DNA of 64,000 bases from Iodidimonas sp. SYSU 1G8. Lineage in GTDB: Bacteria > Pseudomonadota > Alphaproteobacteria > SMXS01. Made by a program: the position numbers and the translations under genes. How positions within the stretch are numbered: position 1 is the first letter of the stretch; each line of letters begins with the position of its first letter. Below, in pieces: positions 1 to 64,000 of this stretch. The notes below the pieces were generated by a model. That model was not told the DNA's origin, searched no databases, and worked only from the letters and a program-made list of their open reading frames with translations. The stretch is taken from NCBI RefSeq assembly GCF_039655775.1, contig NZ_JBBYXJ010000001.1:806001-870000 (forward strand), given 5' to 3'.

Positions 1-26
1 CAGGTCAAGCTTGGGAGAAGCTGTGA

Positions 27-665
27 ATGCCCGAGGTCATTTTCCCCGGCCCCGACGGCCGACTGGAAGGCCGCTACCAACCGCCAAAGATGAAGAATGC
101 GCCCATTGCGCTGATCCTCCACCCGCATCCGCGGTTCGGCGGCACCATGAACAACAAGGTGGTCTATCACCTGTACCACGCCTTCGCGCGCCGTGGCTTC
201 GCCGTCCTGCGCTTCAACTTCCGGGGTGTGGGCCGCAGCCAGGGCGAATTCGACAATGGCATCGGCGAGCTCAGCGACGCCGCGTCGGCGCTGGACTGGC
301 TGCAGACCTATAATCCGGATGCGCCGAGCTGCTGGATCGCCGGCTTCTCGTTCGGCGCATGGATCGGCATGCAACTGCTGATGCGCCGCCCTGAAATCCA
401 GGGCTTCATCTCGGTGGCCCCGCCGGCGAGCATGTACGACTTCAACTTCCTGGCCCCCTGCCCATCATCGGGCATCATCATCCAGGGCACCGCCGACGAA
501 GTCGTGCCCCAGGAGTCCACCGCCAAGCTGGCCGAAAAACTGCAGGCGCAGAAGGGCATCACCGTGGACTACGTCACCATCCCCGGCGCCAGCCATTTCT
601 ACGAAAACCACATGGACCAACTGGTCGGTTCGGTCGATGGCTACCTGGACAAGCGCCTGATCTGA
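27..665 (+). CDS. alpha/beta hydrolase, serine-hydrolase family
   Basis: A 212-residue cytoplasmic alpha/beta-hydrolase. The nucleophile elbow GFSFG places Ser108, with probable acid Asp157 (GTADE) and His190 (GASHF), so the triad looks complete. An HPHPRFGGT stretch near residue 32 forms the oxyanion-side loop typical of small bacterial hydrolases of the DUF1749/YdeN-like type. No signal peptide or membrane segment is seen. The ATG follows a GGGAGAAG ribosome site and sits directly after a TGA at 24-26. That TGA closes a frame entering from the left edge, so an upstream gene probably ends there. The substrate cannot be told from sequence. Confidence 0.85.
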   Translation: MPEVIFPGPDGRLEGRYQPPKMKNAPIALILHPHPRFGGTMNNKVVYHLYHAFARRGFAVLRFNFRGVGRSQGEFDNGIGELSDAASALDWLQTYNPDAPSCWIAGFSFGAWIGMQLLMRRPEIQGFISVAPPASMYDFNFLAPCPSSGIIIQGTADEVVPQESTAKLAEKLQAQKGITVDYVTIPGASHFYENHMDQLVGSVDGYLDKRLI

Positions 666-691
666 TCTGGGAAGCGCGGTCCGCCGGACCG

Positions 692-1816
692 CTAACCCGC
701 CCGGTAGAGCCGTCCACCCGTCAGCGGCTCTGAAACACCCGTGGTCGTCGGCAGGCTGAGGGGCATGCCCTTGGCCGACCGCACCGCCAGAAACGCGAAC
801 GCCTCGGCTTCGAGGAAATCGCCCCGCAGCCCGACCGCCTCGACGGGATCCACCGGCACCTGAACCGTCCGCTGCAATCCTTCCATGATCACGGGGTTCT
901 TCCGTCCGCCGCCGCAAACGAGCCAGCGCCCCGGCGCGGTCGGCATAATCTTACGGCTCGCAGCGATGGTCGCGACGGTCAGCGCCGTCAGCGTGGCGGC
1001 GCCATCCTCCGGCGAGAGCGCCGCGACCATGTCGATGGGAAAATCATTCCGGTCCAATGACTTGGGAAATGCCCTCGTGAAATAGGGATGGGACAGAGCC
1101 GCGGCGACCACCGAGTCATCCACACGTCCCGACGCCGCCAGCGCCCCGTCCAGATCCAGCTCGGCACCGGTGTGCGTCTGCAGCCAGTCATTGATCAGGG
1201 CGTTGCCCGGCCCGGTGTCGAACGCGATCACGCCTCCGTCCCGGTCCAGATAGGTGATATTGGCCACGCCGCCGATGTTGAGGATGGCGACCGGCCAGTC
1301 GTCGTCGGCCAGTCCGGCTGACCGCAGCAGCGCCTGATGATAGAGCGGCACCAGGGGCGCCCCCTCGCCGCCCGCCGCCACGTCGGCGGAACGGAAATCA
1401 TTCACCACCGGGATTCCCAGCTCCTGCGCCAGCAGCGCGCCATCGCCGATCTGCCATGTCCAGCCTTCGACAGGACGGTGCAGCAGCGTCTGGCCGTGAA
1501 ACCCGACCAGATCAATCGCATCCGTATCCAGTCCGGCGCCCTCCAGAAGGCTCTCCACCGCCCGTGCATGGGCGCGCGTCAGGTCCTGTTCCACGGCGTG
1601 CACGACCGGGGACCCGAACAGCCCCCGCCCCTGTTCGGCCGCCATGTCCAGCAACATCCTGAGACGCATGGTTTGCGCCCGGCTGTACGGCTGGAAATAG
1701 GTAGGGCCAAGATGCTCGACAGTTTCACCATCGGTGCGCAGCAGCGCGACGTCGATTCCGTCGAGCGAGGTGCCGCTCATGAGGCCGATGGCCGTGAGTT
1801 CCGCCTTTTTGGTCAT
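692..1816 (-). CDS. anmK: anhydro-N-acetylmuramic acid kinase
   Basis: A 374-residue ASKHA-fold sugar kinase that phosphorylates and opens 1,6-anhydro-MurNAc, a step in recycling murein fragments in the cytoplasm. The N-terminal [12 protein letters not shown] motif and the central NIGGVANIT and FDTGPGN motifs are characteristic of AnmK, and the length is normal. I chose the ATG at 1816. A frame upstream of it would run into the divergent tyrS gene, and family members begin just before the GTSLDG motif. The gene is divergent from tyrS with 58 bp between starts, as in many alphaproteobacteria. Confidence 0.95.
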
Positions 1817-1874
1817 ATGCTCTTGTGTTAGGTACGGGCGCGAGTTCGCCGTTACCCTAGCATCGAGCACTGCA

Positions 1875-3128
1875 ATGACCGAGCCGAAATCAGATTTCCT
1901 GCGCGCCATCGTCGATCGTGGCTACCTGCATCAGGCCACGGATTTCGAAGGTCTCGACGCGGCCCTGACCAAGGGCACGGTCACGGCCTATATCGGTTTC
2001 GACTGCACCGCGCCCAGCCTGCATGTGGGCAGCCTGCTGCAGATCATGGTCCTCCGGCATCTGCAGAAATCCGGTCACAAGCCGGTCGTGCTGATGGGCG
2101 GGGGCACCACCAAGATCGGCGACCCGACGGGCCGGGATCTGTCGCGTCAGATGCTGACGGAAGACGTGATCCAGGCCAACAAGGCCGGCATCCGCAAGGT
2201 GTTCGACAGGTTCCTGACCTTCGGCGATGGGCCGACCGACGCCGTCATGGTCGACAATGACGACTGGCTGTCGCAGATCAACTACATCGCGTTCCTGCGC
2301 GATTTCGGCCAGCACTTCTCCGTCAACCGCATGCTGACCTTCGACAGCGTCAGGCTGCGGCTGGAACGGGAGCAGCCGCTGAGCTTTCTCGAATTCAACT
2401 ACATGATCCTCCAGGCCTATGATTTCCTCGAGCTGAACCGGCGCATGAACTGCACCCTGCAGATGGGCGGCTCGGATCAGTGGGGCAATATCATCAACGG
2501 CGTCGAGCTGGGCCGCCGCGTCGATCAGGCCGACCTGTTCGGGCTGACCTCGCCGCTGATGACCACGGCCTCGGGCGCCAAGATGGGCAAGACCGCCCAG
2601 GGCGCCGTCTGGCTCAACGCCGACCAGCTGTCGCCCTATGATTACTGGCAGTTCTGGCGCAATTCGGACGACGCCGATGTCGCGCGCTTTCTGAAACTGT
2701 TCACCGAACTGCCGCTGGACGAGATCGACCGTCTTGCCGCGCTCGAGGGCGCCGGCATCAATGAAGCAAAGAAGGTGCTGGCGACCGAGGCCACTGCCCT
2801 CGCCCACGGCCGGGACGCGGCGACACAGGCCGAGGAAACCGCCCGGATCACTTTCGAGCGGGGCGGGCTGGGCGAAGATCTGCCTACTGTCGAAATTGAC
2901 AAGGCCGTGCTTGAAAAGGGTGTGAGCATCCTCAATCTTCTAAAGCAAGCGGGGCTCAGCGCGTCCAATGGCGAGGCCAAACGCCTGGTACAGGGAGGCG
3001 GCGCCAGGGTGAACGACGCGAAGGTAGAGGACGAGAGCCAGATCTTCGGTCTGGACGCATTGAACTCCGATGGTGTCATCAAATTGACGGCTGGCAAGAA
3101 GCGTCATGTGATCGTACGACCGGTCTAG
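1875..3128 (+). CDS. tyrS: tyrosyl-tRNA synthetase
   Basis: A 417-residue class I synthetase that charges tRNA-Tyr. The HIGH-like motif is HVGS at 50-53 and the KMSKS-like loop is KMGKT at 236-240. A C-terminal S4 RNA-binding domain is visible ([16 protein letters not shown], then GGARVND). The length matches the bacterial TyrS family. The ATG at 1875 is preferred; 47 further codons upstream are open but lie inside the anmK region. The divergent promoters for tyrS and anmK must sit in the 58-bp gap or within the 5' ends of the genes. Confidence 0.97.
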
Positions 3129-3163
3129 CTTGTCCGCCGCGTAATCGAGGAACGGAGACGGTA

Positions 3164-3556
3164 ATGATCAAGGTGCTGAGCTTGGGGCTGATCGCCGCGG
3201 GAATTCTGGTGACCGGCCAAGCGCCGGCAAATGCCGCCGACTCCTCTTCCGACAAGCCTCTCGTGCGCTGCATCGACATCACCCGGATGAAAAGCAGCAA
3301 GGTCATCGACAATCGCACCATCATCCTGAACATGCGCGGCGGACCGGACTACAAGATGACCCTCGCGCACCGCTGCCCGGGTTTGAAGTCGCAAGGAACA
3401 TGGCGTCACGATGCGCGCTCACTGGCCAAGCTCTGCGAGGTCGACACCATCGAGGTTCCCGTGACCACAAGCGGCAACGTGCTCGACAACAACTTCACGC
3501 CCTGCATCATCGAGAGCATTACCGAGCTTCCGGAGAATGGCGCCAAGGCGCAGTAG
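3164..3556 (+). CDS. secreted hypothetical protein, DUF6491-like
   Basis: A 130-residue protein with a clear Sec signal peptide (hydrophobic core LGLIAAGILVTG, cleavage near ANA|AD). The mature part has a RCIDITRMKSS start, a stretch resembling an OB- or beta-rich core (RTIILNMRGG..YKMTL) and four cysteines (RCI, HRC, KLC, TPC) that could form two periplasmic disulfides. This pattern resembles DUF6491 proteins, whose function is not known to me. It lies 35 bp after tyrS on the same strand and a good GGAG ribosome site precedes the ATG. Confidence 0.75.
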   Translation: MIKVLSLGLIAAGILVTGQAPANAADSSSDKPLVRCIDITRMKSSKVIDNRTIILNMRGGPDYKMTLAHRCPGLKSQGTWRHDARSLAKLCEVDTIEVPVTTSGNVLDNNFTPCIIESITELPENGAKAQ

Positions 3557-3573
3557 CGCCTGCGCGCACCTGG

Positions 3574-4050
3574 TCAGATCCAGCGCCTCACTTCCGAGCG
3601 ATAGGGCCGATAGGCTCGCTCGAGCTTTGCCATCAGATAGTACTCCTCGCGCCGGGCGACGGAATCGGCGTAGAGGAAAAACAGCGGCAACAAAAAGAAT
3701 ATCCACGCATTGTCGGTGGTCAGGCCAATCCCCGCCATCAGCAGCATGTAGGCCAGATAGGCCGGATGCCGTGAAAACGCGTACGGACCGGAGGTGATCA
3801 CCGTCTCGGTGGTGTACTTGTGCGAGAACACCTCGCCCTTGCCGCGGAAAGTCCGCCACGCCCATAACCACAGCACGGCACCCATCAGGACGACCACGGG
3901 ACCCACGGCGATCCGGATGATGTTCTGCGGTGCGATGGCCACCGGCTTCAGCAACAGATTGATGGCGACGGCCAACAGGATCGCCAGCAGGCAGGCAATC
4001 GCCGGAGGAAAGACGCGGCTGGGCTTGGAGCGCTTTGGCGGCTTGCTCAT
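3574..4050 (-). CDS. isoprenylcysteine/phospholipid methyltransferase-family membrane protein
   Basis: A 158-residue integral membrane protein with about four hydrophobic segments and the ICMT/PEMT signature: TSGPYAFSRHPAYLAYML in the middle and EEYYLMAKLERAYRPY near the C terminus. Members use S-adenosylmethionine to methylate membrane lipids or prenylated groups; the bacterial substrate is usually unknown. It overlaps the stop codon of the upstream AsmA-family gene by ATGA, so the two are translationally coupled. It converges on the secreted protein gene with 17 bp between stops. Confidence 0.85.
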   Translation of the reverse strand: MSKPPKRSKPSRVFPPAIACLLAILLAVAINLLLKPVAIAPQNIIRIAVGPVVVLMGAVLWLWAWRTFRGKGEVFSHKYTTETVITSGPYAFSRHPAYLAYMLLMAGIGLTTDNAWIFFLLPLFFLYADSVARREEYYLMAKLERAYRPYRSEVRRWI

Positions 4051-7000
4051 GGCGTGGCTGGCTTCTCCGTCTTCTTTTCGCCCTGCGAGAACACGTCGAA
4101 GATACCGCGCAGGAATCCCGGCGTCAGCGCGGAAAGCGGATTGACGGACACGTCCGGCTTGTCCGTGGTGCCCCCTACCGAAAAGCGTATGGCGATCAAA
4201 CCCTCGTTTTCCCCACCGGAAAGCATCGACCCGACCACGGGAACATAATCCAGCACGGTATTCAACGTGTAGGCCGGTGCCAGAGTACCTTGGATGTCGA
4301 GTTTTTTCTGTCCGTCGTAGAGGCGGCCGGACATGCGCACGCCGAGCTGGGACCCCATGCCCCGCCCATCCTTGAGCAGCAGCGTTCCCTCGCCCAGATC
4401 GAAATCCACGTCGAACCGGTCGAAACCGATGCCGTCGCCGGTCAGGATGTCCCTCAGTCCCGAAAGAGACCCAAGAGTCAGCAGTTGGGCCATCATCGGC
4501 GAATCCTTGATCCGGAAATCCCGCGCCGTGATCATGCCGACGGTGTGCCGCTTGCCGCGCTCTCCCGAGATACGCGCGCTGAGGCTGAGCTGTCCGCCCG
4601 TCACGCCGTTCAGCATGCCCAGCGTCCGCAGCAACTCGCCGCCATCCTCGGTCTTGACGTCGAGACCCGGCTTGTCACCCTGGAGACTATAGTCGATTGA
4701 AACCGGCTTGCCGCTTCTCAGGATCCCGTGAATTCGGCCATCGACCAACTCGCCCTCGGCGATCCGCAAGGACGCGTCCATGTCGCGGATCGGCACGCCC
4801 TTGGGCGCGATGGCCGTATCGACATCGACATCCGCGGTCGCGGCGAAATCGGACGGCTCTTCATCCTCCTGCGCCGGACGGGCCTCCGCATCATCGTCCC
4901 CTTCGAGGAAGGGGCGCAGATCGATCTGGCGGCCGGATATCTTCAGGTCCAGCGGCTCGTTCGCCGGCTGGGTCGCCAGGACGGATATATCCGTCTCCAG
5001 TACCTTGAACCGTGACAGGTCGGCGGAGGCGAAGTCTCCCGTGTCGGTAAAGGACAGGCGACCGGCCAGATCGAGATCGGGCATGGTCACGGTGAACGCA
5101 TTCGGACGCAGGCCGCCGGTTTCCGTCGCCATCGACGCCTTGAGAGTGCCAGGTTTGCCGGCTGGCTTCGACCATTCGAGCAGCGGAAATCCCAACGCCG
5201 CGCCGGCCAGGTCGGCGACCAGCGTCCCCTGCGTGATCTTGGTCCCCTTGCCCGCCAGTTCCACATCGATGCGCGCCGCGCCCGTCATCTCGATGGCCTC
5301 GGGCAGGCCCTTGCGCCGCAGCAGCTCGGCCGGAACCATCGCCCTTCCCCGGTACAGCGTCGGCGTCCCGTCCCGAATGCCGAAGCGCTCGGTCCAGTCC
5401 ACGTCGACAGGCTGGCCCAGAAACGACAATTGTCCGTTCGCCCTCACCCCGGACGGATCGAGCACCAGCGTCAGGGTGCCGGGGGCAGGTTCCCAGTCGT
5501 CGAAGCCCTCGCGCAGGAGGAACTCGTCCGCCGTCAGCCACGCGCCATATTGCACGTCCCTCATGGTCAGCTTCGTGATGAGGGGAATCCGGAAACGCGC
5601 CTTGACCCGCGCGTTACCGCCCAGCGCCTGAGGCGTCACGCCGAACGCCGTGGTGTAGCCCAGCGGTTTGTAGTCCAGCAGCGTCAGCAACTCGGGCACG
5701 GACATGGCTGCGGCAAGCGTAATGTCCGCCTCATGCATGGTCGGCTTGTCGAGATGGTCGATGAGGCCATAGAGCCCGACTACATCAATATCCATGTCCG
5801 TGGCCGGATCGACGATTCGTCCCCGGTCGACCCAGAGCTCGAAGGCGGCTGGCGTCAGGCTGGCGCGGCCGCGCCCGTCGGTAATCGGAGGCACCGGCCG
5901 CAGGTAATGCGCCTCCATGCCCTCGAACTCGAAGCCAAGGCTGAAATCGACACGCGGCGGTGCGTCGGCGACGGTCGGCTCGGCCTGCACCCGAACCGTG
6001 CCCACGGTGATGTGCCCCGCCTTCACGTTGCGCTCGAACCAGCCGCGGGTGTTGGTCTTCACCCCGGTGGGCCACAACGCCGCGACCGTGGCGAAAGGGA
6101 TATCGCGGATCGTCACGTCGATCTCGCCGCCTTGCCCCGACGTGCCGGTGAACAGCACGCCCTTGCCTTCGATGGCGCCGCCGGCCACGGCCAGTCGCAT
6201 GGGAGCGAACGTCAGGCGCCCGCTCTGGCGATCCAGATTGCCCTTCAGGACGGCGCCCGTCACGGCGACCGGCCCCGCGAGCGCGGGAATGGCGATCGTC
6301 CCCTTGTCCGCCGTAAGAGAAAAGTCGACGCGGCCGACCCTGCCGTCGGTCCGCGCCGTCATGCTGACCTTGCCGCTGACCGGCAGATCCCAGCCCCGCA
6401 GCACCGTCAGGTCTCCCGTCGGCCTCGCGAACATCGCCGGCCGGGCGCCGGCGACATCCAGCGACACGTCGATCTTGCCGCTGGCGCGGTCAAAGTCCGC
6501 GCGCAGATTGAAGGATGTCTGACGCTGGACGCCCTTCAACGTGCCGGTCAGGGTCGCGCGCGCGCCGTCATTCGTGCGCCTGATATCCAGGGTCGTGCCG
6601 ACGACCCGCCAGTTTTCCTCATGGGCGAGATCGTCGATATCGAGCAGCGCATCCTCGATCACCAGTCGCCGCAGCTCATCCTTGGCCGATGGCGCCGCCA
6701 GCACCTTCTCCAGCAACTGGCGAACCAGCTCGGAATCCTCCGAGACCCGGTTGTCACGGCGAAACCCGAAACTGCCATCGGCCCGGCGCGACAACTGAAT
6801 GGTGGGCGAGAACAGGTCGATGCGCCGGGGCGAGAAATTGCCGGTCAGCATCGCCACCGGATTGATCCCGACAGCCACCTGCGGCAACGTGACGACCGGC
6901 AGTCCCTGGCGGTCCTTCAACGCCACGTCGGTCACGCGGATATCGAGAGCCCGGCGCCAGCCGCCCCATACGACGACCGTGTGGGAAAACTCGACCGTCT

Positions 7001-7208
7001 GTCCGTCAAGCTGGGCGTTGAGGCTGCGCTCCATGATCGGACGTAGGAAATCCACGCGGATGGGGCCGAGCATGGCGCGGCCCGCGATCAGCGACAGGGT
7101 CACGACAATGGACACGATCGTCCATATCGCCCCTCGCCATATCCATGCTTTTACCGCCAAGCGCACCAATCCGTTCTGAGCCGAGGCGGCTTGACCGAGC
7201 CGGTACAA
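4047..7208 (-). CDS. AsmA/YhdP-like envelope protein
   Basis: A 1053-residue protein with one N-terminal membrane anchor (about residues 30-48) and a very long periplasmic part rich in alternating beta-strand patterns. The last 300 residues carry the AsmA-like C-terminal region (ITARDFRIKDSP, then LGEGTLLLKDGRGMGSQLGVRMSG and DIQGTLAPAY). These large AsmA-family proteins are linked to phospholipid movement between inner and outer membrane in Gram-negatives. The start is close to the divergent glnE gene (43 bp between starts). It is coupled to the downstream methyltransferase-family gene by an ATGA overlap. Confidence 0.88.
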   Translation of the reverse strand: MYRLGQAASAQNGLVRLAVKAWIWRGAIWTIVSIVVTLSLIAGRAMLGPIRVDFLRPIMERSLNAQLDGQTVEFSHTVVVWGGWRRALDIRVTDVALKDRQGLPVVTLPQVAVGINPVAMLTGNFSPRRIDLFSPTIQLSRRADGSFGFRRDNRVSEDSELVRQLLEKVLAAPSAKDELRRLVIEDALLDIDDLAHEENWRVVGTTLDIRRTNDGARATLTGTLKGVQRQTSFNLRADFDRASGKIDVSLDVAGARPAMFARPTGDLTVLRGWDLPVSGKVSMTARTDGRVGRVDFSLTADKGTIAIPALAGPVAVTGAVLKGNLDRQSGRLTFAPMRLAVAGGAIEGKGVLFTGTSGQGGEIDVTIRDIPFATVAALWPTGVKTNTRGWFERNVKAGHITVGTVRVQAEPTVADAPPRVDFSLGFEFEGMEAHYLRPVPPITDGRGRASLTPAAFELWVDRGRIVDPATDMDIDVVGLYGLIDHLDKPTMHEADITLAAAMSVPELLTLLDYKPLGYTTAFGVTPQALGGNARVKARFRIPLITKLTMRDVQYGAWLTADEFLLREGFDDWEPAPGTLTLVLDPSGVRANGQLSFLGQPVDVDWTERFGIRDGTPTLYRGRAMVPAELLRRKGLPEAIEMTGAARIDVELAGKGTKITQGTLVADLAGAALGFPLLEWSKPAGKPGTLKASMATETGGLRPNAFTVTMPDLDLAGRLSFTDTGDFASADLSRFKVLETDISVLATQPANEPLDLKISGRQIDLRPFLEGDDDAEARPAQEDEEPSDFAATADVDVDTAIAPKGVPIRDMDASLRIAEGELVDGRIHGILRSGKPVSIDYSLQGDKPGLDVKTEDGGELLRTLGMLNGVTGGQLSLSARISGERGKRHTVGMITARDFRIKDSPMMAQLLTLGSLSGLRDILTGDGIGFDRFDVDFDLGEGTLLLKDGRGMGSQLGVRMSGRLYDGQKKLDIQGTLAPAYTLNTVLDYVPVVGSMLSGGENEGLIAIRFSVGGTTDKPDVSVNPLSALTPGFLRGIFDVFSQGEKKTEKPATP

Positions 7209-7251
7209 CTACGCAGTGTCGTGCCGTCTTTTCAAGAACGAGCCTTACCCC

Positions 7252-10200
7252 ATGCTAGACTTAACTCTGCGCATCGCCGCCGACAAGGTGCCCGAGCCGT
7301 TCGATCGCTCCCTTGCGACCCAGAAACTGGCGGATTGGCATGCGCGGATCGCCCAGGACCATCCAGAACACGACGCCCTTTTCCGCAAGCCCGAGGTCGA
7401 GGCGCTGTTACTGGGCCTTTTCGGCAACAGTCCGTATCTGTCGGCCAGCGCCTTCAAGACGCCCGAGGCATTGATCGCGGTCCTGACCCAGGGACCGGAC
7501 GCCGCCGTCGAGACCCTGTTCGAGAGCCTGACCGAGACGCTGCCGAAACTCGACACCCAGGACGCCCTGATGCGGGCACTGCGCCAGGCGAAGCTTCGTC
7601 TGGCGCTTACGGTCGCGGTCGCCGACATCACCGGGCACTGGCCGCTCGAAAAGGTCACGGGCGCGCTGAGCGAATTCGCCGAACTAGCCGTGGATCACGC
7701 CGTCGCGCATATCGTCCGGGCGCGCATGGTCGCGGGCGACCTGGCATGGACGGGCGAAACCGGCGCGCCGGCGACGCCGGCTCTCGCCCGGTCGGCCGGC
7801 TATATCGTGCTCGGCATGGGCAAGCTCGGCGGGCGCGAGCTGAACTATTCCAGCGACATCGACCTGATCGTGATGTTCGATGGCGAGGTCGTCCAGTATG
7901 TCGGCCGACGCGATCCTCATGACTGCTTCATCCGCATGACCCGCGATCTCGTGAAGGTGCTGCAGGAGCGCACCGCAGATGGCTATGTGTTTCGTGTCGA
8001 TCTCGCCCTGCGGCCCGACCCGGGCGCCACGCCGGTGGCCATCTCCGTCGACGCCGCCGAGATTTATTACCAGAGCGTCGGCCTGAACTGGGAGCGGGCC
8101 GCCATGATCAAGGCGCGGCCCGTGGGCGGCGACCTGAACGCCGGCCGGGGCTTCCTCGACCGGATCAAGGCCTTCGTCTGGCGCAAGCACCTCGATTATG
8201 TCGCGCTCGAGGACATCCACGCCATGAAGGCGCGCATCCACAGCCACCACAAGCACGGCGGCGTCAAGGTGGCGGGCCAGGACGTCAAGCTGGGACCGGG
8301 CGGCATCCGCGAGATCGAGTTCTTCGTGCAGGCCCATCAGCTCATCTCGGGCGGCCGCACCCCGGAACTCCGGATCAAGCAGACCATGACCGGCATCGAG
8401 GTGCTCCGGCAGCTCGGCACCATCAGCGAGGACGACGCCACCGACCTGCTGGCCGCCTACCGCTTTCTGCGCACCCTGGAGCACCGCATCCAGATGACCC
8501 GCGACGAGCAGACCCACAAGATTCCCGACCGGCCGGAGGGCGTCGCCGCCATCGCCGCCTTCATGGCCTATCCGTCGGCCGAGGCATTCGAGACCGACGT
8601 GCTGCATCATCTCAACGCGGTCCGGCGCCGGTATGACGACCTGTTCAGCGAGACCCATACCGTGAACGCCGACGAGCGGTGGAACCGCCTGTTCGCGGGC
8701 GGAGAGGCGCCGGACGACATCGTCGACGACATCGCGGCGCTGGGCTTCGAGAACCCCGGCGCCATCGTCGACATGGTGCGCTCTTGGCAGACAGGGCGCT
8801 TCAGGGCGCTCCGGACCGACAGGGCAAGGGCATTGCTGAAGATCCTGCTGCCGGTCATCCTGCGGGCGTTCGCCAAGACGGCCGAGCCGACGCGGGCGCT
8901 GCAACGGTTCAACGACTTCCTGTCGCGGCTGCCTTCCGGCGTGCAGCTGCTGACGCTGTTCCAGGCCAATCCGAACCTGCTGGAGCTGGTCGCCGAAATT
9001 CTGGGCACCGCGCCCGCCCTGTCGGACTTCCTCGCCCATAATCATCTGCTGCTGGACTCGGTGCTCAGTCCCGGCTTCATGACCGGCCTGCCCGACCAGC
9101 AGGAACTCGAGGACGACCTGACCCGCGCGCTGGCGTCCGCCGCCGATTTCCAGGACGTGATGGACCTGTCGCGCCGCTGGGCCAACGAACGCAAGTTCCA
9201 GATCGGCGTCCAGCTCCTGCGCGGCATCATCACCGCGTCTCACGCGGCGACGGCCCACACCGCGCTGGCCGAAGCGGTCATCCGCTGCATGCTGCCGGCC
9301 GTCGAGGACGACTTCGCCCGTCGCCATGGCAGGATTCCCGGCGGCGGCATCGCCTTGATCGCCATGGGCTCTTTCGGCGGGTTCGAAACCAGCTTCACCT
9401 CGGACCTGGATCTGATCTTCATCTACCAGGTGCCCGAGGCCGATCTGTCGTCGGATGGCGACCGGCCCCTGCCGGCCAGCCAGTATTTCGCCAGGCTGGG
9501 ACAGCGGATCATCAACGCCCTCACCGCTCTCACCGGCGAGGGGCGGCTGTACGAGGTCGACATGCAGCTCAGGCCCTCGGGCCGGGCCGGGCCGCTGGCC
9601 GTCTCCGTCGAGGCGTTCGAGACGTATCAGCGGGGCCAGGCCTGGTTGTGGGAACACATGGCGCTGACGCGCGCCCGGCCCGTGGCCGGCACGCCCGGGC
9701 TGATGGGCAGGGTCGGCGAGGTCATCCGATCCGTGCTCGCCACGCCGCGCGAGCCCGACAAGGTCCTGTTCACCGTCGCCGACATGCGGCGGCGCCTCGC
9801 CGCCGAATTCGGGACCGAGAATCCATGGGGCGTCAAGCATGTCCGCGGCGGACTGCTCGATCTCGAATTCATCGCCCAGTATCTCCAGCTGCTGTACGGC
9901 GCCAACGATCCCTCGATCTTCAGCCCGCACACGGTGACCGCCTTCCGCAATATTCGGCGCGCGGGCCTGATCCAGCCTGAACTGGCCGACGAACTAGAGC
10001 GCGCGTGTATCCTGATGGACGCGATTCGCGGTTTCAGCCGGCAGATTCTCGGCGGCGACTTCGACCCGGCGCAGCACGCGTCCCCGGCCCTGCTGAAGGC
10101 CTTGACGCGCTCCACCGGTTTCGAGAGTTTCGACGCGCTGAGCGAGGCGGTGACCGCGAACGAAACACGCGTGAAAGCGATCTTCGACGACATGATCGCG

Positions 10201-10257
10201 CACCCTGCCTCGCTCCTTAAGAATCCGGAGGATCAAGACCATGGCGAAAGACCTTGA
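7252..10257 (+). CDS. glnE: bifunctional glutamine synthetase adenylyltransferase/deadenylyltransferase
   Basis: A 1001-residue enzyme that adds and removes AMP on glutamine synthetase in response to PII, controlling nitrogen assimilation. Both nucleotidyltransferase domains are intact: SSDIDLIVMFD near residue 200 and TSDLDLIFIYQ near 715, each with the GSxDLDL-type metal site. The repeated LALRPDPG and QLRPSGRAG strands and two linker motifs (GPGGIREIEFF and VRGGLLDLEFI) confirm the duplicated architecture. I prefer ATG 7252 over a start 36 bp upstream by family length. The end overlaps the peroxiredoxin gene by 17 bp. Confidence 0.97.
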   Translation: MLDLTLRIAADKVPEPFDRSLATQKLADWHARIAQDHPEHDALFRKPEVEALLLGLFGNSPYLSASAFKTPEALIAVLTQGPDAAVETLFESLTETLPKLDTQDALMRALRQAKLRLALTVAVADITGHWPLEKVTGALSEFAELAVDHAVAHIVRARMVAGDLAWTGETGAPATPALARSAGYIVLGMGKLGGRELNYSSDIDLIVMFDGEVVQYVGRRDPHDCFIRMTRDLVKVLQERTADGYVFRVDLALRPDPGATPVAISVDAAEIYYQSVGLNWERAAMIKARPVGGDLNAGRGFLDRIKAFVWRKHLDYVALEDIHAMKARIHSHHKHGGVKVAGQDVKLGPGGIREIEFFVQAHQLISGGRTPELRIKQTMTGIEVLRQLGTISEDDATDLLAAYRFLRTLEHRIQMTRDEQTHKIPDRPEGVAAIAAFMAYPSAEAFETDVLHHLNAVRRRYDDLFSETHTVNADERWNRLFAGGEAPDDIVDDIAALGFENPGAIVDMVRSWQTGRFRALRTDRARALLKILLPVILRAFAKTAEPTRALQRFNDFLSRLPSGVQLLTLFQANPNLLELVAEILGTAPALSDFLAHNHLLLDSVLSPGFMTGLPDQQELEDDLTRALASAADFQDVMDLSRRWANERKFQIGVQLLRGIITASHAATAHTALAEAVIRCMLPAVEDDFARRHGRIPGGGIALIAMGSFGGFETSFTSDLDLIFIYQVPEADLSSDGDRPLPASQYFARLGQRIINALTALTGEGRLYEVDMQLRPSGRAGPLAVSVEAFETYQRGQAWLWEHMALTRARPVAGTPGLMGRVGEVIRSVLATPREPDKVLFTVADMRRRLAAEFGTENPWGVKHVRGGLLDLEFIAQYLQLLYGANDPSIFSPHTVTAFRNIRRAGLIQPELADELERACILMDAIRGFSRQILGGDFDPAQHASPALLKALTRSTGFESFDALSEAVTANETRVKAIFDDMIAHPASLLKNPEDQDHGERP

Positions 10258-10711
10258 AATCGGCGACAAGGCCCCGGCGTTCAGCATGACCCGCGACGGT
10301 GGCGGCCAGGTATCGCTCGGTGCCCTGGCCGGCAAGAACGTGGTCGTTTATTTCTACCCGAAGGACGACACGCCCGGCTGCACGACCGAGGCGCTCGACT
10401 TCACCCGGCTCAAGCCCGAATTCGACAAGGCCAACACGGAAGTGATCGGCATCTCGCGCGATACGGCCGCCAAGCACGACAAGTTCGCCGCCAAGCATAA
10501 GCTGGCGGTGACCCTGGGCGCCGACGAGGACGGCGCGGTCACCGAGGCCTACGGCGTCTGGAAGGAAAAGTCGCTCTATGGCAAAAAATACATGGGCATC
10601 GAGCGGGCGACGTTCCTGATCGATGCGACCGGGATCATTCGCCGGATCTGGCCGAAGGTGAAGGTCAAGGGCCACGCGGACGAGGTCCTCGCGGCCGTCC
10701 GGGCCCTGTGA
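10241..10711 (+). CDS. bcp: peroxiredoxin, BCP/PrxQ type, single-cysteine form
   Basis: A 156-residue thiol peroxidase of the BCP/PrxQ family that reduces hydroperoxides in the cytoplasm. The peroxidatic cysteine is in YPKDDTPGCTTEA. In the classical two-Cys form a resolving Cys follows five residues later; here that position is Leu and there is no other cysteine in the protein. It should therefore work by a one-Cys mechanism with an external thiol. It overlaps the glnE 3' end by 17 bp and shares GTGA with the following gene, so it belongs to a coupled run. Confidence 0.93.
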   Translation: MAKDLEIGDKAPAFSMTRDGGGQVSLGALAGKNVVVYFYPKDDTPGCTTEALDFTRLKPEFDKANTEVIGISRDTAAKHDKFAAKHKLAVTLGADEDGAVTEAYGVWKEKSLYGKKYMGIERATFLIDATGIIRRIWPKVKVKGHADEVLAAVRAL

Positions 10712-11529
10712 CGCACTACGCCAGCCTGACCGAGGCCGCCTGCGCCGTCCTCACCACCCCAGGCGGCCGTGACAAGGCGACGCTGTCGCGCGTGGTGGCC
10801 GCTGCCTGGGCACGGGGGGAGATTTCCGTGCTCGGGGCCGCCATTCCGCCCGACCGGCCGGCCCGTCCCGGCACGCCGGAACTCTTGCCGCCGGCCCAGA
10901 TGCCCAGACGACGTTCGGCGGGCTCCACGGGCACGCGTATCGCCCTCCTTCACGCGCTCGCGCACATCGAGCTCAACGCGATCGACCTTGCCTGGGACCT
11001 CATCGCCCGGTTTGCCGCCGATGACCTGCCCCGCGAATTCTTCGATCAGTGGGTGACGGTCGCCGCCGAGGAAGGCCTCCACTTCCTGTTGATCGAGGAT
11101 CGTCTCGCTGCCCTTTCGGCGCATTACGGCGCGCTGCCCGCCCATGACGGCTTATGGGAGGCCGCGACCGAGACGGCGCACGATCTGCGCGCGCGTCTTG
11201 CCATCGTGCCCATGGTCCTTGAGGCGCGCGGTCTCGACGTGACGCCGGCCATGATCGGACGCTTCGAGCGGTCGGGCGACGAGGAAAGCGCGGCCATCCT
11301 GCGCATCGTGCTGCGTGACGAAATCGGCCATGTCGCGGTGGGGAAATTCTGGTTCGATTATCTCTGCGCCAGAACCGGTGACGATTCGCCCACACTGTGG
11401 CGAAATTTGGTCAGAACTCACTTTCGCGGCGCGTTGAAGCCGCCATTCAACCGTGAAGCCCGGGAAAAGGCCGGATTTCCGCCGGATTTGTATCTGGGGG
11501 CGGACACGACAGGCGTGTCGGTTTCGTAA
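10708..11529 (+). CDS. DUF455 ferritin-like protein
   Basis: A 273-residue DUF455 protein. The helical part carries metal-ligand style motifs HALAHIELNAIDLAWDL, AAEEGLHFLL and RDEIGHVAVG, spaced as in ferritin-like di-iron proteins and related to the MiaE type. The C-terminal FNREAREKAGFP is typical of the family. The biochemical role is not established. It starts at GTG 10708, sharing GTGA with the peroxiredoxin stop, which favours co-translation and hints at an oxidative-stress or iron role (inference). Confidence 0.85.
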   Translation: MTHYASLTEAACAVLTTPGGRDKATLSRVVAAAWARGEISVLGAAIPPDRPARPGTPELLPPAQMPRRRSAGSTGTRIALLHALAHIELNAIDLAWDLIARFAADDLPREFFDQWVTVAAEEGLHFLLIEDRLAALSAHYGALPAHDGLWEAATETAHDLRARLAIVPMVLEARGLDVTPAMIGRFERSGDEESAAILRIVLRDEIGHVAVGKFWFDYLCARTGDDSPTLWRNLVRTHFRGALKPPFNREAREKAGFPPDLYLGADTTGVSVS

Positions 11530-11597
11530 GAGTCGCTTAAGGTGGTGAAGTTTGTTAGAACCGCTGGCAGGAATCACAGGGCTCAGATCGAGGTCGA

Positions 11598-12899
11598 ATG
11601 GGATTGCACAAGCGTGAGCGGCCGCGGTGGGATCGGTTTCGCGACTATCTGACGAAGCAGTACCAGCACCATTTTCCCGAGCGGCAGATCTATTTCCGCT
11701 CGCGCGGCGTCGTACGCTTCGTCTCCCTCTCCCCCCGCTTCCAGTCCATTTCGCTGGCGGTTGCCTTCACCATCACCTGCTGGGTCGGCATCGCGTCGGC
11801 CAATCTGGTGTTCGGCAATCAGGTCATCGAGCGCAAGGACAAGCAGATCGCCGATCTGCGCGAGATTCGCGGCGACCTGCACAAGCAGCTGGTGACGCTT
11901 CAGGATGACATCCTGAACCGCACCCAGACCCTGCAGCAGCGCCAGGAAATGATCGACGGTCTGCTCGCGCGATCGAAGGACGCCATGCTGGGCAATCTCC
12001 CCGGCAAGGCGGTCGCGCAGAAATACCCCTCCTTCGATACCCGTCCCGGCGAGGCGCCGCTGCCGATCGGCGGCCCGGACGATCTCGATGCGCCGGTTTT
12101 CAAGCCGTTGCCGGCCCGCACGCCGGACATGCGCAAGAAGGATCAGCAGAAGCTCCCGATCGTGCTGCGCGGAGAGCAGCAGTCGAGCGCCAGCGATCCG
12201 CTGAGCGAGAAATTGAGCGAGCTTGAAGGCATGCAGGACGTGCTCATCGTGCGCATGGACACGCAGGTCCGCAGCACCATCGACCGTTTCGAACAAGCGC
12301 TCAAGATCGCCGGCCTGACCACCGAAAAGGTTCTCGCCGGCTCGCGTCCGCTTCCCGCCAATCAGGGCGGCCCTTATCTGCCGCTGGTCTGGAACACTTT
12401 TGAGAACGAGGACCAGAACAAGGCGCTGATCTCGCTGATGCAGAATGTCGATCGCCTGAGCCTGCTGTACAAGACGTTCGAGCGCGCGCCCCTGGCGCTG
12501 CCGGTGGACGACTTCTATATCTCCAGCACCTTCGGTGGGCGCCGCGATCCGTTCAACAACGCCCCGTCCTTTCACAGCGGTGTCGACCTGGGCAGCCAGC
12601 AGGAAAATGCGCCGATCTTCTCCACCGCACCGGGCAAGGTGACCTTCGCCGGGCGGGACGGACCTTACGGCCTCATGGTCGAGATCGATCATGGCAACGG
12701 GTTCGTAACCCGTTATGGGCACATGAAAAATATCGTGGTAAGACAGGGCCAACGTGTCGCCTTGCGCGAGGCAGTCGGGGTCATGGGCAGCACCGGTCGC
12801 AGCACCGGAACGCATCTGCATTATGAAGTCCGGTTCAACGGCACGCTGTTGAATCCGGTTAAGATCTTCAAGGCAGCGCAGCATGTTCAGGCAATCTGA
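11598..12899 (+). CDS. M23 family metallopeptidase, membrane-anchored
   Basis: A 433-residue envelope peptidase. Residues 1-45 are cytoplasmic and basic, one membrane span lies near 48-68 (ISLAVAFTITCWVGIASAN), and a coiled-coil stretch follows (QVIERKDKQIADLREIRGDL). The C-terminal LytM/M23 domain has FHSGVDLG (about 325-332) and HLHYEVRF (about 404-411), so both zinc-ligand motifs are complete and it should cut peptidoglycan cross-bridges. The gene overlaps the bactofilin gene by 17 bp. Such M23-bactofilin pairs act together in positioning wall remodelling in alphaproteobacteria. Confidence 0.92.
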   Translation: MGLHKRERPRWDRFRDYLTKQYQHHFPERQIYFRSRGVVRFVSLSPRFQSISLAVAFTITCWVGIASANLVFGNQVIERKDKQIADLREIRGDLHKQLVTLQDDILNRTQTLQQRQEMIDGLLARSKDAMLGNLPGKAVAQKYPSFDTRPGEAPLPIGGPDDLDAPVFKPLPARTPDMRKKDQQKLPIVLRGEQQSSASDPLSEKLSELEGMQDVLIVRMDTQVRSTIDRFEQALKIAGLTTEKVLAGSRPLPANQGGPYLPLVWNTFENEDQNKALISLMQNVDRLSLLYKTFERAPLALPVDDFYISSTFGGRRDPFNNAPSFHSGVDLGSQQENAPIFSTAPGKVTFAGRDGPYGLMVEIDHGNGFVTRYGHMKNIVVRQGQRVALREAVGVMGSTGRSTGTHLHYEVRFNGTLLNPVKIFKAAQHVQAI

Positions 12900-13404
12900 G
12901 TCTCGCGGGGGCAAGTTCATCAAAGAAAAGGAAGACAACGTCGTGTCCACCACTCCGAACCGCTCCGCCGCCAATACGCCATCCATCATCGGCGGCGACG
13001 TCCAGCTCAAGGGCAACCTCGTCACCACCGGCGAGGTGCAGTTCGACGGCCGCATGGAAGGTGATCTGCACTGCGGCTCCCTGACCATCGGCGAGAGCGC
13101 CGAAGTCACCGGCAGCGTGGTTGCCGAAACGGTTATCATTCACGGCAAGCTGAAGGGCACGATCCGCGCCCGTCGCGTCCGTCTCGAGCGGACCGCAAAG
13201 GTCGTCGGCGACGTCTGGCACGAGATCATTTCCATCGAAGCCGGCGCCCATATCGAGGGCACCTTCATGCATGTCGACAACCCCCTGGAATCGGCGACGG
13301 GTCGTCCGGGTTCCAAGCCCGCCACCGTCGGCGTCTCGGTCGAAACCGCTCCCGGGGTCACGGGCACGACCACGCCAGCCCGGGCGACGACCCCGGCCAG
13401 CTGA
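12883..13404 (+). CDS. bacA: bactofilin, polymer-forming cytoskeletal protein
   Basis: A 173-residue bactofilin. The central right-handed beta-helix repeats are obvious (IIGGDVQLKGNLVTTGEVQFDG, then EGDLHCGSLTIGES and GTIRARRVRLERTAKV). Flanking ends are short and disordered, with a Thr/Pro-rich C terminus. It polymerises without nucleotide and probably scaffolds the coupled M23 peptidase at a membrane site. The ATG at 12883 gives a 17-bp overlap with the peptidase; a GTG at 12943 with AAGGAAG upstream is a plausible alternative start that removes 20 basic residues. A strong terminator follows. Confidence 0.92.
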   Translation: MFRQSESRGGKFIKEKEDNVVSTTPNRSAANTPSIIGGDVQLKGNLVTTGEVQFDGRMEGDLHCGSLTIGESAEVTGSVVAETVIIHGKLKGTIRARRVRLERTAKVVGDVWHEIISIEAGAHIEGTFMHVDNPLESATGRPGSKPATVGVSVETAPGVTGTTTPARATTPAS

Positions 13405-13430
13405 GCCACGCATCATTCCGGAATGAAGGA

Positions 13431-13461
13431 AGGGCGGCGAGTTGATCTCGCCGCCCTTTTT
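13431..13461 (+). terminator. intrinsic terminator between bactofilin and prfB
   Basis: Perfect 10-bp stem AGGGCGGCGA / TCGCCGCCCT around a 7-nt loop, followed by TTTTT. It ends the M23-bactofilin operon on the plus strand. Because prfB converges here, it may also serve the other direction, where A residues precede the stem only weakly. Confidence 0.9.
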
Positions 13462-13487
13462 CGGTTCTGGATCTGAACGCTGGCCGG

Positions 13488-14619
13488 TCAGCCCAGGTCT
13501 TCGATGCCTTCGGCCTGCTTGCCGTCGACCTTGGCCGCCAGCGCGGCGGCGACGAACTCGTCGATGCCGCCGTTGAGAACGAGATCCGGTTGCGAGGATT
13601 CCACCCCCGTCCGCAGATCCTTGACCATCTGGTAAGGCTGCAACACGTAGGAGCGAATCTGGTGTCCCCAGGCGATATCCGTTTTCATCGCCGCCGCGGC
13701 CTGCGCCTTTTCTTCTCGGGCGCGCAATTCGGCCTCGTACAACCGGCTTTGCAGCATCTTCATCGCCGTCGCCCGGTTCTTGTGCTGGGACCGTTCGTTC
13801 TGGCACTGCACCACGATACCCGTCGGAATATGCGTGATGCGGATGGCGCTGTCGGTGGTATTGACGTGCTGACCGCCCGCGCCCGACGAACGATACGTGT
13901 CGATGCGCAGATCCTTGTCGTTGATCTCGACCTCGATGGTGTCGTCCACCACTGGATAGATCGACACGCTGGCGAAACTGGTATGGCGACGCGCGTTGGA
14001 ATCATAAGGTGATATCCGTACGAGCCGGTGCACCCCGGCTTCCGTCTTCAGCCAGCCAAAGGCATTCTCGCCCTTGATCTGAACGGTCGCCGACTTGATC
14101 CCGGCTTCCTCGCCGTCGCTCTCTTCCATGATCTCAGTCTTGTAGCCCTTGGAGTCGGCCCAGCGCGTGTACATGCGCAGCAGCATGCCCGCCCAGTCCT
14201 GACTTTCCGTGCCGCCGGCGCCGGCATGCACTTCCAGATAGGCATCGTTACCGTCGGCTTCACCCGAAAGAAGCGCGGCGATCCGCCGCTGGTGGGCCTG
14301 CCCGGCCAGGTCGCGAAGTGCCTGCTCGGCCTCGTCGATCAGCCCGGTATCACCCTCGGCCTCCGCCATCTCGACCAGTTCGAGATTCTCGGCCAGGGTG
14401 CTCTCGATCTGCTTGCAGGCGGAGATGGATTCGTCCAGCCGGGTGCGCTCGCGCATCAGCTTCTGCGCCTTGCCGGGGTCGTTCCACAGATTGGGATCTT
14501 CGGAGAGCTGGTTCAGCTCATCGAGCCGTCGAAGTGCGCGATCCCAGTCAAAGTGACCTCCTTAGCAGTTCCAGCGACTGCTCAATGGAGTCAACCTGTG
14601 CTTCAATTTCAGCACGCAT
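13488..14619 (-). CDS. prfB: peptide chain release factor 2 (programmed +1 frameshift)
   Basis: RF2 releases finished proteins at UGA and UAA. The gene is in two frames. A 23-codon first part starts at ATG 14619 and ends at an in-frame TGA (14550-14548); reading shifts +1 there and continues to 13488, giving about 376 residues. The GGQ motif ([10 protein letters not shown]) is near residue 246 and an EMEES-DG region precedes it. It lies 25 bp after the penicillin-binding protein gene on the same strand and is probably co-transcribed. A single continuous frame would give a protein lacking the N-terminal helix. Confidence 0.96.
14547..14565 (-). promoter_or_regulatory. prfB +1 recoding site
   Basis: On the minus strand the sequence reads AGG AGG TCA CTT TGA C. 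All elements of the classical RF2 autoregulatory site are present: an internal Shine-Dalgarno (AGGAGG) 3 nt before CTT, the slippery CTT codon, and a UGA followed by C. When RF2 is scarce the ribosome pauses at UGA and slips +1 to read on into the main frame. Confidence 0.95.
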
Positions 14620-14644
14620 TGTATTGTATTTCCTTGTCTTTTTA

Positions 14645-17074
14645 CTAGTAAAGCCCGCCGGTTCCCACCGGTGCGACCCTCTCGGCAGGCAATGGCATAT
14701 CGGACTCCGATCCGTCAAGCACCGACCGCTGCCCATTGGGTTCCGTACCCGCCTTAAATGCCTCGAGGATCACGTTGCGATCCCCCGGCGAGGTCGGCTG
14801 GCCGGTCTTGCTGTTCACACGCACGAGGCGAATGCCCGGCGGAATGCGGAACGGTGTGGCCGGCTGGTCTTTCAGGGCCTTTTCCATGAACTCCTGGAAG
14901 ACAGGCGCGGCCGAACTGGCGCCGGTTTCACGGCTGCCCAGGCTCTGCGGCGTGTCGAAGCCGATGAACACGCCGACCGCGATATCCGGGGCGAAACCGA
15001 CGAACCAGTTGTCGAAATTGTCGTTGGTCGTGCCCGTCTTGCCCGCGAGCGGCTTGCCGATGGCGGAAATCCGGGCCCCGGTGCCCCGCAGGACGACGCC
15101 TTCCAGCATGGACACCATCTGATAGGCGGTGCCGGGGTCGATCACCTGCTCGCGGTTATCCGGCAGCTCCGGCGCCGGCTGACCGTTCCAGGACGCCGCC
15201 TCGCAGCCCGGGCAGGCCCGCTTGTCGTGCCGGAACACCGTCTGTCCTCGCCGGTCCTGGATGCGATCGATGAGGCTCGGAGTGATCCTCTTGCCGCCAT
15301 TCACCAGCATGGCGTATGCGGTCGTCAGTTTGAGGACGGTGGTTTCTCCGGCCCCCAGCGCCATGGAGAGGACGCGCGGCATCTTGTCGGTGATCCCGAA
15401 ATTATGCGCGTACTGGGATATCTTGGTCATGCCCACGTCCTGGGCCAGCCGCACGGTCATCAGGTTGCGGGATTTCTCGATCCCGAGGCGCAGCGTGCTG
15501 GGACCGTAGAACTCGTTCGAATAGTTCTGCGGGCGCCACTTGGGCAAACCCGGCCCCTGATCCATGACGAAGGGAGCGTCCAGCACCAGATCGGATGGCG
15601 TGTAACCACTGTCCAGCGCGGCGGCATAGACGAACGGCTTGAACGCCGACCCCGGTTGCCGCACCGCCTGCATGGCCCGGTCGAACTGGCTGGCGTGATA
15701 ATCGAACCCGCCGACCAGCGCCAGCACGCGGCCGGTATGCGGATCGATCGCCACGATGGCGCCCTCGGCGGCAGGAATCTGCCGCAGGTGATAGCGGCCA
15801 GCGCCAGCGCCGTCGCCGGTCATCTTTTCGACCACGATCACGTCGCCTGACTTGACCACGTCGGAGGGCTTGGACGGGGCCGCGCCGACGTTCTGTCCCT
15901 TGAGCCACTTGCGCGCCCAGGCCATCTGTTCGAACGCGATCCGCCCGCGCGTGCCATCGACCAGCCCCACGTCGACGCCCTCGGCGTCCACGGCAAGCAC
16001 GGCGGCCAGGCGCCAGCTGGCTGGCCCGGTGGAGATCTTGAGTGCCTGGAGCTTCTTCTTCCAATCCTCCAGCGTGATCTGGGCCAGCGGTCCGCGCCAG
16101 CCATGGCGCCGGTCGTAGGCGATGAGGCCGTTGCGAAGCGCCGTCTCGGCAATGGCCTGCAGCCGAGAATCCAGCGTGGAACGTATGGACAGCCCGCCTT
16201 CATACAACGCGTTGAAGCCATAGAGATTTGCGACTTCGCGCCGGATCTCCTCGTTGAAATAGTCGGCGGTGTAGATCCCGCCATCACCGCCGCCCTTCAT
16301 CTCCAACGGTTCGGCGATCGCTTCGTCGCGCTGATCCCGGGTGATGAAGCCGTCTTCGGCCATGCGCCTCAAAACCCAGTCGCGACGGCCCTTGGCCGCC
16401 TCGGCCCGCTTAATCGGGTGATAGTTGCTCGGCGCCTTGGGCAGCGCCGCCAGATAGGCGGTTTCCGCCAGAGTCAGCTCGGACAGCGACTTGCCGAAAT
16501 AGGACAGCGCGGCCGCCGCGACGCCGTAGGAGCCCTGCGGATGCATGCCCTGTCCCAGATAGATCTCGTTGAGATACAGCTCCAGGATCTGATTCTTGTC
16601 GAACGCCTGTTCGATCCGGTAGGCGAGGATCGCCTCCTTGATCTTGCGCTCGTAGGACATCTCGTTGGTCAGCAGGAAGTTCTTCGCCACCTGCTGCGTG
16701 ATGGTCGAGGCGCCGACCAGCCGGCGACCGGCCACGTAATTATAAAGATTATCGAACAGCGCGCGGACCACGCCGAAATAGTCGATGCCGCTATGGCTAT
16801 AGAAATTCTTGTCCTCCGCGGCGAGGAAAGCCTGGATCACGGGCTGCGGAATCGCCTCCAGCGGCATGAACAGGCGCCGCTCCCGCGCATATTCGCCGAT
16901 GAGCCGCCCGTCCGCGGCGTGGATGCGGGTGGTGACCGGCGGCTGATAGTCCTGCAGTTGATCCACATCGGGCAGCGCGGCGCCGAAGCGGTACAAGACC
17001 ACGGTGATGAGGATAATGCCGAGAACCACGGCACTGCCGATGGCGATGGCCGCTATCTTGAGGTATCGGTTCAT
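14645..17074 (-). CDS. mrcA: penicillin-binding protein 1A, bifunctional murein synthase
   Basis: An 809-residue class A PBP that polymerises and cross-links peptidoglycan. A membrane anchor spans residues 8-30. The glycosyltransferase domain has EDKNFYSHSGIDYFG (Glu87) and the QQVAKNFLL and EAYLAALP-like motifs. The transpeptidase domain has nucleophile Ser476 in GSAFKPF and KTGT at 679-682. An extra OB-like segment between the domains is typical of PBP1A. The gene is directly downstream of an amidase gene and upstream of prfB on the same strand. Confidence 0.95.
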   Translation of the reverse strand: MNRYLKIAAIAIGSAVVLGIILITVVLYRFGAALPDVDQLQDYQPPVTTRIHAADGRLIGEYARERRLFMPLEAIPQPVIQAFLAAEDKNFYSHSGIDYFGVVRALFDNLYNYVAGRRLVGASTITQQVAKNFLLTNEMSYERKIKEAILAYRIEQAFDKNQILELYLNEIYLGQGMHPQGSYGVAAAALSYFGKSLSELTLAETAYLAALPKAPSNYHPIKRAEAAKGRRDWVLRRMAEDGFITRDQRDEAIAEPLEMKGGGDGGIYTADYFNEEIRREVANLYGFNALYEGGLSIRSTLDSRLQAIAETALRNGLIAYDRRHGWRGPLAQITLEDWKKKLQALKISTGPASWRLAAVLAVDAEGVDVGLVDGTRGRIAFEQMAWARKWLKGQNVGAAPSKPSDVVKSGDVIVVEKMTGDGAGAGRYHLRQIPAAEGAIVAIDPHTGRVLALVGGFDYHASQFDRAMQAVRQPGSAFKPFVYAAALDSGYTPSDLVLDAPFVMDQGPGLPKWRPQNYSNEFYGPSTLRLGIEKSRNLMTVRLAQDVGMTKISQYAHNFGITDKMPRVLSMALGAGETTVLKLTTAYAMLVNGGKRITPSLIDRIQDRRGQTVFRHDKRACPGCEAASWNGQPAPELPDNREQVIDPGTAYQMVSMLEGVVLRGTGARISAIGKPLAGKTGTTNDNFDNWFVGFAPDIAVGVFIGFDTPQSLGSRETGASSAAPVFQEFMEKALKDQPATPFRIPPGIRLVRVNSKTGQPTSPGDRNVILEAFKAGTEPNGQRSVLDGSESDMPLPAERVAPVGTGGLY

Positions 17075-17159
17075 GCTGCTCGCTTGAGCCCCTGGCCGGT
17101 TTCAGTTGCCGCCACGCCTGTCGAGGGAGCCGCAGGGTTCCCCGCAAAATATTGCACGC

Positions 17160-18368
17160 TCACGGCGAGGACAAGCGCGCATCATGGCGATCGAAATATG
17201 CGTCGACCGCATCGGCGACGGCCGAGGCGATCTGCTCGATACCCCGGCTTGATTTCAGGAATTTCGTATCCTGTGCATTCGACAGATATCCCATTTCCAC
17301 CAACACCGAGGGCACGTCCGGCGCCTTGAGGACACGGAAGCCGGCGAACCGGTGGGAGTTGGTGCGCATGGCAATGGCCCTTTCCATACGGGGAATGAGA
17401 ATGCTGGCGAACTCCACCGAATAGTTCATCGTCTCGCGCTGCATCAGGTCGATGAGGATCTCGGCGACCTCAGGTGTGCCTGCGCCGAGATCGACGCCGG
17501 CGATGATGTCGGCCTTGTTTTCCTTGCTGGCGAGCGCCGCCGCTTCCTTGTCCGACGCCGTTTCGGACAATGTATAGATGGTACCGCCATTGATCGACCT
17601 GTTCGCGATGGCGTCGGCATGCAGCGAGATGAACAGGTCCGATTTCTCGCGCCGTCCGATCTCGACGCGTTCACCCAGCGGAATGAAGATATCGCGGTGG
17701 CGCGTCAGCTTGACGTTGTAGCGCCCCCGCTTTTCCAGCTGCTTCTTCAGTTCCTTGGCGGCGGCCAGGGTCACTTCCTTCTCATAGGTCCCGTCAGCAC
17801 TGATCGTCCCCGGATCGACGCCGCCATGTCCGGCGTCGATGGTGACCGTGCGCCTGCCATCAACGCGCTTTTGCGGCGCGGGTTCGATTTCCGCGAGCGG
17901 TTTCGAGCGCTCGGGGACCGGAGCTTGGACCGAGGCCATGAAGCGGTCACGCCCGACCGGCTCCAGATCCAGCACGAACCGGTAACCGGCGCCTGCCTGC
18001 GGGGGCAGCACGAAAGCCTGCTTGATGGCGGCCGGGTTTCTCAGATCGAGCACCAGGCGGGCATTTCCCTGCTGGAACAAGCCAAAACGGTAGCGTGCGA
18101 TCAAACCGCGCGTTTCATCCGCCTCCGTCTTCGCCATCTTCCAGTCCATGTCCGGCAGATCCACCACCACGCGGTAGGGATCGGCGAGCGTGAAGACGCT
18201 GAACTTCACGTCGCTGGACAGATCGAGGACGAAGCGGGTCGATTCCGGGGTGCTGCCGATACGCAGGCCCGTCACCGACGGCTTCGCCGCCGCGCCCGCG
18301 CAAACCGCGAAGCACGCCAGGAAAACGATGAAAGCCCGCCGGAAAATGTCGTATCGCCAGTTCGTCAC
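17160..18368 (-). CDS. amiC: N-acetylmuramoyl-L-alanine amidase with AMIN domain
   Basis: About 402 residues. A signal peptide (FIVFLACFAVCAGAAA) is followed by an AMIN domain (GLRIGSTPESTRFVLDL), a linker, and an Amidase_3 catalytic domain with TIDAGHGGVDPGT, a central SLHADAI and a final VLVEMGYLSN. It cuts the MurNAc-peptide bond, mostly at the septum. I chose GTG 18368, after an AGG-type ribosome site. An ATG at 18440 stays in frame, but it lacks a ribosome site and puts an unlikely 24-residue basic stretch before the signal peptide. It is followed by the penicillin-binding protein gene, a natural wall operon. Confidence 0.9.
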   Translation of the reverse strand: MTNWRYDIFRRAFIVFLACFAVCAGAAAKPSVTGLRIGSTPESTRFVLDLSSDVKFSVFTLADPYRVVVDLPDMDWKMAKTEADETRGLIARYRFGLFQQGNARLVLDLRNPAAIKQAFVLPPQAGAGYRFVLDLEPVGRDRFMASVQAPVPERSKPLAEIEPAPQKRVDGRRTVTIDAGHGGVDPGTISADGTYEKEVTLAAAKELKKQLEKRGRYNVKLTRHRDIFIPLGERVEIGRREKSDLFISLHADAIANRSINGGTIYTLSETASDKEAAALASKENKADIIAGVDLGAGTPEVAEILIDLMQRETMNYSVEFASILIPRMERAIAMRTNSHRFAGFRVLKAPDVPSVLVEMGYLSNAQDTKFLKSSRGIEQIASAVADAVDAYFDRHDARLSSP

Positions 18369-18808
18369 ACGCACCGTTGACCTGTTATTGGATACCCCGT
18401 GCCGGCAAAAGTAATCACGATGATGCGGCTTGGCCAGCATGAGATGGTACTATTGGCGGCACCCGCCGGTTTTCATTGCAATTCAGGGGGTTGTCACGCT
18501 AATGTTCACCCGCTTTTGTCTTTCGCGGCAACCGAAGCGGGTTTCCGGACGCAGCGATGGCAGTCGGCCACGGGTAAGGCGCCGCGTTTACAGCGGCGAC
18601 GATACGCCGGTCGAGCGCCACACCGCGGGATAAAGACAGATCGTAAGGATAAAAATGAACCCGCGGCCCTTTTCTGACCTCGATTTAGCACTGAATCCAG
18701 GCGTGGCGCTCCTTGCAGGAGCGTCTTATCGGGCCGTATTCCCCCTCAACATACCGCGGCAGGACGCGCCCTCAAGACGCGCCGCCGATCGGTTTGGAGC
18801 CCCCTTTT
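18369..18808 (+). promoter_or_regulatory. rne leader region with stem-loops and an overlapping short frame
   Basis: This 440-bp gap between the amidase and rne holds no convincing gene. It has an ACCCGCTT...AAGCGGGT inverted repeat (18508-18542) and a tight hairpin CGCTCCT-TGC-AGGAGCG (18707-18723). A 76-codon open frame starts at 18655 after an AAGGA-type site and runs past the rne start in another frame. In enterobacteria the rne leader is itself an RNase E target used for autoregulation; a similar role here is inference. Confidence 0.5.
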
Positions 18809-21244
18809 ATGTCTACACGCATGCTTCTAGATTCGGCCCACCCGGAAGAAACCCGGGTTGCGGTCGTCCGCAGCAACCGCATTGAGGAATTCGACTTCGA
18901 AGCCGCCAGCAAGGCTTCGCTGAGAGGAAACATCTACCTGGCCCGGGTGACACGGGTCGAACCGTCGCTCCAGGCGGCCTTCGTTGAATATGGCGGCAAT
19001 CGCCATGGCTTCCTGGCCTTCACCGAAATCCATCCGGACTATTACCAGATCCCCGTAGAGGACCGCCGCGCGCTCCTCGCCGAGCAGGCCGCCCATGACG
19101 CGAGCCGCCGCGACGAGTTCAGCGACGACCCCGGTGATCGGCATCGTGACCGCGAGGAAGGCGACGAAGTCGAGCATGTCGGCGCCGACGACAGCTATGA
19201 CGACGCCTCGGAGGTCCGCCGGTCGCCCCTGCAGCGCCGCTACAAGATCCAGGAAGTCATCAAGCGCCGGCAGATCCTGCTGGTCCAGGTGGTGAAGGAA
19301 GAGCGCGGCACCAAGGGCGCGGCGCTCACCACCTATCTCTCCCTGGCCGGACGCTACTGCGTCCTGATGCCGAATACGGCCCGCGGCGGTGGCATCAGCC
19401 GCAAGATCCCCACCTCGACAGATCGCAAGCGCCTGAAGTCGATCCTCGGCGAGTTGGACGTGCCGGAAGGCATGGGCACCATCATCCGGACCGCCGGCGC
19501 CAGCCGCACCAAGGCGGAGATCAAGCGCGACTACTCCTATCTGCTGCGCCTGTGGGGCAACATCCGCGACCTGACCCTCAAATCCATCGCCCCGGCGCTG
19601 ATCTATGAGGAAGGCAGCCTGATCAAGCGCGCGATCCGCGACATGTATGTCGGCGAGATCGACGAAGTGCTGGTCGAAGGCGCCGAAGGCTACAAGGTCG
19701 CCAAGGAGTTCATGAAACTCCTCATGCCGAGCCACGCCAAGAAGGTGAAGCAGTACAAGGACCCGATCCCCCTCTTCCACCGCTTCCAGGTGGAGAGCCA
19801 GCTCGAGACCATGTACAGCGCCAACGTGCCGCTGAAATCGGGCGGCTACCTGGTCATCAACCCGACAGAGGCGCTCGTCTCCATCGACGTCAATTCGGGC
19901 AAGTCCACCCGCGAGCGCAATATCGAGCGCACCGCCTTCCGCACCAATCTGGAAGCCGCCGAGGAAGTGGCGCGACAGCTGCGCCTGCGCGATCTGGCCG
20001 GTCTGGTCGTGATCGACTTCATCGACATGGAGGAAAGCCGCAACAACCGCGCCGTCGAGCGCAAGCTGAAGGAATCGCTGAAGACCGACCGCGCCCGCCT
20101 GCAGGTCGGCCGGATCAGCGCGTTCGGCCTGCTCGAGATGTCGCGCCAGCGCCTGCGGCCCGGCCTGCTGGAGGCGAGCACGGTCATGTGCCCGGTCTGT
20201 AGCGGCGCGGGCGTCGTACGCTCGGTCGAATCCAGCGCGCTGCAGATCATGCGCGTCATCGAGGAAGAGGGCATCAAGGGCCGCGCCCAGATGATCCACC
20301 TTACCCTGCCGATGGAAATCGCCCTCTACATCCTCAATCACAAGCGCCGCGACCTTGGCGCCATCGAGGAACGTTTCCACATCACCGTGCAGATTTCCGG
20401 TGATGCCACCATGCACCGGCCGCACTATCTGCTGCGCCGCGAGGGTGTTCACGAGGTGGAAAACGAGCCCCGGGTCATCACCCAGGACAATTTCGTCGTC
20501 GCCGAGGACGAGGACGACAATACGCCCGATCCGATCGAGGAAGAGGCCGAAGTCGAAACCGAGGCTGAAGGCGTCCAGGACGAACAGGACGAGGACACCG
20601 GCCGCGACGAGGCGCGTCGCGAGCCGCGCGAAGGCCGTGGCCGTCGCCGTGGTCGTGGCAAGGATCGTCAGCGGGGCGACACGCCGCGTCCGGTCCAGAC
20701 CATCGACCCGTCGGCGGATCAGCCGGACGTGCCCGAGTTCGAGGCGCCGGCGGAAGCCGCTGTCGCACAGCCTGAAACCGAGGCCGCCGCCGACGCGGGC
20801 GAGAACAGCGAAGAGCAGCGCAGCAAGCGTCGCCGGGGTCGCCGCGGTGGCCGCCGGCGGCGGAAGCAGCGCGGTGACGAGACGACCGCGTTGAACGCCG
20901 AGACCGGCGAGGGCGACGAAAATGATCAGGGTGACTGGGCGGATGGCGATGATGACGCGACCGCGCAGGCCGACGAAGCCGTCGTGACCACGGCCGACAC
21001 CGCGCCCGCCGAGCCCGCGTGGGAAGATGCCACGCCGGCCTGGCAAGAACCCGCCGCCGCCGAACAGGTCGAGGCGCCCGTCCCCGCCCACAGCCCGACG
21101 CCGGAGCCGGAGCCGGTAATGGCCAGTCTGGCCGCGGCCGCCGAACCTGCCAACGACCAGCCCGAGGCGGCGCCCGCCGTCGCCGAAGAACCGGTCAAGC
21201 GGCCGAGACGTGCCGGCTGGTGGAATCGGGCGGGCGGTAACTGA
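18809..21244 (+). CDS. rne: ribonuclease E
   Basis: An 811-residue endoribonuclease and degradosome scaffold. The start MSTRMLLDSAHPEETRVAVV matches the alphaproteobacterial RNase E N terminus, so I use ATG 18809 after GGAG. The split S1 domain (GNIYLARVTRVEPSLQAAFVEYG), the long acidic-basic insert typical of alphas, the DNase I-like catalytic part (VSIDVNSGK, DLAGLVVIDFID) and the zinc link CPVC near residue 466 are all present. The C-terminal 250 residues are low-complexity, alternating acidic and Arg-rich blocks, and should be the RNA-binding and partner scaffold. Confidence 0.96.
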   Translation: MSTRMLLDSAHPEETRVAVVRSNRIEEFDFEAASKASLRGNIYLARVTRVEPSLQAAFVEYGGNRHGFLAFTEIHPDYYQIPVEDRRALLAEQAAHDASRRDEFSDDPGDRHRDREEGDEVEHVGADDSYDDASEVRRSPLQRRYKIQEVIKRRQILLVQVVKEERGTKGAALTTYLSLAGRYCVLMPNTARGGGISRKIPTSTDRKRLKSILGELDVPEGMGTIIRTAGASRTKAEIKRDYSYLLRLWGNIRDLTLKSIAPALIYEEGSLIKRAIRDMYVGEIDEVLVEGAEGYKVAKEFMKLLMPSHAKKVKQYKDPIPLFHRFQVESQLETMYSANVPLKSGGYLVINPTEALVSIDVNSGKSTRERNIERTAFRTNLEAAEEVARQLRLRDLAGLVVIDFIDMEESRNNRAVERKLKESLKTDRARLQVGRISAFGLLEMSRQRLRPGLLEASTVMCPVCSGAGVVRSVESSALQIMRVIEEEGIKGRAQMIHLTLPMEIALYILNHKRRDLGAIEERFHITVQISGDATMHRPHYLLRREGVHEVENEPRVITQDNFVVAEDEDDNTPDPIEEEAEVETEAEGVQDEQDEDTGRDEARREPREGRGRRRGRGKDRQRGDTPRPVQTIDPSADQPDVPEFEAPAEAAVAQPETEAAADAGENSEEQRSKRRRGRRGGRRRRKQRGDETTALNAETGEGDENDQGDWADGDDDATAQADEAVVTTADTAPAEPAWEDATPAWQEPAAAEQVEAPVPAHSPTPEPEPVMASLAAAAEPANDQPEAAPAVAEEPVKRPRRAGWWNRAGGN

Positions 21245-21319
21245 CCGATTCCTCGCCGGTCACGTTGACCGTTGGGGAAGCGGCACCTACTTTTGTCTCA
21301 ACTCTACGGTGAGGCAAGT

Positions 21320-22750
21320 TTGCGCCATTTCCTGCAATCCACATTGTGCGCCCTGCTGATCGTGATCATCGCCGCGTCCCCCGCAAGGGCGCAGCAGATC
21401 TCGATCATCAGGGACTCCGAGATCGAACGGGACATCAAGCTCTATGCCACGCCGATCTGGCGCGCCGCCGGTCTCGATCCCGAGGCCGTGCGCGTCCACT
21501 TGGTCAATGACGATTCCGTCAATGCGTTCGTCGCCGCCGGCCAGCGTATCTTCGTCTTCACCGGCATGCTCAAGGTCGCGGACGATCCGCTGCAGGTGAT
21601 CGGCGTCCTCGCCCATGAAACCGGCCACATCACCGGTGGCCATCTGGCGCGGTTCCAGGACGGCCTGAAGGGCGCCTCGACCATCTCCATCCTTAGCCTG
21701 GTGCTCGGCGCCGCCGCGATGGCGGCGGGCGCGCCGGCGGCCGGCGCGGCAATTCTGGGCAGCGGCGGCGACTTCGCGACCCGGTCGTTCCTCACCTACA
21801 GCCGCACCCAGGAATCCGCCGCGGATCAGGCTGGTCTGCAGTTTCTCACCGCATCGGGTCAATCCGCGTCGGGCCTCATCAGCTTCTTCGAATATCTGGG
21901 CGACCAGGAAGCGCTGATGACGAACAACAAGGATCCCTATGTCCGGTCGCACCCCCTCACTCAGGACCGTATCTCGCGTCTGCGTCAGGACGCCGAAAAA
22001 AGTCCTTACTGGGACAAACCCGCGTCGCCCGAGGACGTCGAACGGCTGAAGCGGATCAAGGCCAAGCTGATCGGCTTTCTCGACCATCCGACGCGCGTCT
22101 TCCAGATCTACCCGATGGACGACACGAGCCGATACGCGCGCTATGCCCGCGCCGTCGCCTACCACCGTCAGGCGCTCACCCAGCAGTCGCTGGCCGAACT
22201 CGACTCGCTGTTGGCGGAATCGCCGCACGATCCCTACTTCCTCGAGCTCAAGGGACAGATTCTGTTCGAGAGCGGCAAGACCGAGGAAGCGATCGAGCCC
22301 TATCGCGAGGCCGTCAAGGCCGCCCCTTACGAACCGCTGATCCGGGTCGCCCTGGCGCAGGCCCTGCTGGCCAAGGAAGATGCAGGGCGCGCCGACGAAG
22401 CCATCGCCAATCTCGTGGCCGCCAATAACATGGAAGAGGACAACGGCTTCGCCTGGCACCAGCTGGCCCTCGCCTACAATCTCAAGGACGATCAGGCCAT
22501 GGCGGCGCTAGCGGCGGCCGAGCGTTTCACCATCGCCGGGCGCGCCCCGGAAGCGGCCAAGCAGGCCAAGATCGCGGTCGACAAGCTGAAGGCGCAGTCT
22601 CCCGAATGGTTCCGCGCGCAGGATCTGTATATGGTGGCGCGCAATGCGGTCGAGGATACCTACCGCCGCCGCGGCAAGGAACCGCCGACCGATACTGACG
22701 ATGACGACACGAGCGATGGGGACAGCCCCAGCGACAAGGCCGGAGGATGA
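21320..22750 (+). CDS. M48 family metalloprotease with TPR repeats, BepA-like
   Basis: A secreted zinc protease with HETGH at about residue 99 and the third ligand in QESAADQAG, followed by TPR-like helices (about 270-450) as in BepA/YfgC, which maintains outer-membrane proteins. The C terminus is acidic (DTDDDDTSDGD). Start choice is uncertain. A TTG at 21320 with GAGG upstream gives a clean signal peptide (FLQSTLCALLIVIIAASPARA). A TTG at 21272 would add 16 residues. The stop overlaps the DsbA-like gene by ATGA, suggesting envelope quality-control coupling. Confidence 0.88.
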   Translation: MRHFLQSTLCALLIVIIAASPARAQQISIIRDSEIERDIKLYATPIWRAAGLDPEAVRVHLVNDDSVNAFVAAGQRIFVFTGMLKVADDPLQVIGVLAHETGHITGGHLARFQDGLKGASTISILSLVLGAAAMAAGAPAAGAAILGSGGDFATRSFLTYSRTQESAADQAGLQFLTASGQSASGLISFFEYLGDQEALMTNNKDPYVRSHPLTQDRISRLRQDAEKSPYWDKPASPEDVERLKRIKAKLIGFLDHPTRVFQIYPMDDTSRYARYARAVAYHRQALTQQSLAELDSLLAESPHDPYFLELKGQILFESGKTEEAIEPYREAVKAAPYEPLIRVALAQALLAKEDAGRADEAIANLVAANNMEEDNGFAWHQLALAYNLKDDQAMAALAAAERFTIAGRAPEAAKQAKIAVDKLKAQSPEWFRAQDLYMVARNAVEDTYRRRGKEPPTDTDDDDTSDGDSPSDKAGG

Positions 22751-23520
22751 TCATGAAGTCCCATCACGCGCTGCGGGGCATCGCCGCCGCGGCGATCGCG
22801 CTCTGGACGCTGCAAACCGCCGCGCCCGCCCTCGCGCTGTCCGAACGGGACAAGACGCAGGTCGAGCAGATCGTGCGCGACTATCTGCGCAACAATCCCC
22901 AAGTGCTCGAGGAAATGATCACCGCCCTCAACGCCCAGCGCGTGCAGCAGGCGGCCGCCGACGCCGAGAAGGCCATTGCCGAGAACAAGGACATCATCTT
23001 CGCGGATAACGGCCTCGTGGCGGGCAATCCCCAGGGCGATGTCACGCTTGTGGAGTTCTTCGACTACCGGTGCGGCTATTGCCGGCTGGCCCAGCCGAAC
23101 ATCGTGAAGCTGCTGGAGGAAGATCCCAACATCCGGATTGTCTTCAAGGAATATCCGGTGTTGGGGCCTGAATCCATCACGGCCTCGCGCGCGGCAGTCG
23201 CCTCCGCGAAGCAGGGCAAATATGTCGAGTTCCACATGGCGCTGATGGGACTGGAAGAGCCGCTGAACGACGACGTCGTATACCGCGTCGCCGGCGAGGT
23301 CGGTCTCGACGTGGCGCGGCTGAAGGAAGACATGAAGTCCGAGGACATCGACGCCATGCTGGCCGAGAATCAGAAGCTCGCCGAGACCCTCGGCATCGGC
23401 GGCACGCCGAACTTCATTATCGGCAGTCACCTCTTGCAGGGTTTGGTGACCTACGAGACACTCACCGAAACGGTCGAGAAAGAACGCAAAGCCAACACAG
23501 TAAAGCCGGTGGAAGGGTGA
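22747..23520 (+). CDS. periplasmic DsbA-family thiol:disulfide protein
   Basis: A 257-residue protein with a signal peptide (IAAAAIALWTLQTAAPALA). An N-terminal helical segment (SERDKTQVEQIVRDYL) resembles the Com1/ScsC dimerisation or trimerisation region. The DsbA fold has the redox motif CGYC in FFDYRCGYCRLAQ and the cis-Pro loop GGTPNFIIG. It should oxidise or isomerise disulfides in exported proteins. It is translationally coupled to the M48 protease and followed by a small two-cysteine secreted protein. Confidence 0.92.
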   Translation: MIMKSHHALRGIAAAAIALWTLQTAAPALALSERDKTQVEQIVRDYLRNNPQVLEEMITALNAQRVQQAAADAEKAIAENKDIIFADNGLVAGNPQGDVTLVEFFDYRCGYCRLAQPNIVKLLEEDPNIRIVFKEYPVLGPESITASRAAVASAKQGKYVEFHMALMGLEEPLNDDVVYRVAGEVGLDVARLKEDMKSEDIDAMLAENQKLAETLGIGGTPNFIIGSHLLQGLVTYETLTETVEKERKANTVKPVEG

Positions 23521-23521
23521 T

Positions 23522-23824
23522 ATGAAGCGCGCTGTCCTGACGATCGCACTCTGTCTGACGATGCCTGTCGCGGCGCTGGCCGTCGACGATGTCGAGCTCC
23601 GCAACGCGCCGTCCGGCGACGTGGAGCCGGCGGACGAAACCGGTGGCGCGCCGCTGAATACCAGCGACGGGATGACCGGTGACGATTACCAGGAACCGGA
23701 TTTGGGCTCGGGCGTGGGCAACAAGCTCAGTGACGCCCAGTGCGTGGCCTATGCGCGCTATCTGCAACAGACCCAGACAACCGTCGAGGTTCAGCAGAAT
23801 CTCAAGGCGCGGGGCTGCATTTAA
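23522..23824 (+). CDS. small secreted hypothetical protein
   Basis: A 100-residue protein of unknown function. It has a signal peptide (AVLTIALCLTMPVAALA), an acidic disordered middle and a C-terminal helix ending in two cysteines (AQCVAYARYLQQTQTTVEVQQNL, then GCI). The start lies 2 bp after the DsbA-like stop. Two cysteines about 25 residues apart could form a disulfide made by the neighbour, but this is only inferred from position. Confidence 0.7.
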   Translation: MKRAVLTIALCLTMPVAALAVDDVELRNAPSGDVEPADETGGAPLNTSDGMTGDDYQEPDLGSGVGNKLSDAQCVAYARYLQQTQTTVEVQQNLKARGCI

Positions 23825-23830
23825 CGGACG

Positions 23831-24310
23831 TCAAAGGACGTCCCGAACCCACTGGGCGATCGCCGGCGCCGGCATGACGCCCGAGGTGCGGGCAATTTCC
23901 CTCCCCTTTCGGATTAGGATCATCGTCGGAATACTGCGGATGCCGTAGCGCGCGGCAATGCTCTGTTCGGCTTCGGTATCCAGTTTGCCCAGCCTGATCA
24001 TGGGCTCCAGAGTCCGCGCCGCCGCCTCGAACTGCGGCGCCATCTGCCGGCACGGGCCGCACCATGCCGCCCAGAAATCCACGAGCAACGGCAGATCGCT
24101 TCTGGCCGAATGCTTGTCGAAATTCACCGACGTCAGCACGACGGGATGCGCTTGAAACAGCGGCTGCCCGCAGGTGCCGCATTTCGGGCCCTGCAGCAGG
24201 CGCACGCTCGGGACACGGTTGAGCGCCGCGCAGGAGGGACAGGCCACGATGGTCGCCTGATTGTCACCGGAGGGTTCGGCCATGGACACCTCTGCCAGCA
24301 GGACGCCCAT
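23831..24310 (-). CDS. trxC: thioredoxin 2 with N-terminal zinc motif
   Basis: About 159 residues; a start at the internal ATG 24283 (MAEPSGDN) is equally likely and removes 9 residues. The N-terminal zinc-binding part has CPSC and CGTC pairs and the thioredoxin domain has WCGPC and the cis-Pro loop SIPTMIL, which together define TrxC. It reduces cytoplasmic disulfides under oxidative stress. It converges on the small secreted protein gene with 6 bp between stops, and sits downstream of thiSG on the same strand. Confidence 0.93.
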   Translation of the reverse strand: MGVLLAEVSMAEPSGDNQATIVACPSCAALNRVPSVRLLQGPKCGTCGQPLFQAHPVVLTSVNFDKHSARSDLPLLVDFWAAWCGPCRQMAPQFEAAARTLEPMIRLGKLDTEAEQSIAARYGIRSIPTMILIRKGREIARTSGVMPAPAIAQWVRDVL

Positions 24311-24352
24311 GCGCCCGGATGAGGAACGCGCGCCGGATCGTCCCGGCAGCCG

Positions 24353-25336
24353 CTAGATCAACCCCGCCAGCGGCGAAGACGGATCGGCGTACATCTTCTT
24401 GGGCATGCGGCCGGCCAGATAGGCCAGGCGTCCGGCCTCGATCGCCAGCTTCATCGCCCGCGCCATCCGGATCGGGTCCTTGGCCTCGGCGATGGCGGTA
24501 TTCATCAGCACGCCTTCGCAGCCCAGTTCCATGGCCACCGCCGCGTCCGACGCCGTCCCGACGCCCGCATCCACCAGCACCGGCACCTTGGCGTTCTCGA
24601 TGATGATGCGCAGGGTCACCGGATTCTGCACGCCCAGGCCGGAGCCGATCGGCGCGGCCAGCGGCATGATGGCGCAACAGCCCATTTTCTCCAGTTCCAT
24701 GGCCATGATCGGATCGTCCGAGCAGTAGACCATCACATCGAAGCCGTCCTTGATCAGCATCTCGCTGGCGCGCAGCGTCTCGATCATGTTCGGATAAAGC
24801 GTCTTCTGGTCGCCTAGGACCTCGAGCTTGACCAGCGACCAGCCACCAGCTTCCCGCGCCAGCCGCAGCGTCCGCACCGCGTCCTCGGCCGTGTAGCAGC
24901 CGGCCGTGTTGGGCAGGTAGGTGTAGGTCTTCGGGTCGACGTAATCCATCAGCATGGGCTGCTTGGGATCGGAGACGTTCACCCGCCGCACGGCGACCGT
25001 GACGATCTCGGCGCCGGACGCGGCGATGGCGTCGCGCGTCTCGTCGAAATCCTTGTACTTGCCCGTGCCGACGATCAGCCGAGAGGTGAATCGGCGGCCA
25101 GCAACCTCGAACCCGTCATCCTCGGGCTCATCCTTGCCACCGCCGATGAAATGGACGATCTCGAGCCTGTCGCCGTCACCCACCATCACATCCGCATAGG
25201 CCGAGCGCGGCACGATCTCGAGATTGCGCTCAAGCGCGACCTTTCTCGGATCGATGCCCAGATCTCCAAGGAGGGCGGCGAGGCTCTGCGGCGCGTTCAG
25301 CTGCCGGGTCTCGCCATTGATGCTGACGTGAATCAC
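24353..25336 (-). CDS. thiSG: fused sulfur carrier ThiS - thiazole synthase ThiG
   Basis: A 327-residue fusion for the thiazole half of thiamine. Residues 1-67 are a ThiS ubiquitin-like carrier ending in the usual VHFIGGG; a short acidic linker follows and ThiG starts near residue 74 ([17 protein letters not shown]). ThiG keeps the Schiff-base lysine ([10 protein letters not shown]) and the phosphate loop ([20 protein letters not shown]). The diglycine that must carry the thiocarboxylate is internal. The GTG start at 25336 follows GGAAGGAG; a longer open frame upstream would overlap aroQ on the other strand. No TPP riboswitch was recognised before it. Confidence 0.92.
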
Positions 25337-25414
25337 GTGCTCCTTCCGTGCGCTTTTGACTTGGTCGTTCGAGGGATTTACAAGGTCCTCCTCTAATATA
25401 GACGGGATTTGGCC

Positions 25415-25870
25415 ATGGCAAGCGCAGCAGCCCCGACGGTTCTCGTGCTGAACGGTCCCAACCTCAACATGCTGGGGACCCGGGAACCGGAAATCTACGG
25501 CTCGCAGACGCTGGCCGACATCGAGGCCATGGCGCGGCAACGCGCCACGGACCTCGGTTTGATCATGGACTTCCGGCAGTCGAATTCGGAGGGCGAACTG
25601 GTGACATGGATTCAGGAAGCCCGGCACGGCGCCGACGCGATCATCATCAATGCCGGCGCCTATTCCCACACTTCGGTGGCGATTCTCGATGCCCTTCAGG
25701 CATTCCAGGGGCCCATCGTCGAGGTACACCTCTCCAATATCTACAAACGCGAGACATTCCGCCACCACTCCTACGTCAGCGGCATCGCCCTTGGCGTCAT
25801 CTGCGGTCTCGGCGCCAAAGGGTATCTCTTGGCGCTGGACGCGGTTGCGGATAAAGTCGCGCGTTCCTGA
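25415..25870 (+). CDS. aroQ: 3-dehydroquinate dehydratase, type II
   Basis: A 151-residue dodecameric shikimate-pathway enzyme. Motifs are textbook: [19 protein letters not shown] with the catalytic Tyr, [21 protein letters not shown], and [16 protein letters not shown] with the catalytic His region. I prefer ATG 25415 over TTG 25409. It is followed 17 bp later by accB, an arrangement conserved in alphaproteobacteria. It diverges from thiSG with 78 bp between starts. Confidence 0.97.
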
Positions 25871-25887
25871 GAACAAGGCACGAGTTG

Positions 25888-26331
25888 ATGGGCAAACTTA
25901 CGGTCGACAAGGAACTCATCCGCGAGCTCGCGGCGCTGCTCGACGAAACCGGGCTGACGGAAATCGAGGTCGAGGACAATGACGTCCGCATCCGCATCGC
26001 GCGGGGCGGCACCATCGTTCATGCATCGGCGCCCGCTGCCGGGGCAGCCCCTGCGCCGGCCGCCGCCAGCGCGCCTGTGAATGATGTCCAGGGCCATCCG
26101 GGTCTGGTCACCTCGCCTATGGTCGGCACCATCTACACGGCCGCCGAACCGGGTTCGCCGCCCTTCGTCAAGGTTGGCGACAAGGTCACCGCGGGCCAGA
26201 CGGTGCTGATCGTCGAGGCGATGAAGACCATGAACCCGGTGACGGCCCCGAAATCCGGCACCGTCTCGCGCATCCTGATCAGCAACGAGCAGCCGGTGGA
26301 ATACGGCGAGCCGCTGCTGATCATCGAATAG
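25888..26331 (+). CDS. accB: biotin carboxyl carrier protein of acetyl-CoA carboxylase
   Basis: A 147-residue BCCP with an N-terminal dimerising part ([21 protein letters not shown]), an Ala/Pro linker and the biotinyl domain with the target lysine in EAMKTMN. It carries CO2 between biotin carboxylase and transcarboxylase for malonyl-CoA formation. The ATG at 25888 follows a GAG-type site; a TTG one codon upstream is the only nearby alternative. It lies 4 bp before accC. Confidence 0.97.
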
Positions 26332-26335
26332 CGCC

Positions 26336-27679
26336 ATGTTCGAGAAAGTCCTGATCGCCAATCGTGGCGAGATCGCCTTGCGCATTCACCGTGCCTGCAG
26401 GGAGATGGGCATTCGCACGGTCGCGGTCCACTCGCAGGCGGATGAAAACGCCATGCATGTCCGTCTCGCCGACGAATCGATCTGCATCGGTCCAGCATCG
26501 GCCACCTTGAGCTATCTCAACATTCCGGCCATCGTCTCGGCGGCCGAGATCAGCGGCGCCGACGCGATCCATCCGGGTTACGGCTTTCTCTCGGAGAACG
26601 CCAATTTCGCCGAAATCGTCGGCGACCATGGCATCACGTTCATCGGCCCCAAGCCCGAACATATCCGCGTCATGGGCGACAAGATCGAGGCCAAGCGCAC
26701 CGCACGCAGCCTGGGTATTCCCTGCGTCCCGGGTTCGGACGGCGAGTTGGCGACCCTTGCGGACGCCCAGAAGACCGCCCGGGAGATCGGCTATCCGGTC
26801 CTGATCAAGGCCGCGTCGGGCGGCGGTGGCCGCGGCATGAAAGTAGCGCGCTCGGATGCCGAGATCGAGGCGGCCTATTCCACCGCCCGTTCCGAGGCCA
26901 AGGCGGCGTTCGGCGACGATGCCGTCTACATGGAAAAGTACCTGGACAAGCCGCGGCACATCGAGGTGCAGGTCATGGCGGACAGCCACGGCAACGTCCT
27001 GCATCTGGGCGAACGCGACTGCTCGCTGCAGCGCCGGCATCAGAAGGTGCTGGAGGAAGCCCCCTCGCCCGCCCTCAACGCGCGTGACCGTGCCCGTATC
27101 GGGGACATCGTCAACAAGGCGATCAAGAAACTCGGCTATCTGGGCGTCGGGACCGTCGAATTCCTGTACGAGGATGGCGAGTTCTATTTCATCGAGATGA
27201 ACACCCGTCTGCAGGTTGAGCATCCGGTCACCGAGATGATCACCGGCATCGACATCGTCCGTGAACAGATTCGCATCGCCGCCGGCCTGCCGGTTGAGTT
27301 CAAGCAGGAGGACATCGTTTTCTCGGGTCATGCGATCGAGTGCCGGATCAACGCGGAGGATCCCGTCACCTTTTCGCCGACACCGGGAAAGATCACCGAG
27401 TACCATCCGCCCGGCGGACTGGATGTTCGGGTCGATTCGGCGCTGTATGCGGGCTATTCGGTACCGCCCAATTACGACAGTCTGATCGCCAAGCTGGTGG
27501 TTCATGGCAAAACCCGCAACGCCTGCCTGATGCGGCTGCGCCGGGCGCTGGAAGAGTTCGTGGTCGGCGGCGTGTCGACGACGATCCCGCTGCACGCCAA
27601 GCTGATTCAGAACCCTGACTTTATCGACGGCGTGTATCATATACACTGGCTTGAAGAGTTTCTGGCCAAGCGGGATTAG
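26336..27679 (+). CDS. accC: acetyl-CoA carboxylase, biotin carboxylase subunit
   Basis: A 447-residue ATP-grasp enzyme that carboxylates the biotin of AccB. FEKVLIANRGEIALRI begins the N-terminal domain; the glycine-rich ATP loop KAASGGGGRGMKVA and the active-site stretch FYFIEMNTRLQVEHPVTE follow, with RINAEDP in the C-terminal part. Length is standard for AccC. It forms an operon with accB and probably aat. Confidence 0.98.
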   Translation: MFEKVLIANRGEIALRIHRACREMGIRTVAVHSQADENAMHVRLADESICIGPASATLSYLNIPAIVSAAEISGADAIHPGYGFLSENANFAEIVGDHGITFIGPKPEHIRVMGDKIEAKRTARSLGIPCVPGSDGELATLADAQKTAREIGYPVLIKAASGGGGRGMKVARSDAEIEAAYSTARSEAKAAFGDDAVYMEKYLDKPRHIEVQVMADSHGNVLHLGERDCSLQRRHQKVLEEAPSPALNARDRARIGDIVNKAIKKLGYLGVGTVEFLYEDGEFYFIEMNTRLQVEHPVTEMITGIDIVREQIRIAAGLPVEFKQEDIVFSGHAIECRINAEDPVTFSPTPGKITEYHPPGGLDVRVDSALYAGYSVPPNYDSLIAKLVVHGKTRNACLMRLRRALEEFVVGGVSTTIPLHAKLIQNPDFIDGVYHIHWLEEFLAKRD

Positions 27680-27709
27680 GCTCGCGGGGCCTCTCCCGCC
27701 GCGGAACCC

Positions 27710-28360
27710 ATGAAACAGCTCACCGCAGAGATCGTCCTGTCTGCCTACGCGTCAGGCGTTTTTCCCATGGCGGAAAGCGCCGATACGCCGAACCTCTTCT
27801 GGGTCGATCCCGAGCGGCGCGGAATCTTGCCCCTCCAGGGCTTCCACGTGCCGCGCCGCCTGGCTCGCACGGTGCGGTCCGAGAAATTCGCCGTGCGCGT
27901 CGACACCGCCTTCCGCGAGGTGCTGACCGGGTGCGCGGAGTGCACCGAAGAACGCCCCTCCACCTGGATCAATGGCGAAATCCTCAGCCTGTTCGTCGAT
28001 CTGTTCGAGCGCGGCGCGGCCCACTCCGTCGAATGCTGGCGGGAAGAGCGTCTGGTGGGCGGTCTCTACGGCGTATCGCTCGGCGGCGCGTTCTTCGGCG
28101 AAAGCATGTTTTCGCGCGAGCGGGATGCCAGCAAGGTCGCCCTGGTCCATCTGGTCGCCCGCTTGCGCGTCGGCGGCTACACCTTGCTGGATACCCAGTT
28201 CGTCACCAGCCATCTTTCGGGATTCGGCGCGATCGAGGTGCCGCGGACCATGTACCACCGGATGCTGGGCCAGGCCCTCTCGGTGCGCGGCGATTTCTAC
28301 GCGCTGGGCGCTCAGCCGCGCGGCGACCTCGTCTTGCAGTCGATCACCCAGACGTCATAG
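27710..28360 (+). CDS. aat: leucyl/phenylalanyl-tRNA--protein transferase
   Basis: A 216-residue Aat enzyme that adds Leu or Phe to N-terminal Arg/Lys, marking proteins for ClpS-ClpAP (N-degron pathway). Motifs include [30 protein letters not shown] and [29 protein letters not shown]. The gene lies 30 bp after accC. Its last 49 bp overlap the 3' end of the convergent DUF2155 gene. Confidence 0.96.
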
Positions 28361-28755
28361 ACCGGGTGCTCCAGCGCTGACAGAGCGGGGCTGGAGGCGA
28401 ACATCCATCCGCTGAACAGATTGTCCTTCTGGCCATCCGCCTTCACGTCGGCGATCTCGAGAAAGGCCGTGACCTCGGGGGTCTCCTCCGGCGGCCGCTT
28501 GGAACAGGTGCGGGCGAGGATTTCCAGCGAGCCGTAACGCATCGGCGTGTTGAGCGGTGCCTCGATATCGGTCACCCGCGCGCTGATCTTATCGACGCCG
28601 CGCAGGACCGCGACCAGGTCCTTCGGCGATGCGGCCTCGCGGCGGGCGATGATGGCCAGATCCTCGACCGGATCTTCGGCGACGGCGGTGGTGGCGACCG
28701 CGGCTCCCATGGTCAGGAGCACGGCGCCGAGCCAGCGCGACCCGCGCCGCTTCAT
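28312..28755 (-). CDS. DUF2155 secreted protein
   Basis: A 147-residue exported protein. After a signal peptide ([17 protein letters not shown]) comes an alphaproteobacterial DUF2155 domain, recognisable from [29 protein letters not shown] and the later [27 protein letters not shown]. It is described with DUF2155-type proteins only as conserved periplasmic. It overlaps the mlaD stop by ATGA and the 3' end of aat by 49 bp on the opposite strand. Confidence 0.88.
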
Positions 28756-29258
28756 GGCGCGGCTTCCGGGGTGGGCGCGGTGGGCGCGGTCTCGGGTGTG
28801 GCCGTCTGGCCGCCGCTGTCGGTGGAGCCGTAGACGAAACGGCCCAGCAGCCCCATCAGGTCGACGGCGCCCTGGGTGTAGGAAATGGTACCGCCATTCG
28901 CCAGCATCTCCTCGGATCCGCCCGGCTCGAGCATGACATAGGAGCCGCCGAGCAAGCCGGCGGACGCGATCTTGGCGCTGGTGTCTTCCGGCAGCTTCAC
29001 ATCCGACTGGATACCCATTTGGACGACCGCCTCGTAGGTCGCCGGGTCCAGGGTCTGCGAGACCACGGTGCCGATCTTGATGCCGCTGAGCTTGACGTCC
29101 GCGCCGCTGCTCAGGTCGCCGACCTTGTCGAAGCGAGCCGATACCTGATAGCCGCCAACCGGCCCCATCTCCGTCCTGGAATAGGCGAAGTAAAGGAACC
29201 AGGCGGCGACGAGGAGGACCACGGCGCCGATAAGAGTTTCAACCAGAGTGCCGCGCAT
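28752..29258 (-). CDS. mlaD: MlaD-type lipid-transport substrate-binding protein
   Basis: A 168-residue inner-membrane-anchored MCE protein. One N-terminal span (LIGAVVLLVAAWFLYFAYS) precedes a single MCE domain (YQVSARFDKVGDLSSGADVKLSGIKIGTV, then KIASAGLLGGSYVMLEPG). A short Pro/Thr-rich tail ends the protein. MlaD hexamers carry phospholipids in the Mla pathway for outer-membrane asymmetry. The rest of mla is not in this window; the pair mlaD-DUF2155 next to NDUFA12 is a common alphaproteobacterial order. Confidence 0.92.
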   Translation of the reverse strand: MRGTLVETLIGAVVLLVAAWFLYFAYSRTEMGPVGGYQVSARFDKVGDLSSGADVKLSGIKIGTVVSQTLDPATYEAVVQMGIQSDVKLPEDTSAKIASAGLLGGSYVMLEPGGSEEMLANGGTISYTQGAVDLMGLLGRFVYGSTDSGGQTATPETAPTAPTPEAAP

Positions 29259-29288
29259 GGATATGGAGTCGCCTCGATTGGGGCGCGC

Positions 29289-29669
29289 CTATTCCGGCCG
29301 CCATGCTTCGTAATCGCCGACCACTGCCGGCCGTTCGCCGCGCGAATTCAGACTGCCGGGCGGATAATACGCACCGCTCGTGCCCGTCAGGTTCGGGATA
29401 TGGTCCTTCTCCCAGGCCTTCACGACGGGCGGCTGCTTGGTCGGCGGCTGGTCGGCCGTATGGTGAAGCCAGCGGTGCCATTCCGGCGGCACGCGCGAGG
29501 CCTCGATGGCGCCATTGTAGATCACCCAGCGCCGGCGGCCGGCTTTGTCCTGATAGTACTTGTTGCCTTGGCCATCCTGCCCCACGGCCTGCCCACGCAG
29601 GGCCGTGTCGAGCCAGGTGCCCACGGTCTGACCGTTCCACCAGGTGAATATGGAGCTGAGAACACCCAT
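29289..29669 (-). CDS. NADH:ubiquinone oxidoreductase subunit NDUFA12 family
   Basis: A 126-residue homologue of the mitochondrial complex I accessory subunit NDUFA12 (17.2 kDa). It shows [19 protein letters not shown], then [17 protein letters not shown] and the C-terminal YEAWRPE. This subunit is an alphaproteobacterial and mitochondrial trait. The start [11 protein letters not shown] at 29669 is chosen by homology; the 45 open codons upstream are not typical. It diverges from nrdJ across a 437-bp region. Confidence 0.93.
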
Positions 29670-30106
29670 TGCCGTACCATCCTGTTGCGCGCCGGGCGGA
29701 ATATGGCACCCGCACGCGTAGACGTCCAGTGTCGATACTCGCCCGCCATACCCCGCATTTTCGCCGCAACCGGACCTCCGCTCCCAAATCCGCACATGGG
29801 TCATCGCTTCAGAACCGCATCAACGCTGCGTCCTACGTGTTTGATCCATATCGGATTAGCGGATCGGGCCACGCGGCTTTTGACAACCGTGCCGCCCTGC
29901 GGGTTGAAGACCAGCGGCTAAACGTTTGCACTACGCAACATTTGGTGTTTGCAAACAGTTTTTTTCCCACATCTGGGAAAAAGCTCCTTGCCTGCACCTG
30001 CATCCTCCCCCACCATTTGGGTCCTTTCCGGGCGAGAACACCACATCTAGTGTGCCGCGTTCGCCCGGTTTCCAAGCCGAACGACCGATACCCAAGGGGG
30101 AATGTC
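29670..30106 (+). promoter_or_regulatory. nrdJ / NDUFA12 divergent control region
   Basis: The 437 bp hold no gene I can support. The nrdJ-proximal part contains an NrdR-box-like site ACACCACATCTAGTGT (30038-30053, 13 of 16 matches to the usual consensus) and a weaker one, ACGCAACATTTGGTGT (29933-29948). Their starts are 105 bp apart, about ten helical turns. A perfect palindrome TGTTTGCAAACA lies at 29946-29957, and a 9-bp stem TTTTTCCCA-CATC-TGGGAAAAA at 29961-29982. NrdR repression of nrdJ is a reasonable inference. I saw no B12-box of a cobalamin riboswitch. Confidence 0.6.
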
Positions 30107-33100
30107 ATGCGAATCGAACGACGCTATACCACGGAAGGCCAGTCTCCCTACGCCGGGATCCCTTTCCGCACGGCCGTCAGCGAAATTCGCAATCCCAATG
30201 GGTCGGTGGTGTTCCGCCTCGACAATGTCGAGGTGCCGGAATCCTGGAGCCAGGTCGCGACCGACGTCGTGGCGCAAAAGTACTTCCGCAAGAAGGGTAT
30301 CCCCCTCGCCCTCCACCCTGTCGCCGAAGACGGTGTTCCCGAGTGGCTTCGACGCAGCATCCCCGGCGACGACGCCGGCGATCCGCGCACCTATACGGGC
30401 GAGACCAGCACCAAGCAGGTGTTCGATCGTCTGGCCGGCGCGTGGACCTATTGGGGCTGGAAGGGCGGCTATTTCGACGGGGAGAGCGATGCCAGCGCAT
30501 TCTATGACGAACTGCGCTATATGCTCGCGCGCCAGATGTGCGCCCCCAACTCGCCGCAATGGTTCAACACGGGCCTGCATTGGGCCTATGGCATCGACGG
30601 CCCGGCCCAGGGTCACTTCTACGTGGACCCCGCCACGGGCGAAGCCGTTCGGTCCGAGAGCGCCTATGAGCGGCCGCAGCCGCACGCCTGCTTCATCCAG
30701 GGCATCAGCGACGATCTCGTCAACGAAGGCGGAATCATGGATCTCTGGGTGCGCGAGGCGCGCCTGTTCAAGTATGGCTCGGGCACCGGCACCAATTTCT
30801 CCCGTATCCGCGGCGAAGGCGAGAACCTGTCGGGCGGCGGAACCTCGTCGGGCCTTATGAGCTTTCTGAAGATCGGCGACCGTGCCGCCGGCGCCATCAA
30901 GTCGGGCGGCACGACGCGCCGCGCCGCCAAGATGGTCGTGGTGGATGTGGATCATCCGGACGTTGAGAAGTTCATCAACTGGAAGGTTGTCGAGGAGCAG
31001 AAGGTCGCGGCGCTGGTCGCCGGCTCGCGCCTGTCGGAGAAGCACCTGAACCAGATCATCGCGGCCTGCGCGGCGCATGACGACCTGACCAATGACGACC
31101 GCTTCGATCCCAAGCAGAACTCCCAGCTGAAGAAGGCGATCATCGAAGCCCGCAAGGCCATGATCCCGGAAAACTACGTGCAGCGGGTGATAGAGTTCGC
31201 GCGTCAGGGTTACACCAACATCGACTTCCGTACCTACGACACCGACTGGGATTCCGAGGCGTACAACACCGTCTCCGGCCAGAACTCGAACAATTCGGTG
31301 CGCGTCACCGACGAGTTCATGCGCGCCGCCGCCGCCGACCGCGACTGGCAGCTGATCCGCCGTACCGACGGCAAGGTGGCCGAGACCGTATCGGCCAAGG
31401 CGCTCTGGGAATCCATCGGCAACGCGGCCTGGGCTTGCGCCGATCCGGGCCTGCAGTTCCACACCACCATCAATGACTGGCACACCTGCAAGGCGTCCGG
31501 CGACATCCATGCGAGCAATCCGTGCTCCGAGTACATGTTCCTCGACGACACGGCCTGCAACCTCGCCTCGCTCAACCTGATGACCTTCCTCAAGGCCAGC
31601 GGCGAGTTCGACGTGGACAGCTTCGAGCACGCCACCCGGCTTTGGACCGTGGTGCTGGAAATCTCGGTGTTGATGGCGCAATTCCCGTCGCGCGAGATCG
31701 CCGAGCTCAGCTACCGCTACCGCACGCTCGGCCTGGGCTACGCCAATATCGGCGGCCTGCTGATGGCCTCGGGCCTGCCCTATGACAGCACGGAAGGCCG
31801 TGCGCTGTGCGGCGCCATCACCGCGCTGATGACCGGCACAGCCTATGCCACCTCGGCCGAAATGGCCGGCGAGCTCGGCGCTTTCCCCGGCTATGCGCCG
31901 AACCGCGAGCACATGCTGCGCGTCATCCGCAACCATCGCCGGGCCGCGCGCGGCGAGGCCCAGGGTTATGAAGGCCTGAACACCCCGCCGGTCCCGCTCG
32001 ACATCGCCCACTGCCCCGAGCCGGCGCTGACGGAAGCGGCGTCGGATGCGTGGGATCGCGCCCTCTCCCTCGGCGAAAAGCATGGCTACCGCAACGCCCA
32101 GGCGACCGTGATCGCGCCGACCGGCACCATCGGCCTCGCCATGGATTGCGACACCACCGGCATCGAGCCCGACTTCGCCCTGGTGAAGTTCAAGAAGCTG
32201 GCCGGCGGCGGCTACTTCAAGATCATCAACCAGATGGTCCCCAGCGCGCTCCGCAAGCTGGGCTATGAGGAGTTCGAGATCGTCGAGATCGTCGACTACG
32301 CGGTTGGCCACGGCACCCTCAAGGGCGCGCCCGGTGTCAATCATGAGAGCCTGGCGGCGAAGGGCTTCGGCGAGGAGCAGCTGCGCGTCGTCGAGGACGC
32401 GCTCGGCAGCGCCTTCGACATCAAATTCGTGTTCAACAAATGGTCGCTCGGCGAAGCCTTCTGCACCGGCACGCTCGGCCTCAGCGCCGCGCAGATGGAG
32501 GATTACAGCTTCGACCTGCTCGCCGCCCTCGGCTTCACCAAGGCCGAGATCGAGGCCGCCAACCTGTATTGTTGCGGCGCCATGACTCTTGAAGGCGCCC
32601 CGCGCCTGAAGGAAGAGCACCTGCCCGTGTTCGACTGCGCCAATCCTTGCGGCCGTATCGGCAAGCGCTTCCTGTCCGTCGACAGCCACATCCGTATGAT
32701 GGCCGCCGCGCAGCCCTTTATCTCGGGTGCGATCTCCAAGACCATCAACATGGCCAACAACGCCACCGTGTCGGATTGCCTCAGCGCCTACGAGCTGTCC
32801 TGGCGCTTGGCGCTCAAGGCCAACGCGCTCTATCGCGACGGCTCCAAGCTCAGCCAGCCGCTCAGCTCGTCGCTGATCGATGACGAGGACCTGGAAGAGG
32901 AAGTCGCCGTCGCCGCGGCGCCCGCGCAGGTCGAGCGGATCGTCGAGCGCATCATCGAGAAGATCGCCCCCGCCGCGCGCGGCCGTCTGCCCCACCGCCG
33001 CAAGGGCTACACCCAAAAGGCCGTGGTCGGCGGGCACAAGGTCTACCTGCGGACCGGAGAATATGATGATGGCCGGTTGGGCGAAATCTTCATCGACATG

Positions 33101-33754
33101 CACAAGGAAGGCGCCGCCTTCCGCTCGCTGATGAATAATTTCGCCATCGCCATCTCCATCGGCCTCCAGTATGGCGTGCCGCTGGAGGAATATGTCGACG
33201 CCTTCACCTTCACCCGCTTCGAGCCCTCGGGCCTGGTCGAAGGCAACGACAGCATCAAGATGGCGACCTCGCTGCTCGACTACGTGTTCCGCGAACTGGC
33301 CGTCTCCTACCTCAGCCGCTACGACCTCGCCCATGTGGAACCGGCGGAAACCCGATTCGACGCTCTCGGCAAGGGCCAGGGCGAAGGCGAGGAACCGGCG
33401 GAAGCCAAGTCGGCGGCCCAGCAGACCATCGCCGCCCTGCGCGAAGTCGCTTCGACCGGCTACATCCGCAACAAGCTGACCGTGGTCGATGGCGGCATCT
33501 CGGCCAAAAAGGAAACCTTCGCCCGCCAGACCGTCATCGAGCGCACCAGCAGCTTCGCCGTCGGCCAGACCGGCGACGCCGTGCTGCTCACCCGCGGCGA
33601 AACGGTCGCGGCGACCACCGTCGAAATGGCCAAGGAAGCCCGCATGAAGGGCTATGAAGGCGACGCCTGCGGCGAATGCGGCAACTTCACCCTGGTGCGC
33701 AACGGCACCTGCCTCAAGTGCAACACCTGCGGAGGAACGAGCGGCTGTTCGTGA
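30107..33754 (+). CDS. nrdJ: vitamin B12-dependent (class II) ribonucleotide reductase
   Basis: A 1215-residue adenosylcobalamin-dependent enzyme that makes deoxynucleotides in any oxygen condition. The start [18 protein letters not shown] matches NrdJ, with an AAGGGGGAA ribosome site. Visible motifs are [25 protein letters not shown], the active-site Cys in [28 protein letters not shown] and the C-terminal cysteine-rich tail ([21 protein letters not shown]) that rereduces the active site. A longer open frame upstream of 30107 is non-coding by family comparison. Confidence 0.96.
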
Positions 33755-33808
33755 TCGAAGGTTTCTGCAACTGCTTGTCTGTCGCAAAAACTGGTCCATG
33801 ATCAGTCC

Positions 33809-34225
33809 ATGGACAAACAGGACGATCCCGCCGAAGTAACCCTTTCGCCCACCGCGCGCTATCTGCTGCTCGCGGTGGGCTGGTTCTTTCTGGCCCTGGG
33901 CGCCATCGGCGCGTTCCTGCCGGTGCTGCCAACGGTGCCGTTCTTGCTGATCACCGCCTGGGCGTGGTCGAAGAGCTCCAAGCGACTGCACCGTTGGCTC
34001 TACAGCAATCCGACATACGGCCCCTATCTCATCGCCTGGCACAAATACGGCGTCATCCCGCGCCGGGCCAAGATCATGGCGATCGGCATGATGGCCGCAG
34101 GCTGGCTCTCCTTCACCGTGTTCTTCGCCACCAACTGGTGGGTGCCGGCGCTGATCGCCGCCGTCGAACTGGCGGTCGGCTGGTTCATCATCACCCGCCC
34201 GAACGCGCCGCCCGCCATTCGCTAA
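33809..34225 (+). CDS. DUF454 / YbaN-family membrane protein
   Basis: A 138-residue inner-membrane protein of the YbaN type. Three to four hydrophobic segments are visible, with the family signature ALGAIGAFLPVLPTVPFLLITAWAWSKSSKRLHRWL and a following YGPYLIAWHKYGVIPRRAKI. Molecular function is not known. It begins 54 bp after nrdJ and may be read through from it. Confidence 0.85.
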   Translation: MDKQDDPAEVTLSPTARYLLLAVGWFFLALGAIGAFLPVLPTVPFLLITAWAWSKSSKRLHRWLYSNPTYGPYLIAWHKYGVIPRRAKIMAIGMMAAGWLSFTVFFATNWWVPALIAAVELAVGWFIITRPNAPPAIR

Positions 34226-34318
34226 ATCCTGGCCGCGCCATTTTAGGTGCGCGCGTGCGCCGAATGGCTAAAGTGATCCTGTCAGGCGCGTGGGGGTCGC
34301 GCGGCTGAGGGGAATTGA

Positions 34319-35473
34319 ATGCTCGACGCGCGTACATTGCTGTTCTCCATCGCAGCGGGCTTTGCCGCCATGGGCGCGATGGGAATCTTTCTCAGCCTGC
34401 TGCACCGGAAGGAAGTCGCGATCCGTTACTGGAGCGCCGGCTGCTTCACCTTGGCGGCGGCCAACGGCCTGCTCACGATCCGCGAATCCGTCCCGGGCTT
34501 CGTCTCCGTGGTCATCGCCAACGGCCTGGCGGTTTCGGGCGTGTATCTGCTCCACGCCGGATTCGCCGCCTTTTACCGCAGGGCGCCCCTGTTCGGCGTC
34601 GGCATCTCGATCAGCCTCGGCGCCATGGCGATGCTCGCCTACTGGTACTACGAGGTGCCCGATTTCCACGCCCGTGTCATCGTCTGCACGGCGGCGCTGC
34701 TCCCCGCCTTCGGCATGATCGCCGCGCTGCTGGTCCGCGACTCGCTGGGTCCCTACCGGCCGATCCGCCTGGGTCTCGCGGTCCTGCTGATGCTGTTGAT
34801 CGTCGCCAGCCTTCTGCGCATCGTCTACACGATCATCGATCCGGGCCCCGACGACATGACCCTGTTCGACTACCGGGGCATCGAGACCTTCTGGTACATC
34901 GCCGTGCTCACGGTGATGTTCATCAGTTCGCTCAATTTCCTGCTCATGCCGAGCCAGCGCGCCCAGATGGAGCTGAGCGATCTGGCGGCCATCGACGAGC
35001 TGACCGGGCTGCTGAACCGCCGCGCCTTCAACGCACGGTTGCGCGACCGCGCCGCCTCCGTCGGCATGAGCGGCGGAGCGAGCCTGATGCTGCTCGATCT
35101 GGACAGTTTCAAGTCGCTGAACGACGAGCATGGACATGCCGCCGGTGATGCGGTGCTGTGCAAGTTCTCGTCCACGGTCGCCGATCAGCTGCGCCGCCGC
35201 GACGTGTTCGCACGCTATGGCGGCGAGGAATTCGCGGTTCTGCTGCCCGAGACCGATCTGGCCCAGGCCAGCGTGGTCGCCGAGAGAATCCGCCGGGCGG
35301 TCGAGACCATGCGCGTCCAGGCCGGCGGCAGGGAACTGGTCACGACAGTCAGCATCGGCGTCACCGCAGTGCCGGAGCGGCCGGACGACTACGAGGCCGC
35401 CATCGCCTCGGCGGACGAGGCGCTCTACCGTGCCAAGAATCTTGGCCGCAACAGGGTCTGCGTTCTCGGCTAG
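34319..35473 (+). CDS. membrane-bound diguanylate cyclase (GGDEF)
   Basis: A 384-residue protein with about six to seven membrane helices in residues 1-210, then a GGDEF domain (MLLDLDSFKSLND, ARYGGEEF, STVSIGVTAV). The GGEEF signature is catalytically competent. An RxxD allosteric inhibitory site lies five residues before it (RRRD-VFARY-GGEEF), so product feedback by c-di-GMP is expected. The N-terminal sensor does not match a named family I can recognise. It converges on phoB with 3 bp between stops. Confidence 0.92.
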   Translation: MLDARTLLFSIAAGFAAMGAMGIFLSLLHRKEVAIRYWSAGCFTLAAANGLLTIRESVPGFVSVVIANGLAVSGVYLLHAGFAAFYRRAPLFGVGISISLGAMAMLAYWYYEVPDFHARVIVCTAALLPAFGMIAALLVRDSLGPYRPIRLGLAVLLMLLIVASLLRIVYTIIDPGPDDMTLFDYRGIETFWYIAVLTVMFISSLNFLLMPSQRAQMELSDLAAIDELTGLLNRRAFNARLRDRAASVGMSGGASLMLLDLDSFKSLNDEHGHAAGDAVLCKFSSTVADQLRRRDVFARYGGEEFAVLLPETDLAQASVVAERIRRAVETMRVQAGGRELVTTVSIGVTAVPERPDDYEAAIASADEALYRAKNLGRNRVCVLG

Positions 35474-35476
35474 CCG

Positions 35477-36169
35477 TCAGACGGCTTCGAGGTCGAGCGC
35501 GTAGCCCGCCGACCGGACCGTTCGGATCACGTCCTGCGCCCCATCCTCGTTCAGCACCTTGCGCAGGCGCCTGATGTGCACGTCCACCGTGCGCGGCTCG
35601 ACATAGACATCGTGTCCCCAGACCGAATCGAGCAGCTGCTCGCGCGAGAACACCCGGTCAGGATTTTCCAGGAAGTGGCGCAGCAGGCGAAACTCGGTCG
35701 GCCCGAGCCGCACCGGCTTGCCGGCGCGCGTCACCTTGTGCGAGGTGGCGTCGAGGGCAATGTCGGCATAGGTCAGCACCTGCCCTGAATAGGCGGGCCG
35801 AACACGGCGCAGCACCGCGTTGATCCGGGCCAGCAGCTCGCGCGGCGAATAGGGCTTGGTGATGTAGTCGTCGGCGCCCATGTCGAGCCCGCGAATTCGG
35901 TCCCCCTCCTCCGTCCGCGCGGTCAGCATGATGATCGGTATGCCGGCCGTCTCCGGCGCCTTGCGCAGCCGGCGACAGACCTCGATGCCCGGCACGAAGG
36001 GCAACATCCAGTCCAGCAGGATGAGATCGGGCGCCTGTTCGCGCGCCATGGCGAGGCCTTCATCGCCATCGGCGGCGTGGAGCACCGCGAACCCTTCCTT
36101 GTCCAGATTGTATTTGACCAGCTCGACCAGGCTCAGATCATCTTCGATCAGCAGGACATTCGGCTTCAT
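35477..36169 (-). CDS. phoB: phosphate regulon response regulator PhoB
   Basis: A 230-residue OmpR-type regulator. The receiver domain has the acidic pocket (LLIEDD) and phospho-Asp in LILLDWMLP, with a conserved Thr/Lys (TARTEE, TKPYSP). The winged-helix domain has [31 protein letters not shown] and the ending [12 protein letters not shown]. It binds Pho boxes when phosphorylated by PhoR. ATG 36169 ([11 protein letters not shown]) is preferred; a GTG at 36187 would add six residues. It is last in the phosphate cluster, after phoU. Confidence 0.96.
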
Positions 36170-36190
36170 GTCAGGCTTTCCCGTCACGGA

Positions 36191-36907
36191 TTAATCGTCG
36201 CTCGGGCGCACGACCGTGAAACTGGTCCGGTCGCCCTTGGGGCGCGTATCCTCGAGGATTTCACCGCGCACCAGATAAAACACGATCTCGGCCAGATTGG
36301 TCACGTGATCGCCCATGCGTTCGACATTCTTGGCGGCGAACAGCAGATGGGTGCAGGGCGTGATCGCCCTGGGATCTTCCATCATGTAAGTCAGCAGCTC
36401 GCGGAACAGGCTGTTGTACAGCTCGTCGACGGCGGCATCGCGTTCCCACACGTCCAGCGCCTTGGCATCGTCCAGGTCGATATAGGCGTCGAGAACGTCC
36501 TTCAGCATCTTCTGGACCAGATGCGCCATGTCGCCCACCGTGCGGACGATACGGAAATTCTCCGCTTCATTGATCGCTGTGACGCGCTTGGCGATGTTCT
36601 TGGCGTAATCGCCGATCCGCTCCAGAATGCTCGACATCTTCAGCGCGGAAACGATTTCGCGCAGGTCCGACGCCATGGGCTGGCGCCGTGCCAGGACGGA
36701 GATGGCCTCCTTCTCGATGGCGATTTCAAGCACGTCGAGGGCCTTGTCGCCTTCGACGACCTGGGCGCCGCGCTCGGCGCTCCGTTTGAACAGCGCGTCG
36801 ACGGCGCCGGCGATCTGGGTTTCGGCCAGCCCGCCCATGCGGGCGATGCTGGACCGAAGGTTTTCCAGTTCCTTGTCGTAGGCGGAAACGATGTGGTCGT
36901 TGGTCAT
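36191..36907 (-). CDS. phoU: phosphate-specific transport regulator PhoU
   Basis: A 238-residue two-bundle helical protein. Both metal-binding helices are recognisable ([24 protein letters not shown] and the matching [19 protein letters not shown]), with [16 protein letters not shown] and [15 protein letters not shown]. It connects the PstSCAB transporter to PhoR and silences the regulon in high phosphate. It lies between pstB and phoB in the same orientation. Confidence 0.96.
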
Positions 36908-36931
36908 TTGTCCGGCCCTTGGGTGCCAGCG

Positions 36932-37744
36932 CTAGCCGAACCGGCCCGTGATGTAGTCACGGGTGCGTTCCTCGCGCGGATTGGTGAAAATCTGTTCCGT
37001 GTTGCCATGCTCCACCAGATCGCCCAGATGGAAGAACGCGGTCTTTTGCGACACGCGCGCCGCCTGCTGCATGGAGTGGGTGACGATCACGATGGCATAG
37101 TTCTCACGCAATTCGTCGATCAGTTCCTCGACGCGCGCGGTCGCGATCGGATCGAGCGCCGAGCACGGCTCGTCCATCAGGATCACCTCCGGGCTCACGG
37201 CAATGGCGCGTGCGATGCACAGGCGCTGCTGCTGGCCGCCTGACAGGGCGGTGCCTTGGGTGTCGAGACGATCCTGCACCTCGTTCCAGAGGCCGGCCTT
37301 GCGCAGGCTCCGCTCGACGATCCCGTCCAGGTCCGCCTTCTTGGTGGCCAGACCGTGAATTTTCGGGCCATAGGCGACGTTCTCGTAGATCGACTTCGGG
37401 AACGGGTTGGGCTTCTGGAACACCATGCCCACGCGGGCCCGCAACTGCACCACGTCAACACGCTTGTCGTAGATGTCGACGCCATCCAGCAGGATCGACC
37501 CGGTGACGCGCGCACTGTCGACCGTGTCGTTCATCCGGTTCAGGCAGCGCAGATAGGTCGACTTTCCGCAACCCGAGGGGCCGATCAGCGCCGTGACCTC
37601 GTTGTTGTAGATATCGAGATCGACGCCCTTGATGGCTTCCTTGGGGCCATAATAGACGTGAACGTCCTTGGTGACGAACTTGGCTTGGGTGTGATCCTGC
37701 GCGATCAGCTGCTTCTCAGCCGCCATTGAGTGGCTCGTGTCCAT
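36932..37744 (-). CDS. pstB: phosphate ABC transporter ATP-binding protein
   Basis: About 270 residues. Walker A is GPSGCGKST, the signature is LSGGQQQR and Walker B is [33 protein letters not shown] is characteristic of PstB. Starts are ambiguous: ATG 37744 (MDTSHS) or ATG 37756 (MVNTM), the latter overlapping the pstA stop by 7 bp. It couples ATP hydrolysis to phosphate import with PstC and PstA. Confidence 0.96.
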
Positions 37745-37749
37745 TGTGT

Positions 37750-39066
37750 TTACCATCTCCGTTCGAACCGCTTCCTGAGGATGATTGCCGTTGCATTCAT
37801 CGTAAGCAGAAAAGCCAGCAATATGATAATGGCCGATGAGGTGAGCGCGACGAAGCCGCGCTCGGGAAGACCCGCCCACATGTAGATCTGCACCGGCAGC
37901 GCCGTGGCCGGGTCCATCGGACCTCCCGGCATGTCGAACACCGCCGCGACCATGCCGATCATGATCAGCGGCGCCGTTTCACCCAGGGCATGGGCCAGAC
38001 CGATGATGAGACCGGTGAGGATGCCTGGCATGGCGAGCGGCAGGATGTGGTGGAAGATCGCCTGCATCTTCGAGGCGCCGACGCCCAGAGCCGCGTCCTT
38101 GATGGAGGGCGGCACCGCGCTGAGCGCCGCGCGGGTGGCGATGATGACCGTCGGCAGGGTCATCAGGGACAGCACGAGACCGCCCACGATGGGCGCCGAC
38201 CGCGGCATCTCGAAGATGTTGATGAAGATGGCCAGACCGAGAATGCCGAAGACGATGGATGGCACCGCCGCCAGATTGTTGATGTTGACCTCGATCAGGT
38301 CCGTGATCCTGTTGCGGGGCGCGAATTCCTCCAGGTAGATCGCCGCGCCGACACCAATGGGCAGCGCCACGACGACGACCAGCACCATCATGAAGAACGA
38401 CCCGATCAGGCCGACGGCGATGCCCGCCAGTTCCGGATCGGCCGAGGCGCCCATGGTGAACAAACTGCTGTTGAACTTGAGCGCGATCCGGTCCTGCTCT
38501 TCCAGTTGATCGAGCCAGCCGAGCTGGACGTCGTTGAGAAGCCGGCGTTCCTCGGGCAGATCGCGCGAGATGTTGCCCTTGAAGAAGGGATCGACCGTCC
38601 CGTGGGCCAGCAGCCAGACATCGACCGTCGATCCGACGATCTCTGGATCATCCAGCAGGATGTTGCGCAACTGGACGTCGATGCCATTGCTGAGCATCTT
38701 GTCCGCTAGGGACTTGCGATCCCGATCATCGGGCGAAATCCCGAGAGCATCGTAAAGTGCCGAGCGCGCGATACGTGTGAGCTTGAAACCCGACAGTTCC
38801 CGTATTTCATCTTCCGACGCGCCCGGCTGCAGGTCGAGCGCCTCGGCCGTCAGGGGCACCTGGACCTTGATTTGGGTCGACATGAAGCCCTGAATGCCGA
38901 CACTGAAGATCGTATAGAACAGGATCGCCAGGAAGATCAGACCGATGCTGACCATGGCCAGGCCATAGAAGCGGAAACGCTTCTCGGCCGCGTAGCGTTG
39001 CTTCAGCCGTTTCGCCGCCGCTTCGGACAGGAAATACGACGGCGCCTTCTGCGTTTCCTCAGTCAT
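37750..39066 (-). CDS. pstA: phosphate ABC transporter permease PstA
   Basis: A 438-residue permease, longer than the roughly 300-residue enterobacterial form. It has an extended N-terminal cytoplasmic region, one span near residue 40, a large periplasmic insert (about 65-215) and five further spans in the conserved transport domain. The coupling motif region includes [29 protein letters not shown]. The long form is usual in alphaproteobacteria. Its start overlaps the pstC end by 8 bp. Confidence 0.95.
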
Positions 39067-40432
39067 ATTGTTCTCTGTACTTCCGGACGATGTGCAGGGC
39101 GTAGATATTCAGCACCAGCGTGATGACGAAGAGCGTCATGCCCAGGGCGAAGGCCACGAGCGTCTGCGGACTGGTGAATTCGTGATCGCCCGTCAACTGG
39201 CTGACGATCTTCACGGTAACCGTGGTCACCGCCTCGAAGGGATTTGCCGTCAGGTTCGCGGCGACACCCGCGGCCATCACGACGATCATGGTCTCGCCGA
39301 CCGCTCGTGAGACGGCCAGGATGATACTGCCGACGATACCCGGAAGCGCGGCCGGCATGATGACTTTCCGGATCGTCTCGGACTTGGTCGCGCCGAGCGC
39401 CGCCGAACCGTCCCGCAGCGACTGGGGCACGGCGTTGATGACGTCGTCGGACAGCGACGAGACGAACGGAATGATCATGATGCCCATCACGACACCGGCG
39501 GTCAGCGCGCTTCTGGCGTCGATGTCGAGCCCGATGGTCGCGCCCGCGTCCCGCAGGAATGGGCCGACGGTGACGACGGCGAAGAAGCCGTAGACGACCG
39601 TGGGAATACCGGCGAGAATCTCGAGGATCGGCTTGGCCGTCGACCGGAACCGGGGACCGGCGTACTCGGCCAGGTAGATCGCCGACATCAGGCCGATCGG
39701 AACGGCGACGAGCATGGCCAGCAACGTGATGAACAAGGTGCCCCACAAAACGGGCACCAGTCCGAACTGACCGGTTTCGCCGCCGGCCGCGGATGAAAAG
39801 CGCGGATCCCAGGTCAGGCCGAAGAAGAAGTCCGCCGGCGCCACCATGGTGAAGAAGCGAATGGATTCGAAGAGCATGGACAGGACGATGCCGACGGTCG
39901 TCAGCACGGCCACGCTGGAGCAGAGGATCAGGATGATCTTGATCACCGACTCGACCCGGTTCCGCGCCCGGGTTTCCGGCTTGACCTGCAGATAGCAGAT
40001 CAGCGCGGCGATCGCGGCAACCGCCAGCACGGCGCCCGTCATGTAAAGGCGGCTGGTGGCGCGCATCTCGTTGTAGCGGGCGGCCAGGTCGGTGACATAG
40101 GGTTCGGCGCCGAAGCTGTTGCCCGTCTTCGCCGTGTTGACGATCTGGCCGAGGATCAGGTCCATCTGGGCCGGCGAGCCCGTGCGGACCGCCTCGGGCA
40201 GGGCATCGACCAGCGCCGCGTGAATGACGAAGTTCTCGCCGATCAGCCAGGCCACAAGCGCGACAAACGCCGCCAGGCCCGAGATCAGCGCGACATAGGT
40301 GCCATAATAGGAAGGCCGGGAATGAAGCGCGGCGAGATTGCCGCCGCTCGTTACCCGTGCCCGCATCAGGCCGCTCAGATAGGCCGCGAAGACCAGGCCG
40401 GCGGTTAGCAGAACCAATACAGATAAGGACAT
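39059..40432 (-). CDS. pstC: phosphate ABC transporter permease PstC
   Basis: A 457-residue permease with two extra N-terminal spans and a periplasmic loop (about 75-130) before the standard six-span domain. The EAA-type coupling loop reads DGSAALGATKSETIRKVIMPAALPGIVGSIILA. It is about 140 residues longer than E. coli PstC, in line with other alphaproteobacterial members. It starts 82 bp after pstS, with a strong stem-loop in between. Confidence 0.95.
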   Translation of the reverse strand: MSLSVLVLLTAGLVFAAYLSGLMRARVTSGGNLAALHSRPSYYGTYVALISGLAAFVALVAWLIGENFVIHAALVDALPEAVRTGSPAQMDLILGQIVNTAKTGNSFGAEPYVTDLAARYNEMRATSRLYMTGAVLAVAAIAALICYLQVKPETRARNRVESVIKIILILCSSVAVLTTVGIVLSMLFESIRFFTMVAPADFFFGLTWDPRFSSAAGGETGQFGLVPVLWGTLFITLLAMLVAVPIGLMSAIYLAEYAGPRFRSTAKPILEILAGIPTVVYGFFAVVTVGPFLRDAGATIGLDIDARSALTAGVVMGIMIIPFVSSLSDDVINAVPQSLRDGSAALGATKSETIRKVIMPAALPGIVGSIILAVSRAVGETMIVVMAAGVAANLTANPFEAVTTVTVKIVSQLTGDHEFTSPQTLVAFALGMTLFVITLVLNIYALHIVRKYREQYD

Positions 40433-40471
40433 GTTTGCTCGCTTGGCGGCTTCGTCACGTCGTAACGAGAA

Positions 40472-40501
40472 AGGGAGCGGCCCTCGAACCGGCCGCTCCC
40501 T
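40472..40501 (-). terminator. stem-loop between pstS and pstC
   Basis: A perfect 11-bp stem AGGGAGCGGCC / GGCCGCTCCCT with an 8-nt loop. On the transcribed minus strand only TTTCTCG follows, so it is at best a partial terminator. It may protect the pstS mRNA 3' end or attenuate read-through into pstCAB, which would explain the usual excess of the binding protein (inference). Confidence 0.8.
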
Positions 40502-40514
40502 CCCTGGCTTGGAT

Positions 40515-41540
40515 TTAGTCTACGGTCTTGCCGGCTTTCCAGGTCGCGCGGAACTGCTCGCGCTGGCTGGCCGGAGCCGGGATCAAGCCCTTTTCGATCA
40601 GCATGCCGTCATCGCCGATCATGTCTTCGCTGAGGAAGAACTCGGCGTACTGCTTCAGGCCGGGAATGGCCGCCAGATGGGCCTTCTTCACGTAGAAGAA
40701 CAGCGGCCGCGACACGGGATATTCGCCGCTGCCGATGGTGTCCATCGAGGGGGTCACCCCATTGACGGTGGAAACCTGGATCTTGTCGCGATTCTGGTCA
40801 TAGAAGCTGAGGCCGAACACGCCGACGCCGTCGGGATTGGACTTCAGGCGCGCGAGCGTCTCGGTGTAGTCGCCGTCGATATCGACCGCCAGGCCATCCT
40901 TGCGGACGTGGTTACAGGCCTTCTTCTTGGCATCCTTGTCGAGCTTGGCGATTTCCGGAAACTCTTCACAGCCCACGGTCAGCACCTTCTCTTCGAAGAC
41001 TTCGCGGGTGCCGTGCTTCTCGCCGGGAATGAACGCCATGATCGGCGCGTCCGGGAAGCTGGGGTTCACGTCTTTCCAGGTCTTGTTCGGATTGGCGACA
41101 AGCTTGCCCTTCACCGGGACCTGGCTCGCCAGGGCGAGATAGATATCCTTGGGCGTGAACGCCATGGCGGTCTTGCCGACGGGCGTGGCGAAGACGATGC
41201 CGTCGTAGCCGAACTTCACTTCCATGATGCCGGTCACGCCCGCCTTGTTGCAGGCTTCGACTTCGCTGGTCTTGATGGCGCGCGACGAGTTCGCGACGTC
41301 GATGTAATTGGGGCCGACACCTTCACAGAACTTTTTCAGGCCGGCCGAGGAGCCGCCCGATTCGACGACCGGGGACTTGTACTTGCCCTGCTTGCCGAAC
41401 TGTTCGGCGACGACGGTCGCGAAGGGCAGCACGGTGGACGAACCGGCGACCTGGATCTGGTCGCGGGCAAAGGCGGCCCCCGAGGCGGCGGCGCTGACTA
41501 CCGCGACGGTTGCCAGTCCGATGAGCGTCTTATTGAACAC
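40515..41540 (-). CDS. pstS: phosphate-binding periplasmic protein PstS
   Basis: A 341-residue substrate-binding protein. A signal peptide (TLIGLATVAVVSAAASGAAFA) is followed by QIQVAGSSTVLPFA, which holds the phosphate-contacting Ser/Thr. VVESGGSSAGLKKFCEG and NSSRAIKTSE continue the ligand site. GTG 41540 is chosen because it follows GGAG and starts the signal peptide; 28 codons upstream are open but improbable. It is the first gene after the Pho box. Confidence 0.95.
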   Translation of the reverse strand: MFNKTLIGLATVAVVSAAASGAAFARDQIQVAGSSTVLPFATVVAEQFGKQGKYKSPVVESGGSSAGLKKFCEGVGPNYIDVANSSRAIKTSEVEACNKAGVTGIMEVKFGYDGIVFATPVGKTAMAFTPKDIYLALASQVPVKGKLVANPNKTWKDVNPSFPDAPIMAFIPGEKHGTREVFEEKVLTVGCEEFPEIAKLDKDAKKKACNHVRKDGLAVDIDGDYTETLARLKSNPDGVGVFGLSFYDQNRDKIQVSTVNGVTPSMDTIGSGEYPVSRPLFFYVKKAHLAAIPGLKQYAEFFLSEDMIGDDGMLIEKGLIPAPASQREQFRATWKAGKTVD

Positions 41541-41634
41541 GATGTTTCTCCAGTCATCAGTGGTGAGCCACGTCTCTGGGCGCGGTCTCTCCGCCGCCCG
41601 TGGCAGGACCCTACGGAGCGGCAATGAACGGAAT

Positions 41635-41663
41635 AAGACACTAATGTTACAGTATTGTTGCAG
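41635..41663 (-). promoter_or_regulatory. Pho box (three 11-bp-spaced repeats)
   Basis: On the minus strand, CTGCAAC-AATA-CTGTAAC-ATTA-GTGTCTT. The 7-bp units are separated by 4 AT-rich bp, giving the 11-bp period expected for tandem PhoB dimers (consensus CTGTNAT). The two better units are 41646-41652 and 41657-41663. The site lies 95-123 bp before the pstS start and after phoR, so it should drive pstSCAB-phoUB. Confidence 0.85.
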
Positions 41664-41688
41664 TCAGCCATGTGGCTGGGACGAAAGG

Positions 41689-42996
41689 CTATTTTCCCTC
41701 GCCACCATCAACCTTGGCGCGCAGGTACACCGTCACCGTGGTGCCGACTCCAAGCTCGCTCTCGAACACCAGCCGGCCCCGATGCCTGTTGACGATGTGC
41801 TTGACGATGGCCAGCCCCAGGCCCGTGCCGCCCTTCTGGCGCGAGCGCGCCGGATCGACCCGGTAAAAGCGGTCGGTCAGGCGCGGCAGGTGCTCGCGAG
41901 CGATCCCCTCGCCCTCATTGATCACCTTGATGGCGACGCCGGGACCGCCGGTTTCCGGCAGTCGCGCCACGCTTTTTCCGGTGATCCGGACAATCGTGCC
42001 CGTACGGCCATATTTGATCGCGTTGTCGATCAGGTTCTGGAAAACCTGTGTCAGCTGGTCCGCGTCGCCCAGAACGCGGGGGAGTGCCGTCTCGATCTCG
42101 ACCGCGATGCTCATGCCCCGGTCCGCCGCAACCAGCGACAGCACCTCGACCACGTTTTCAACGATCCCGACGATGTCGATGCTGTCGGACGGCACCACAT
42201 GCTCGTCCAGTTCGATTCGCGACAGGGACAACAGGTCGTTGATGAGGCGGGCCATGCGCGCCGACTCCAGCGACATGATTTCAAGAAACCGTTCCTGAGC
42301 GACGGGATCGTCCTTGGCCGGTCCCTGCAAGGTTTCGATGAAGCCGATCAGGCTGGCCAGGGGCGTGCGCAATTCATGGCTGGCGTTGGCGACGAAATCG
42401 GCGCGCAACTGTTCCGAACGTTTGAGGGCCGTGACCTCGTGCAGCGCGATCGCCATGGCGGGCGCCGCCGGGTCTTCGCTGCCTTCCCCCGACGTCATCG
42501 GCAGGGCCGTCAGCACGAAGTGCCGCTCGCCGGGACTGAGAAGAGTGATCTCCTCACGCGAAACGTTGCTGCTGGCGAGCACCCGGTCCATGGCCTCGAT
42601 GGCGGAGGGGTGCCGGAGAACCTGCGTGAAATCCCGGCCGGTCAGCCTGAGGCCGAACAGTTCGCGGGCGGCCGAGTTGGCCTCGATAACGCGCCGGCCG
42701 GAATCGAGCAACACGAGGGCATCGGGAATCACGTCGATCACCGACTGGGCGTAGTTGCTCAGCAAGGAGGGAACGGCCTGTCCGCTGACCTCCGACTTTA
42801 TCGGCACGACCGCGTGGTCACGCCTGTTCTGCCAGAACAGGTAGATGATCGGCAGCAGGGCAAGCCCCAGCACGACGGCATGCGCGGCATGCAGCGCGCC
42901 GATTGAAACCAGCCCCGTCAGCACTGCCGCGGGGGCCAGAACAGCCGCTCTCCACCATCCGTCACGCACCGTGCGCCATCCCCGTGTCCCGGCCAT
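41689..42996 (-). CDS. phoR: phosphate regulon sensor histidine kinase PhoR
   Basis: A 435-residue membrane kinase. Two N-terminal hydrophobic segments (about 18-55) are joined by almost no periplasmic loop. A PAS domain follows (VIDVIPDALVLLDSGRRVIEANSAA), then the HisKA dimer with phospho-His in ANASHELRTPLASL, and an ATPase domain with LIDNAIKY, EGEGIAREHLP and GTGLGLAIVKHI. The lack of a sensory loop matches PhoR, which reads the PstSCAB-PhoU state. It is upstream of pstS, separated by the Pho box. Confidence 0.95.
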   Translation of the reverse strand: MAGTRGWRTVRDGWWRAAVLAPAAVLTGLVSIGALHAAHAVVLGLALLPIIYLFWQNRRDHAVVPIKSEVSGQAVPSLLSNYAQSVIDVIPDALVLLDSGRRVIEANSAARELFGLRLTGRDFTQVLRHPSAIEAMDRVLASSNVSREEITLLSPGERHFVLTALPMTSGEGSEDPAAPAMAIALHEVTALKRSEQLRADFVANASHELRTPLASLIGFIETLQGPAKDDPVAQERFLEIMSLESARMARLINDLLSLSRIELDEHVVPSDSIDIVGIVENVVEVLSLVAADRGMSIAVEIETALPRVLGDADQLTQVFQNLIDNAIKYGRTGTIVRITGKSVARLPETGGPGVAIKVINEGEGIAREHLPRLTDRFYRVDPARSRQKGGTGLGLAIVKHIVNRHRGRLVFESELGVGTTVTVYLRAKVDGGEGK

Positions 42997-43219
42997 GTTC
43001 CTGGCCCGTGTTCTGCTTCGACTCGCCGCGAAAACCCCCGGCGCGCCGGGGTTTCCGGCGTTCCAAGACTACAATCACAGTTTCTCACGGGCGCGCAACC
43101 GCGCTCTCATGACATCTATGGCGTCCGGCCGGACGAACCCCTTGCCTGAGCGGCGGAAATGGCGCAAAAACGTGACCCAGAACCGACCAGCCGGTAACAA
43201 AACAGAGGATTCCCGAAGG

Positions 43220-44353
43220 ATGGACCTGTCCTATTCCGACGAACAGATCATGCTCCGCGACAGCGCCGAGCGCTTTGTCGAAGCCAACAGCGGCGCCGAG
43301 AACCTGCGCAAGATGCGCAACAGCGACGAAGGGTTCAGCCGCGACAACTGGAAGCAGATGGCCGAACTCGGCTGGCTGGCCCTGCCCTTCACCGAGGCCC
43401 AGGGCGGCCTGGACGGCACGGCGGTGGACACCAACGTGCTGATGGAAGCCTTCGGCAAAGGCTTGGTGCTCGAGCCGTTCCTGACCACGGTCGTGATGGG
43501 CGGCGGCGCCTTGAAAGCCGCCGGCAATGATGCCCAGATCGAGGCGCTGGTGCCGCAGATCATCGAGGGCAACCTGCTACTGGCCGTCGCCTATGCCGAG
43601 CCGCAGGCACGCTTCGACCTGTTCGACGTGGCGACCACCGCCCGCAAGGATGGCAGCGGCTGGGTCATCGACGGCCACAAGGCCGTCGTGCTGCACGGCG
43701 ACAGCGCCGACAAGATCATCGTCAGCGCCCGCACCTCGGGCGACCGCCGCGACAAGGACGGCATCAGCCTGTTCATCATCGACCGGGGCGCCGCCGGCCT
43801 TGAGCGCCGCGCCTATCCGACGGTGGACGGCTCCCGCGCCGCCGAGTTGATCTTCAACAGCGTCAAGGTCGGCGCCGATGCGCTGCTGGGCGCCGAAGGC
43901 CAGGGCCTCGCCGTGCTGGAGAAGGTCTCGGACGACGCCATCACCGCCCTGTGCGCCGAAGCCGTGGGCGCCATGAAGGTGCTGCTCGACACCACCGTCG
44001 AGTACACCAAGACCCGCGAGCAGTTCGGCCAGCCCATCTCCAAGTTCCAGGTGCTGCGTCACCGCATGGCCGACATGATGATGGAATACGAGCAGGCCAA
44101 GTCCATGGCCCTCGTCGCCGCCCTCAAGGTGGACAGCGCCGACCCCGTCGAGCGCCGCAAGGCCGTTTCCGGCGCCAAGGTGCAGATCGGCAAGAGCGGC
44201 CGCTTCGTCGGCCAGCAGGCCGTTCAGCTGCATGGCGGCATGGGCATGACCGACGAACTGTCGGTCGGCCACTATTTCAAGCGCCTGACGATGATCGACA
44301 TCCTGTTCGGGAACGTAGATCATCATCTGAAACAGTTCAGCGCCGCCGCCTGA
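43220..44353 (+). CDS. acyl-CoA dehydrogenase, first subunit of a pair
   Basis: A 377-residue ACAD-fold flavoprotein that would oxidise a CoA thioester at C2-C3. N-terminal MDLSYSDEQIMLRDSAERF, FAD-region AYAEPQARFD and the C-terminal LHGGMGMTDELSVGHYFKRL are family-like. The usual MCAD-type catalytic Glu (in IYEGT) is replaced: here the stretch reads IDILFGN. It starts after a GAAGG site and is followed 20 bp later by a second ACAD. Such neighbours often form heterotetramers in steroid, terpenoid or branched-chain side-chain oxidation. Confidence 0.9.
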   Translation: MDLSYSDEQIMLRDSAERFVEANSGAENLRKMRNSDEGFSRDNWKQMAELGWLALPFTEAQGGLDGTAVDTNVLMEAFGKGLVLEPFLTTVVMGGGALKAAGNDAQIEALVPQIIEGNLLLAVAYAEPQARFDLFDVATTARKDGSGWVIDGHKAVVLHGDSADKIIVSARTSGDRRDKDGISLFIIDRGAAGLERRAYPTVDGSRAAELIFNSVKVGADALLGAEGQGLAVLEKVSDDAITALCAEAVGAMKVLLDTTVEYTKTREQFGQPISKFQVLRHRMADMMMEYEQAKSMALVAALKVDSADPVERRKAVSGAKVQIGKSGRFVGQQAVQLHGGMGMTDELSVGHYFKRLTMIDILFGNVDHHLKQFSAAA

Positions 44354-44373
44354 CCTTGCTGGGGAGATAGACC

Positions 44374-45570
44374 ATGGACCTGTCATTCACACCCGAGGAA
44401 ATCGCCTTCCGCGACGAAGTCCGGGAGTGGGTGCACGGGGCCATACCGGACGATATCCGGGAAAAGGTCGAAGCCGGCGAGAAGCTGCCCAAGTCAGATC
44501 TCCTGCGCTGGCAGAAGATTCTGCACGCCAAGGGCTGGATCGTCCCCGCCTGGCCCGTCGAATATGGCGGGCCCGGCTGGACCGCGACCCAGCGCTACAT
44601 CTTCGCCAACGAGATGGCGCTGGCCGGCGCCCCCGACCTGCCCGCCTTCGGGCTGAAGATGGTCGGCCCGGTCATCTATACCTATGGCAGCGAGGAGCAG
44701 AAGGCCCACTTCCTGCCCCGCATCCTGAGCGGCGAGGATTGGTGGTGCCAGGGCTATTCCGAGCCCGGTTCCGGCTCCGACCTCGCGTCCCTGAAGACCA
44801 GGGCCGTCAGCGACGGCGACGACTACATCGTCAACGGCTCGAAGATCTGGACCACCGGCGCCCATCAGGCCGACTGGATCTTCTGCCTCGTCCGCACGGA
44901 CGACAGCGGCAAGAAGCAGGACGGCATCAGCTTCCTGCTGATCGACATGAAGACGCCGGGCATCGAGGTCAGCCCGATCATCATCATCAATGGCGACCAC
45001 ACGGTGAACCAGGTGTTCTTCACCGATGTGCGGGTGCCGAAGAAGAACCTGATCGGCACCGAGGGCGAAGGCTGGACCTATGCCAAGTTCCTGCTGGTCA
45101 ACGAGCGCAACGGCATTGCTCAGGTGGGCGGCAAGAAGCACACCCTGAACCGCATCCGCAAGCTGGCGGACAAGACGCAGATTCACGGCCAGCGTCTGGC
45201 CGACGAGCCGGGGTATCAACGCCGTCTGGCGGAAACCGAAGTGGCGCTGATGGCGCTGGAATATTCGGAGCTTCGCTTCCTGTCCGGTCAGAAGACCGAT
45301 CATGCGCCCGGCACCGAGGCGAACATGATGAAGGTCGCCGCGACCCAGCTGCAACAGAGCATGTCCGAGCTGTTTATCGAGATCGCCGGCTACTACAGCT
45401 TCCCCTATGACGGCTTCCGCGACACCAAGGGCTCCAACGAGCCGCCGGTCGTGCCGTCCGAGGCAGGCGGCGCCATGCACGACTTCCTCTATGGCCGTGC
45501 CTCGACCATCTACGGTGGATCGAACGAGATCCAGCGCGATGTCATCGCCAAGGTGCTGCTGAGTATCTGA
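44374..45570 (+). CDS. acyl-CoA dehydrogenase, second subunit of a pair
   Basis: A 398-residue ACAD. It shows MDLSFTPEEIAFRDEVREW, the substrate/FAD loop CQGYSEPGSGSDLASL, WTTGAHQADWIF, and the C terminus STIYGGSNEIQRDVIAKVLL. At the MCAD catalytic-Glu position it has Gly (IYGGS), as in many long-chain or hetero-oligomeric ACADs where the base comes from elsewhere. It forms a two-gene operon with the previous ACAD, closed by a strong hairpin. The CoA substrate is unknown. Confidence 0.92.
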   Translation: MDLSFTPEEIAFRDEVREWVHGAIPDDIREKVEAGEKLPKSDLLRWQKILHAKGWIVPAWPVEYGGPGWTATQRYIFANEMALAGAPDLPAFGLKMVGPVIYTYGSEEQKAHFLPRILSGEDWWCQGYSEPGSGSDLASLKTRAVSDGDDYIVNGSKIWTTGAHQADWIFCLVRTDDSGKKQDGISFLLIDMKTPGIEVSPIIIINGDHTVNQVFFTDVRVPKKNLIGTEGEGWTYAKFLLVNERNGIAQVGGKKHTLNRIRKLADKTQIHGQRLADEPGYQRRLAETEVALMALEYSELRFLSGQKTDHAPGTEANMMKVAATQLQQSMSELFIEIAGYYSFPYDGFRDTKGSNEPPVVPSEAGGAMHDFLYGRASTIYGGSNEIQRDVIAKVLLSI

Positions 45571-45582
45571 CAGGTTCCGATG

Positions 45583-45615
45583 TCATCCCGGCAGGCTGCC
45601 TGCCGGGATGATTTT
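45583..45615 (+). terminator. hairpin terminator after the acyl-CoA dehydrogenase pair
   Basis: A perfect 13-bp stem TCATCCCGGCAGG / CCTGCCGGGATGA with a CTG loop, then TTTTC. It separates the plus-strand ACAD operon from the convergent alcohol dehydrogenase. The GTCATCCC-type arm resembles the REP-like palindromes near 58.05 and 58.83 kb. Confidence 0.85.
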
Positions 45616-45629
45616 CGGCGTACGACGGC

Positions 45630-46652
45630 TCACAGAGCCGGGTCGAGAAGCACCTTGCACTGGCTGGTCGGCGTGCGAAGCGCCTCGAAGGCGCCGGGCA
45701 GTTCGCCGAACGACACCACATCCGTGACCATGTGCTCCACGTCGATCCGGTTGGCCGCGATCATGTCGACGACGAACTGGAAGTCGGACTTGTCGTGGGC
45801 GACGACGAACCGCATGGTGAGTTCCTTGGCCATGGCCAGCGCCGGCATGATGGTATCCGGCTTGCTGCAGAAGCCCACGACCAGTATCTCGGCGCCATAG
45901 GGCGCGAGCTCGACGCATTTGGCGATCATGCCGGGCACGCCAACGCACTCGATGATCAGTTCCGGCGGCGCGCCGGTCAGTTCGCGGAACTGCTCGCCCA
46001 CATCGCCGGCGGCGTCGACGAGGCCCGTCGCGCCGTAGCGCAGCGACATCTGTGCCCGGCCCTGGTCCAGTTCGCTGACGATCACATGGCGCGCGCCGAA
46101 GAACTTGCACCACAGCACGGTGGTCAGGCCGATGGGACCGGCGCCGATGACGAGGACGTTCTTGCCCGCGAGACCGTTGCGGATACCGCGCACGCCGTGG
46201 AGCGACACCGCCAGCGGCTCGACCAGCGCGCCTTCCTTCCAGCTCACCGACGCGGGCAGCTTGACCGCCTCGTTCAGATGGACGCGGGTATATTCGGCGA
46301 AGCCGCCGGTCAACGCGCCAAGGCCGATGATCTGCTTGGTCTCGCACTGCCAGGGCGTGCCCTTGTAGCAGGCGAGGCACTGGCCGCAGCCGATGAACGG
46401 CAGGGTGCAGAGCCGGTCGCCTTCCTTCCAGCCCTGCGGCACATCCGGACCGATCGCCACGACCTCGCCGGCGAATTCATGGCCCATCACCGTGCCGCGC
46501 GGCAGGCCGTGCTGCTCGGTGGCGTGGAGGTCGGTGCCGCAGATACCGCAATGCTTGACGCGGATGATCACCTCGCCGCGCTGGGGCGTGGGATCGGCGA
46601 TGGTCTCGATGGCGAGCGGCTTCCCGACTTCCAGGAAAACGGCGGCTTTCAT
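45630..46652 (-). CDS. zinc-dependent alcohol dehydrogenase (MDR family)
   Basis: A 340-residue medium-chain dehydrogenase. Catalytic zinc ligands are in KHCGICGTDLHATEQHG and GHEFAGEVVAIG. The structural-zinc lobe keeps cysteines in CGQCLACYKGTPWQCE. The nucleotide-binding GAGPIGLTTVLW is present. It resembles 2,3-butanediol or threonine dehydrogenase-like members; the substrate is unknown. Its start lies 3 bp from the P450 stop, so the two are one operon and the alcohol may be the P450 product. Confidence 0.9.
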   Translation of the reverse strand: MKAAVFLEVGKPLAIETIADPTPQRGEVIIRVKHCGICGTDLHATEQHGLPRGTVMGHEFAGEVVAIGPDVPQGWKEGDRLCTLPFIGCGQCLACYKGTPWQCETKQIIGLGALTGGFAEYTRVHLNEAVKLPASVSWKEGALVEPLAVSLHGVRGIRNGLAGKNVLVIGAGPIGLTTVLWCKFFGARHVIVSELDQGRAQMSLRYGATGLVDAAGDVGEQFRELTGAPPELIIECVGVPGMIAKCVELAPYGAEILVVGFCSKPDTIMPALAMAKELTMRFVVAHDKSDFQFVVDMIAANRIDVEHMVTDVVSFGELPGAFEALRTPTSQCKVLLDPAL

Positions 46653-46655
46653 GGG

Positions 46656-47912
46656 CTAATCCTTGTTGATCTCGTCGAACGTGATCCAGAGTTCCTTCAA
46701 CCCGCGCAAGCACAGATGCGGGTGATGCTCGAAGCTGTTACGGCTGCTCGCATAGCCCAGATTGCCCATGCGCGCCAGGATGGCCTCGAACGACGCGATC
46801 ATCTCGTAGCGGGCAAGCTGTGCCCCGAGGCAGTGATGGATTCCGGCCCCGAACGCCAGATGCGCGCCCGCATTGCCGCGGCAGACATCGAGGCGTTCGG
46901 GCTCCGCGAACTTCGCCCCGTCGCGGTTGGCGGCGGCATAGCGCAGCATCACCCGCGCTCCTTTGGGAAGGGGGAAGCCGCCCAGTTCGGTGTCTTCCTT
47001 GACGATGCGGAACAGCCCCTGCACCGCGGATTCGAGCCGCAGCGTCTCCTCGACGAAGGTCGGAATGCGGGCCGGGTCCTCGCGCAGGATGCGCTGCTGT
47101 TCCGGATTGTCGATCAGCAGGGTCATGCCCGCCGCGATGGAGTTGGTGGTGGTCTCGTTGCCGGCGACCAGCACCTGGGAGATGATCGACAGCAACTCGC
47201 CATTGTTCAGCGGCTGACCGTCGTCGTCCCTCACCTCGAGCAGCGCCGACAACAGGTCATCGCGCGGGCTCTCGCGGCGCTCATCGAGGGCGGCGACGAA
47301 ATAGCGCTGGAATTCCAGCACCTTCCGCGCGCTGTCCACCCACTGGTCGTCGCTGAGCATGAGCCCGAGCGGCGCCACCGAGGCATCGGACCAGATCTTG
47401 AACTTCGGCGCGTCCGCGCGCGGCACGCCGAGCTGGTCGGCGATCACGTAGAGCGGCACCGGCACGGCGAATTCATGGATCAGCTCGACCTCGCCGCGGC
47501 CGATGAACTTGTCGATCAGCATGTTCGCGATCTCGTCCATGTAGGGCTTCATCGCCCGGACGCGCTTGGGCGTGAACGCGTAGTCGACCATCTTGCGATA
47601 GCGCGTGTGGCTGGGCGGATCGTTGGTCACCATGGTGTTGACCTTGGGCCAGCCCTGCGCCTCGATTTCCTTCACTTCCGGCGGCGGCGCGCGCATCTCG
47701 GCGGGCGCCTGGCTGCCGATGTTGGAGAAAACATCGGTGCGGCGGATGGCTTCCATCAGGAGGTCGTAGCGGGTGACGATGTGGACTTTCAGGTGCGGGT
47801 CGAAATAGACCGGCGCCTGGTCGCGCAGTACGTCGTAATAGTCGTAGGGGTTCTCCTGAACCTCCAGATGGGCAAGGCTGCGGTCGCCTGGCGCGCCCGT
47901 TACGGCATCCAT
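46656..47912 (-). CDS. cytochrome P450
   Basis: A 418-residue soluble bacterial P450. The heme thiolate is Cys361 in FGAGIHHCLGAQLAR, the K-helix ExxR is in EETLRLES, and the I-helix oxygen motif is AGNETTT. It hydroxylates a hydrophobic substrate using a ferredoxin and reductase not encoded next to it. Coupling to an alcohol dehydrogenase suggests hydroxylation followed by oxidation to the carbonyl. Confidence 0.93.
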   Translation of the reverse strand: MDAVTGAPGDRSLAHLEVQENPYDYYDVLRDQAPVYFDPHLKVHIVTRYDLLMEAIRRTDVFSNIGSQAPAEMRAPPPEVKEIEAQGWPKVNTMVTNDPPSHTRYRKMVDYAFTPKRVRAMKPYMDEIANMLIDKFIGRGEVELIHEFAVPVPLYVIADQLGVPRADAPKFKIWSDASVAPLGLMLSDDQWVDSARKVLEFQRYFVAALDERRESPRDDLLSALLEVRDDDGQPLNNGELLSIISQVLVAGNETTTNSIAAGMTLLIDNPEQQRILREDPARIPTFVEETLRLESAVQGLFRIVKEDTELGGFPLPKGARVMLRYAAANRDGAKFAEPERLDVCRGNAGAHLAFGAGIHHCLGAQLARYEMIASFEAILARMGNLGYASSRNSFEHHPHLCLRGLKELWITFDEINKD

Positions 47913-48018
47913 GATCGTCTCCCCGGTTCAGCTCGTTTCTCACGCTAGGGCGCTAAAAAAAACCAGTCAAGGCCTATGGACTCGACGTAGTATCCATGCG
48001 GTAACAGAGGCTCGGACG

Positions 48019-48066
48019 ATGGGGGAAAACATGCGCGCGTTCAGTCGGTTGGGGGCTGCCCCATGA
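48019..48066 (+). CDS. possible leader peptide before alcohol dehydrogenase
   Basis: A short open frame whose stop TGA overlaps the next gene's ATG as ATGA. The inner start at 48031 gives an 11-residue peptide (MRAFSRLGAAP) right after a GGGGGAAAAC ribosome site; ATG 48019 would add four residues. The geometry suits translational coupling. Only the position and ribosome site support it. Confidence 0.4.
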   Translation: MGENMRAFSRLGAAP

Positions 48067-49160
48067 AGATCACGGCCGCCGTCGCGAACGGTCCGGAGAC
48101 GCCGTTTTCCATCGAGCCGGTGGAGCTGGACGAGCCGCGTGCGGACGAGGTGCTGGTGCGCCTGGCGGCCACGGGCATCTGCCATACGGACGTGTTTTTC
48201 CGCGATCTGATGCCGGTGCCGGCGGTGCTGGGGCATGAGGGCGCGGGCGTCGTCGAGGCCGTCGGCAGCGCCGTCACCCGGGTCCGGCCCGGCGATCATG
48301 TGGTATTATCATATGCTTTTTGCGGTGTTTGCCCCAGCTGTGACGCCGGTTCGCCATATTATTGCCACGATTTTTTCCGGTTTAACGCCTCCGGCGCGCG
48401 CGCGGACGGCTCGCCGACGCTGACCCGCGCCGGCGCGCCGCTGTTTGGCAATTTCTTCGGCCAGTCGTCCTTCGCCACCCACGCGCTCGCCAACCAGGCG
48501 AACACGATCAAGGTCCGGAAGGATGCCCCGCTCGAGCTGCTCGGTCCGCTCGGGTGCGGTATCCAGACGGGGGCCGGGTCGGTGATGAACGGGCTCGAGC
48601 CGCTGCCGGGCGAGCCGCTGGTCGTGTTCGGCGCGGGGGCGGTCGGGCTGGCGGCGATCATGGCGGCGAACCTGATCGGCTGCGAGCCGATCATCGCCGT
48701 CGACCCCCTGCCCGCCCGGCGCGACATGGCGATCGGCCTCGGCGCGCATCACGCGCTGGACCCACATTCGGTGGACCCGGTCGCCGCGATCATGGAGCTC
48801 ACCAAGGGCGGCGCGCTTTATACGCTGGAGTGCACCGGCATTCCGGCGGTGTTCGAGCAGGCGGTGCGGGCGCTGGCGCCGCGCGGGTCGTGCGGGCTGA
48901 TCGGCGCGCCGCCGCCCGGCAGCCTGGGCAGCATCGATCTGGGCAATCTGCTGAGCAAGGGCATCCGCATCCGCGGCCTGATCGAGGGCGAGAGCCAGAG
49001 CGAGGCGTTCATCCCGCACCTGCTGGAGCTGTTCCTCGACGGCCTGCTGCCGTTCGACCGGCTGGTCACCTTCTATCCGCTGGACCAGATCGACACGGCG
49101 ATCCGCGACAGCCTGGAGGGCCGGACGATCAAGCCGATTCTGAGGATGCCGGGGGCGTAG
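48063..49160 (+). CDS. NAD(P)-dependent zinc alcohol dehydrogenase, aryl-alcohol type
   Basis: A 365-residue MDR enzyme. Catalytic zinc: GICHTDVFFRD and GHEGAGVVEAVG. Structural zinc: CGVCPSCDAG with PYYC. Cofactor site: VFGAGAVGLAAIMAANLIGC, then AVDPLPAR. The sequence is closest in pattern to benzyl/aryl-alcohol dehydrogenases and class III-like forms. A short stretch coding the zinc lobe (about 48300-48380) uses AT-rich codons unlike the rest. Its 3' end overlaps the convergent membrane-protein gene by 32 bp. Confidence 0.92.
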   Translation: MKITAAVANGPETPFSIEPVELDEPRADEVLVRLAATGICHTDVFFRDLMPVPAVLGHEGAGVVEAVGSAVTRVRPGDHVVLSYAFCGVCPSCDAGSPYYCHDFFRFNASGARADGSPTLTRAGAPLFGNFFGQSSFATHALANQANTIKVRKDAPLELLGPLGCGIQTGAGSVMNGLEPLPGEPLVVFGAGAVGLAAIMAANLIGCEPIIAVDPLPARRDMAIGLGAHHALDPHSVDPVAAIMELTKGGALYTLECTGIPAVFEQAVRALAPRGSCGLIGAPPPGSLGSIDLGNLLSKGIRIRGLIEGESQSEAFIPHLLELFLDGLLPFDRLVTFYPLDQIDTAIRDSLEGRTIKPILRMPGA

Positions 49161-50025
49161 CCGCGTCGAGCGGCAGGGAATACTGGTAGGCCCGGCCCGA
49201 ATGCTCGCCCGGCAGCGGAAAGCCGGTCAGATGGGCATGGGCGAAGGTCCCCGCCGCCGCGACCAGCACGGTCATGGCGACCAGCGCGGCGGCGATGCCG
49301 AGCAAGCCAGCCCAGACGGACCAGTCGGAGAAGTCCGGGACGAAGCCGAGCGCGTCGAGCACGTACCAGTCGATGACGCCGATGAGCCCCGCCCAGGGCA
49401 ATGCGACGAGGGCGATGAGGGCGAGCAGCCGCCAGCCATGGCCGCGCGTCTGGCGCCAGGCGAGGCTGAGGTTCAGATCGTGTCCGGCGGCGGCCTGGTT
49501 GAACAGGAACAGCGTCCGCACGACCAGCAGCACGTAGAGGGCGAAGCCGGCCATGACGAAGGCGTAGTAGGCCAGCGCGATGGCCGGGTTCAGCGCCGGT
49601 TCGTTTTCGATCAGGGTATAGAGATCGCCGAGCGGCAGGAGCGCGAGGGCGAAGACCAGGGAGATGGCCAGGATCGGGGCCGTGCCGGGCGGGAAATCGT
49701 CGAGGGCATCCCGGGCCACCGTGCCGCGCCCGAACATGAACAGCCGGTAGGCGGCGACGGTCAGCGGCGTCAGCAGCACGGCCTGGGCGATGGCTTGCAG
49801 GGCGGAGAGAATGGTGACGTCGATCCAGGTCTCGGCGACGCCGGCGGCCTGCCGGATGCCGCCTTCGAGGATCACCAGCAGGACGAAGGGCAAGGCGGCG
49901 AAGCGGGCCAGCGGCCGGGCCGACGCGGCCGCCCGGCGCCAGGCGTCGGCGCACAGCCGGAGCACCGGCAGACGATCGGGATGCCGCGGCGGCAGGAGAA
50001 TGGTCGACACGAACATGCGCAACAC
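49129..50025 (-). CDS. hypothetical multi-pass membrane protein
   Basis: A 298-residue protein with about six hydrophobic segments (around residues 38-55, 75-100, 118-137, 150-172, 198-218 and 235-262). Segments are separated by short charged loops; a glycosyl- or DNA-active motif is not seen. I do not recognise the family; it resembles uncharacterised YIP1-like or DUF-type membrane proteins. An internal ATG at 50016 is an alternative start. The 3' end overlaps that of the alcohol dehydrogenase by 32 bp. Confidence 0.7.
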   Translation of the reverse strand: MLRMFVSTILLPPRHPDRLPVLRLCADAWRRAAASARPLARFAALPFVLLVILEGGIRQAAGVAETWIDVTILSALQAIAQAVLLTPLTVAAYRLFMFGRGTVARDALDDFPPGTAPILAISLVFALALLPLGDLYTLIENEPALNPAIALAYYAFVMAGFALYVLLVVRTLFLFNQAAAGHDLNLSLAWRQTRGHGWRLLALIALVALPWAGLIGVIDWYVLDALGFVPDFSDWSVWAGLLGIAAALVAMTVLVAAAGTFAHAHLTGFPLPGEHSGRAYQYSLPLDAATPPASSESA

Positions 50026-50161
50026 GGGACTGGCCGGCTCCGGAACGGGTCACGCCCCAAGCGCGGGCGCCGCGCCCGATTCCATAGCACGAAACCGGCC
50101 GCGCCGCCCTGCCCTTCGGCGTCCCTGCCCTAGCTTGGCGAGCCTATTCGGCGGCGCCCCC

Positions 50162-50734
50162 TTATTCGGCGGCGCGCTGCGGCACGAAGGGGCAGTATTC
50201 CTCCTTGGCGACCAGATCGAGCACGAAGGCCATCTTGTTCATGCCGCCCAGGATGGAGCCGACCATGGACAGCTCGACGATGTCGCCATCGCTGAAGTGC
50301 TGCTTCAGCCGGGCATAGAGCGCCGGGGTGAGCGAGCCGGCCATGTTGGTCAGCGCCAGCTGCTCGGCCAGGGCGATCACCGCCTTGTCCGCGTCGGAGA
50401 ACGGGCCGTTCTCGTAATCCTCCATGGCGTCCAGTTCCGCCTCGGTCAGCCCGGCTTCCTTCGAGGAGGCCCGGTTGTTGAGGTTGCAGTAATGGCAGCC
50501 ATGGATCAGCGACAGGCGGTAGCGCACCAGTTCCTTGTAGCGGCGCGGCACGTCGCCTTCGAAGAACAGCTCCTTGTAGAAGTGCTGGGCGAACATCTTC
50601 GACGCCTTGGGCGAATTGGCGAACACTTCGAGGATGGTGGTGTCCTCGCAGATCGCCTTGGAGCGGTCCCAGCCGGCCTGCTGTTCGGGCGACAACTGCT
50701 CGCGCGGCACCCGGTTCATCAACGTATTGGTCAT
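50162..50734 (-). CDS. carboxymuconolactone decarboxylase / AhpD-like protein
   Basis: A 190-residue all-helical protein with a CxxC redox pair (Cys80 and Cys83 in LIHGCHYCNLNNRAS) and a downstream acidic helix (AVIALAEQLALTN). This is the AhpD/CMD pattern. Members act as peroxidase partners or as gamma-carboxymuconolactone decarboxylases; the CxxC favours the redox type. It is divergent from the SnoaL-like gene with 98 bp between starts. Confidence 0.85.
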   Translation of the reverse strand: MTNTLMNRVPREQLSPEQQAGWDRSKAICEDTTILEVFANSPKASKMFAQHFYKELFFEGDVPRRYKELVRYRLSLIHGCHYCNLNNRASSKEAGLTEAELDAMEDYENGPFSDADKAVIALAEQLALTNMAGSLTPALYARLKQHFSDGDIVELSMVGSILGGMNKMAFVLDLVAKEEYCPFVPQRAAE

Positions 50735-50832
50735 ATGCCCGTCTCCCCTGACGATTGAACCAAATTTTCAAACTTACCCACTGGAAACATATGCTAGAAA
50801 GGCGGCGGATTGCAATTCATGGGGAGGACACG

Positions 50833-51198
50833 ATGAGCAATACGAAAATCGTCGAGGATTTCATCGCCGCCTGGAACGCGAACGACATCGACCGCGCCTG
50901 CGACATGATGGCCGAGGACATCTTCTATCACAACATCCCCATGACCCCGGTGACGGGCCGCGAGGCGGCGCGCGCCATGCTGAAGGCGATGGGCCCGCTG
51001 ACCGACGTGAACTGGGAGCTGCTCGCCATCGCCGAGAATGGCGAGGCGGTGCTGACCGAGCGCGTCGACCGCATGACCATGGGCGGCAAGAAGGTCGCCA
51101 TTCCGCTGATGGGCATCTTCCGCATCCGGAACGGCGAGATTTATGAGTGGAAGGACTATTTCGACCTGGGCGACTTCCAGCGCCAGATGGCGGGGTAA
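50833..51198 (+). CDS. SnoaL-like / limonene-epoxide-hydrolase-like NTF2-fold protein
   Basis: A 121-residue NTF2-fold protein. Residues such as FIAAWNANDIDRACDMMAEDIFYHNIPM and the later ERVDRMTMGGKKVAIPLMGIFRIRNGEIYEWKDYFD match the limonene-1,2-epoxide hydrolase-like group. A preceding GGGGAGGA is a strong ribosome site for ATG 50833. A truncated copy of this gene lies about 400 bp downstream (51607-51711). It is overlapped by the next gene in the form TAATG. Confidence 0.88.
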   Translation: MSNTKIVEDFIAAWNANDIDRACDMMAEDIFYHNIPMTPVTGREAARAMLKAMGPLTDVNWELLAIAENGEAVLTERVDRMTMGGKKVAIPLMGIFRIRNGEIYEWKDYFDLGDFQRQMAG

Positions 51199-51590
51199 TG
51201 GACGAAGATGACCGCGTCTTGACGATTGATGACTATTTCGATCAGCCGCTGAAAGGCGTCGCTGAATATCGAGGTCGCCCGCATTATTATAATCGTCAGT
51301 TCGACCGCGAGACCGATGCATATCTGGACGTCTTTATTTTGACGCCCCTTGATGCCGAGGCATTCGAACTTGCCATGGCTGCTTGGGGTATCTGGCTTGA
51401 TTGGAAAATGGCGTTCCGTCGCGGTGAAGTTCCTGCGAACTCCCACCCGCCGCATGAGCCGGAAACATCTTCATACGGCCAGCTAACCCGTGACTTTTCC
51501 AAGTATGTTGAACAGAACCAAGGCTCGTCTTTTGAAGCGAAGGGCGTCATGGACAGCAATACAGACCGCGTACGGTGGTTGACAGTCTAA
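51198..51590 (+). CDS. hypothetical protein
   Basis: A 130-residue soluble protein I do not recognise. It starts at the ATG of TAATG closing the SnoaL-like gene, so translation may be coupled. Notable features are an aromatic N-terminal segment (TIDDYFDQPLKGVAEYRG), RPHYYNRQF, and a middle with WGIWLDWKMAF. Codon use is visibly less GC-rich than in neighbours. It lies between the intact SnoaL gene and its truncated copy, which suggests it came in with a duplication or insertion event. Confidence 0.65.
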   Translation: MDEDDRVLTIDDYFDQPLKGVAEYRGRPHYYNRQFDRETDAYLDVFILTPLDAEAFELAMAAWGIWLDWKMAFRRGEVPANSHPPHEPETSSYGQLTRDFSKYVEQNQGSSFEAKGVMDSNTDRVRWLTV

Positions 51591-51606
51591 GTATAGCAGC
51601 CAGATC

Positions 51607-51711
51607 CCCATCGCCGGGAATGGCGACACGGTGCTGACCGAATGCGTTGGTCGCATGACCAGGGGGCGGGAAGAAGGCGCGGTGCCGGTGATGGGCATCT
51701 TGGCGGGGTAA
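51607..51711 (+). pseudogene. truncated duplicate of the SnoaL-like gene
   Basis: These 105 bp mirror the last third of the SnoaL-like gene at 51026-51198: IAxNGxxVLTExVxRMT followed by PxMGI and the terminal AG-stop. About 70 bp of the original between GGGCATCTT and GGCGGGGTAA are deleted in the copy. The frame is still open, but there is no start codon or fold-sized length. Confidence 0.85.
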
Positions 51712-51834
51712 GTCCGCCGGAAACCCCGCGCCGCGCCATGCGTTGATGACGCATGACCCGGAGGCGCGGTGGATGAAGACAGTGAGGCCGATCAGCGAAA
51801 CGGCGGCCCGAACGGCGCTTGCCAAGCGCGCCTC

Positions 51835-52563
51835 ATGAGCCGGCTGTTCCACATTTCCGACGTGCATTTCGGCCGCGAGGACACGGAGGCGCTGGCCTGG
51901 TTCGCGGCGCTTGTCGCCGCCGAGCGCCCCGACGGCGTGGTGCTGACCGGCGACCTGACCCAGGCGGCGCGCCGGTCGGAATACCAGGCGGCGGGCGCAT
52001 GGCTGGAGACGCTGCAGGCGCCGGTTTCAGTGCATATCGGCAATCACGACATTCCCGTGTACAACCCGCTGTTGCGCCTGACCGCGCCCTATCGCCGGTA
52101 TGAGGCGCTGAAGCGCAAGATCGACCGGCCCATGCGGCTCGACGGCATGACCATCGTGCCGCTGCGCACCGCGACGCGGGCGCAGTGGCGCACCAACTGG
52201 TCGTGGGGCGTGGTGCGCCGGGCGAGCCTGGCGGCGGCAAAGGACGCGCTGGCGGCGGTGCCGGCGGGGCATCTGGCCATCGTGGCCTGTCACCATCCGT
52301 TGGTGGACCACCGCGAAGGCACGCGGGGCCGCACCAAGGGCGGCGAAGCCGCGCTGGCCGACCTCGCCGCGGCGGGCGCCCATGCGGTGATCACCGGCCA
52401 TGTGCACGACCCGTTCGACACCCAGTGGCCGGCCGGCGGCCAGACGATCCGCATGATCGGCGCCGGCACGCTTTCGGAGCGGGTACGATCCACCCGGCCG
52501 TCGTTCAACGAGATTCGGCGGGTGGGCGATGGGCTGGAGGTGAGGCTGCGGGAGTTTGGGTAG
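51835..52563 (+). CDS. metallophosphoesterase, CpdA-like
   Basis: A 242-residue calcineurin-like phosphoesterase. The metal motifs are complete: ISDVHFG, TGDLTQ, IGNHDIP, ACHHPLVDH, TGHVHDP. The set matches class III cyclic nucleotide phosphodiesterases, but activity on cAMP is not proven. The ATG at 51835 is used because the first motif begins five residues later; a GTG 66 bp upstream stays in frame. It is the last ordinary-GC gene before the low-GC island. Confidence 0.88.
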   Translation: MSRLFHISDVHFGREDTEALAWFAALVAAERPDGVVLTGDLTQAARRSEYQAAGAWLETLQAPVSVHIGNHDIPVYNPLLRLTAPYRRYEALKRKIDRPMRLDGMTIVPLRTATRAQWRTNWSWGVVRRASLAAAKDALAAVPAGHLAIVACHHPLVDHREGTRGRTKGGEAALADLAAAGAHAVITGHVHDPFDTQWPAGGQTIRMIGAGTLSERVRSTRPSFNEIRRVGDGLEVRLREFG

Positions 52564-52676
52564 GAAGTTGGGCGCAGTTGGAACGTTCCGGCCGCGAAAC
52601 TGGCTGGCATTCATAGCTGTAAAGCGATCAGCCATCGCGGAGCGAATTTTGCTTTATAACTCTTAGCCTCTCAGGT

Positions 52677-52691
52677 GTCTCCTTTTGAGAC
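52677..52691 (+). promoter_or_regulatory. inverted repeat before the Vsr gene
   Basis: GTCTC-CTTTT-GAGAC lies 21 bp before the Vsr ATG and just after a TATAAC that could be a -10 element (52655-52660). Its place suggests an operator for the restriction-modification operon. No controller (C-protein) gene is visible, so the methyltransferase itself might bind it; this is inference. Confidence 0.4.
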
Positions 52692-52712
52692 CAAAGGAAA
52701 TTGCAGAACCCG

Positions 52713-53168
52713 ATGGCCGATACGAGATCGCCCGAGCAGCGGCGAAAGATTATGCAGTCGGTAGGCACTGTTGATACGGGTGCCGAACTGGCTGTGCGCC
52801 GCCTCTTGTTTCGGATTGGCTATCGCTATCGCCTGCACAAAACCGGGCTTCCGGGCCGACCTGACATCGTTTTCCCGCGAAAGAAAAAGGCGATCTTCGT
52901 ACATGGATGCTTCTGGCATAGTCACGATTGTTCAAAGGGGCGACCGCCAAAATCCAAGCTAGATTACTGGGGGCCGAAGCTGGAGCGCAACCGCGAACGT
53001 GACCGGCAAAACATTGAGGATTTGCACGCTCTCGGATGGGATGCACTGGTTGTCTGGCAATGCGAGATCAAAGACAGCGAAGCGTTGGCAAAACGTCTTG
53101 TCGCCTTCCTGAGTAAAATCCGATCGACACGATTGGTCGAATCGTCTAGCTTTGCCTCAGGGAGTTAA
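52713..53168 (+). CDS. vsr: very short patch repair (Vsr) endonuclease
   Basis: A 151-residue Vsr-family T/G mismatch endonuclease. Key motifs are present: RSPEQRRKIMQSV at the N terminus, the metal-binding Asp in GLPGRPDIVFP, the FVHGCFWHSHDC zinc/histidine centre and YWGPKLERNRERD. It nicks at T:G mismatches made by deamination of 5-methylcytosine, guarding the partner methylase's sites. It is followed 5 bp later by the methyltransferase gene. A TTG at 52701 could add four residues. Confidence 0.95.
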   Translation: MADTRSPEQRRKIMQSVGTVDTGAELAVRRLLFRIGYRYRLHKTGLPGRPDIVFPRKKKAIFVHGCFWHSHDCSKGRPPKSKLDYWGPKLERNRERDRQNIEDLHALGWDALVVWQCEIKDSEALAKRLVAFLSKIRSTRLVESSSFASGS

Positions 53169-53173
53169 GATGC

Positions 53174-54520
53174 ATGTCAGGAAGACCGATTGGAATCGAC
53201 CTGTTCGCAGGTGCTGGGGGAATGTCGCTGGGGTTCGAACAGGCCGGGTTCGACGTGGTTGCGGCTATCGAAATCGACCCAATTCATTGCGCCGCCCATA
53301 AATTCAATTTCCCCGACACAGTTGTCATTCCGCGCTCAGTCGTTGGCCTGTCAGCTGCGGACGTCCGCAAGCATGCTGGTATCGGTGACAAGGAAATAGA
53401 CTGCGTCTTCGGCGGGCCACCCTGTCAGGGCTTCTCGATGATCGGGCAACGTTCCTTTGAGGATCCACGTAATTCTCTCGTTTTGGAATTCGTGAGGCTC
53501 GTTGCCGAACTGGACGCTAAGACCTTCGTGTTCGAGAACGTGAAGGGGCTTACTGTCGGCAAACAGCGCAATTTTCTCGGGGAGCTTGTCGCTGAGTTCC
53601 ACCGCGTCGGATATGAGGTTCGCATACCTTGGTCCGTCCTCGATGCCGCCAATTATGGGACGCCGCAACACCGCGAACGTCTCATCCTGATTGGCGCGCG
53701 CAAAGGTGCTAAAATCCCTTCCTATCCGGCGCCGCTCTTCAGCGCAGCTGACGGCAAGCGCGCGATTGCCGGGCTCGCGCTCGGGCCGACGGTAGTAGAT
53801 GCTATCGGAGACTTGCCGGATGCCGATAAGTTTTCCACGCTACTAGACAGCGACACCGTCCGCACGACGAGCTATGGCGATCCTTCCGCCTATGCCGCCG
53901 AAATGCGCTGCCTCACTAACAATGCATGGCATTTCGGTTATATGCGCGATTGGTCGCCTTCAATCATGACGTCAAGCGCGCGCACCATCCACACCGATGT
54001 TTCCCGTCGCCGCTTCTCCGAGACAGCGCCGGGTAGAGTCGAGCCGATCAGCCGCTTTTACAAACTGTCGCCTGTGGGCTTGTCCAACACGCTACGAGCA
54101 GGGACAGACGGTGCGCGCGGTGCATTCACAAGCCCGCGTCCGATCCATTTCAGTCACGACCGTTGCGTCACCGTGCGCGAAATGGCTCGCCTTCATGGCT
54201 TTCCAGACTGGTTCCGTTTGCATTCGACGAAATGGCACGGTGCACGACAGATCGGGAACTCGGTGCCGCCGCCTCTGGCACGGGCCATCGCCTCTGCCGT
54301 AATGAAGGCTCTTAACGCTAAGCCTAAGCGTCCAGAGGGGACGTTACAGCTCGGCGATCCCTCGCTTCTCTACCTGGAGATGTCGGAGGCAGCTGAGCAC
54401 TTCGGCGTGGAGCCGCCTATTTCGCGCCGGGACCGGAAGAGCGGCGCAAAAAAGCGTAAACAGCATGAAATAGAGGCCGAGCGCCTCGGCTTAAAGGTGG
54501 TGAGCGGTGGACGGCGATAA
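53174..54520 (+). CDS. dcm: C5-cytosine DNA methyltransferase
   Basis: A 448-residue cytosine-5 methyltransferase. Motif I is IDLFAGAGGMSLGFEQAG, motif IV is GGPPCQGFS with catalytic Cys84, motif VI is FVFENVKGL, motif VIII is QHRERLILIGAR and motif X is GNSVPPPLA. The target-recognition part is in residues 215-330. An unusual C-terminal tail of about 70 basic-acidic residues follows motif X (SRRDRKSGAKKRKQHE). It overlaps the next gene by 14 bp. The recognition sequence cannot be read from the protein. Confidence 0.96.
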   Translation: MSGRPIGIDLFAGAGGMSLGFEQAGFDVVAAIEIDPIHCAAHKFNFPDTVVIPRSVVGLSAADVRKHAGIGDKEIDCVFGGPPCQGFSMIGQRSFEDPRNSLVLEFVRLVAELDAKTFVFENVKGLTVGKQRNFLGELVAEFHRVGYEVRIPWSVLDAANYGTPQHRERLILIGARKGAKIPSYPAPLFSAADGKRAIAGLALGPTVVDAIGDLPDADKFSTLLDSDTVRTTSYGDPSAYAAEMRCLTNNAWHFGYMRDWSPSIMTSSARTIHTDVSRRRFSETAPGRVEPISRFYKLSPVGLSNTLRAGTDGARGAFTSPRPIHFSHDRCVTVREMARLHGFPDWFRLHSTKWHGARQIGNSVPPPLARAIASAVMKALNAKPKRPEGTLQLGDPSLLYLEMSEAAEHFGVEPPISRRDRKSGAKKRKQHEIEAERLGLKVVSGGRR

Positions 54521-55340
54521 GCTGGCAAAAACGAAGCGAGGCACAACGACGGCTCAGCCGCCACCGAACCGCTACAAGATACTCATTGATCGCATTTTCT
54601 TCCGGCACTGGTCGGAGGGCACTACCGAATTCGAGTTTGCCCGTGACGAACTCGAAAGCGCGGCTGCCGAACTCGAAATGAAGCTTCCCAAAAACCTAGG
54701 CGATGTTCTCTATGCCCTGCGTTTCCGGATCGGGTACCCCGACAGCATTGTCGCCACTCAACCCGACGGGCGTGAGTGGGTAATCGAAGGCGCAGGCCGC
54801 GCCCGCTATCGCTTTCGGCTCGTGAGGGCGATCCGAATTCACCCCAACCCCAATCTCGCCCGCACCGCCATACCAGACGCGACGCCCGAGCTAATTCGGG
54901 CCTATGCTCTCGACGACGAGCAAGCGCTGCTGGCCATCGTTCGATACAATCGCCTTATCGATACGTTTCTCGGTATTACGACTTACAGTCTACAGAACCA
55001 TCTACGCACGACGGTGCGGGGGATCGGGCAGATCGAGATCGACGAACTATATGTAGGCCTCGACAAGTACGGATGTCATTTCGTAGTTCCAGTTCAGGCC
55101 AAGGGCGGCAAGGACCAGATTGGCGTCGTGCAAACCACCCAAGACGTAAAGTTTGTCGAGCAAAAGTTCCCCGGTATGCGCTGTCGAGCCGTGTCCGCCC
55201 AGTTTATGGACGATGGCGTCGTCGCTCTATTCGAGCTGACGCTGCAGGAAGATGAGATCAAAGTCGTGGAGGAGCGGCATTACAAGCTCGTACCAGCGGG
55301 CGAACTCAACCCGGACGCCATTCGAAGCTACCGATCCTAA
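54507..55340 (+). CDS. putative restriction endonuclease with QxK-type site
   Basis: A 277-residue protein, probably the cutting partner of the overlapping methyltransferase. The start is GTG 54507 inside the last codons of dcm. A candidate PD-(D/E)xK site of the Mrr-like variant is seen: EIDELYVG with Asp179, then a hydrophobic strand HFVVPVQAKGG with Gln197-Ala-Lys199. The N-terminal 90 residues contain a region like a small DNA-binding or wHTH part (ARDELESAAAELEMKLPKNLGDVLYALR). I know no named family; the assignment rests on these motifs and on context. Confidence 0.65.
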   Translation: MDGDKLAKTKRGTTTAQPPPNRYKILIDRIFFRHWSEGTTEFEFARDELESAAAELEMKLPKNLGDVLYALRFRIGYPDSIVATQPDGREWVIEGAGRARYRFRLVRAIRIHPNPNLARTAIPDATPELIRAYALDDEQALLAIVRYNRLIDTFLGITTYSLQNHLRTTVRGIGQIEIDELYVGLDKYGCHFVVPVQAKGGKDQIGVVQTTQDVKFVEQKFPGMRCRAVSAQFMDDGVVALFELTLQEDEIKVVEERHYKLVPAGELNPDAIRSYRS

Positions 55341-55680
55341 ACGGACGAATTATCCATATATCGTGATTAATGTTATAACTCACCCTCATCACATGAAATA
55401 TGAGTAAGGAATTTAACAAGTATTTTTAAATACCATTTTCACTAATCAAGAATTCAAATAAATACCCAAGGATATACGAATCAATCCCAGAACTAAATGA
55501 TGTTCGACAGCCTGGCGTTAGCGCGGAATCCCTGACGCCGTATTTCTCAATCCGAGAATGGGTCAATGAAATCGTCAAACCGATTCGCAGCTATCTTTCT
55601 GAAAAAAATAGATTGCTTATTAGGATTGCCTCTCGTTAACTTAGATTAGTGCGGTCAATAATACGGCCTAGAGGACTTAT
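55341..55680 (+). other. AT-rich spacer in the defence island
   Basis: A 340-bp gap, far richer in A/T than anything else in the window. No start-bearing gene is visible. It contains a possible promoter for the ATPase gene and an open frame of 68 codons without start (55430-55639). It probably marks a join between two acquired modules. Confidence 0.6.
55430..55639 (+). pseudogene. possible gene remnant
   Basis: A stop-free stretch of 68 sense codons plus ATA, bounded by TAA stops (55427-55429 and 55637-55639), without an ATG, GTG or TTG near its beginning. Its translation looks protein-like, with segments such as VSAESLTPYFSIREWVNE and IVKPIRSYLSE, and no low-complexity repeats. It could be the 3' end of a decayed gene. 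Chance openness in AT-rich DNA is less likely but not excluded. Confidence 0.3.
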
Positions 55681-57030
55681 ATGGAAGACGATACACTCGG
55701 CCAAAACGAAATCGACGCAACGCCGACGAAGGGTTTTTTTATCGACATGCTGACGCGGGACATCCCGCTCGATCAAGCCATCCTCGACCTGGTCGACAAC
55801 TCAGTGGATGGCGCGAAGGCCATGCGTGCGCAGCTAGGCGGCAACTTCTCTGACCGCTGGGTCAAGATGACGTTCGACGCAGATCACTTCAGCATCATCG
55901 ACAATTGCGGTGGATTCGGAAAGGACGCAGCTAAAAAGTATGCGTTCAAGTTTGGCAGGCCCGACAGTGCCGTGCGGACCCCGCATTCGATCGGCCAATT
56001 CGGCGTCGGCATGAAGCGCGCTCTGTTCAAATTCGGTCGACATTTCGTCGTTCGGTCCGCTACGACCGATGAAAGTTGGGAAGTTGAGGTCCCCGTAGAT
56101 GGATGGGAAAGTGAACCTGGCTGGCATTTCCCGATCGCCGATATCGATGGTGACAGCGCCGTTTCAACCGCATCGCCGGGCACTGAGATCATTGTGACCC
56201 AGCTGCGAGCAGAGGTTAGTTCCCGCTTCTCCCTTACGACTTTCCGTAACACCATATTCGAATTGATTAAATCTAAGCATCGTCAATTCATCGCCGAAGG
56301 GCTTTCCATTTCCGTAAACGGGCATCATGTCGATGCCACTAGCCTCCACTTGCTGACCAATGACGGCCTCATCCCCGGCACAGACAATCTGACTTTTAAA
56401 GACAAGGACAAGGCGCAGGTCGATGTGCGGATAATTGTTGCGGTCGGCCCATCGTCACCGCGAAAAGCAGGCTGGTACGTCGTCTGCAACGGCCGTGTCA
56501 TCCTCGAAGCAGATCGCTCACCCGTTACGGGATGGGGCTTGGTTGAAGAAGCAGCCAATACGACTCTGATACCTTCATACCACAATCAATATGCGCGCTT
56601 TCGCGGTCTCGTTTTCTTCGATTCAGAGGATTCATCGCAGGTTCCTTGGAATACGACTAAGACTAGCGTCGACCAAGATAATAAGTTTTGGCAAGCCGCC
56701 TTCGTCCGAATGACTGAGATGATGCGACCAGTCATTAATTTCCTTAATGAGCTGGACGCAGACATCGACGAATATTCTCGTTGGGAAAGCCCTCTCGCCA
56801 AATTCATCGAAAAGGCGCGGATGGTAGCGCCAGATTCGTTACACGCAACGGTGACTTTCAAAGCACCGGCACGCTCGGCTTTTGTAAAAGGCCCGAAGAC
56901 CATCAAAATACAGTATTCGAGGCCAGTCGAAGACGTCGAATTACTACAAGAGGCGCTCGATGTGCATACGGCTAAGGCAGTCGGAGAAGCCACCTTCGAC
57001 GCCATTCTCAAACGGCAGAAGCGCGGATGA
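55681..57030 (+). CDS. GHKL ATPase, MORC/MutL/HSP90-like
   Basis: A 449-residue protein with an N-terminal GHKL ATP-binding domain: N-box LDLVDNSVDGA (33-44), G1 box IIDNCGGFG (72-80) and G2 box SIGQFGVGMKRALFK (103-117). At the usual catalytic Glu position an Asp (Asp36) is seen. A MutL-like transducer region follows (NGRVILEAD, FRGLVFFDSEDSSQVPWNTTKTSVD) and a helical C terminus. This is the type of ATPase noted near restriction-modification genes in prokaryotes. It overlaps the next gene by ATGA. Confidence 0.9.
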   Translation: MEDDTLGQNEIDATPTKGFFIDMLTRDIPLDQAILDLVDNSVDGAKAMRAQLGGNFSDRWVKMTFDADHFSIIDNCGGFGKDAAKKYAFKFGRPDSAVRTPHSIGQFGVGMKRALFKFGRHFVVRSATTDESWEVEVPVDGWESEPGWHFPIADIDGDSAVSTASPGTEIIVTQLRAEVSSRFSLTTFRNTIFELIKSKHRQFIAEGLSISVNGHHVDATSLHLLTNDGLIPGTDNLTFKDKDKAQVDVRIIVAVGPSSPRKAGWYVVCNGRVILEADRSPVTGWGLVEEAANTTLIPSYHNQYARFRGLVFFDSEDSSQVPWNTTKTSVDQDNKFWQAAFVRMTEMMRPVINFLNELDADIDEYSRWESPLAKFIEKARMVAPDSLHATVTFKAPARSAFVKGPKTIKIQYSRPVEDVELLQEALDVHTAKAVGEATFDAILKRQKRG

Positions 57031-57998
57031 CGGATAGTTTTCGTCGTATTGATTATTCCATTCGGCCGGCCAAGCACGCGGAACGTCGCATGCTGTGCGA
57101 CATCTTTCGAAAGCTCGCGGCCTTTGAGCCGGTCGAAAACTATCGCTATGTGGGTTTCGGGTCGGTCTGGTTCGCCGATTTCACGCTGTTTCACCGTGCG
57201 CTGGGCATCAGGAACATGCTGTCGATCGAGCAGGCTGTCAGTTCCAAGGATAGATTCGAAGCCAACAAGCCGTTCAATCTCCACATCGACTTTCGTATGT
57301 CGACGCAAGCGCTTCCTGAAATGGGATACGAGCGACGGCAGTTCATTTGGTTAGACTACGACGATCCGCTGTCGCCCGAAATGCTGCACGATGTGGCGAT
57401 CATCGCCACAAGAGCTCGGTCGGGAACGGTTCTGGTCGTCTCCTTACAGTGCCATCGAGCGCGCGAAATCGCAGAGGCCGACCGGGAATGCGCCCGGGAC
57501 GAAAGCGCTGCCACCGCAGAAGAGCGCTTCAGAACGAAGTTCGGCAATCGCATAGACCCCAACATCGGGAGGGAAGACCTTGTTGGATGGTCGTTCGGTA
57601 CACTCAGCCGCGGCATCGTCATATCGGAGATCGAAGCTTCGCTAGAAACGCGTCGATTGGCAAATCCCGCCGACCAAGTCACATTTACGAAAATTTGCGA
57701 CTTTGAGTATGAAGACGGCGCGAAAATGACGACTTTGGCGGTCGTATTTTGCAGCCCAGACGAGGAAGAACGACTGAGCATGTGCGGCTTCGACAATCTT
57801 GAGTTTGTCGAAGATCCCAACCTACCCGTTTACATTCCGACCCCTAAGTTGACGCCACGTGAGTTTCGCCAACTTGAGAGCCAGCTTCCGCTAGCTGAAG
57901 GCACTGAATTGGCCATAGGACACATCCCGCTAGGTGAAGCAAACAGTTTCAAACGATTGTATAGGTACTTCCCCAACTTCGTCGTCATAGAATCCTAG
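57027..57998 (+). CDS. unrecognised protein with Rossmann-like glycine motif
   Basis: A 323-residue protein that I do not recognise. The YRYVGFGSVWFADFTLF region (39-55) resembles a methyltransferase motif I. It is followed by IRNMLSIE (61-68), a strand ending in acidic Glu68, and FIWLDYDDP (106-114), a strand ending in acidic residues. The pattern suggests a Rossmann-fold, SAM-type enzyme, but there is no full methyltransferase signature. A later segment SLQCHRAREI may hold a catalytic or metal site. It is coupled to the GHKL ATPase by ATGA, so the two likely act together. Confidence 0.75.
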   Translation: MTDSFRRIDYSIRPAKHAERRMLCDIFRKLAAFEPVENYRYVGFGSVWFADFTLFHRALGIRNMLSIEQAVSSKDRFEANKPFNLHIDFRMSTQALPEMGYERRQFIWLDYDDPLSPEMLHDVAIIATRARSGTVLVVSLQCHRAREIAEADRECARDESAATAEERFRTKFGNRIDPNIGREDLVGWSFGTLSRGIVISEIEASLETRRLANPADQVTFTKICDFEYEDGAKMTTLAVVFCSPDEEERLSMCGFDNLEFVEDPNLPVYIPTPKLTPREFRQLESQLPLAEGTELAIGHIPLGEANSFKRLYRYFPNFVVIES

Positions 57999-58046
57999 AG
58001 CCTCCTGTGGCCATTGCACGCGACAGGGTGTTGGGGCGCTAGTCCA

Positions 58047-58075
58047 GAGCCCCGCGTACGCACGGATGACGGCTC
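58047..58075. repeat. REP-like palindrome, degenerate copy
   Basis: The bases around CCCCGCGTACGCACGGATGACGG resemble the clean copy at 58823-58850, with imperfect pairing of the arms. It lies 31 bp beyond the 3' end of the DUF4304 gene, between it and the end of the defence island. Confidence 0.7.
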
Positions 58076-58105
58076 GGGGAAAATCGAGCCAAATGATCCC
58101 GCCCG

Positions 58106-58774
58106 CTATCCAACCGGGACCGGCAATTCGTCGAGGGGCGGGTATTTGAAGGCTGCGCGGCGGCGGTTGATCGCGGAGAGCAGTTCACGCCTCAGCCGGT
58201 CGGGGTCCGCCAGCCCGGCCATGAGCGCTTTTGCGCGCGCATGAATGAGAGGCTGCGGTCCCGAGCCATGGGATACCGTTGCGAGGATTGTCCTGGCCTC
58301 GTCGATCCGGCCGGCCAGCACGCACGCGACCCCGGCGTGACAGGCCTGCCATCGACCGCCCCTGCCCTCTTCCGCGAACGCGCGTTCCTGCGCCAGCAGC
58401 ACATCCGCCATACTCTCGATGGAGTGGAATTTGGTGCGCAGGCGCACCGCTTCCTGTGCCGCCCGTTCAGCCAGGCTGGCCGCTTCCACGGCGAATTGTT
58501 GTTCCGACTGGAACACGATGGAGGAGTCGATACGGCCACCGACATCATAGCTCAGGGTGAAGGTTGAGCCAGTGGACGCCGGTGTCCAGAGCCAGTGGGC
58601 GTAGACATTGAGGTAGCTGCCCTTGCTCGACCCGCTGGGCTGGAATTCGACCACGCCGAGCCAGTGGCCGTGATCCGCCAGCCAGATCCTCGACTGGCCC
58701 TTGCGGCGGAAGCCCAGAGGGGCGAGCGCCGCTTTCGCCGCCCTGGCGATGATCGAATTGTGAGCTTCCACCAT
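58106..58774 (-). CDS. DUF4304-domain protein
   Basis: A 222-residue cytoplasmic protein. The N-terminal LGFRRKGQSRIWLADHGHWLGVVEFQPSGSSKG is the DUF4304 pattern, with an alternating-strand domain of unknown function; such proteins turn up in accessory and toxin-immunity neighbourhoods. The C-terminal half is helical and Ala-rich. It returns to high-GC codon use. It is flanked by two REP-like palindromes (58047-58075 and 58823-58850). Confidence 0.75.
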   Translation of the reverse strand: MVEAHNSIIARAAKAALAPLGFRRKGQSRIWLADHGHWLGVVEFQPSGSSKGSYLNVYAHWLWTPASTGSTFTLSYDVGGRIDSSIVFQSEQQFAVEAASLAERAAQEAVRLRTKFHSIESMADVLLAQERAFAEEGRGGRWQACHAGVACVLAGRIDEARTILATVSHGSGPQPLIHARAKALMAGLADPDRLRRELLSAINRRRAAFKYPPLDELPVPVG

Positions 58775-58822
58775 CCTGCGATCGGCCTTTCGATGAACCG
58801 CCGGCGCCCTGTGAAGAGCTGG

Positions 58823-58850
58823 GTCCCCGCGTGCGCGGGGATGACGGCGG
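58823..58850. repeat. REP-like palindrome
   Basis: A clean palindrome TCCCCGC-GTGC-GCGGGGA followed by TGACGG. This form (CCCCGC..GCGGGGATGACGG) is a common intergenic repeat of alpha- and betaproteobacteria. It lies just beyond the 5' end of DUF4304 and 43 bp from the 3' end of the ThuA gene. Confidence 0.85.
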
Positions 58851-58892
58851 AGGGTGGGCGGATGGCGGTGGAGGACGACGCGGTGGTAGGGC

Positions 58893-59648
58893 CTACGCCA
58901 GGTCGCCGGCGCAGTAGCGGATGCCGCGGCGGAGGATTTCGTAGAAGACCGGCTGGTCCCAGGCGCAGCGGTCGACGGTGGGCCATTCGTCCATGATCGG
59001 GATCATGTCGTACTTGCCCCGGCAATGGCCGAGGGCGCAGTAGACCACCTCGCCCGCGCCCTGCTGCTTGGTGTAGAGCATGTAGTGGCGGCCGGTGCCG
59101 CCGGTCCAGTCGCCTTCGACGAAGCCGTCGCAGGTGCCGTGCCAGTGGGTTTCCAAGAGCACGCGGTTGTCGCCGTAATATTCGGCGCAGTAGATCTCGT
59201 CATTGATGGTGAAGGCGTCGATGCCCTTCACCAGCGGGTGGTTTTCGGCGCCCGGGGTGACGGTGACCTGGAAGTCCTGCAGCGGCGGGTGGGCGATGAA
59301 CTGGCTGCCGATCATTTCCATGAAGCGCGGCGCCTCGCGCGGGGTGGCGACGCCGCCCTCGACGAAGCGGAGCACCGAGTTGGTGCCGTGCAGGGCGAAC
59401 CATTTGCCGCCGCGCTGGAGGAACTGGTGGAGCGCCTCGGTCTGGTCATCGGTGGGCTGGACGTCGCAGGTGTAGGTGATCAGCACGTCGCAGGCGGCGA
59501 TGCTGGCGGTGTCGGCATAGTCGACCGACACGGTGGCGAGGTAGCGCTGATCCTCGGCCAAGAGCTTCAGCAGCTCGACGCGCGCGAAATTGATGTCGTG
59601 ATACTTGCCCGACGCCACCAGATGGAATCTGACCGGCTTGCTCGCCAT
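58893..59648 (-). CDS. ThuA-domain (trehalose-utilisation-like) protein
   Basis: A 251-residue glutamine-amidotransferase-like ThuA protein. VDYADTASIAACDVLITYTC and GGKWFALHGTNSV and DEIYCAEY are the recognisable segments, with a final PVFYEILRRGIRYCAG. ThuA proteins act on carbohydrates or related compounds; the role in a Rieske oxygenase cluster is not obvious. It lies 44 bp after the ferredoxin gene, probably in the same operon. Confidence 0.88.
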   Translation of the reverse strand: MASKPVRFHLVASGKYHDINFARVELLKLLAEDQRYLATVSVDYADTASIAACDVLITYTCDVQPTDDQTEALHQFLQRGGKWFALHGTNSVLRFVEGGVATPREAPRFMEMIGSQFIAHPPLQDFQVTVTPGAENHPLVKGIDAFTINDEIYCAEYYGDNRVLLETHWHGTCDGFVEGDWTGGTGRHYMLYTKQQGAGEVVYCALGHCRGKYDMIPIMDEWPTVDRCAWDQPVFYEILRRGIRYCAGDLA

Positions 59649-59692
59649 TCCCCGTCTCCCCGTTTTGTGCCGCCCGCGGGCGGGTCGTTCAG

Positions 59693-60079
59693 TCAGAACC
59701 CCGAGACGCCCGGAATGGCGAAGGGATTCTTCGGCTTCTTCGGCGGCTCCACCAGCTGCACCAGCACGTCGTCGCCTTCGACTTTCGTCGGATAGACGGT
59801 GATCGGCAGCACGGCCGGCGGGCTCATCGCCTTGCCCGTTTCCAGGTCGAAATTGGCGCCGTGATGGGGGCAGACGATCTTGCCGGCACGGATGCGGCCG
59901 CCTTCAAGCGGCTTCTTTTCGTGCGAGCACTGGTTCTCGATCGCCTTGAACCCGCCATTGGGCATGTGGATGACGAGGACCTTGCGGTCCTCGACCTCGA
60001 AGCAGCGCGTCTTGCCCGGCTCCACGTCGCTCGTCTTGGCGACGATTCGGAAGGGAACCTCGTTGGTGGATGCGTCCAT
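59693..60079 (-). CDS. Rieske [2Fe-2S] ferredoxin
   Basis: A 128-residue Rieske protein. The cluster ligands are Cys51, His53, Cys70 and His73 (NQCSHEKKP and VCPHHGANF). The C terminus is longer than in small ferredoxins (PPKKPKNPFAIPG). It would pass electrons to the ring-hydroxylating oxygenases encoded next to it. A reductase gene is not in the window. It starts 8 bp after the first oxygenase gene. Confidence 0.93.
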   Translation of the reverse strand: MDASTNEVPFRIVAKTSDVEPGKTRCFEVEDRKVLVIHMPNGGFKAIENQCSHEKKPLEGGRIRAGKIVCPHHGANFDLETGKAMSPPAVLPITVYPTKVEGDDVLVQLVEPPKKPKNPFAIPGVSGF

Positions 60080-60087
60080 TATCTGCC

Positions 60088-61392
60088 TTAGGCGTCGTTT
60101 GCGTATACGCCGTTAATATAGTCCATCAGCGTCTTGTGCATATGGCGGATGCGGCGTTCCTGATGGCTGATGTGCAGGCCCTTGAACGCCGAGGAGTTGT
60201 TGCCCTTCTGCACATGCGGCAGGTTCACCGAATCCTGGTCGAGCACGAGACCGAGCGAGCGGCCGCCATGCTTGTGCTGCTCGTGATCGGGCAGCGGCGG
60301 GCGCGCCTGGCCCTTCTTGAGCCGGGCGTACATGGTGACGTCGTAATACATCTTGTTCGGGTCGCTCTCGTGCGGCCGCTGGCGGAACATCATCATCCGG
60401 TCGGCGAAGATGTTCAGCGTCAGGTTCGGGAAGATGTTGTAGTGGTAATCGTCGGTGAGCTGGTCGTCGTTCAGCTCGGAATAATCGACGCCGAGCGCTT
60501 CCTGGTTCTCGCGCTTGAACACCTGGATGGCGCGGCGCGCCTCGGAGACGCGGCCCTTGAACTCGTCCGGGTTCATGCCGAGCGCGGTCATCTTGCTGGC
60601 GATGATTTCCGGCACCTCGTCCAGATCCTCGCCGAGGCGCGGGCTGTAGGTGTGGAACGGCACCAGATAGCGGTTGTGACGCTCGTACAGGTCGATCTGC
60701 ACGTCGACGTCGTCATTGTCGTAGAGCAGCTCGGGGTGGATGCACTGGACGTGGTAGACCTCGTTGAAGGCGTCGACCGAGGTCTTCCAGTTGCAGTCCC
60801 ATTCCATGGTGACGTTGAGCGTCATCACCATCTTCTCGAAATGATAGGCCTCGAGATGGGCCGGAACGACGCCGAGATACTCCATCAGCGGCTCGGCGTC
60901 GGGGTTCAGATTGTACCAGACGAAGCCGCCCCAGACGTCGGTCCTGATTTCCTTGAGGCTGAGCACGTCCTTCGGACAGCCCTGGTGGAAATCCTCCTCG
61001 TCGGGCACGTTCACCAGGCGGCCGGTGAGATCGTATTCCCAGAAGTGATAGGCGCACTGCAGGGTGCGCGAGTTGCCGCACTTGTCGAACTTCACCTGGT
61101 TGCCGCGGTGATTGCAGACATTATAGAACGTCCGCGCCTTGCCATCCTCGCCGCGCACGATCAGCAGGGATTCATTGCCGATCTCGGTGGTGATGTAGTC
61201 GCCGGTGTCGGGGATCTCTTCCTCGCGGCAGCCGATGAGCCAGACCTTGGTCCACATGCGGTCCCATTCGAGCTGCATGAAGTCCCTGGAGATATAGCGC
61301 TCCTGCGGGATCAGCTCCGTGCCCAGATCGGGCTCGGGCGCCTTCTCGGCCACCGTTCCAACGCTATCCTTGATCCTGACGACCGCGACCAT
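60088..61392 (-). CDS. Rieske oxygenase alpha subunit, copy 1
   Basis: A 434-residue ring-hydroxylating oxygenase subunit. Rieske ligands: Cys93, His95, Cys113, His116. The mononuclear iron site is at Asp207, His214, His219 (VDAFNEVYHVQCIHPE), so Asp207 can bridge to the Rieske centre of the next subunit. It is paralogous to the 434-residue copy 2 next to it over its full length. A GGGAG site precedes ATG 61392. No beta subunit is present, so it may be a homotrimeric oxygenase; the substrate is unknown. Confidence 0.94.
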   Translation of the reverse strand: MVAVVRIKDSVGTVAEKAPEPDLGTELIPQERYISRDFMQLEWDRMWTKVWLIGCREEEIPDTGDYITTEIGNESLLIVRGEDGKARTFYNVCNHRGNQVKFDKCGNSRTLQCAYHFWEYDLTGRLVNVPDEEDFHQGCPKDVLSLKEIRTDVWGGFVWYNLNPDAEPLMEYLGVVPAHLEAYHFEKMVMTLNVTMEWDCNWKTSVDAFNEVYHVQCIHPELLYDNDDVDVQIDLYERHNRYLVPFHTYSPRLGEDLDEVPEIIASKMTALGMNPDEFKGRVSEARRAIQVFKRENQEALGVDYSELNDDQLTDDYHYNIFPNLTLNIFADRMMMFRQRPHESDPNKMYYDVTMYARLKKGQARPPLPDHEQHKHGGRSLGLVLDQDSVNLPHVQKGNNSSAFKGLHISHQERRIRHMHKTLMDYINGVYANDA

Positions 61393-61425
61393 ATGGGACT
61401 CCCGTAAAATTCTCGCAACCTGCGG

Positions 61426-61451
61426 ACGCCCTTTTTGCCGTCAAAGGGCGT
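61426..61451. promoter_or_regulatory. inverted repeat in the copy 1 oxygenase leader
   Basis: ACGCCCTTT and AAAGGGCGT form a perfect 9-bp inverted repeat with an 8-nt spacer, 34 bp before the copy 1 oxygenase start. There is an AT-rich stretch just upstream on the minus strand (61470-61505) which may hold the promoter. It may be an operator for a catabolic regulator; none is encoded here. Confidence 0.5.
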
Positions 61452-61540
61452 ATCGACGCAACCTCATTCATACACGACTTTTTTATATCGCAATATAATT
61501 ATTCTTCCGGCGGGCGGCGCCGCCGCCGCGCAAAGAAAAG

Positions 61541-61569
61541 GGGCGGCCGACCCGATGGCCGACCGCCCT
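61541..61569 (-). terminator. probable terminator after copy 2 oxygenase
   Basis: On the minus strand a GGGCGG/CCGCCC stem encloses a GC-rich inner part and is followed by CCTTTTCTTT. It lies 25 bp after the copy 2 oxygenase stop and would give the two oxygenase genes separate transcripts. Confidence 0.6.
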
Positions 61570-61593
61570 GATTCCTCGTGGCCTCCGAAGGAC

Positions 61594-62898
61594 TTACGCG
61601 TCGTTGGCGTAGACGCCGTTGACGTAGTCCATCAGGGTCTTGTGCATGTGGCGGATGCGGCGCTCCTGGCTGGAGATCCACAGGCCCTTGTAGGCGTCGG
61701 AGTTCATGCCCTTCTGCACGTGCGGCAGATTGACCGAATCCTGGTCGAGCACGAGGCCGAGCGAGCGCTCGCCATGGTTGACGTGCTCGTAATCGGGCAG
61801 CGGCGGGACCGGCTTGCCCTTGGGAATGGTCATGAACATCTGCACGTCGTAGTACATCTTGTTCGGGTCGCTCTCGTGCGGGCGCTGGCGGAACATCATC
61901 ATGGACTCGGCCATCACGTTCATCGTGATGTTCGGGAAGATCATGTAGTGGTAGTCGTCCGACAGCTGGTCGTCGTTGAACTCGGAATAGTCGTAGCCGA
62001 GCTTGTCGGCGTTCTCGCGCTTGTAGAGCTGAACCGCGCGGCGCACCTCGCCGACCCGGCCCTTGAAATCATCGGCGTTCATGCCGATCGCCGCCAGTTC
62101 CTCGGCCAGCGCTTCCGGCACTTCGTCGAGATCCTCGCCGAGACGCGGGCTGTAGGTCTTGAACGGCACCAGATAGCGGTTGTGACGCTCGTAGAGGTCG
62201 ATCTGCACGTCGACATCGTCGATGGTGTAGGACAGCTCGGGGTGAATGCACTGGACGTGATAGACCTCGTTGAACGCGTCGACGGCGGTCTTCCAGTTGC
62301 AGTCCCAGTTGACGGTGACGTTCATCACCATCGCCATGTTCTCGAAGTGGTAGGGGTCGAGATGCTTGGGGATCATGCCGAGATAGTCGGCCAGCGGCTC
62401 GGCGTCCGGGTTCAGGTTGAACCACACGAAGCCGCCCCAGGTTTCGGTCTTGATCGCCTTGAGACTGAGCTGGTCCTTGGGGCAGCCCTGGTGGAAATCC
62501 TCCTCGTCGGGGACGTTCACCAGACGGCCGGTGAGGTCATATTCCCAGAAGTGGTAGGCGCACTGCAGGGTGCGCGAGTTGCCGCACTGGTCGAACTTGA
62601 CCTGGTTACCGCGATGGTTGCAGACGTTGTAGAAGGTTCGCGCCTTGCCATCCTCGCCGCGCACGATCAGCAGCGATTCCTTGCCGATGTCGGTGGTGAT
62701 GTAGTCGCCGACCTCGGCGATTTCCTGCTCGCGGCAACCGACCAGCCAGACCTTGGACCACATGCGGTCCCACTCGAGCTGCATGAATTCCTTGGAGATA
62801 TAGCGCTCCTTCGGAATGATCTCGTTGCCCAGATCGGGCTCCGGCGCCTTCTCGGCGGGCGTATGGATACTTTCCTTGACGCGTGTGATCGCAACCAT
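61594..62898 (-). CDS. Rieske oxygenase alpha subunit, copy 2
   Basis: A 434-residue paralogue of copy 1 of identical length, with all ligands kept at the same positions (Cys93, His95, Cys113, His116; Asp207, His214, His219). Differences cluster in the N-terminal 40 residues and in the part covering residues 240-340, which includes substrate-pocket positions in this fold. The two presumably arose by tandem duplication and may take different substrates. It lies 44 bp after the enoyl-CoA hydratase gene. Confidence 0.94.
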   Translation of the reverse strand: MVAITRVKESIHTPAEKAPEPDLGNEIIPKERYISKEFMQLEWDRMWSKVWLVGCREQEIAEVGDYITTDIGKESLLIVRGEDGKARTFYNVCNHRGNQVKFDQCGNSRTLQCAYHFWEYDLTGRLVNVPDEEDFHQGCPKDQLSLKAIKTETWGGFVWFNLNPDAEPLADYLGMIPKHLDPYHFENMAMVMNVTVNWDCNWKTAVDAFNEVYHVQCIHPELSYTIDDVDVQIDLYERHNRYLVPFKTYSPRLGEDLDEVPEALAEELAAIGMNADDFKGRVGEVRRAVQLYKRENADKLGYDYSEFNDDQLSDDYHYMIFPNITMNVMAESMMMFRQRPHESDPNKMYYDVQMFMTIPKGKPVPPLPDYEHVNHGERSLGLVLDQDSVNLPHVQKGMNSDAYKGLWISSQERRIRHMHKTLMDYVNGVYANDA

Positions 62899-62942
62899 CA
62901 GTAACTCCTTCTGAACCTCGTTTCCCCAGATGGGGCAGCTAC

Positions 62943-63785
62943 TTACTCAGCAGCCTTGATCTCTTCCCTGAACTTCTCCGGCACGCCTTCGCGGCGAACT
63001 GCACGGGTTTCCATCTCGTAATTGTGCGCATGGCACATATGGTGCAGGGCGATGACCGTGTCCATGGTCGAGCGCTGGCCCATGTTGTCCTGTGCGACGT
63101 TTACCGCCTGTTTGGTTAACTTAAGCGCGAATGCCGGTTTTTCCGCAATTCTTTTCGCCATGGCAAGACAGAACTCTTCCAGCTCGGGCCGCGGCACCAC
63201 GTGATTGACCATGCCGAGACGGTGCGCTTCCTGCGCGCTCCACCAGTCGGCGGTGAACAGCAGCTCCTTGGCCTTGCGGATGCCGAGCTCGTAGGGATGG
63301 TTGAAATATTCCACGCCGCACACGCCCATGGCGACGACCGGGTCCATGAACTGGGCGTCGTCGCTGGCGATGATGATGTCGCAGATCCAGGCGAGCATCA
63401 GGCCGCCGGCGATGGTCTTGCCCTGGACCATGGCGATGGTCGGCTTGGGGAAGTCGCGCCAGCGGCGGCACATGCCGAGGAAGACTTCCTGCTCGAAGCT
63501 GTAGCGGCTGTGGACCCCGCCTTCCTTGGACGGCACCCACGTGCCGACGGCGTCGTCCACCGGACCGAAGCCGCGCAGGTCGTGGCCGGACGAGAAGTGC
63601 GGCCCCTCGCCGCCGAACAGCACGACCTTGACGTCCTCGTCCCGCGCGGCGAGATCGAAGCAGGCATTGAGGTCGTAGGTCAGGCGGCCGTTCTGCGCGT
63701 TCCGCTGCGCGGGCCGGTTCTGCATGATCCTGGCGATGTGCGGCGCCACGACTTCATAGGTCGCAGTCTCGAATTCCTTCTTCAT
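62943..63785 (-). CDS. enoyl-CoA hydratase/isomerase family protein
   Basis: A 280-residue crotonase-fold protein. The oxyanion-hole segments are EGPHFSSGHDLRGFG and GKTIAGGLMLAWICDIIIAS. It should act on a CoA thioester. The stretch at 63100-63165 uses AT-richer codons than its surroundings. It lies between the ALDH gene and the copy 2 oxygenase, and a 50-bp gap to the ALDH stop suggests one operon. Confidence 0.92.
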   Translation of the reverse strand: MKKEFETATYEVVAPHIARIMQNRPAQRNAQNGRLTYDLNACFDLAARDEDVKVVLFGGEGPHFSSGHDLRGFGPVDDAVGTWVPSKEGGVHSRYSFEQEVFLGMCRRWRDFPKPTIAMVQGKTIAGGLMLAWICDIIIASDDAQFMDPVVAMGVCGVEYFNHPYELGIRKAKELLFTADWWSAQEAHRLGMVNHVVPRPELEEFCLAMAKRIAEKPAFALKLTKQAVNVAQDNMGQRSTMDTVIALHHMCHAHNYEMETRAVRREGVPEKFREEIKAAE

Positions 63786-63833
63786 TCCCCGAACTCCTTA
63801 CTAGGTGTGGCGCCGCCCGCCGAATGATCCCCG

Positions 63834-64000
63834 TTAAAGGGCGACGGCCACCGATTTCACTTCAGTATAGGCCTCGATCCCATCGAAGCCCATCTCCCGG
63901 CCCCAGCCGGATTCCTTGTAGCCGCCGAACGGCAGCGACATGTCGGACGCGCCGTGGCAGTTGATCCAGACGCTGCCGGCGCGGATCTGCGCCGCCAGCC
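63834..64000 (-). CDS. aldehyde dehydrogenase, C-terminal end (partial)
   Basis: The last 55 codons of an ALDH-family gene, cut by the window edge. The translation has AGSVWINCHG, PFGGYKESGWGRE and the ending YTEVKSVAVAL, which is the conserved C-terminal part of NAD(P)-dependent aldehyde dehydrogenases. It heads the minus-strand oxygenase cluster in this window. Confidence 0.9.
   Translation of the reverse strand, partial: LAAQIRAGSVWINCHGASDMSLPFGGYKESGWGREMGFDGIEAYTEVKSVAVAL

What the first reader, a model, noticed from the sequence alone, without database searches (positions are those of the whole stretch)
52713..57998. Low-GC five-gene island: Vsr, C5-methylase, QxK nuclease, MORC-like ATPase and an unknown protein
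Seen: five same-strand genes with tight overlaps (5 bp apart, 14-bp overlap, ATGA overlap), codon use less GC-rich than both flanks, and an AT-rich spacer splitting it into a three-gene restriction-modification core and a two-gene module. Known: MutL/MORC-like GHKL ATPases have been noted near prokaryotic cytosine methylases and Vsr-like nucleases by comparative genomics (Aravind and colleagues). Inference: the ATPase plus the 323-residue partner adds a second defence layer to a classical RM system, and that pair may not have been tested experimentally.
Basis: partly seen in the sequence, partly recalled or inferred. Interest (0 to 1): 0.85.

Follow-up and report, generated by a model that had tools for sequence, protein, structure and literature searches.

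The report
MORC-methylase defence pair beside restriction genes
Next to an ordinary DNA-cutting defence set, this bacterium carries two tightly linked genes, a relative of the MORC gene-silencing ATPases of animals and plants and a methyltransferase-like protein, which travel with a DNA cytosine methylase through bacteria and prophages, in some prophages without any recognisable cutting enzyme, so they may be an untested way to tell foreign DNA from self.

Summary
In detail: five same-strand genes at 52713-57998, low GC (54.4%, the window's minimum for that length), with the stated overlaps. They are Vsr, a C5-cytosine methylase (Dcm), a type II REase, a GHKL ATPase and a PF20553 ('Methyltransf_35', MT35) protein. 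The ATPase meets the published sequence definition of prokaryotic MORC. MT35 models as a class I SAM-methyltransferase. The two form a pair: 70 of 70 ATPase-anchored viral loci have MT35 directly downstream and 69 of 70 also a Dcm; the window's REase family is in 1 of 70. Among 14 sampled genomes of the window's class with this Dcm subfamily, 10 carry the REase, 3 the pair, and 1 (the window) both. A bare ATPase-MT35-Dcm cassette is in 47 of 5,426 E. coli genomes; in the two regions opened it fills the P2 prophage slot known for defence genes. Best reading: a 5mC-guided defence system whose effector is the MORC-MT35 pair, here joined to a complete Vsr-Dcm-REase system. MORC-restriction association was predicted in 2008; I did not find the MT35 partner, the nuclease-free cassette or the REase/pair contrast described in what I could search. 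Defence activity is inferred, not tested.

The parts
52713..53168 (+). Vsr endonuclease (very short patch repair family)
   Evidence: PF03852 5.4e-29, TIGR00632 2.6e-45
53174..54520 (+). C5-cytosine DNA methylase (Dcm), of the subfamily that in the class sample partners either this REase or the MORC-MT35 pair
   Evidence: PF00145 1.7e-65, PADLOC MTase_II PDLC03326 3.9e-180; PPCQGF at residue 82; subfamily gap 462 vs 254 bits
54507..55340 (+).
   Evidence: PADLOC REase_II PDLC03404 1.1e-135; no Pfam hit at E<=0.1 and no convincing PDB relative
55341..55680 (.). AT-rich spacer (37% GC) between RM core and pair
   Evidence: promoter-like sites in the region not above shuffles
55681..57030 (+). 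MORC-family GHKL ATPase with S5 domain; N-box DLVDN (36-40), DNCGG (74-78), GQFGVG (105-110), MORC motif GWYVVCNGRVI (264-274)
   Evidence: HATPase_c_3 3.2e-10, phrog_20521 3.6e-74, AlphaFold2 pLDDT 89.7, VIA MORC3 Z 22.4, motif
57027..57998 (+). Methyltransf_35 (MT35) protein, class I SAM-methyltransferase fold
   Evidence: PF20553 7.9e-91, AlphaFold2 pLDDT 92.6, VIA 1wxw Z 14.8, Trm1 Z 14.4 over 210 residues

Best explanation
The last two genes encode the effector half of a small, mobile, methylation-guided defence system: MORC ATPase, MT35 and a C5-cytosine methylase. The Dcm marks the host's own DNA. The MORC dimer, together with MT35, engages DNA that lacks the mark and uses ATP-driven clamp closure to trap, loop or compact it, so that it is silenced or handed to a nuclease. 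MT35 most likely binds SAM and either reads the target site or methylates a protein or nucleic acid in that complex. In this window the module has joined a complete Vsr-Dcm-REase system, giving two effectors that could use one methylase mark. Shown: gene content, close pairing, near-constant Dcm linkage, predicted folds, purifying selection in one group of prophage cassettes, and position in a documented defence hotspot in two E. coli regions. Inferred: defence, recognition of unmethylated DNA, clamping, the role of MT35.
For: (1) Pairing: of 40 MT35-anchored genome loci, 39 have the ATPase directly upstream (the miss, L028, is cut by its contig end; L044 holds only the ATPase's tail); of 70 ATPase-anchored viral loci, 70 have MT35 directly downstream. 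In 65 dereplicated loci the pair is always on one strand in this order, and 43 of 65 overlap by exactly 4 or 1 nt. Pair distances correlate strongly (Spearman 0.74), ATPase-Dcm weakly (0.12). (2) Dcm in 37 of 40 and 69 of 70 loci, on either side and either strand; 0 of 20 control C5-methylase neighbourhoods had the pair above 30 bits. (3) Effector swap: of 14 genomes with this Dcm subfamily among 373 sampled, 10 have the REase and no MT35, 3 the pair and no such REase found, 1 (the window) both. (4) Cassettes without a recognised nuclease: Pf phage PfAC20, and P2-like E. coli prophages between portal and replication genes (two regions); the cassette is in 45+2 of 5,426 genomes. That slot is a described defence hotspot (PMC9519451, passage) and holds other cargo in other phages. 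(5) Median dN/dS 0.03-0.06 for the three genes. (6) MORC motif in 37 of 38 and 69 of 70 homologues, against 10 of 514 other ORFs; MORC3/4/2 top the VIA list.
Against: No phage assay of this system exists in what I read. 36 of 38 ATPases have Asp where the GHKL general base is usually Glu (Glu is recalled), so turnover may be slow. Foldseek's own order puts Hsp90-family chains first and MORC2 at rank 42, and in the VIA list Hsp90 lies within 1 Z of MORC. Pairing is not universal among weaker ATPase relatives: in the phylum sample 5 of the 6 strongest ATPase matches (274 bits or more) have MT35, and the sixth, a longer form in G669, has a Dcm but no MT35; G143 (123 bits) and G622 (91 bits) show none in their flanks. 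Some pair loci carry another nuclease (HNH_2 type in 5 of 40, an ExK-like 300-residue protein in 3 of 40, a NgoMIV relative in L047, GmrSD in L035), and only 17 of 121 neighbouring ORFs were scanned, so absence of a nuclease is not shown in general. The REase-or-pair contrast follows two Dcm clades, so the 14 genomes are not independent. L033 and L181 have the pair without Dcm but with helicase genes.
Confidence: 0.55

Rival explanations
1. Anti-restriction or self-marking cargo: in prophages the Dcm protects phage DNA from host restriction and the MORC-MT35 pair only helps methylation or packaging. The bacterial copies are domesticated leftovers.
For: All 70 ATPase-anchored loci come from a viral collection, which is biased by construction; the Pf and P2 cassettes contain a methylase and no known nuclease.
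Against: The P2 slot is documented for defence genes. 40 loci come from genome contigs, many with Vsr and some with a restriction nuclease. A methylase alone would do for anti-restriction, yet MT35 is never missing beside the ATPase in the viral set, though that set was found through the ATPase.
Confidence: 0.15
2. Dedicated mismatch-repair helper: a MutL-like ATPase that supports Vsr in repairing T:G mismatches made by 5mC deamination.
For: Vsr lies in 28 of 40 genome loci. E. coli MutL and Vsr are linked in very short patch repair (text of PMC2292703).
Against: Vsr was not found in 61 of 70 viral and 12 of 40 genome loci while the ATPase stays. 13 of 20 control C5-methylase neighbourhoods have Vsr without the pair. 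The shown fold rows are MORC, Hsp90, SMCHD1 and topoisomerases; MutL is not among the 50 rows, which does not exclude it.
Confidence: 0.08
3. Regulatory device: the pair senses methylation state and controls the RM genes or phage genes, like the proposed C5-MTase / HEF_HK / Response_reg_2 'two-component-like' sets.
For: Similar gene company (C5-methylase, Vsr, GHKL protein plus partner) is described in PMC8011034 (passages and section 8).
Against: The partner matched only PF20553 in Pfam and no response-regulator family. No DNA-binding family was detected in either protein.
Confidence: 0.12
4. The pair is itself a nuclease-type restriction complex: MT35 or MORC carries an unrecognised nuclease active site and cuts DNA lacking the mark.
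For: In the class sample the pair stands where the REase otherwise stands.
Against: MT35 models as a SAM-methyltransferase; no nuclease is among the 50 rows shown in either list, and there is no nuclease family hit in either protein.
Confidence: 0.1

Closest known systems
Prokaryotic MORC operons of Iyer, Abhiman and Aravind 2008 (PMC2292703)
   Same: GHKL+S5 ATPase with the GhXhhpXXRhl motif, beside cytosine methylase and Vsr; a minority of their neighbourhoods lack helicases (parts 1-3 of 4 of the text read).
   Different: About 70% of theirs have an SFII helicase; the parts I read do not name an MT35-type partner or a methylase-plus-pair cassette without nuclease. Part 4, the figures and the additional file were not seen.
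Type II RM with Vsr (Vsr-Dcm-REase)
   Same: First three genes of the island; Dcm with the same REase family, mostly with Vsr, stands without the pair in 10 sampled genomes.
   Different: Lacks the ATPase and MT35.
C5-MTase + HEF_HK + Response_reg_2 sets (PMC8011034)
   Same: C5-methylase, frequent Vsr, GHKL (HATPase_c_3) protein plus a regular partner.
   Different: Partner is a response-regulator-like protein, not PF20553.
VcSduA, Shedu with GHKL ATPase domain (PMC12137116, passages)
   Same: A GHKL ATPase in an anti-phage protein, with activity shown by phage assay.
   Different: Single protein with a fused PD-(D/E)xK nuclease; no methylase partner mentioned in the passages.
MZA (MzaB GHKL ATPase)
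   Same: Weak ATPase similarity (E 0.006 PADLOC, 7e-5 NCBIfam).
   Different: Far below its cut-off (21 vs 850 bits); no other Mza gene matched in the island.

Membership tests
Prokaryotic MORC (definition of PMC2292703) | GHKL ATP-binding motifs | tested here: met
   N-box DLVDN, DNCGG, GQFGVG in order (three motifs looked for); HATPase_c_3 over its cut-off
Prokaryotic MORC (definition of PMC2292703) | GhXhhpXXRhl motif in the S5 domain | tested here: met
   GWYVVCNGRVI; 37 of 38 and 69 of 70 homologues, background 10 of 514 ORFs. The pattern allowed any hydrophobic at the last position
Prokaryotic MORC (definition of PMC2292703) | MORC-like ATPase fold | tested here: met
   Best VIA rows MORC3 Z 22.4 (304 residues, 4.0 A), MORC4 22.0, MORC2 21.7; Hsp90 within 1 Z, so tied. 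Foldseek's order has Hsp90 first, MORC2 at rank 42
Methyltransf_35 (PF20553) | Match over the curated cut-off along the full length | tested here: met
   305 bits vs 27; residues 4-322, profile 2-308 of 309
Class I SAM-dependent methyltransferase | Fold | tested here: met
   predicted model: Z 14.8 to 1wxw, 14.4 to Trm1 over 210 residues
Class I SAM-dependent methyltransferase | SAM binding and methyl transfer | not testable with these tools
   Motif I-like G43 (108 of 117) and G45 (116 of 117), E68 (113 of 117), D110 (117 of 118) conserved; activity unknown
Type II restriction-modification | Methylase and REase genes adjacent | tested here: met
Type II restriction-modification | Both act on one recognition sequence | not testable with these tools
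   no specificity data
Shedu / paraMORC3 with nuclease | C-terminal PD-(D/E)xK nuclease domain on the ATPase | tested here: not met
   Pfam hits only HATPase families at E<=0.1
HEF_HK / Response_reg_2 set | Response_reg_2 partner gene | tested here: not met
   partner matches PF20553 only
MZA system | MzaB at cut-off with its companion genes | tested here: not met
   21.4 bits vs 850; no other Mza family in the five genes
Phage defence system | Reduces phage infection | not testable with these tools
   location and linkage only

The most novel reading that the evidence does not exclude
MORC-MT35-Dcm is a restriction system without a restriction enzyme: the 5mC mark spares self DNA while a bacterial MORC clamp, directed by a methyltransferase-like partner, entraps and silences unmarked DNA. 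It would be a bacterial counterpart, and possibly the source, of the MORC / DNA-methylation silencing pathways of plants and animals.
Probability: 0.3. Interest if true: 0.92.

Novelty: new variant of a known kind. Interest (0 to 1): 0.72.

Why it matters
MORC ATPases silence transposons in plants and animals (abstracts in the listing), and their bacterial relatives have been predicted since 2008 to belong to restriction systems; the searches here showed no test of one. A compact three-gene form in P2-like E. coli prophages makes that directly testable with standard laboratory strains and phage panels. It would also give a function to PF20553, whose accession and name occur in none of the held papers.

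Tried and rejected
Accessory to this REase: rejected as the general role, because only 5 of 40 genome loci and 1 of 70 viral loci have this REase family.

Any C5-methylase will do: weakened. Held-out partner Dcms (76, near-copies included) score a median of 469.5 bits, 71 of them at 422 or more, against a median of 125.5 and a maximum of 250.7 for 20 control C5-methylases. The other 5 of 76 (162-222 bits) fall in the control range, so the partners are mostly, not always, one subfamily.

Vsr as the constant partner: rejected (9 of 70 viral loci).

Empty site: the upstream phosphoesterase was found in two relatives, but the downstream flank was not, so no junction could be drawn. Border repeats: only short two- or three-copy families. 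Promoter in the spacer: not above shuffles.

Target site of the Dcm: not predicted. The target-recognition region is only somewhat more variable than the N-terminal core (median identity 36% vs 42%).

Neighbour nucleases: 121 ORFs beside the modules of 44 loci were listed; 17 of them were run against Pfam or PADLOC. HNH_2 was shown by Pfam for L029 only; L032, L035, L052 and L058 are its phmmer cluster-mates.

Papers: searches; several list only a part (20 of 82, 20 of 45, 10 of 93), and the claim about PF20553 rests. Read in parts: PMC2292703 (parts 1-3 of 4) and PMC8011034 (passages and section 8). Read in passages only: PMC11878078, PMC12137116, PMC12907096, PMC9519451. The 2022 P2/P4 hotspot paper by Rousset and colleagues (recalled) did not show up and was not read; Furuta 2010 is not held. 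I cannot say whether this cassette is listed there. No preprints are held.

Rows dropped: L062-L064, L066 and L067 were left out as duplicates of contigs in L084-L153; of 107 loci with all three genes of sufficient length, 67 remain after joining MT35 at 80% identity, and 65 have coordinates for the arrangement counts. That set requires a Dcm; the unconditional counts are those. L001 and L003-L006 (genome search copies) are in no tally. In one search, L131 was left out because its MT35 frame is split in two, and only pairs with usable synonymous divergence were kept (16, 38 and 51 of 91). The 254-genome figure was not used, because many of those matches may be methylase alone.

Structure lists: MutL or nuclease folds absent from the 50 shown rows are not excluded.
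Full report
Observation. The stretch has 54.4% GC, equal to the minimum of all same-length stretches at 50-base steps (median 64.1%), and GC3 of 0.59-0.66 against 0.79-0.93 for 11 of 12 flanking genes tested; the other, 51147-51590, is also low. The 340-bp spacer has 37% GC.

Identity. Gene 1 is Vsr, gene 2 a C5-cytosine methylase and gene 5 a PF20553 Methyltransf_35 protein. Gene 3 is a PADLOC type II REase. Gene 4 has a GHKL ATPase domain and matches the phage family phrog_20521 along its length.

The ATPase as a MORC. Iyer, Abhiman and Aravind (PMC2292703; parts 1-3 of 4 read) describe prokaryotic MORCs by the GHKL motifs and an S5-domain motif GhXhhpXXRhl. The window protein has GWYVVCNGRVI; 37 of 38 aligned homologues and 69 of 70 viral ones have the motif, against 10 of 514 other ORFs of at least 300 residues. 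The AlphaFold2 model (pLDDT 89.7) aligns best by VIA to MORC3, MORC4 and MORC2 (Z about 22), with Hsp90 within 1 Z. Foldseek's own order puts Hsp90 chains first and MORC2 at rank 42, so the fold alone does not decide; the motif does. In 36 of 38 homologues the N-box residue usually given as Glu (recalled) is Asp.

MT35. The model (pLDDT 92.6) is a class I SAM-methyltransferase fold: 1wxw Z 14.8 over 163 residues and tRNA methyltransferase Trm1 Z 14.4 over 210. Motif-I-like G43 (108 of 117 sequences, near-copies included) and G45 (116 of 117), E68 (113 of 117), W108 (118 of 118) and D110 (117 of 118) are conserved, as are Y10, R13, K16, R20 and E279. The window sequence contains neither PP nor PC, so it lacks the motifs typical of DNA adenine/N4 and C5 methylases (motifs recalled), and its substrate is open.

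The pair. A genome-contig scan with MT35 gave 40 loci: ATPase directly upstream in 39, the fortieth being cut by its contig end. A viral-contig scan from the ATPase side gave 70 loci: MT35 directly downstream in 70 of 70. These 70 fall into 36 clusters at 80% MT35 identity. In the 385-genome class sample, the three genomes with a strong ATPase match (544 bits or more) all have MT35, and the fourth MT35 genome is cut at the contig end. In 65 dereplicated loci the two genes are always on one strand in this order; 43 overlap by exactly 4 or 1 nt and 64 are at most 8 nt apart. Weaker relatives of the ATPase can lack MT35: in a phylum sample 5 of the 6 matches of 274 bits or more have it; G669 has a longer ATPase with Dcm and none, and G143 and G622 (123 and 91 bits) show none in the flanks fetched.

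The methylase. A C5-methylase lies beside the pair in 37 of 40 genome loci and 69 of 70 viral loci. The four misses are L029 and L102, at contig ends with Vsr still present; L043, whose contig ends about 1.3 kb after MT35; and L033, which has a helicase with a PLD-like domain instead. L181, from the phylum sample, has a helicase, a NO VEIN-type domain and an N6/N4 methylase instead of Dcm. The Dcm is upstream on the same strand in 21, upstream opposite in 9, downstream same in 17 and downstream opposite in 18 of 65 loci, at a median of 46 nt from the pair. C5-methylases are not common enough for this by chance: 142 of 385 class genomes have any, with about 280 match segments in all (my sum of the column). 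None of 20 control C5-methylase neighbourhoods (about 6 kb on each side where the contig allowed) holds the pair above 30 bits, while 13 of 20 hold a Vsr. The 20 were picked by me from the list.

Two modules. The REase family of the window occurs in 7 loci with the pair: the window, L024, L025, L037, L054, L057 and L150. In these the REases are 53-81% identical, but the ATPases fall into three lineages 27-34% identical to each other, and in L025 and L150 the REase core points the other way. The closest ATPases to the window's (L021 73%, L022 67%) sit with a Dcm only about 40% identical and no such REase. Pair members share history (Spearman 0.74); ATPase and Dcm hardly do (0.12, permutation p 0.003). 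So the pair and the RM core appear to have been joined more than once.

Effector swap. Ten of the 14 have the REase next to the Dcm and no MT35 in the genome (one of the ten, L212, only a weak 85-bit REase match; another, G300, has a weak 35-bit GHKL match about 3 kb from its Dcm). Three have the pair and no such REase found (G326 only on a 3.9-kb contig). One, the window, has both. Counted naively, the chance that all three REase-less genomes fall among the four with the pair is 4/364, or 0.011 (my arithmetic). The Dcms form two clades, however, so these are not independent events. Other pair loci carry another nuclease: HNH_2 (L029 by Pfam; L032, L035, L052, L058 by similarity to it), an ExK-like 300-residue protein (my reading of its motif) in L053-L055, a NgoMIV relative in L047, and a GmrSD protein upstream in L035. 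Only 17 of 121 neighbouring ORFs were scanned, so I cannot say how many loci have no nuclease at all.

Minimal cassette. Pseudomonas phage PfAC20 carries ATP-binding protein, MT35 and cytosine methylase, with a 105-residue hypothetical ORF after them that has no PADLOC match; its authors list only a cytosine methyltransferase, as an incomplete system (PMC11878078, passages). In E. coli, P2-like prophages next to yegR/yegS carry exactly ATP-binding protein, O-methyltransferase and DNA cytosine methyltransferase between portal and replication endonuclease, in the one genome of each variant that I opened. The first variant is in 45 of 5,426 genomes at 99% identity or more, the second in 2 of 5,426; where it lies in the others was not checked. 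That position is described as the tin/old slot holding many defence systems (PMC9519451, passage), and other P2-like phages carry other cargo there, such as DUF4209, DUF4238 and VbhT proteins. Among 14 related viral copies, median dN/dS is 0.03 (ATPase), 0.04 (MT35) and 0.06 (Dcm) over the 16, 38 and 51 pairs with usable dS, so all three genes are under strong purifying selection there.

Mechanism. The simplest reading is that Dcm marks self and the MORC-MT35 complex acts on DNA without the mark. A search-listing abstract (PMC8277788) says that C. elegans MORC-1 topologically entraps and condenses DNA. Iyer and colleagues proposed DNA looping for the bacterial MORCs. I therefore favour clamp-like trapping or compaction over cutting, and give MT35 a SAM-dependent reading or modifying role. 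None of these steps is shown here.

Novelty. MORC-RM association is known as a prediction (2008). PF20553 and Methyltransf_35 occur in none of the 5.39 million held papers. PADLOC gives no hit for the ATPase or MT35 of the window, PfAC20 and E. coli beyond weak MzaB matches. In the listings of searches, some of them cut short, I saw no paper that tests a bacterial MORC next to a cytosine methylase. Part 4, the figures and the additional file of the 2008 paper, and the main P2 hotspot paper, were not seen. I rate it a new variant of a known kind.

Noticed in passing
L027 6745-8499, L036 6616-8337, L041 6372-8120, L184 8559-10232: A second, longer GHKL protein (557-584 residues) beside the Dcm; the three in L027, L036 and L041 also have the MORC motif. 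L184 has it with Dcm and no MT35.
   Followed up: partly
L053 12749-13651, L054 3608-4537, L055 12737-13639, L066 12744-13661, L067 12438-13340: A family of about 300 residues (no Pfam or PADLOC hit for the L053 copy) with an ExK-like stretch, beside the module: a possible undescribed restriction nuclease.
   Followed up: partly
L035 8118, L039 1230, L043 8109: A conserved gene of about 170 codons just upstream of the ATPase; no Pfam family found for the L043 copy.
   Followed up: partly
L095, L103, L104, L106, L118, L120, L123, L145: MT35 and Dcm converge tail to tail with a 33-50 nt coding overlap, kept across divergent viral loci.
   Followed up: no
L033 3006-16798: Prevotella locus: the pair beside a ResIII helicase with PLD-like domain, a 711-residue unknown, a Fic protein and a weakly STAND-like protein, no Dcm.
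   Followed up: partly
L181 7780-15352: The pair diverging from a SNF2-type helicase, NO VEIN C-terminal domain protein and N6/N4 DNA methylase set.
   Followed up: partly
window 51147-51590: Low-GC ORF (53%, GC3 0.53) without Pfam hit, upstream of the phosphoesterase; perhaps another foreign gene.
   Followed up: partly
window 46656-47912, 59693-63785: Cytochrome P450-like, Rieske-type oxygenase and enoyl-CoA hydratase-like genes (recognised by eye, not searched), suggesting a catabolic region around the island.
   Followed up: no
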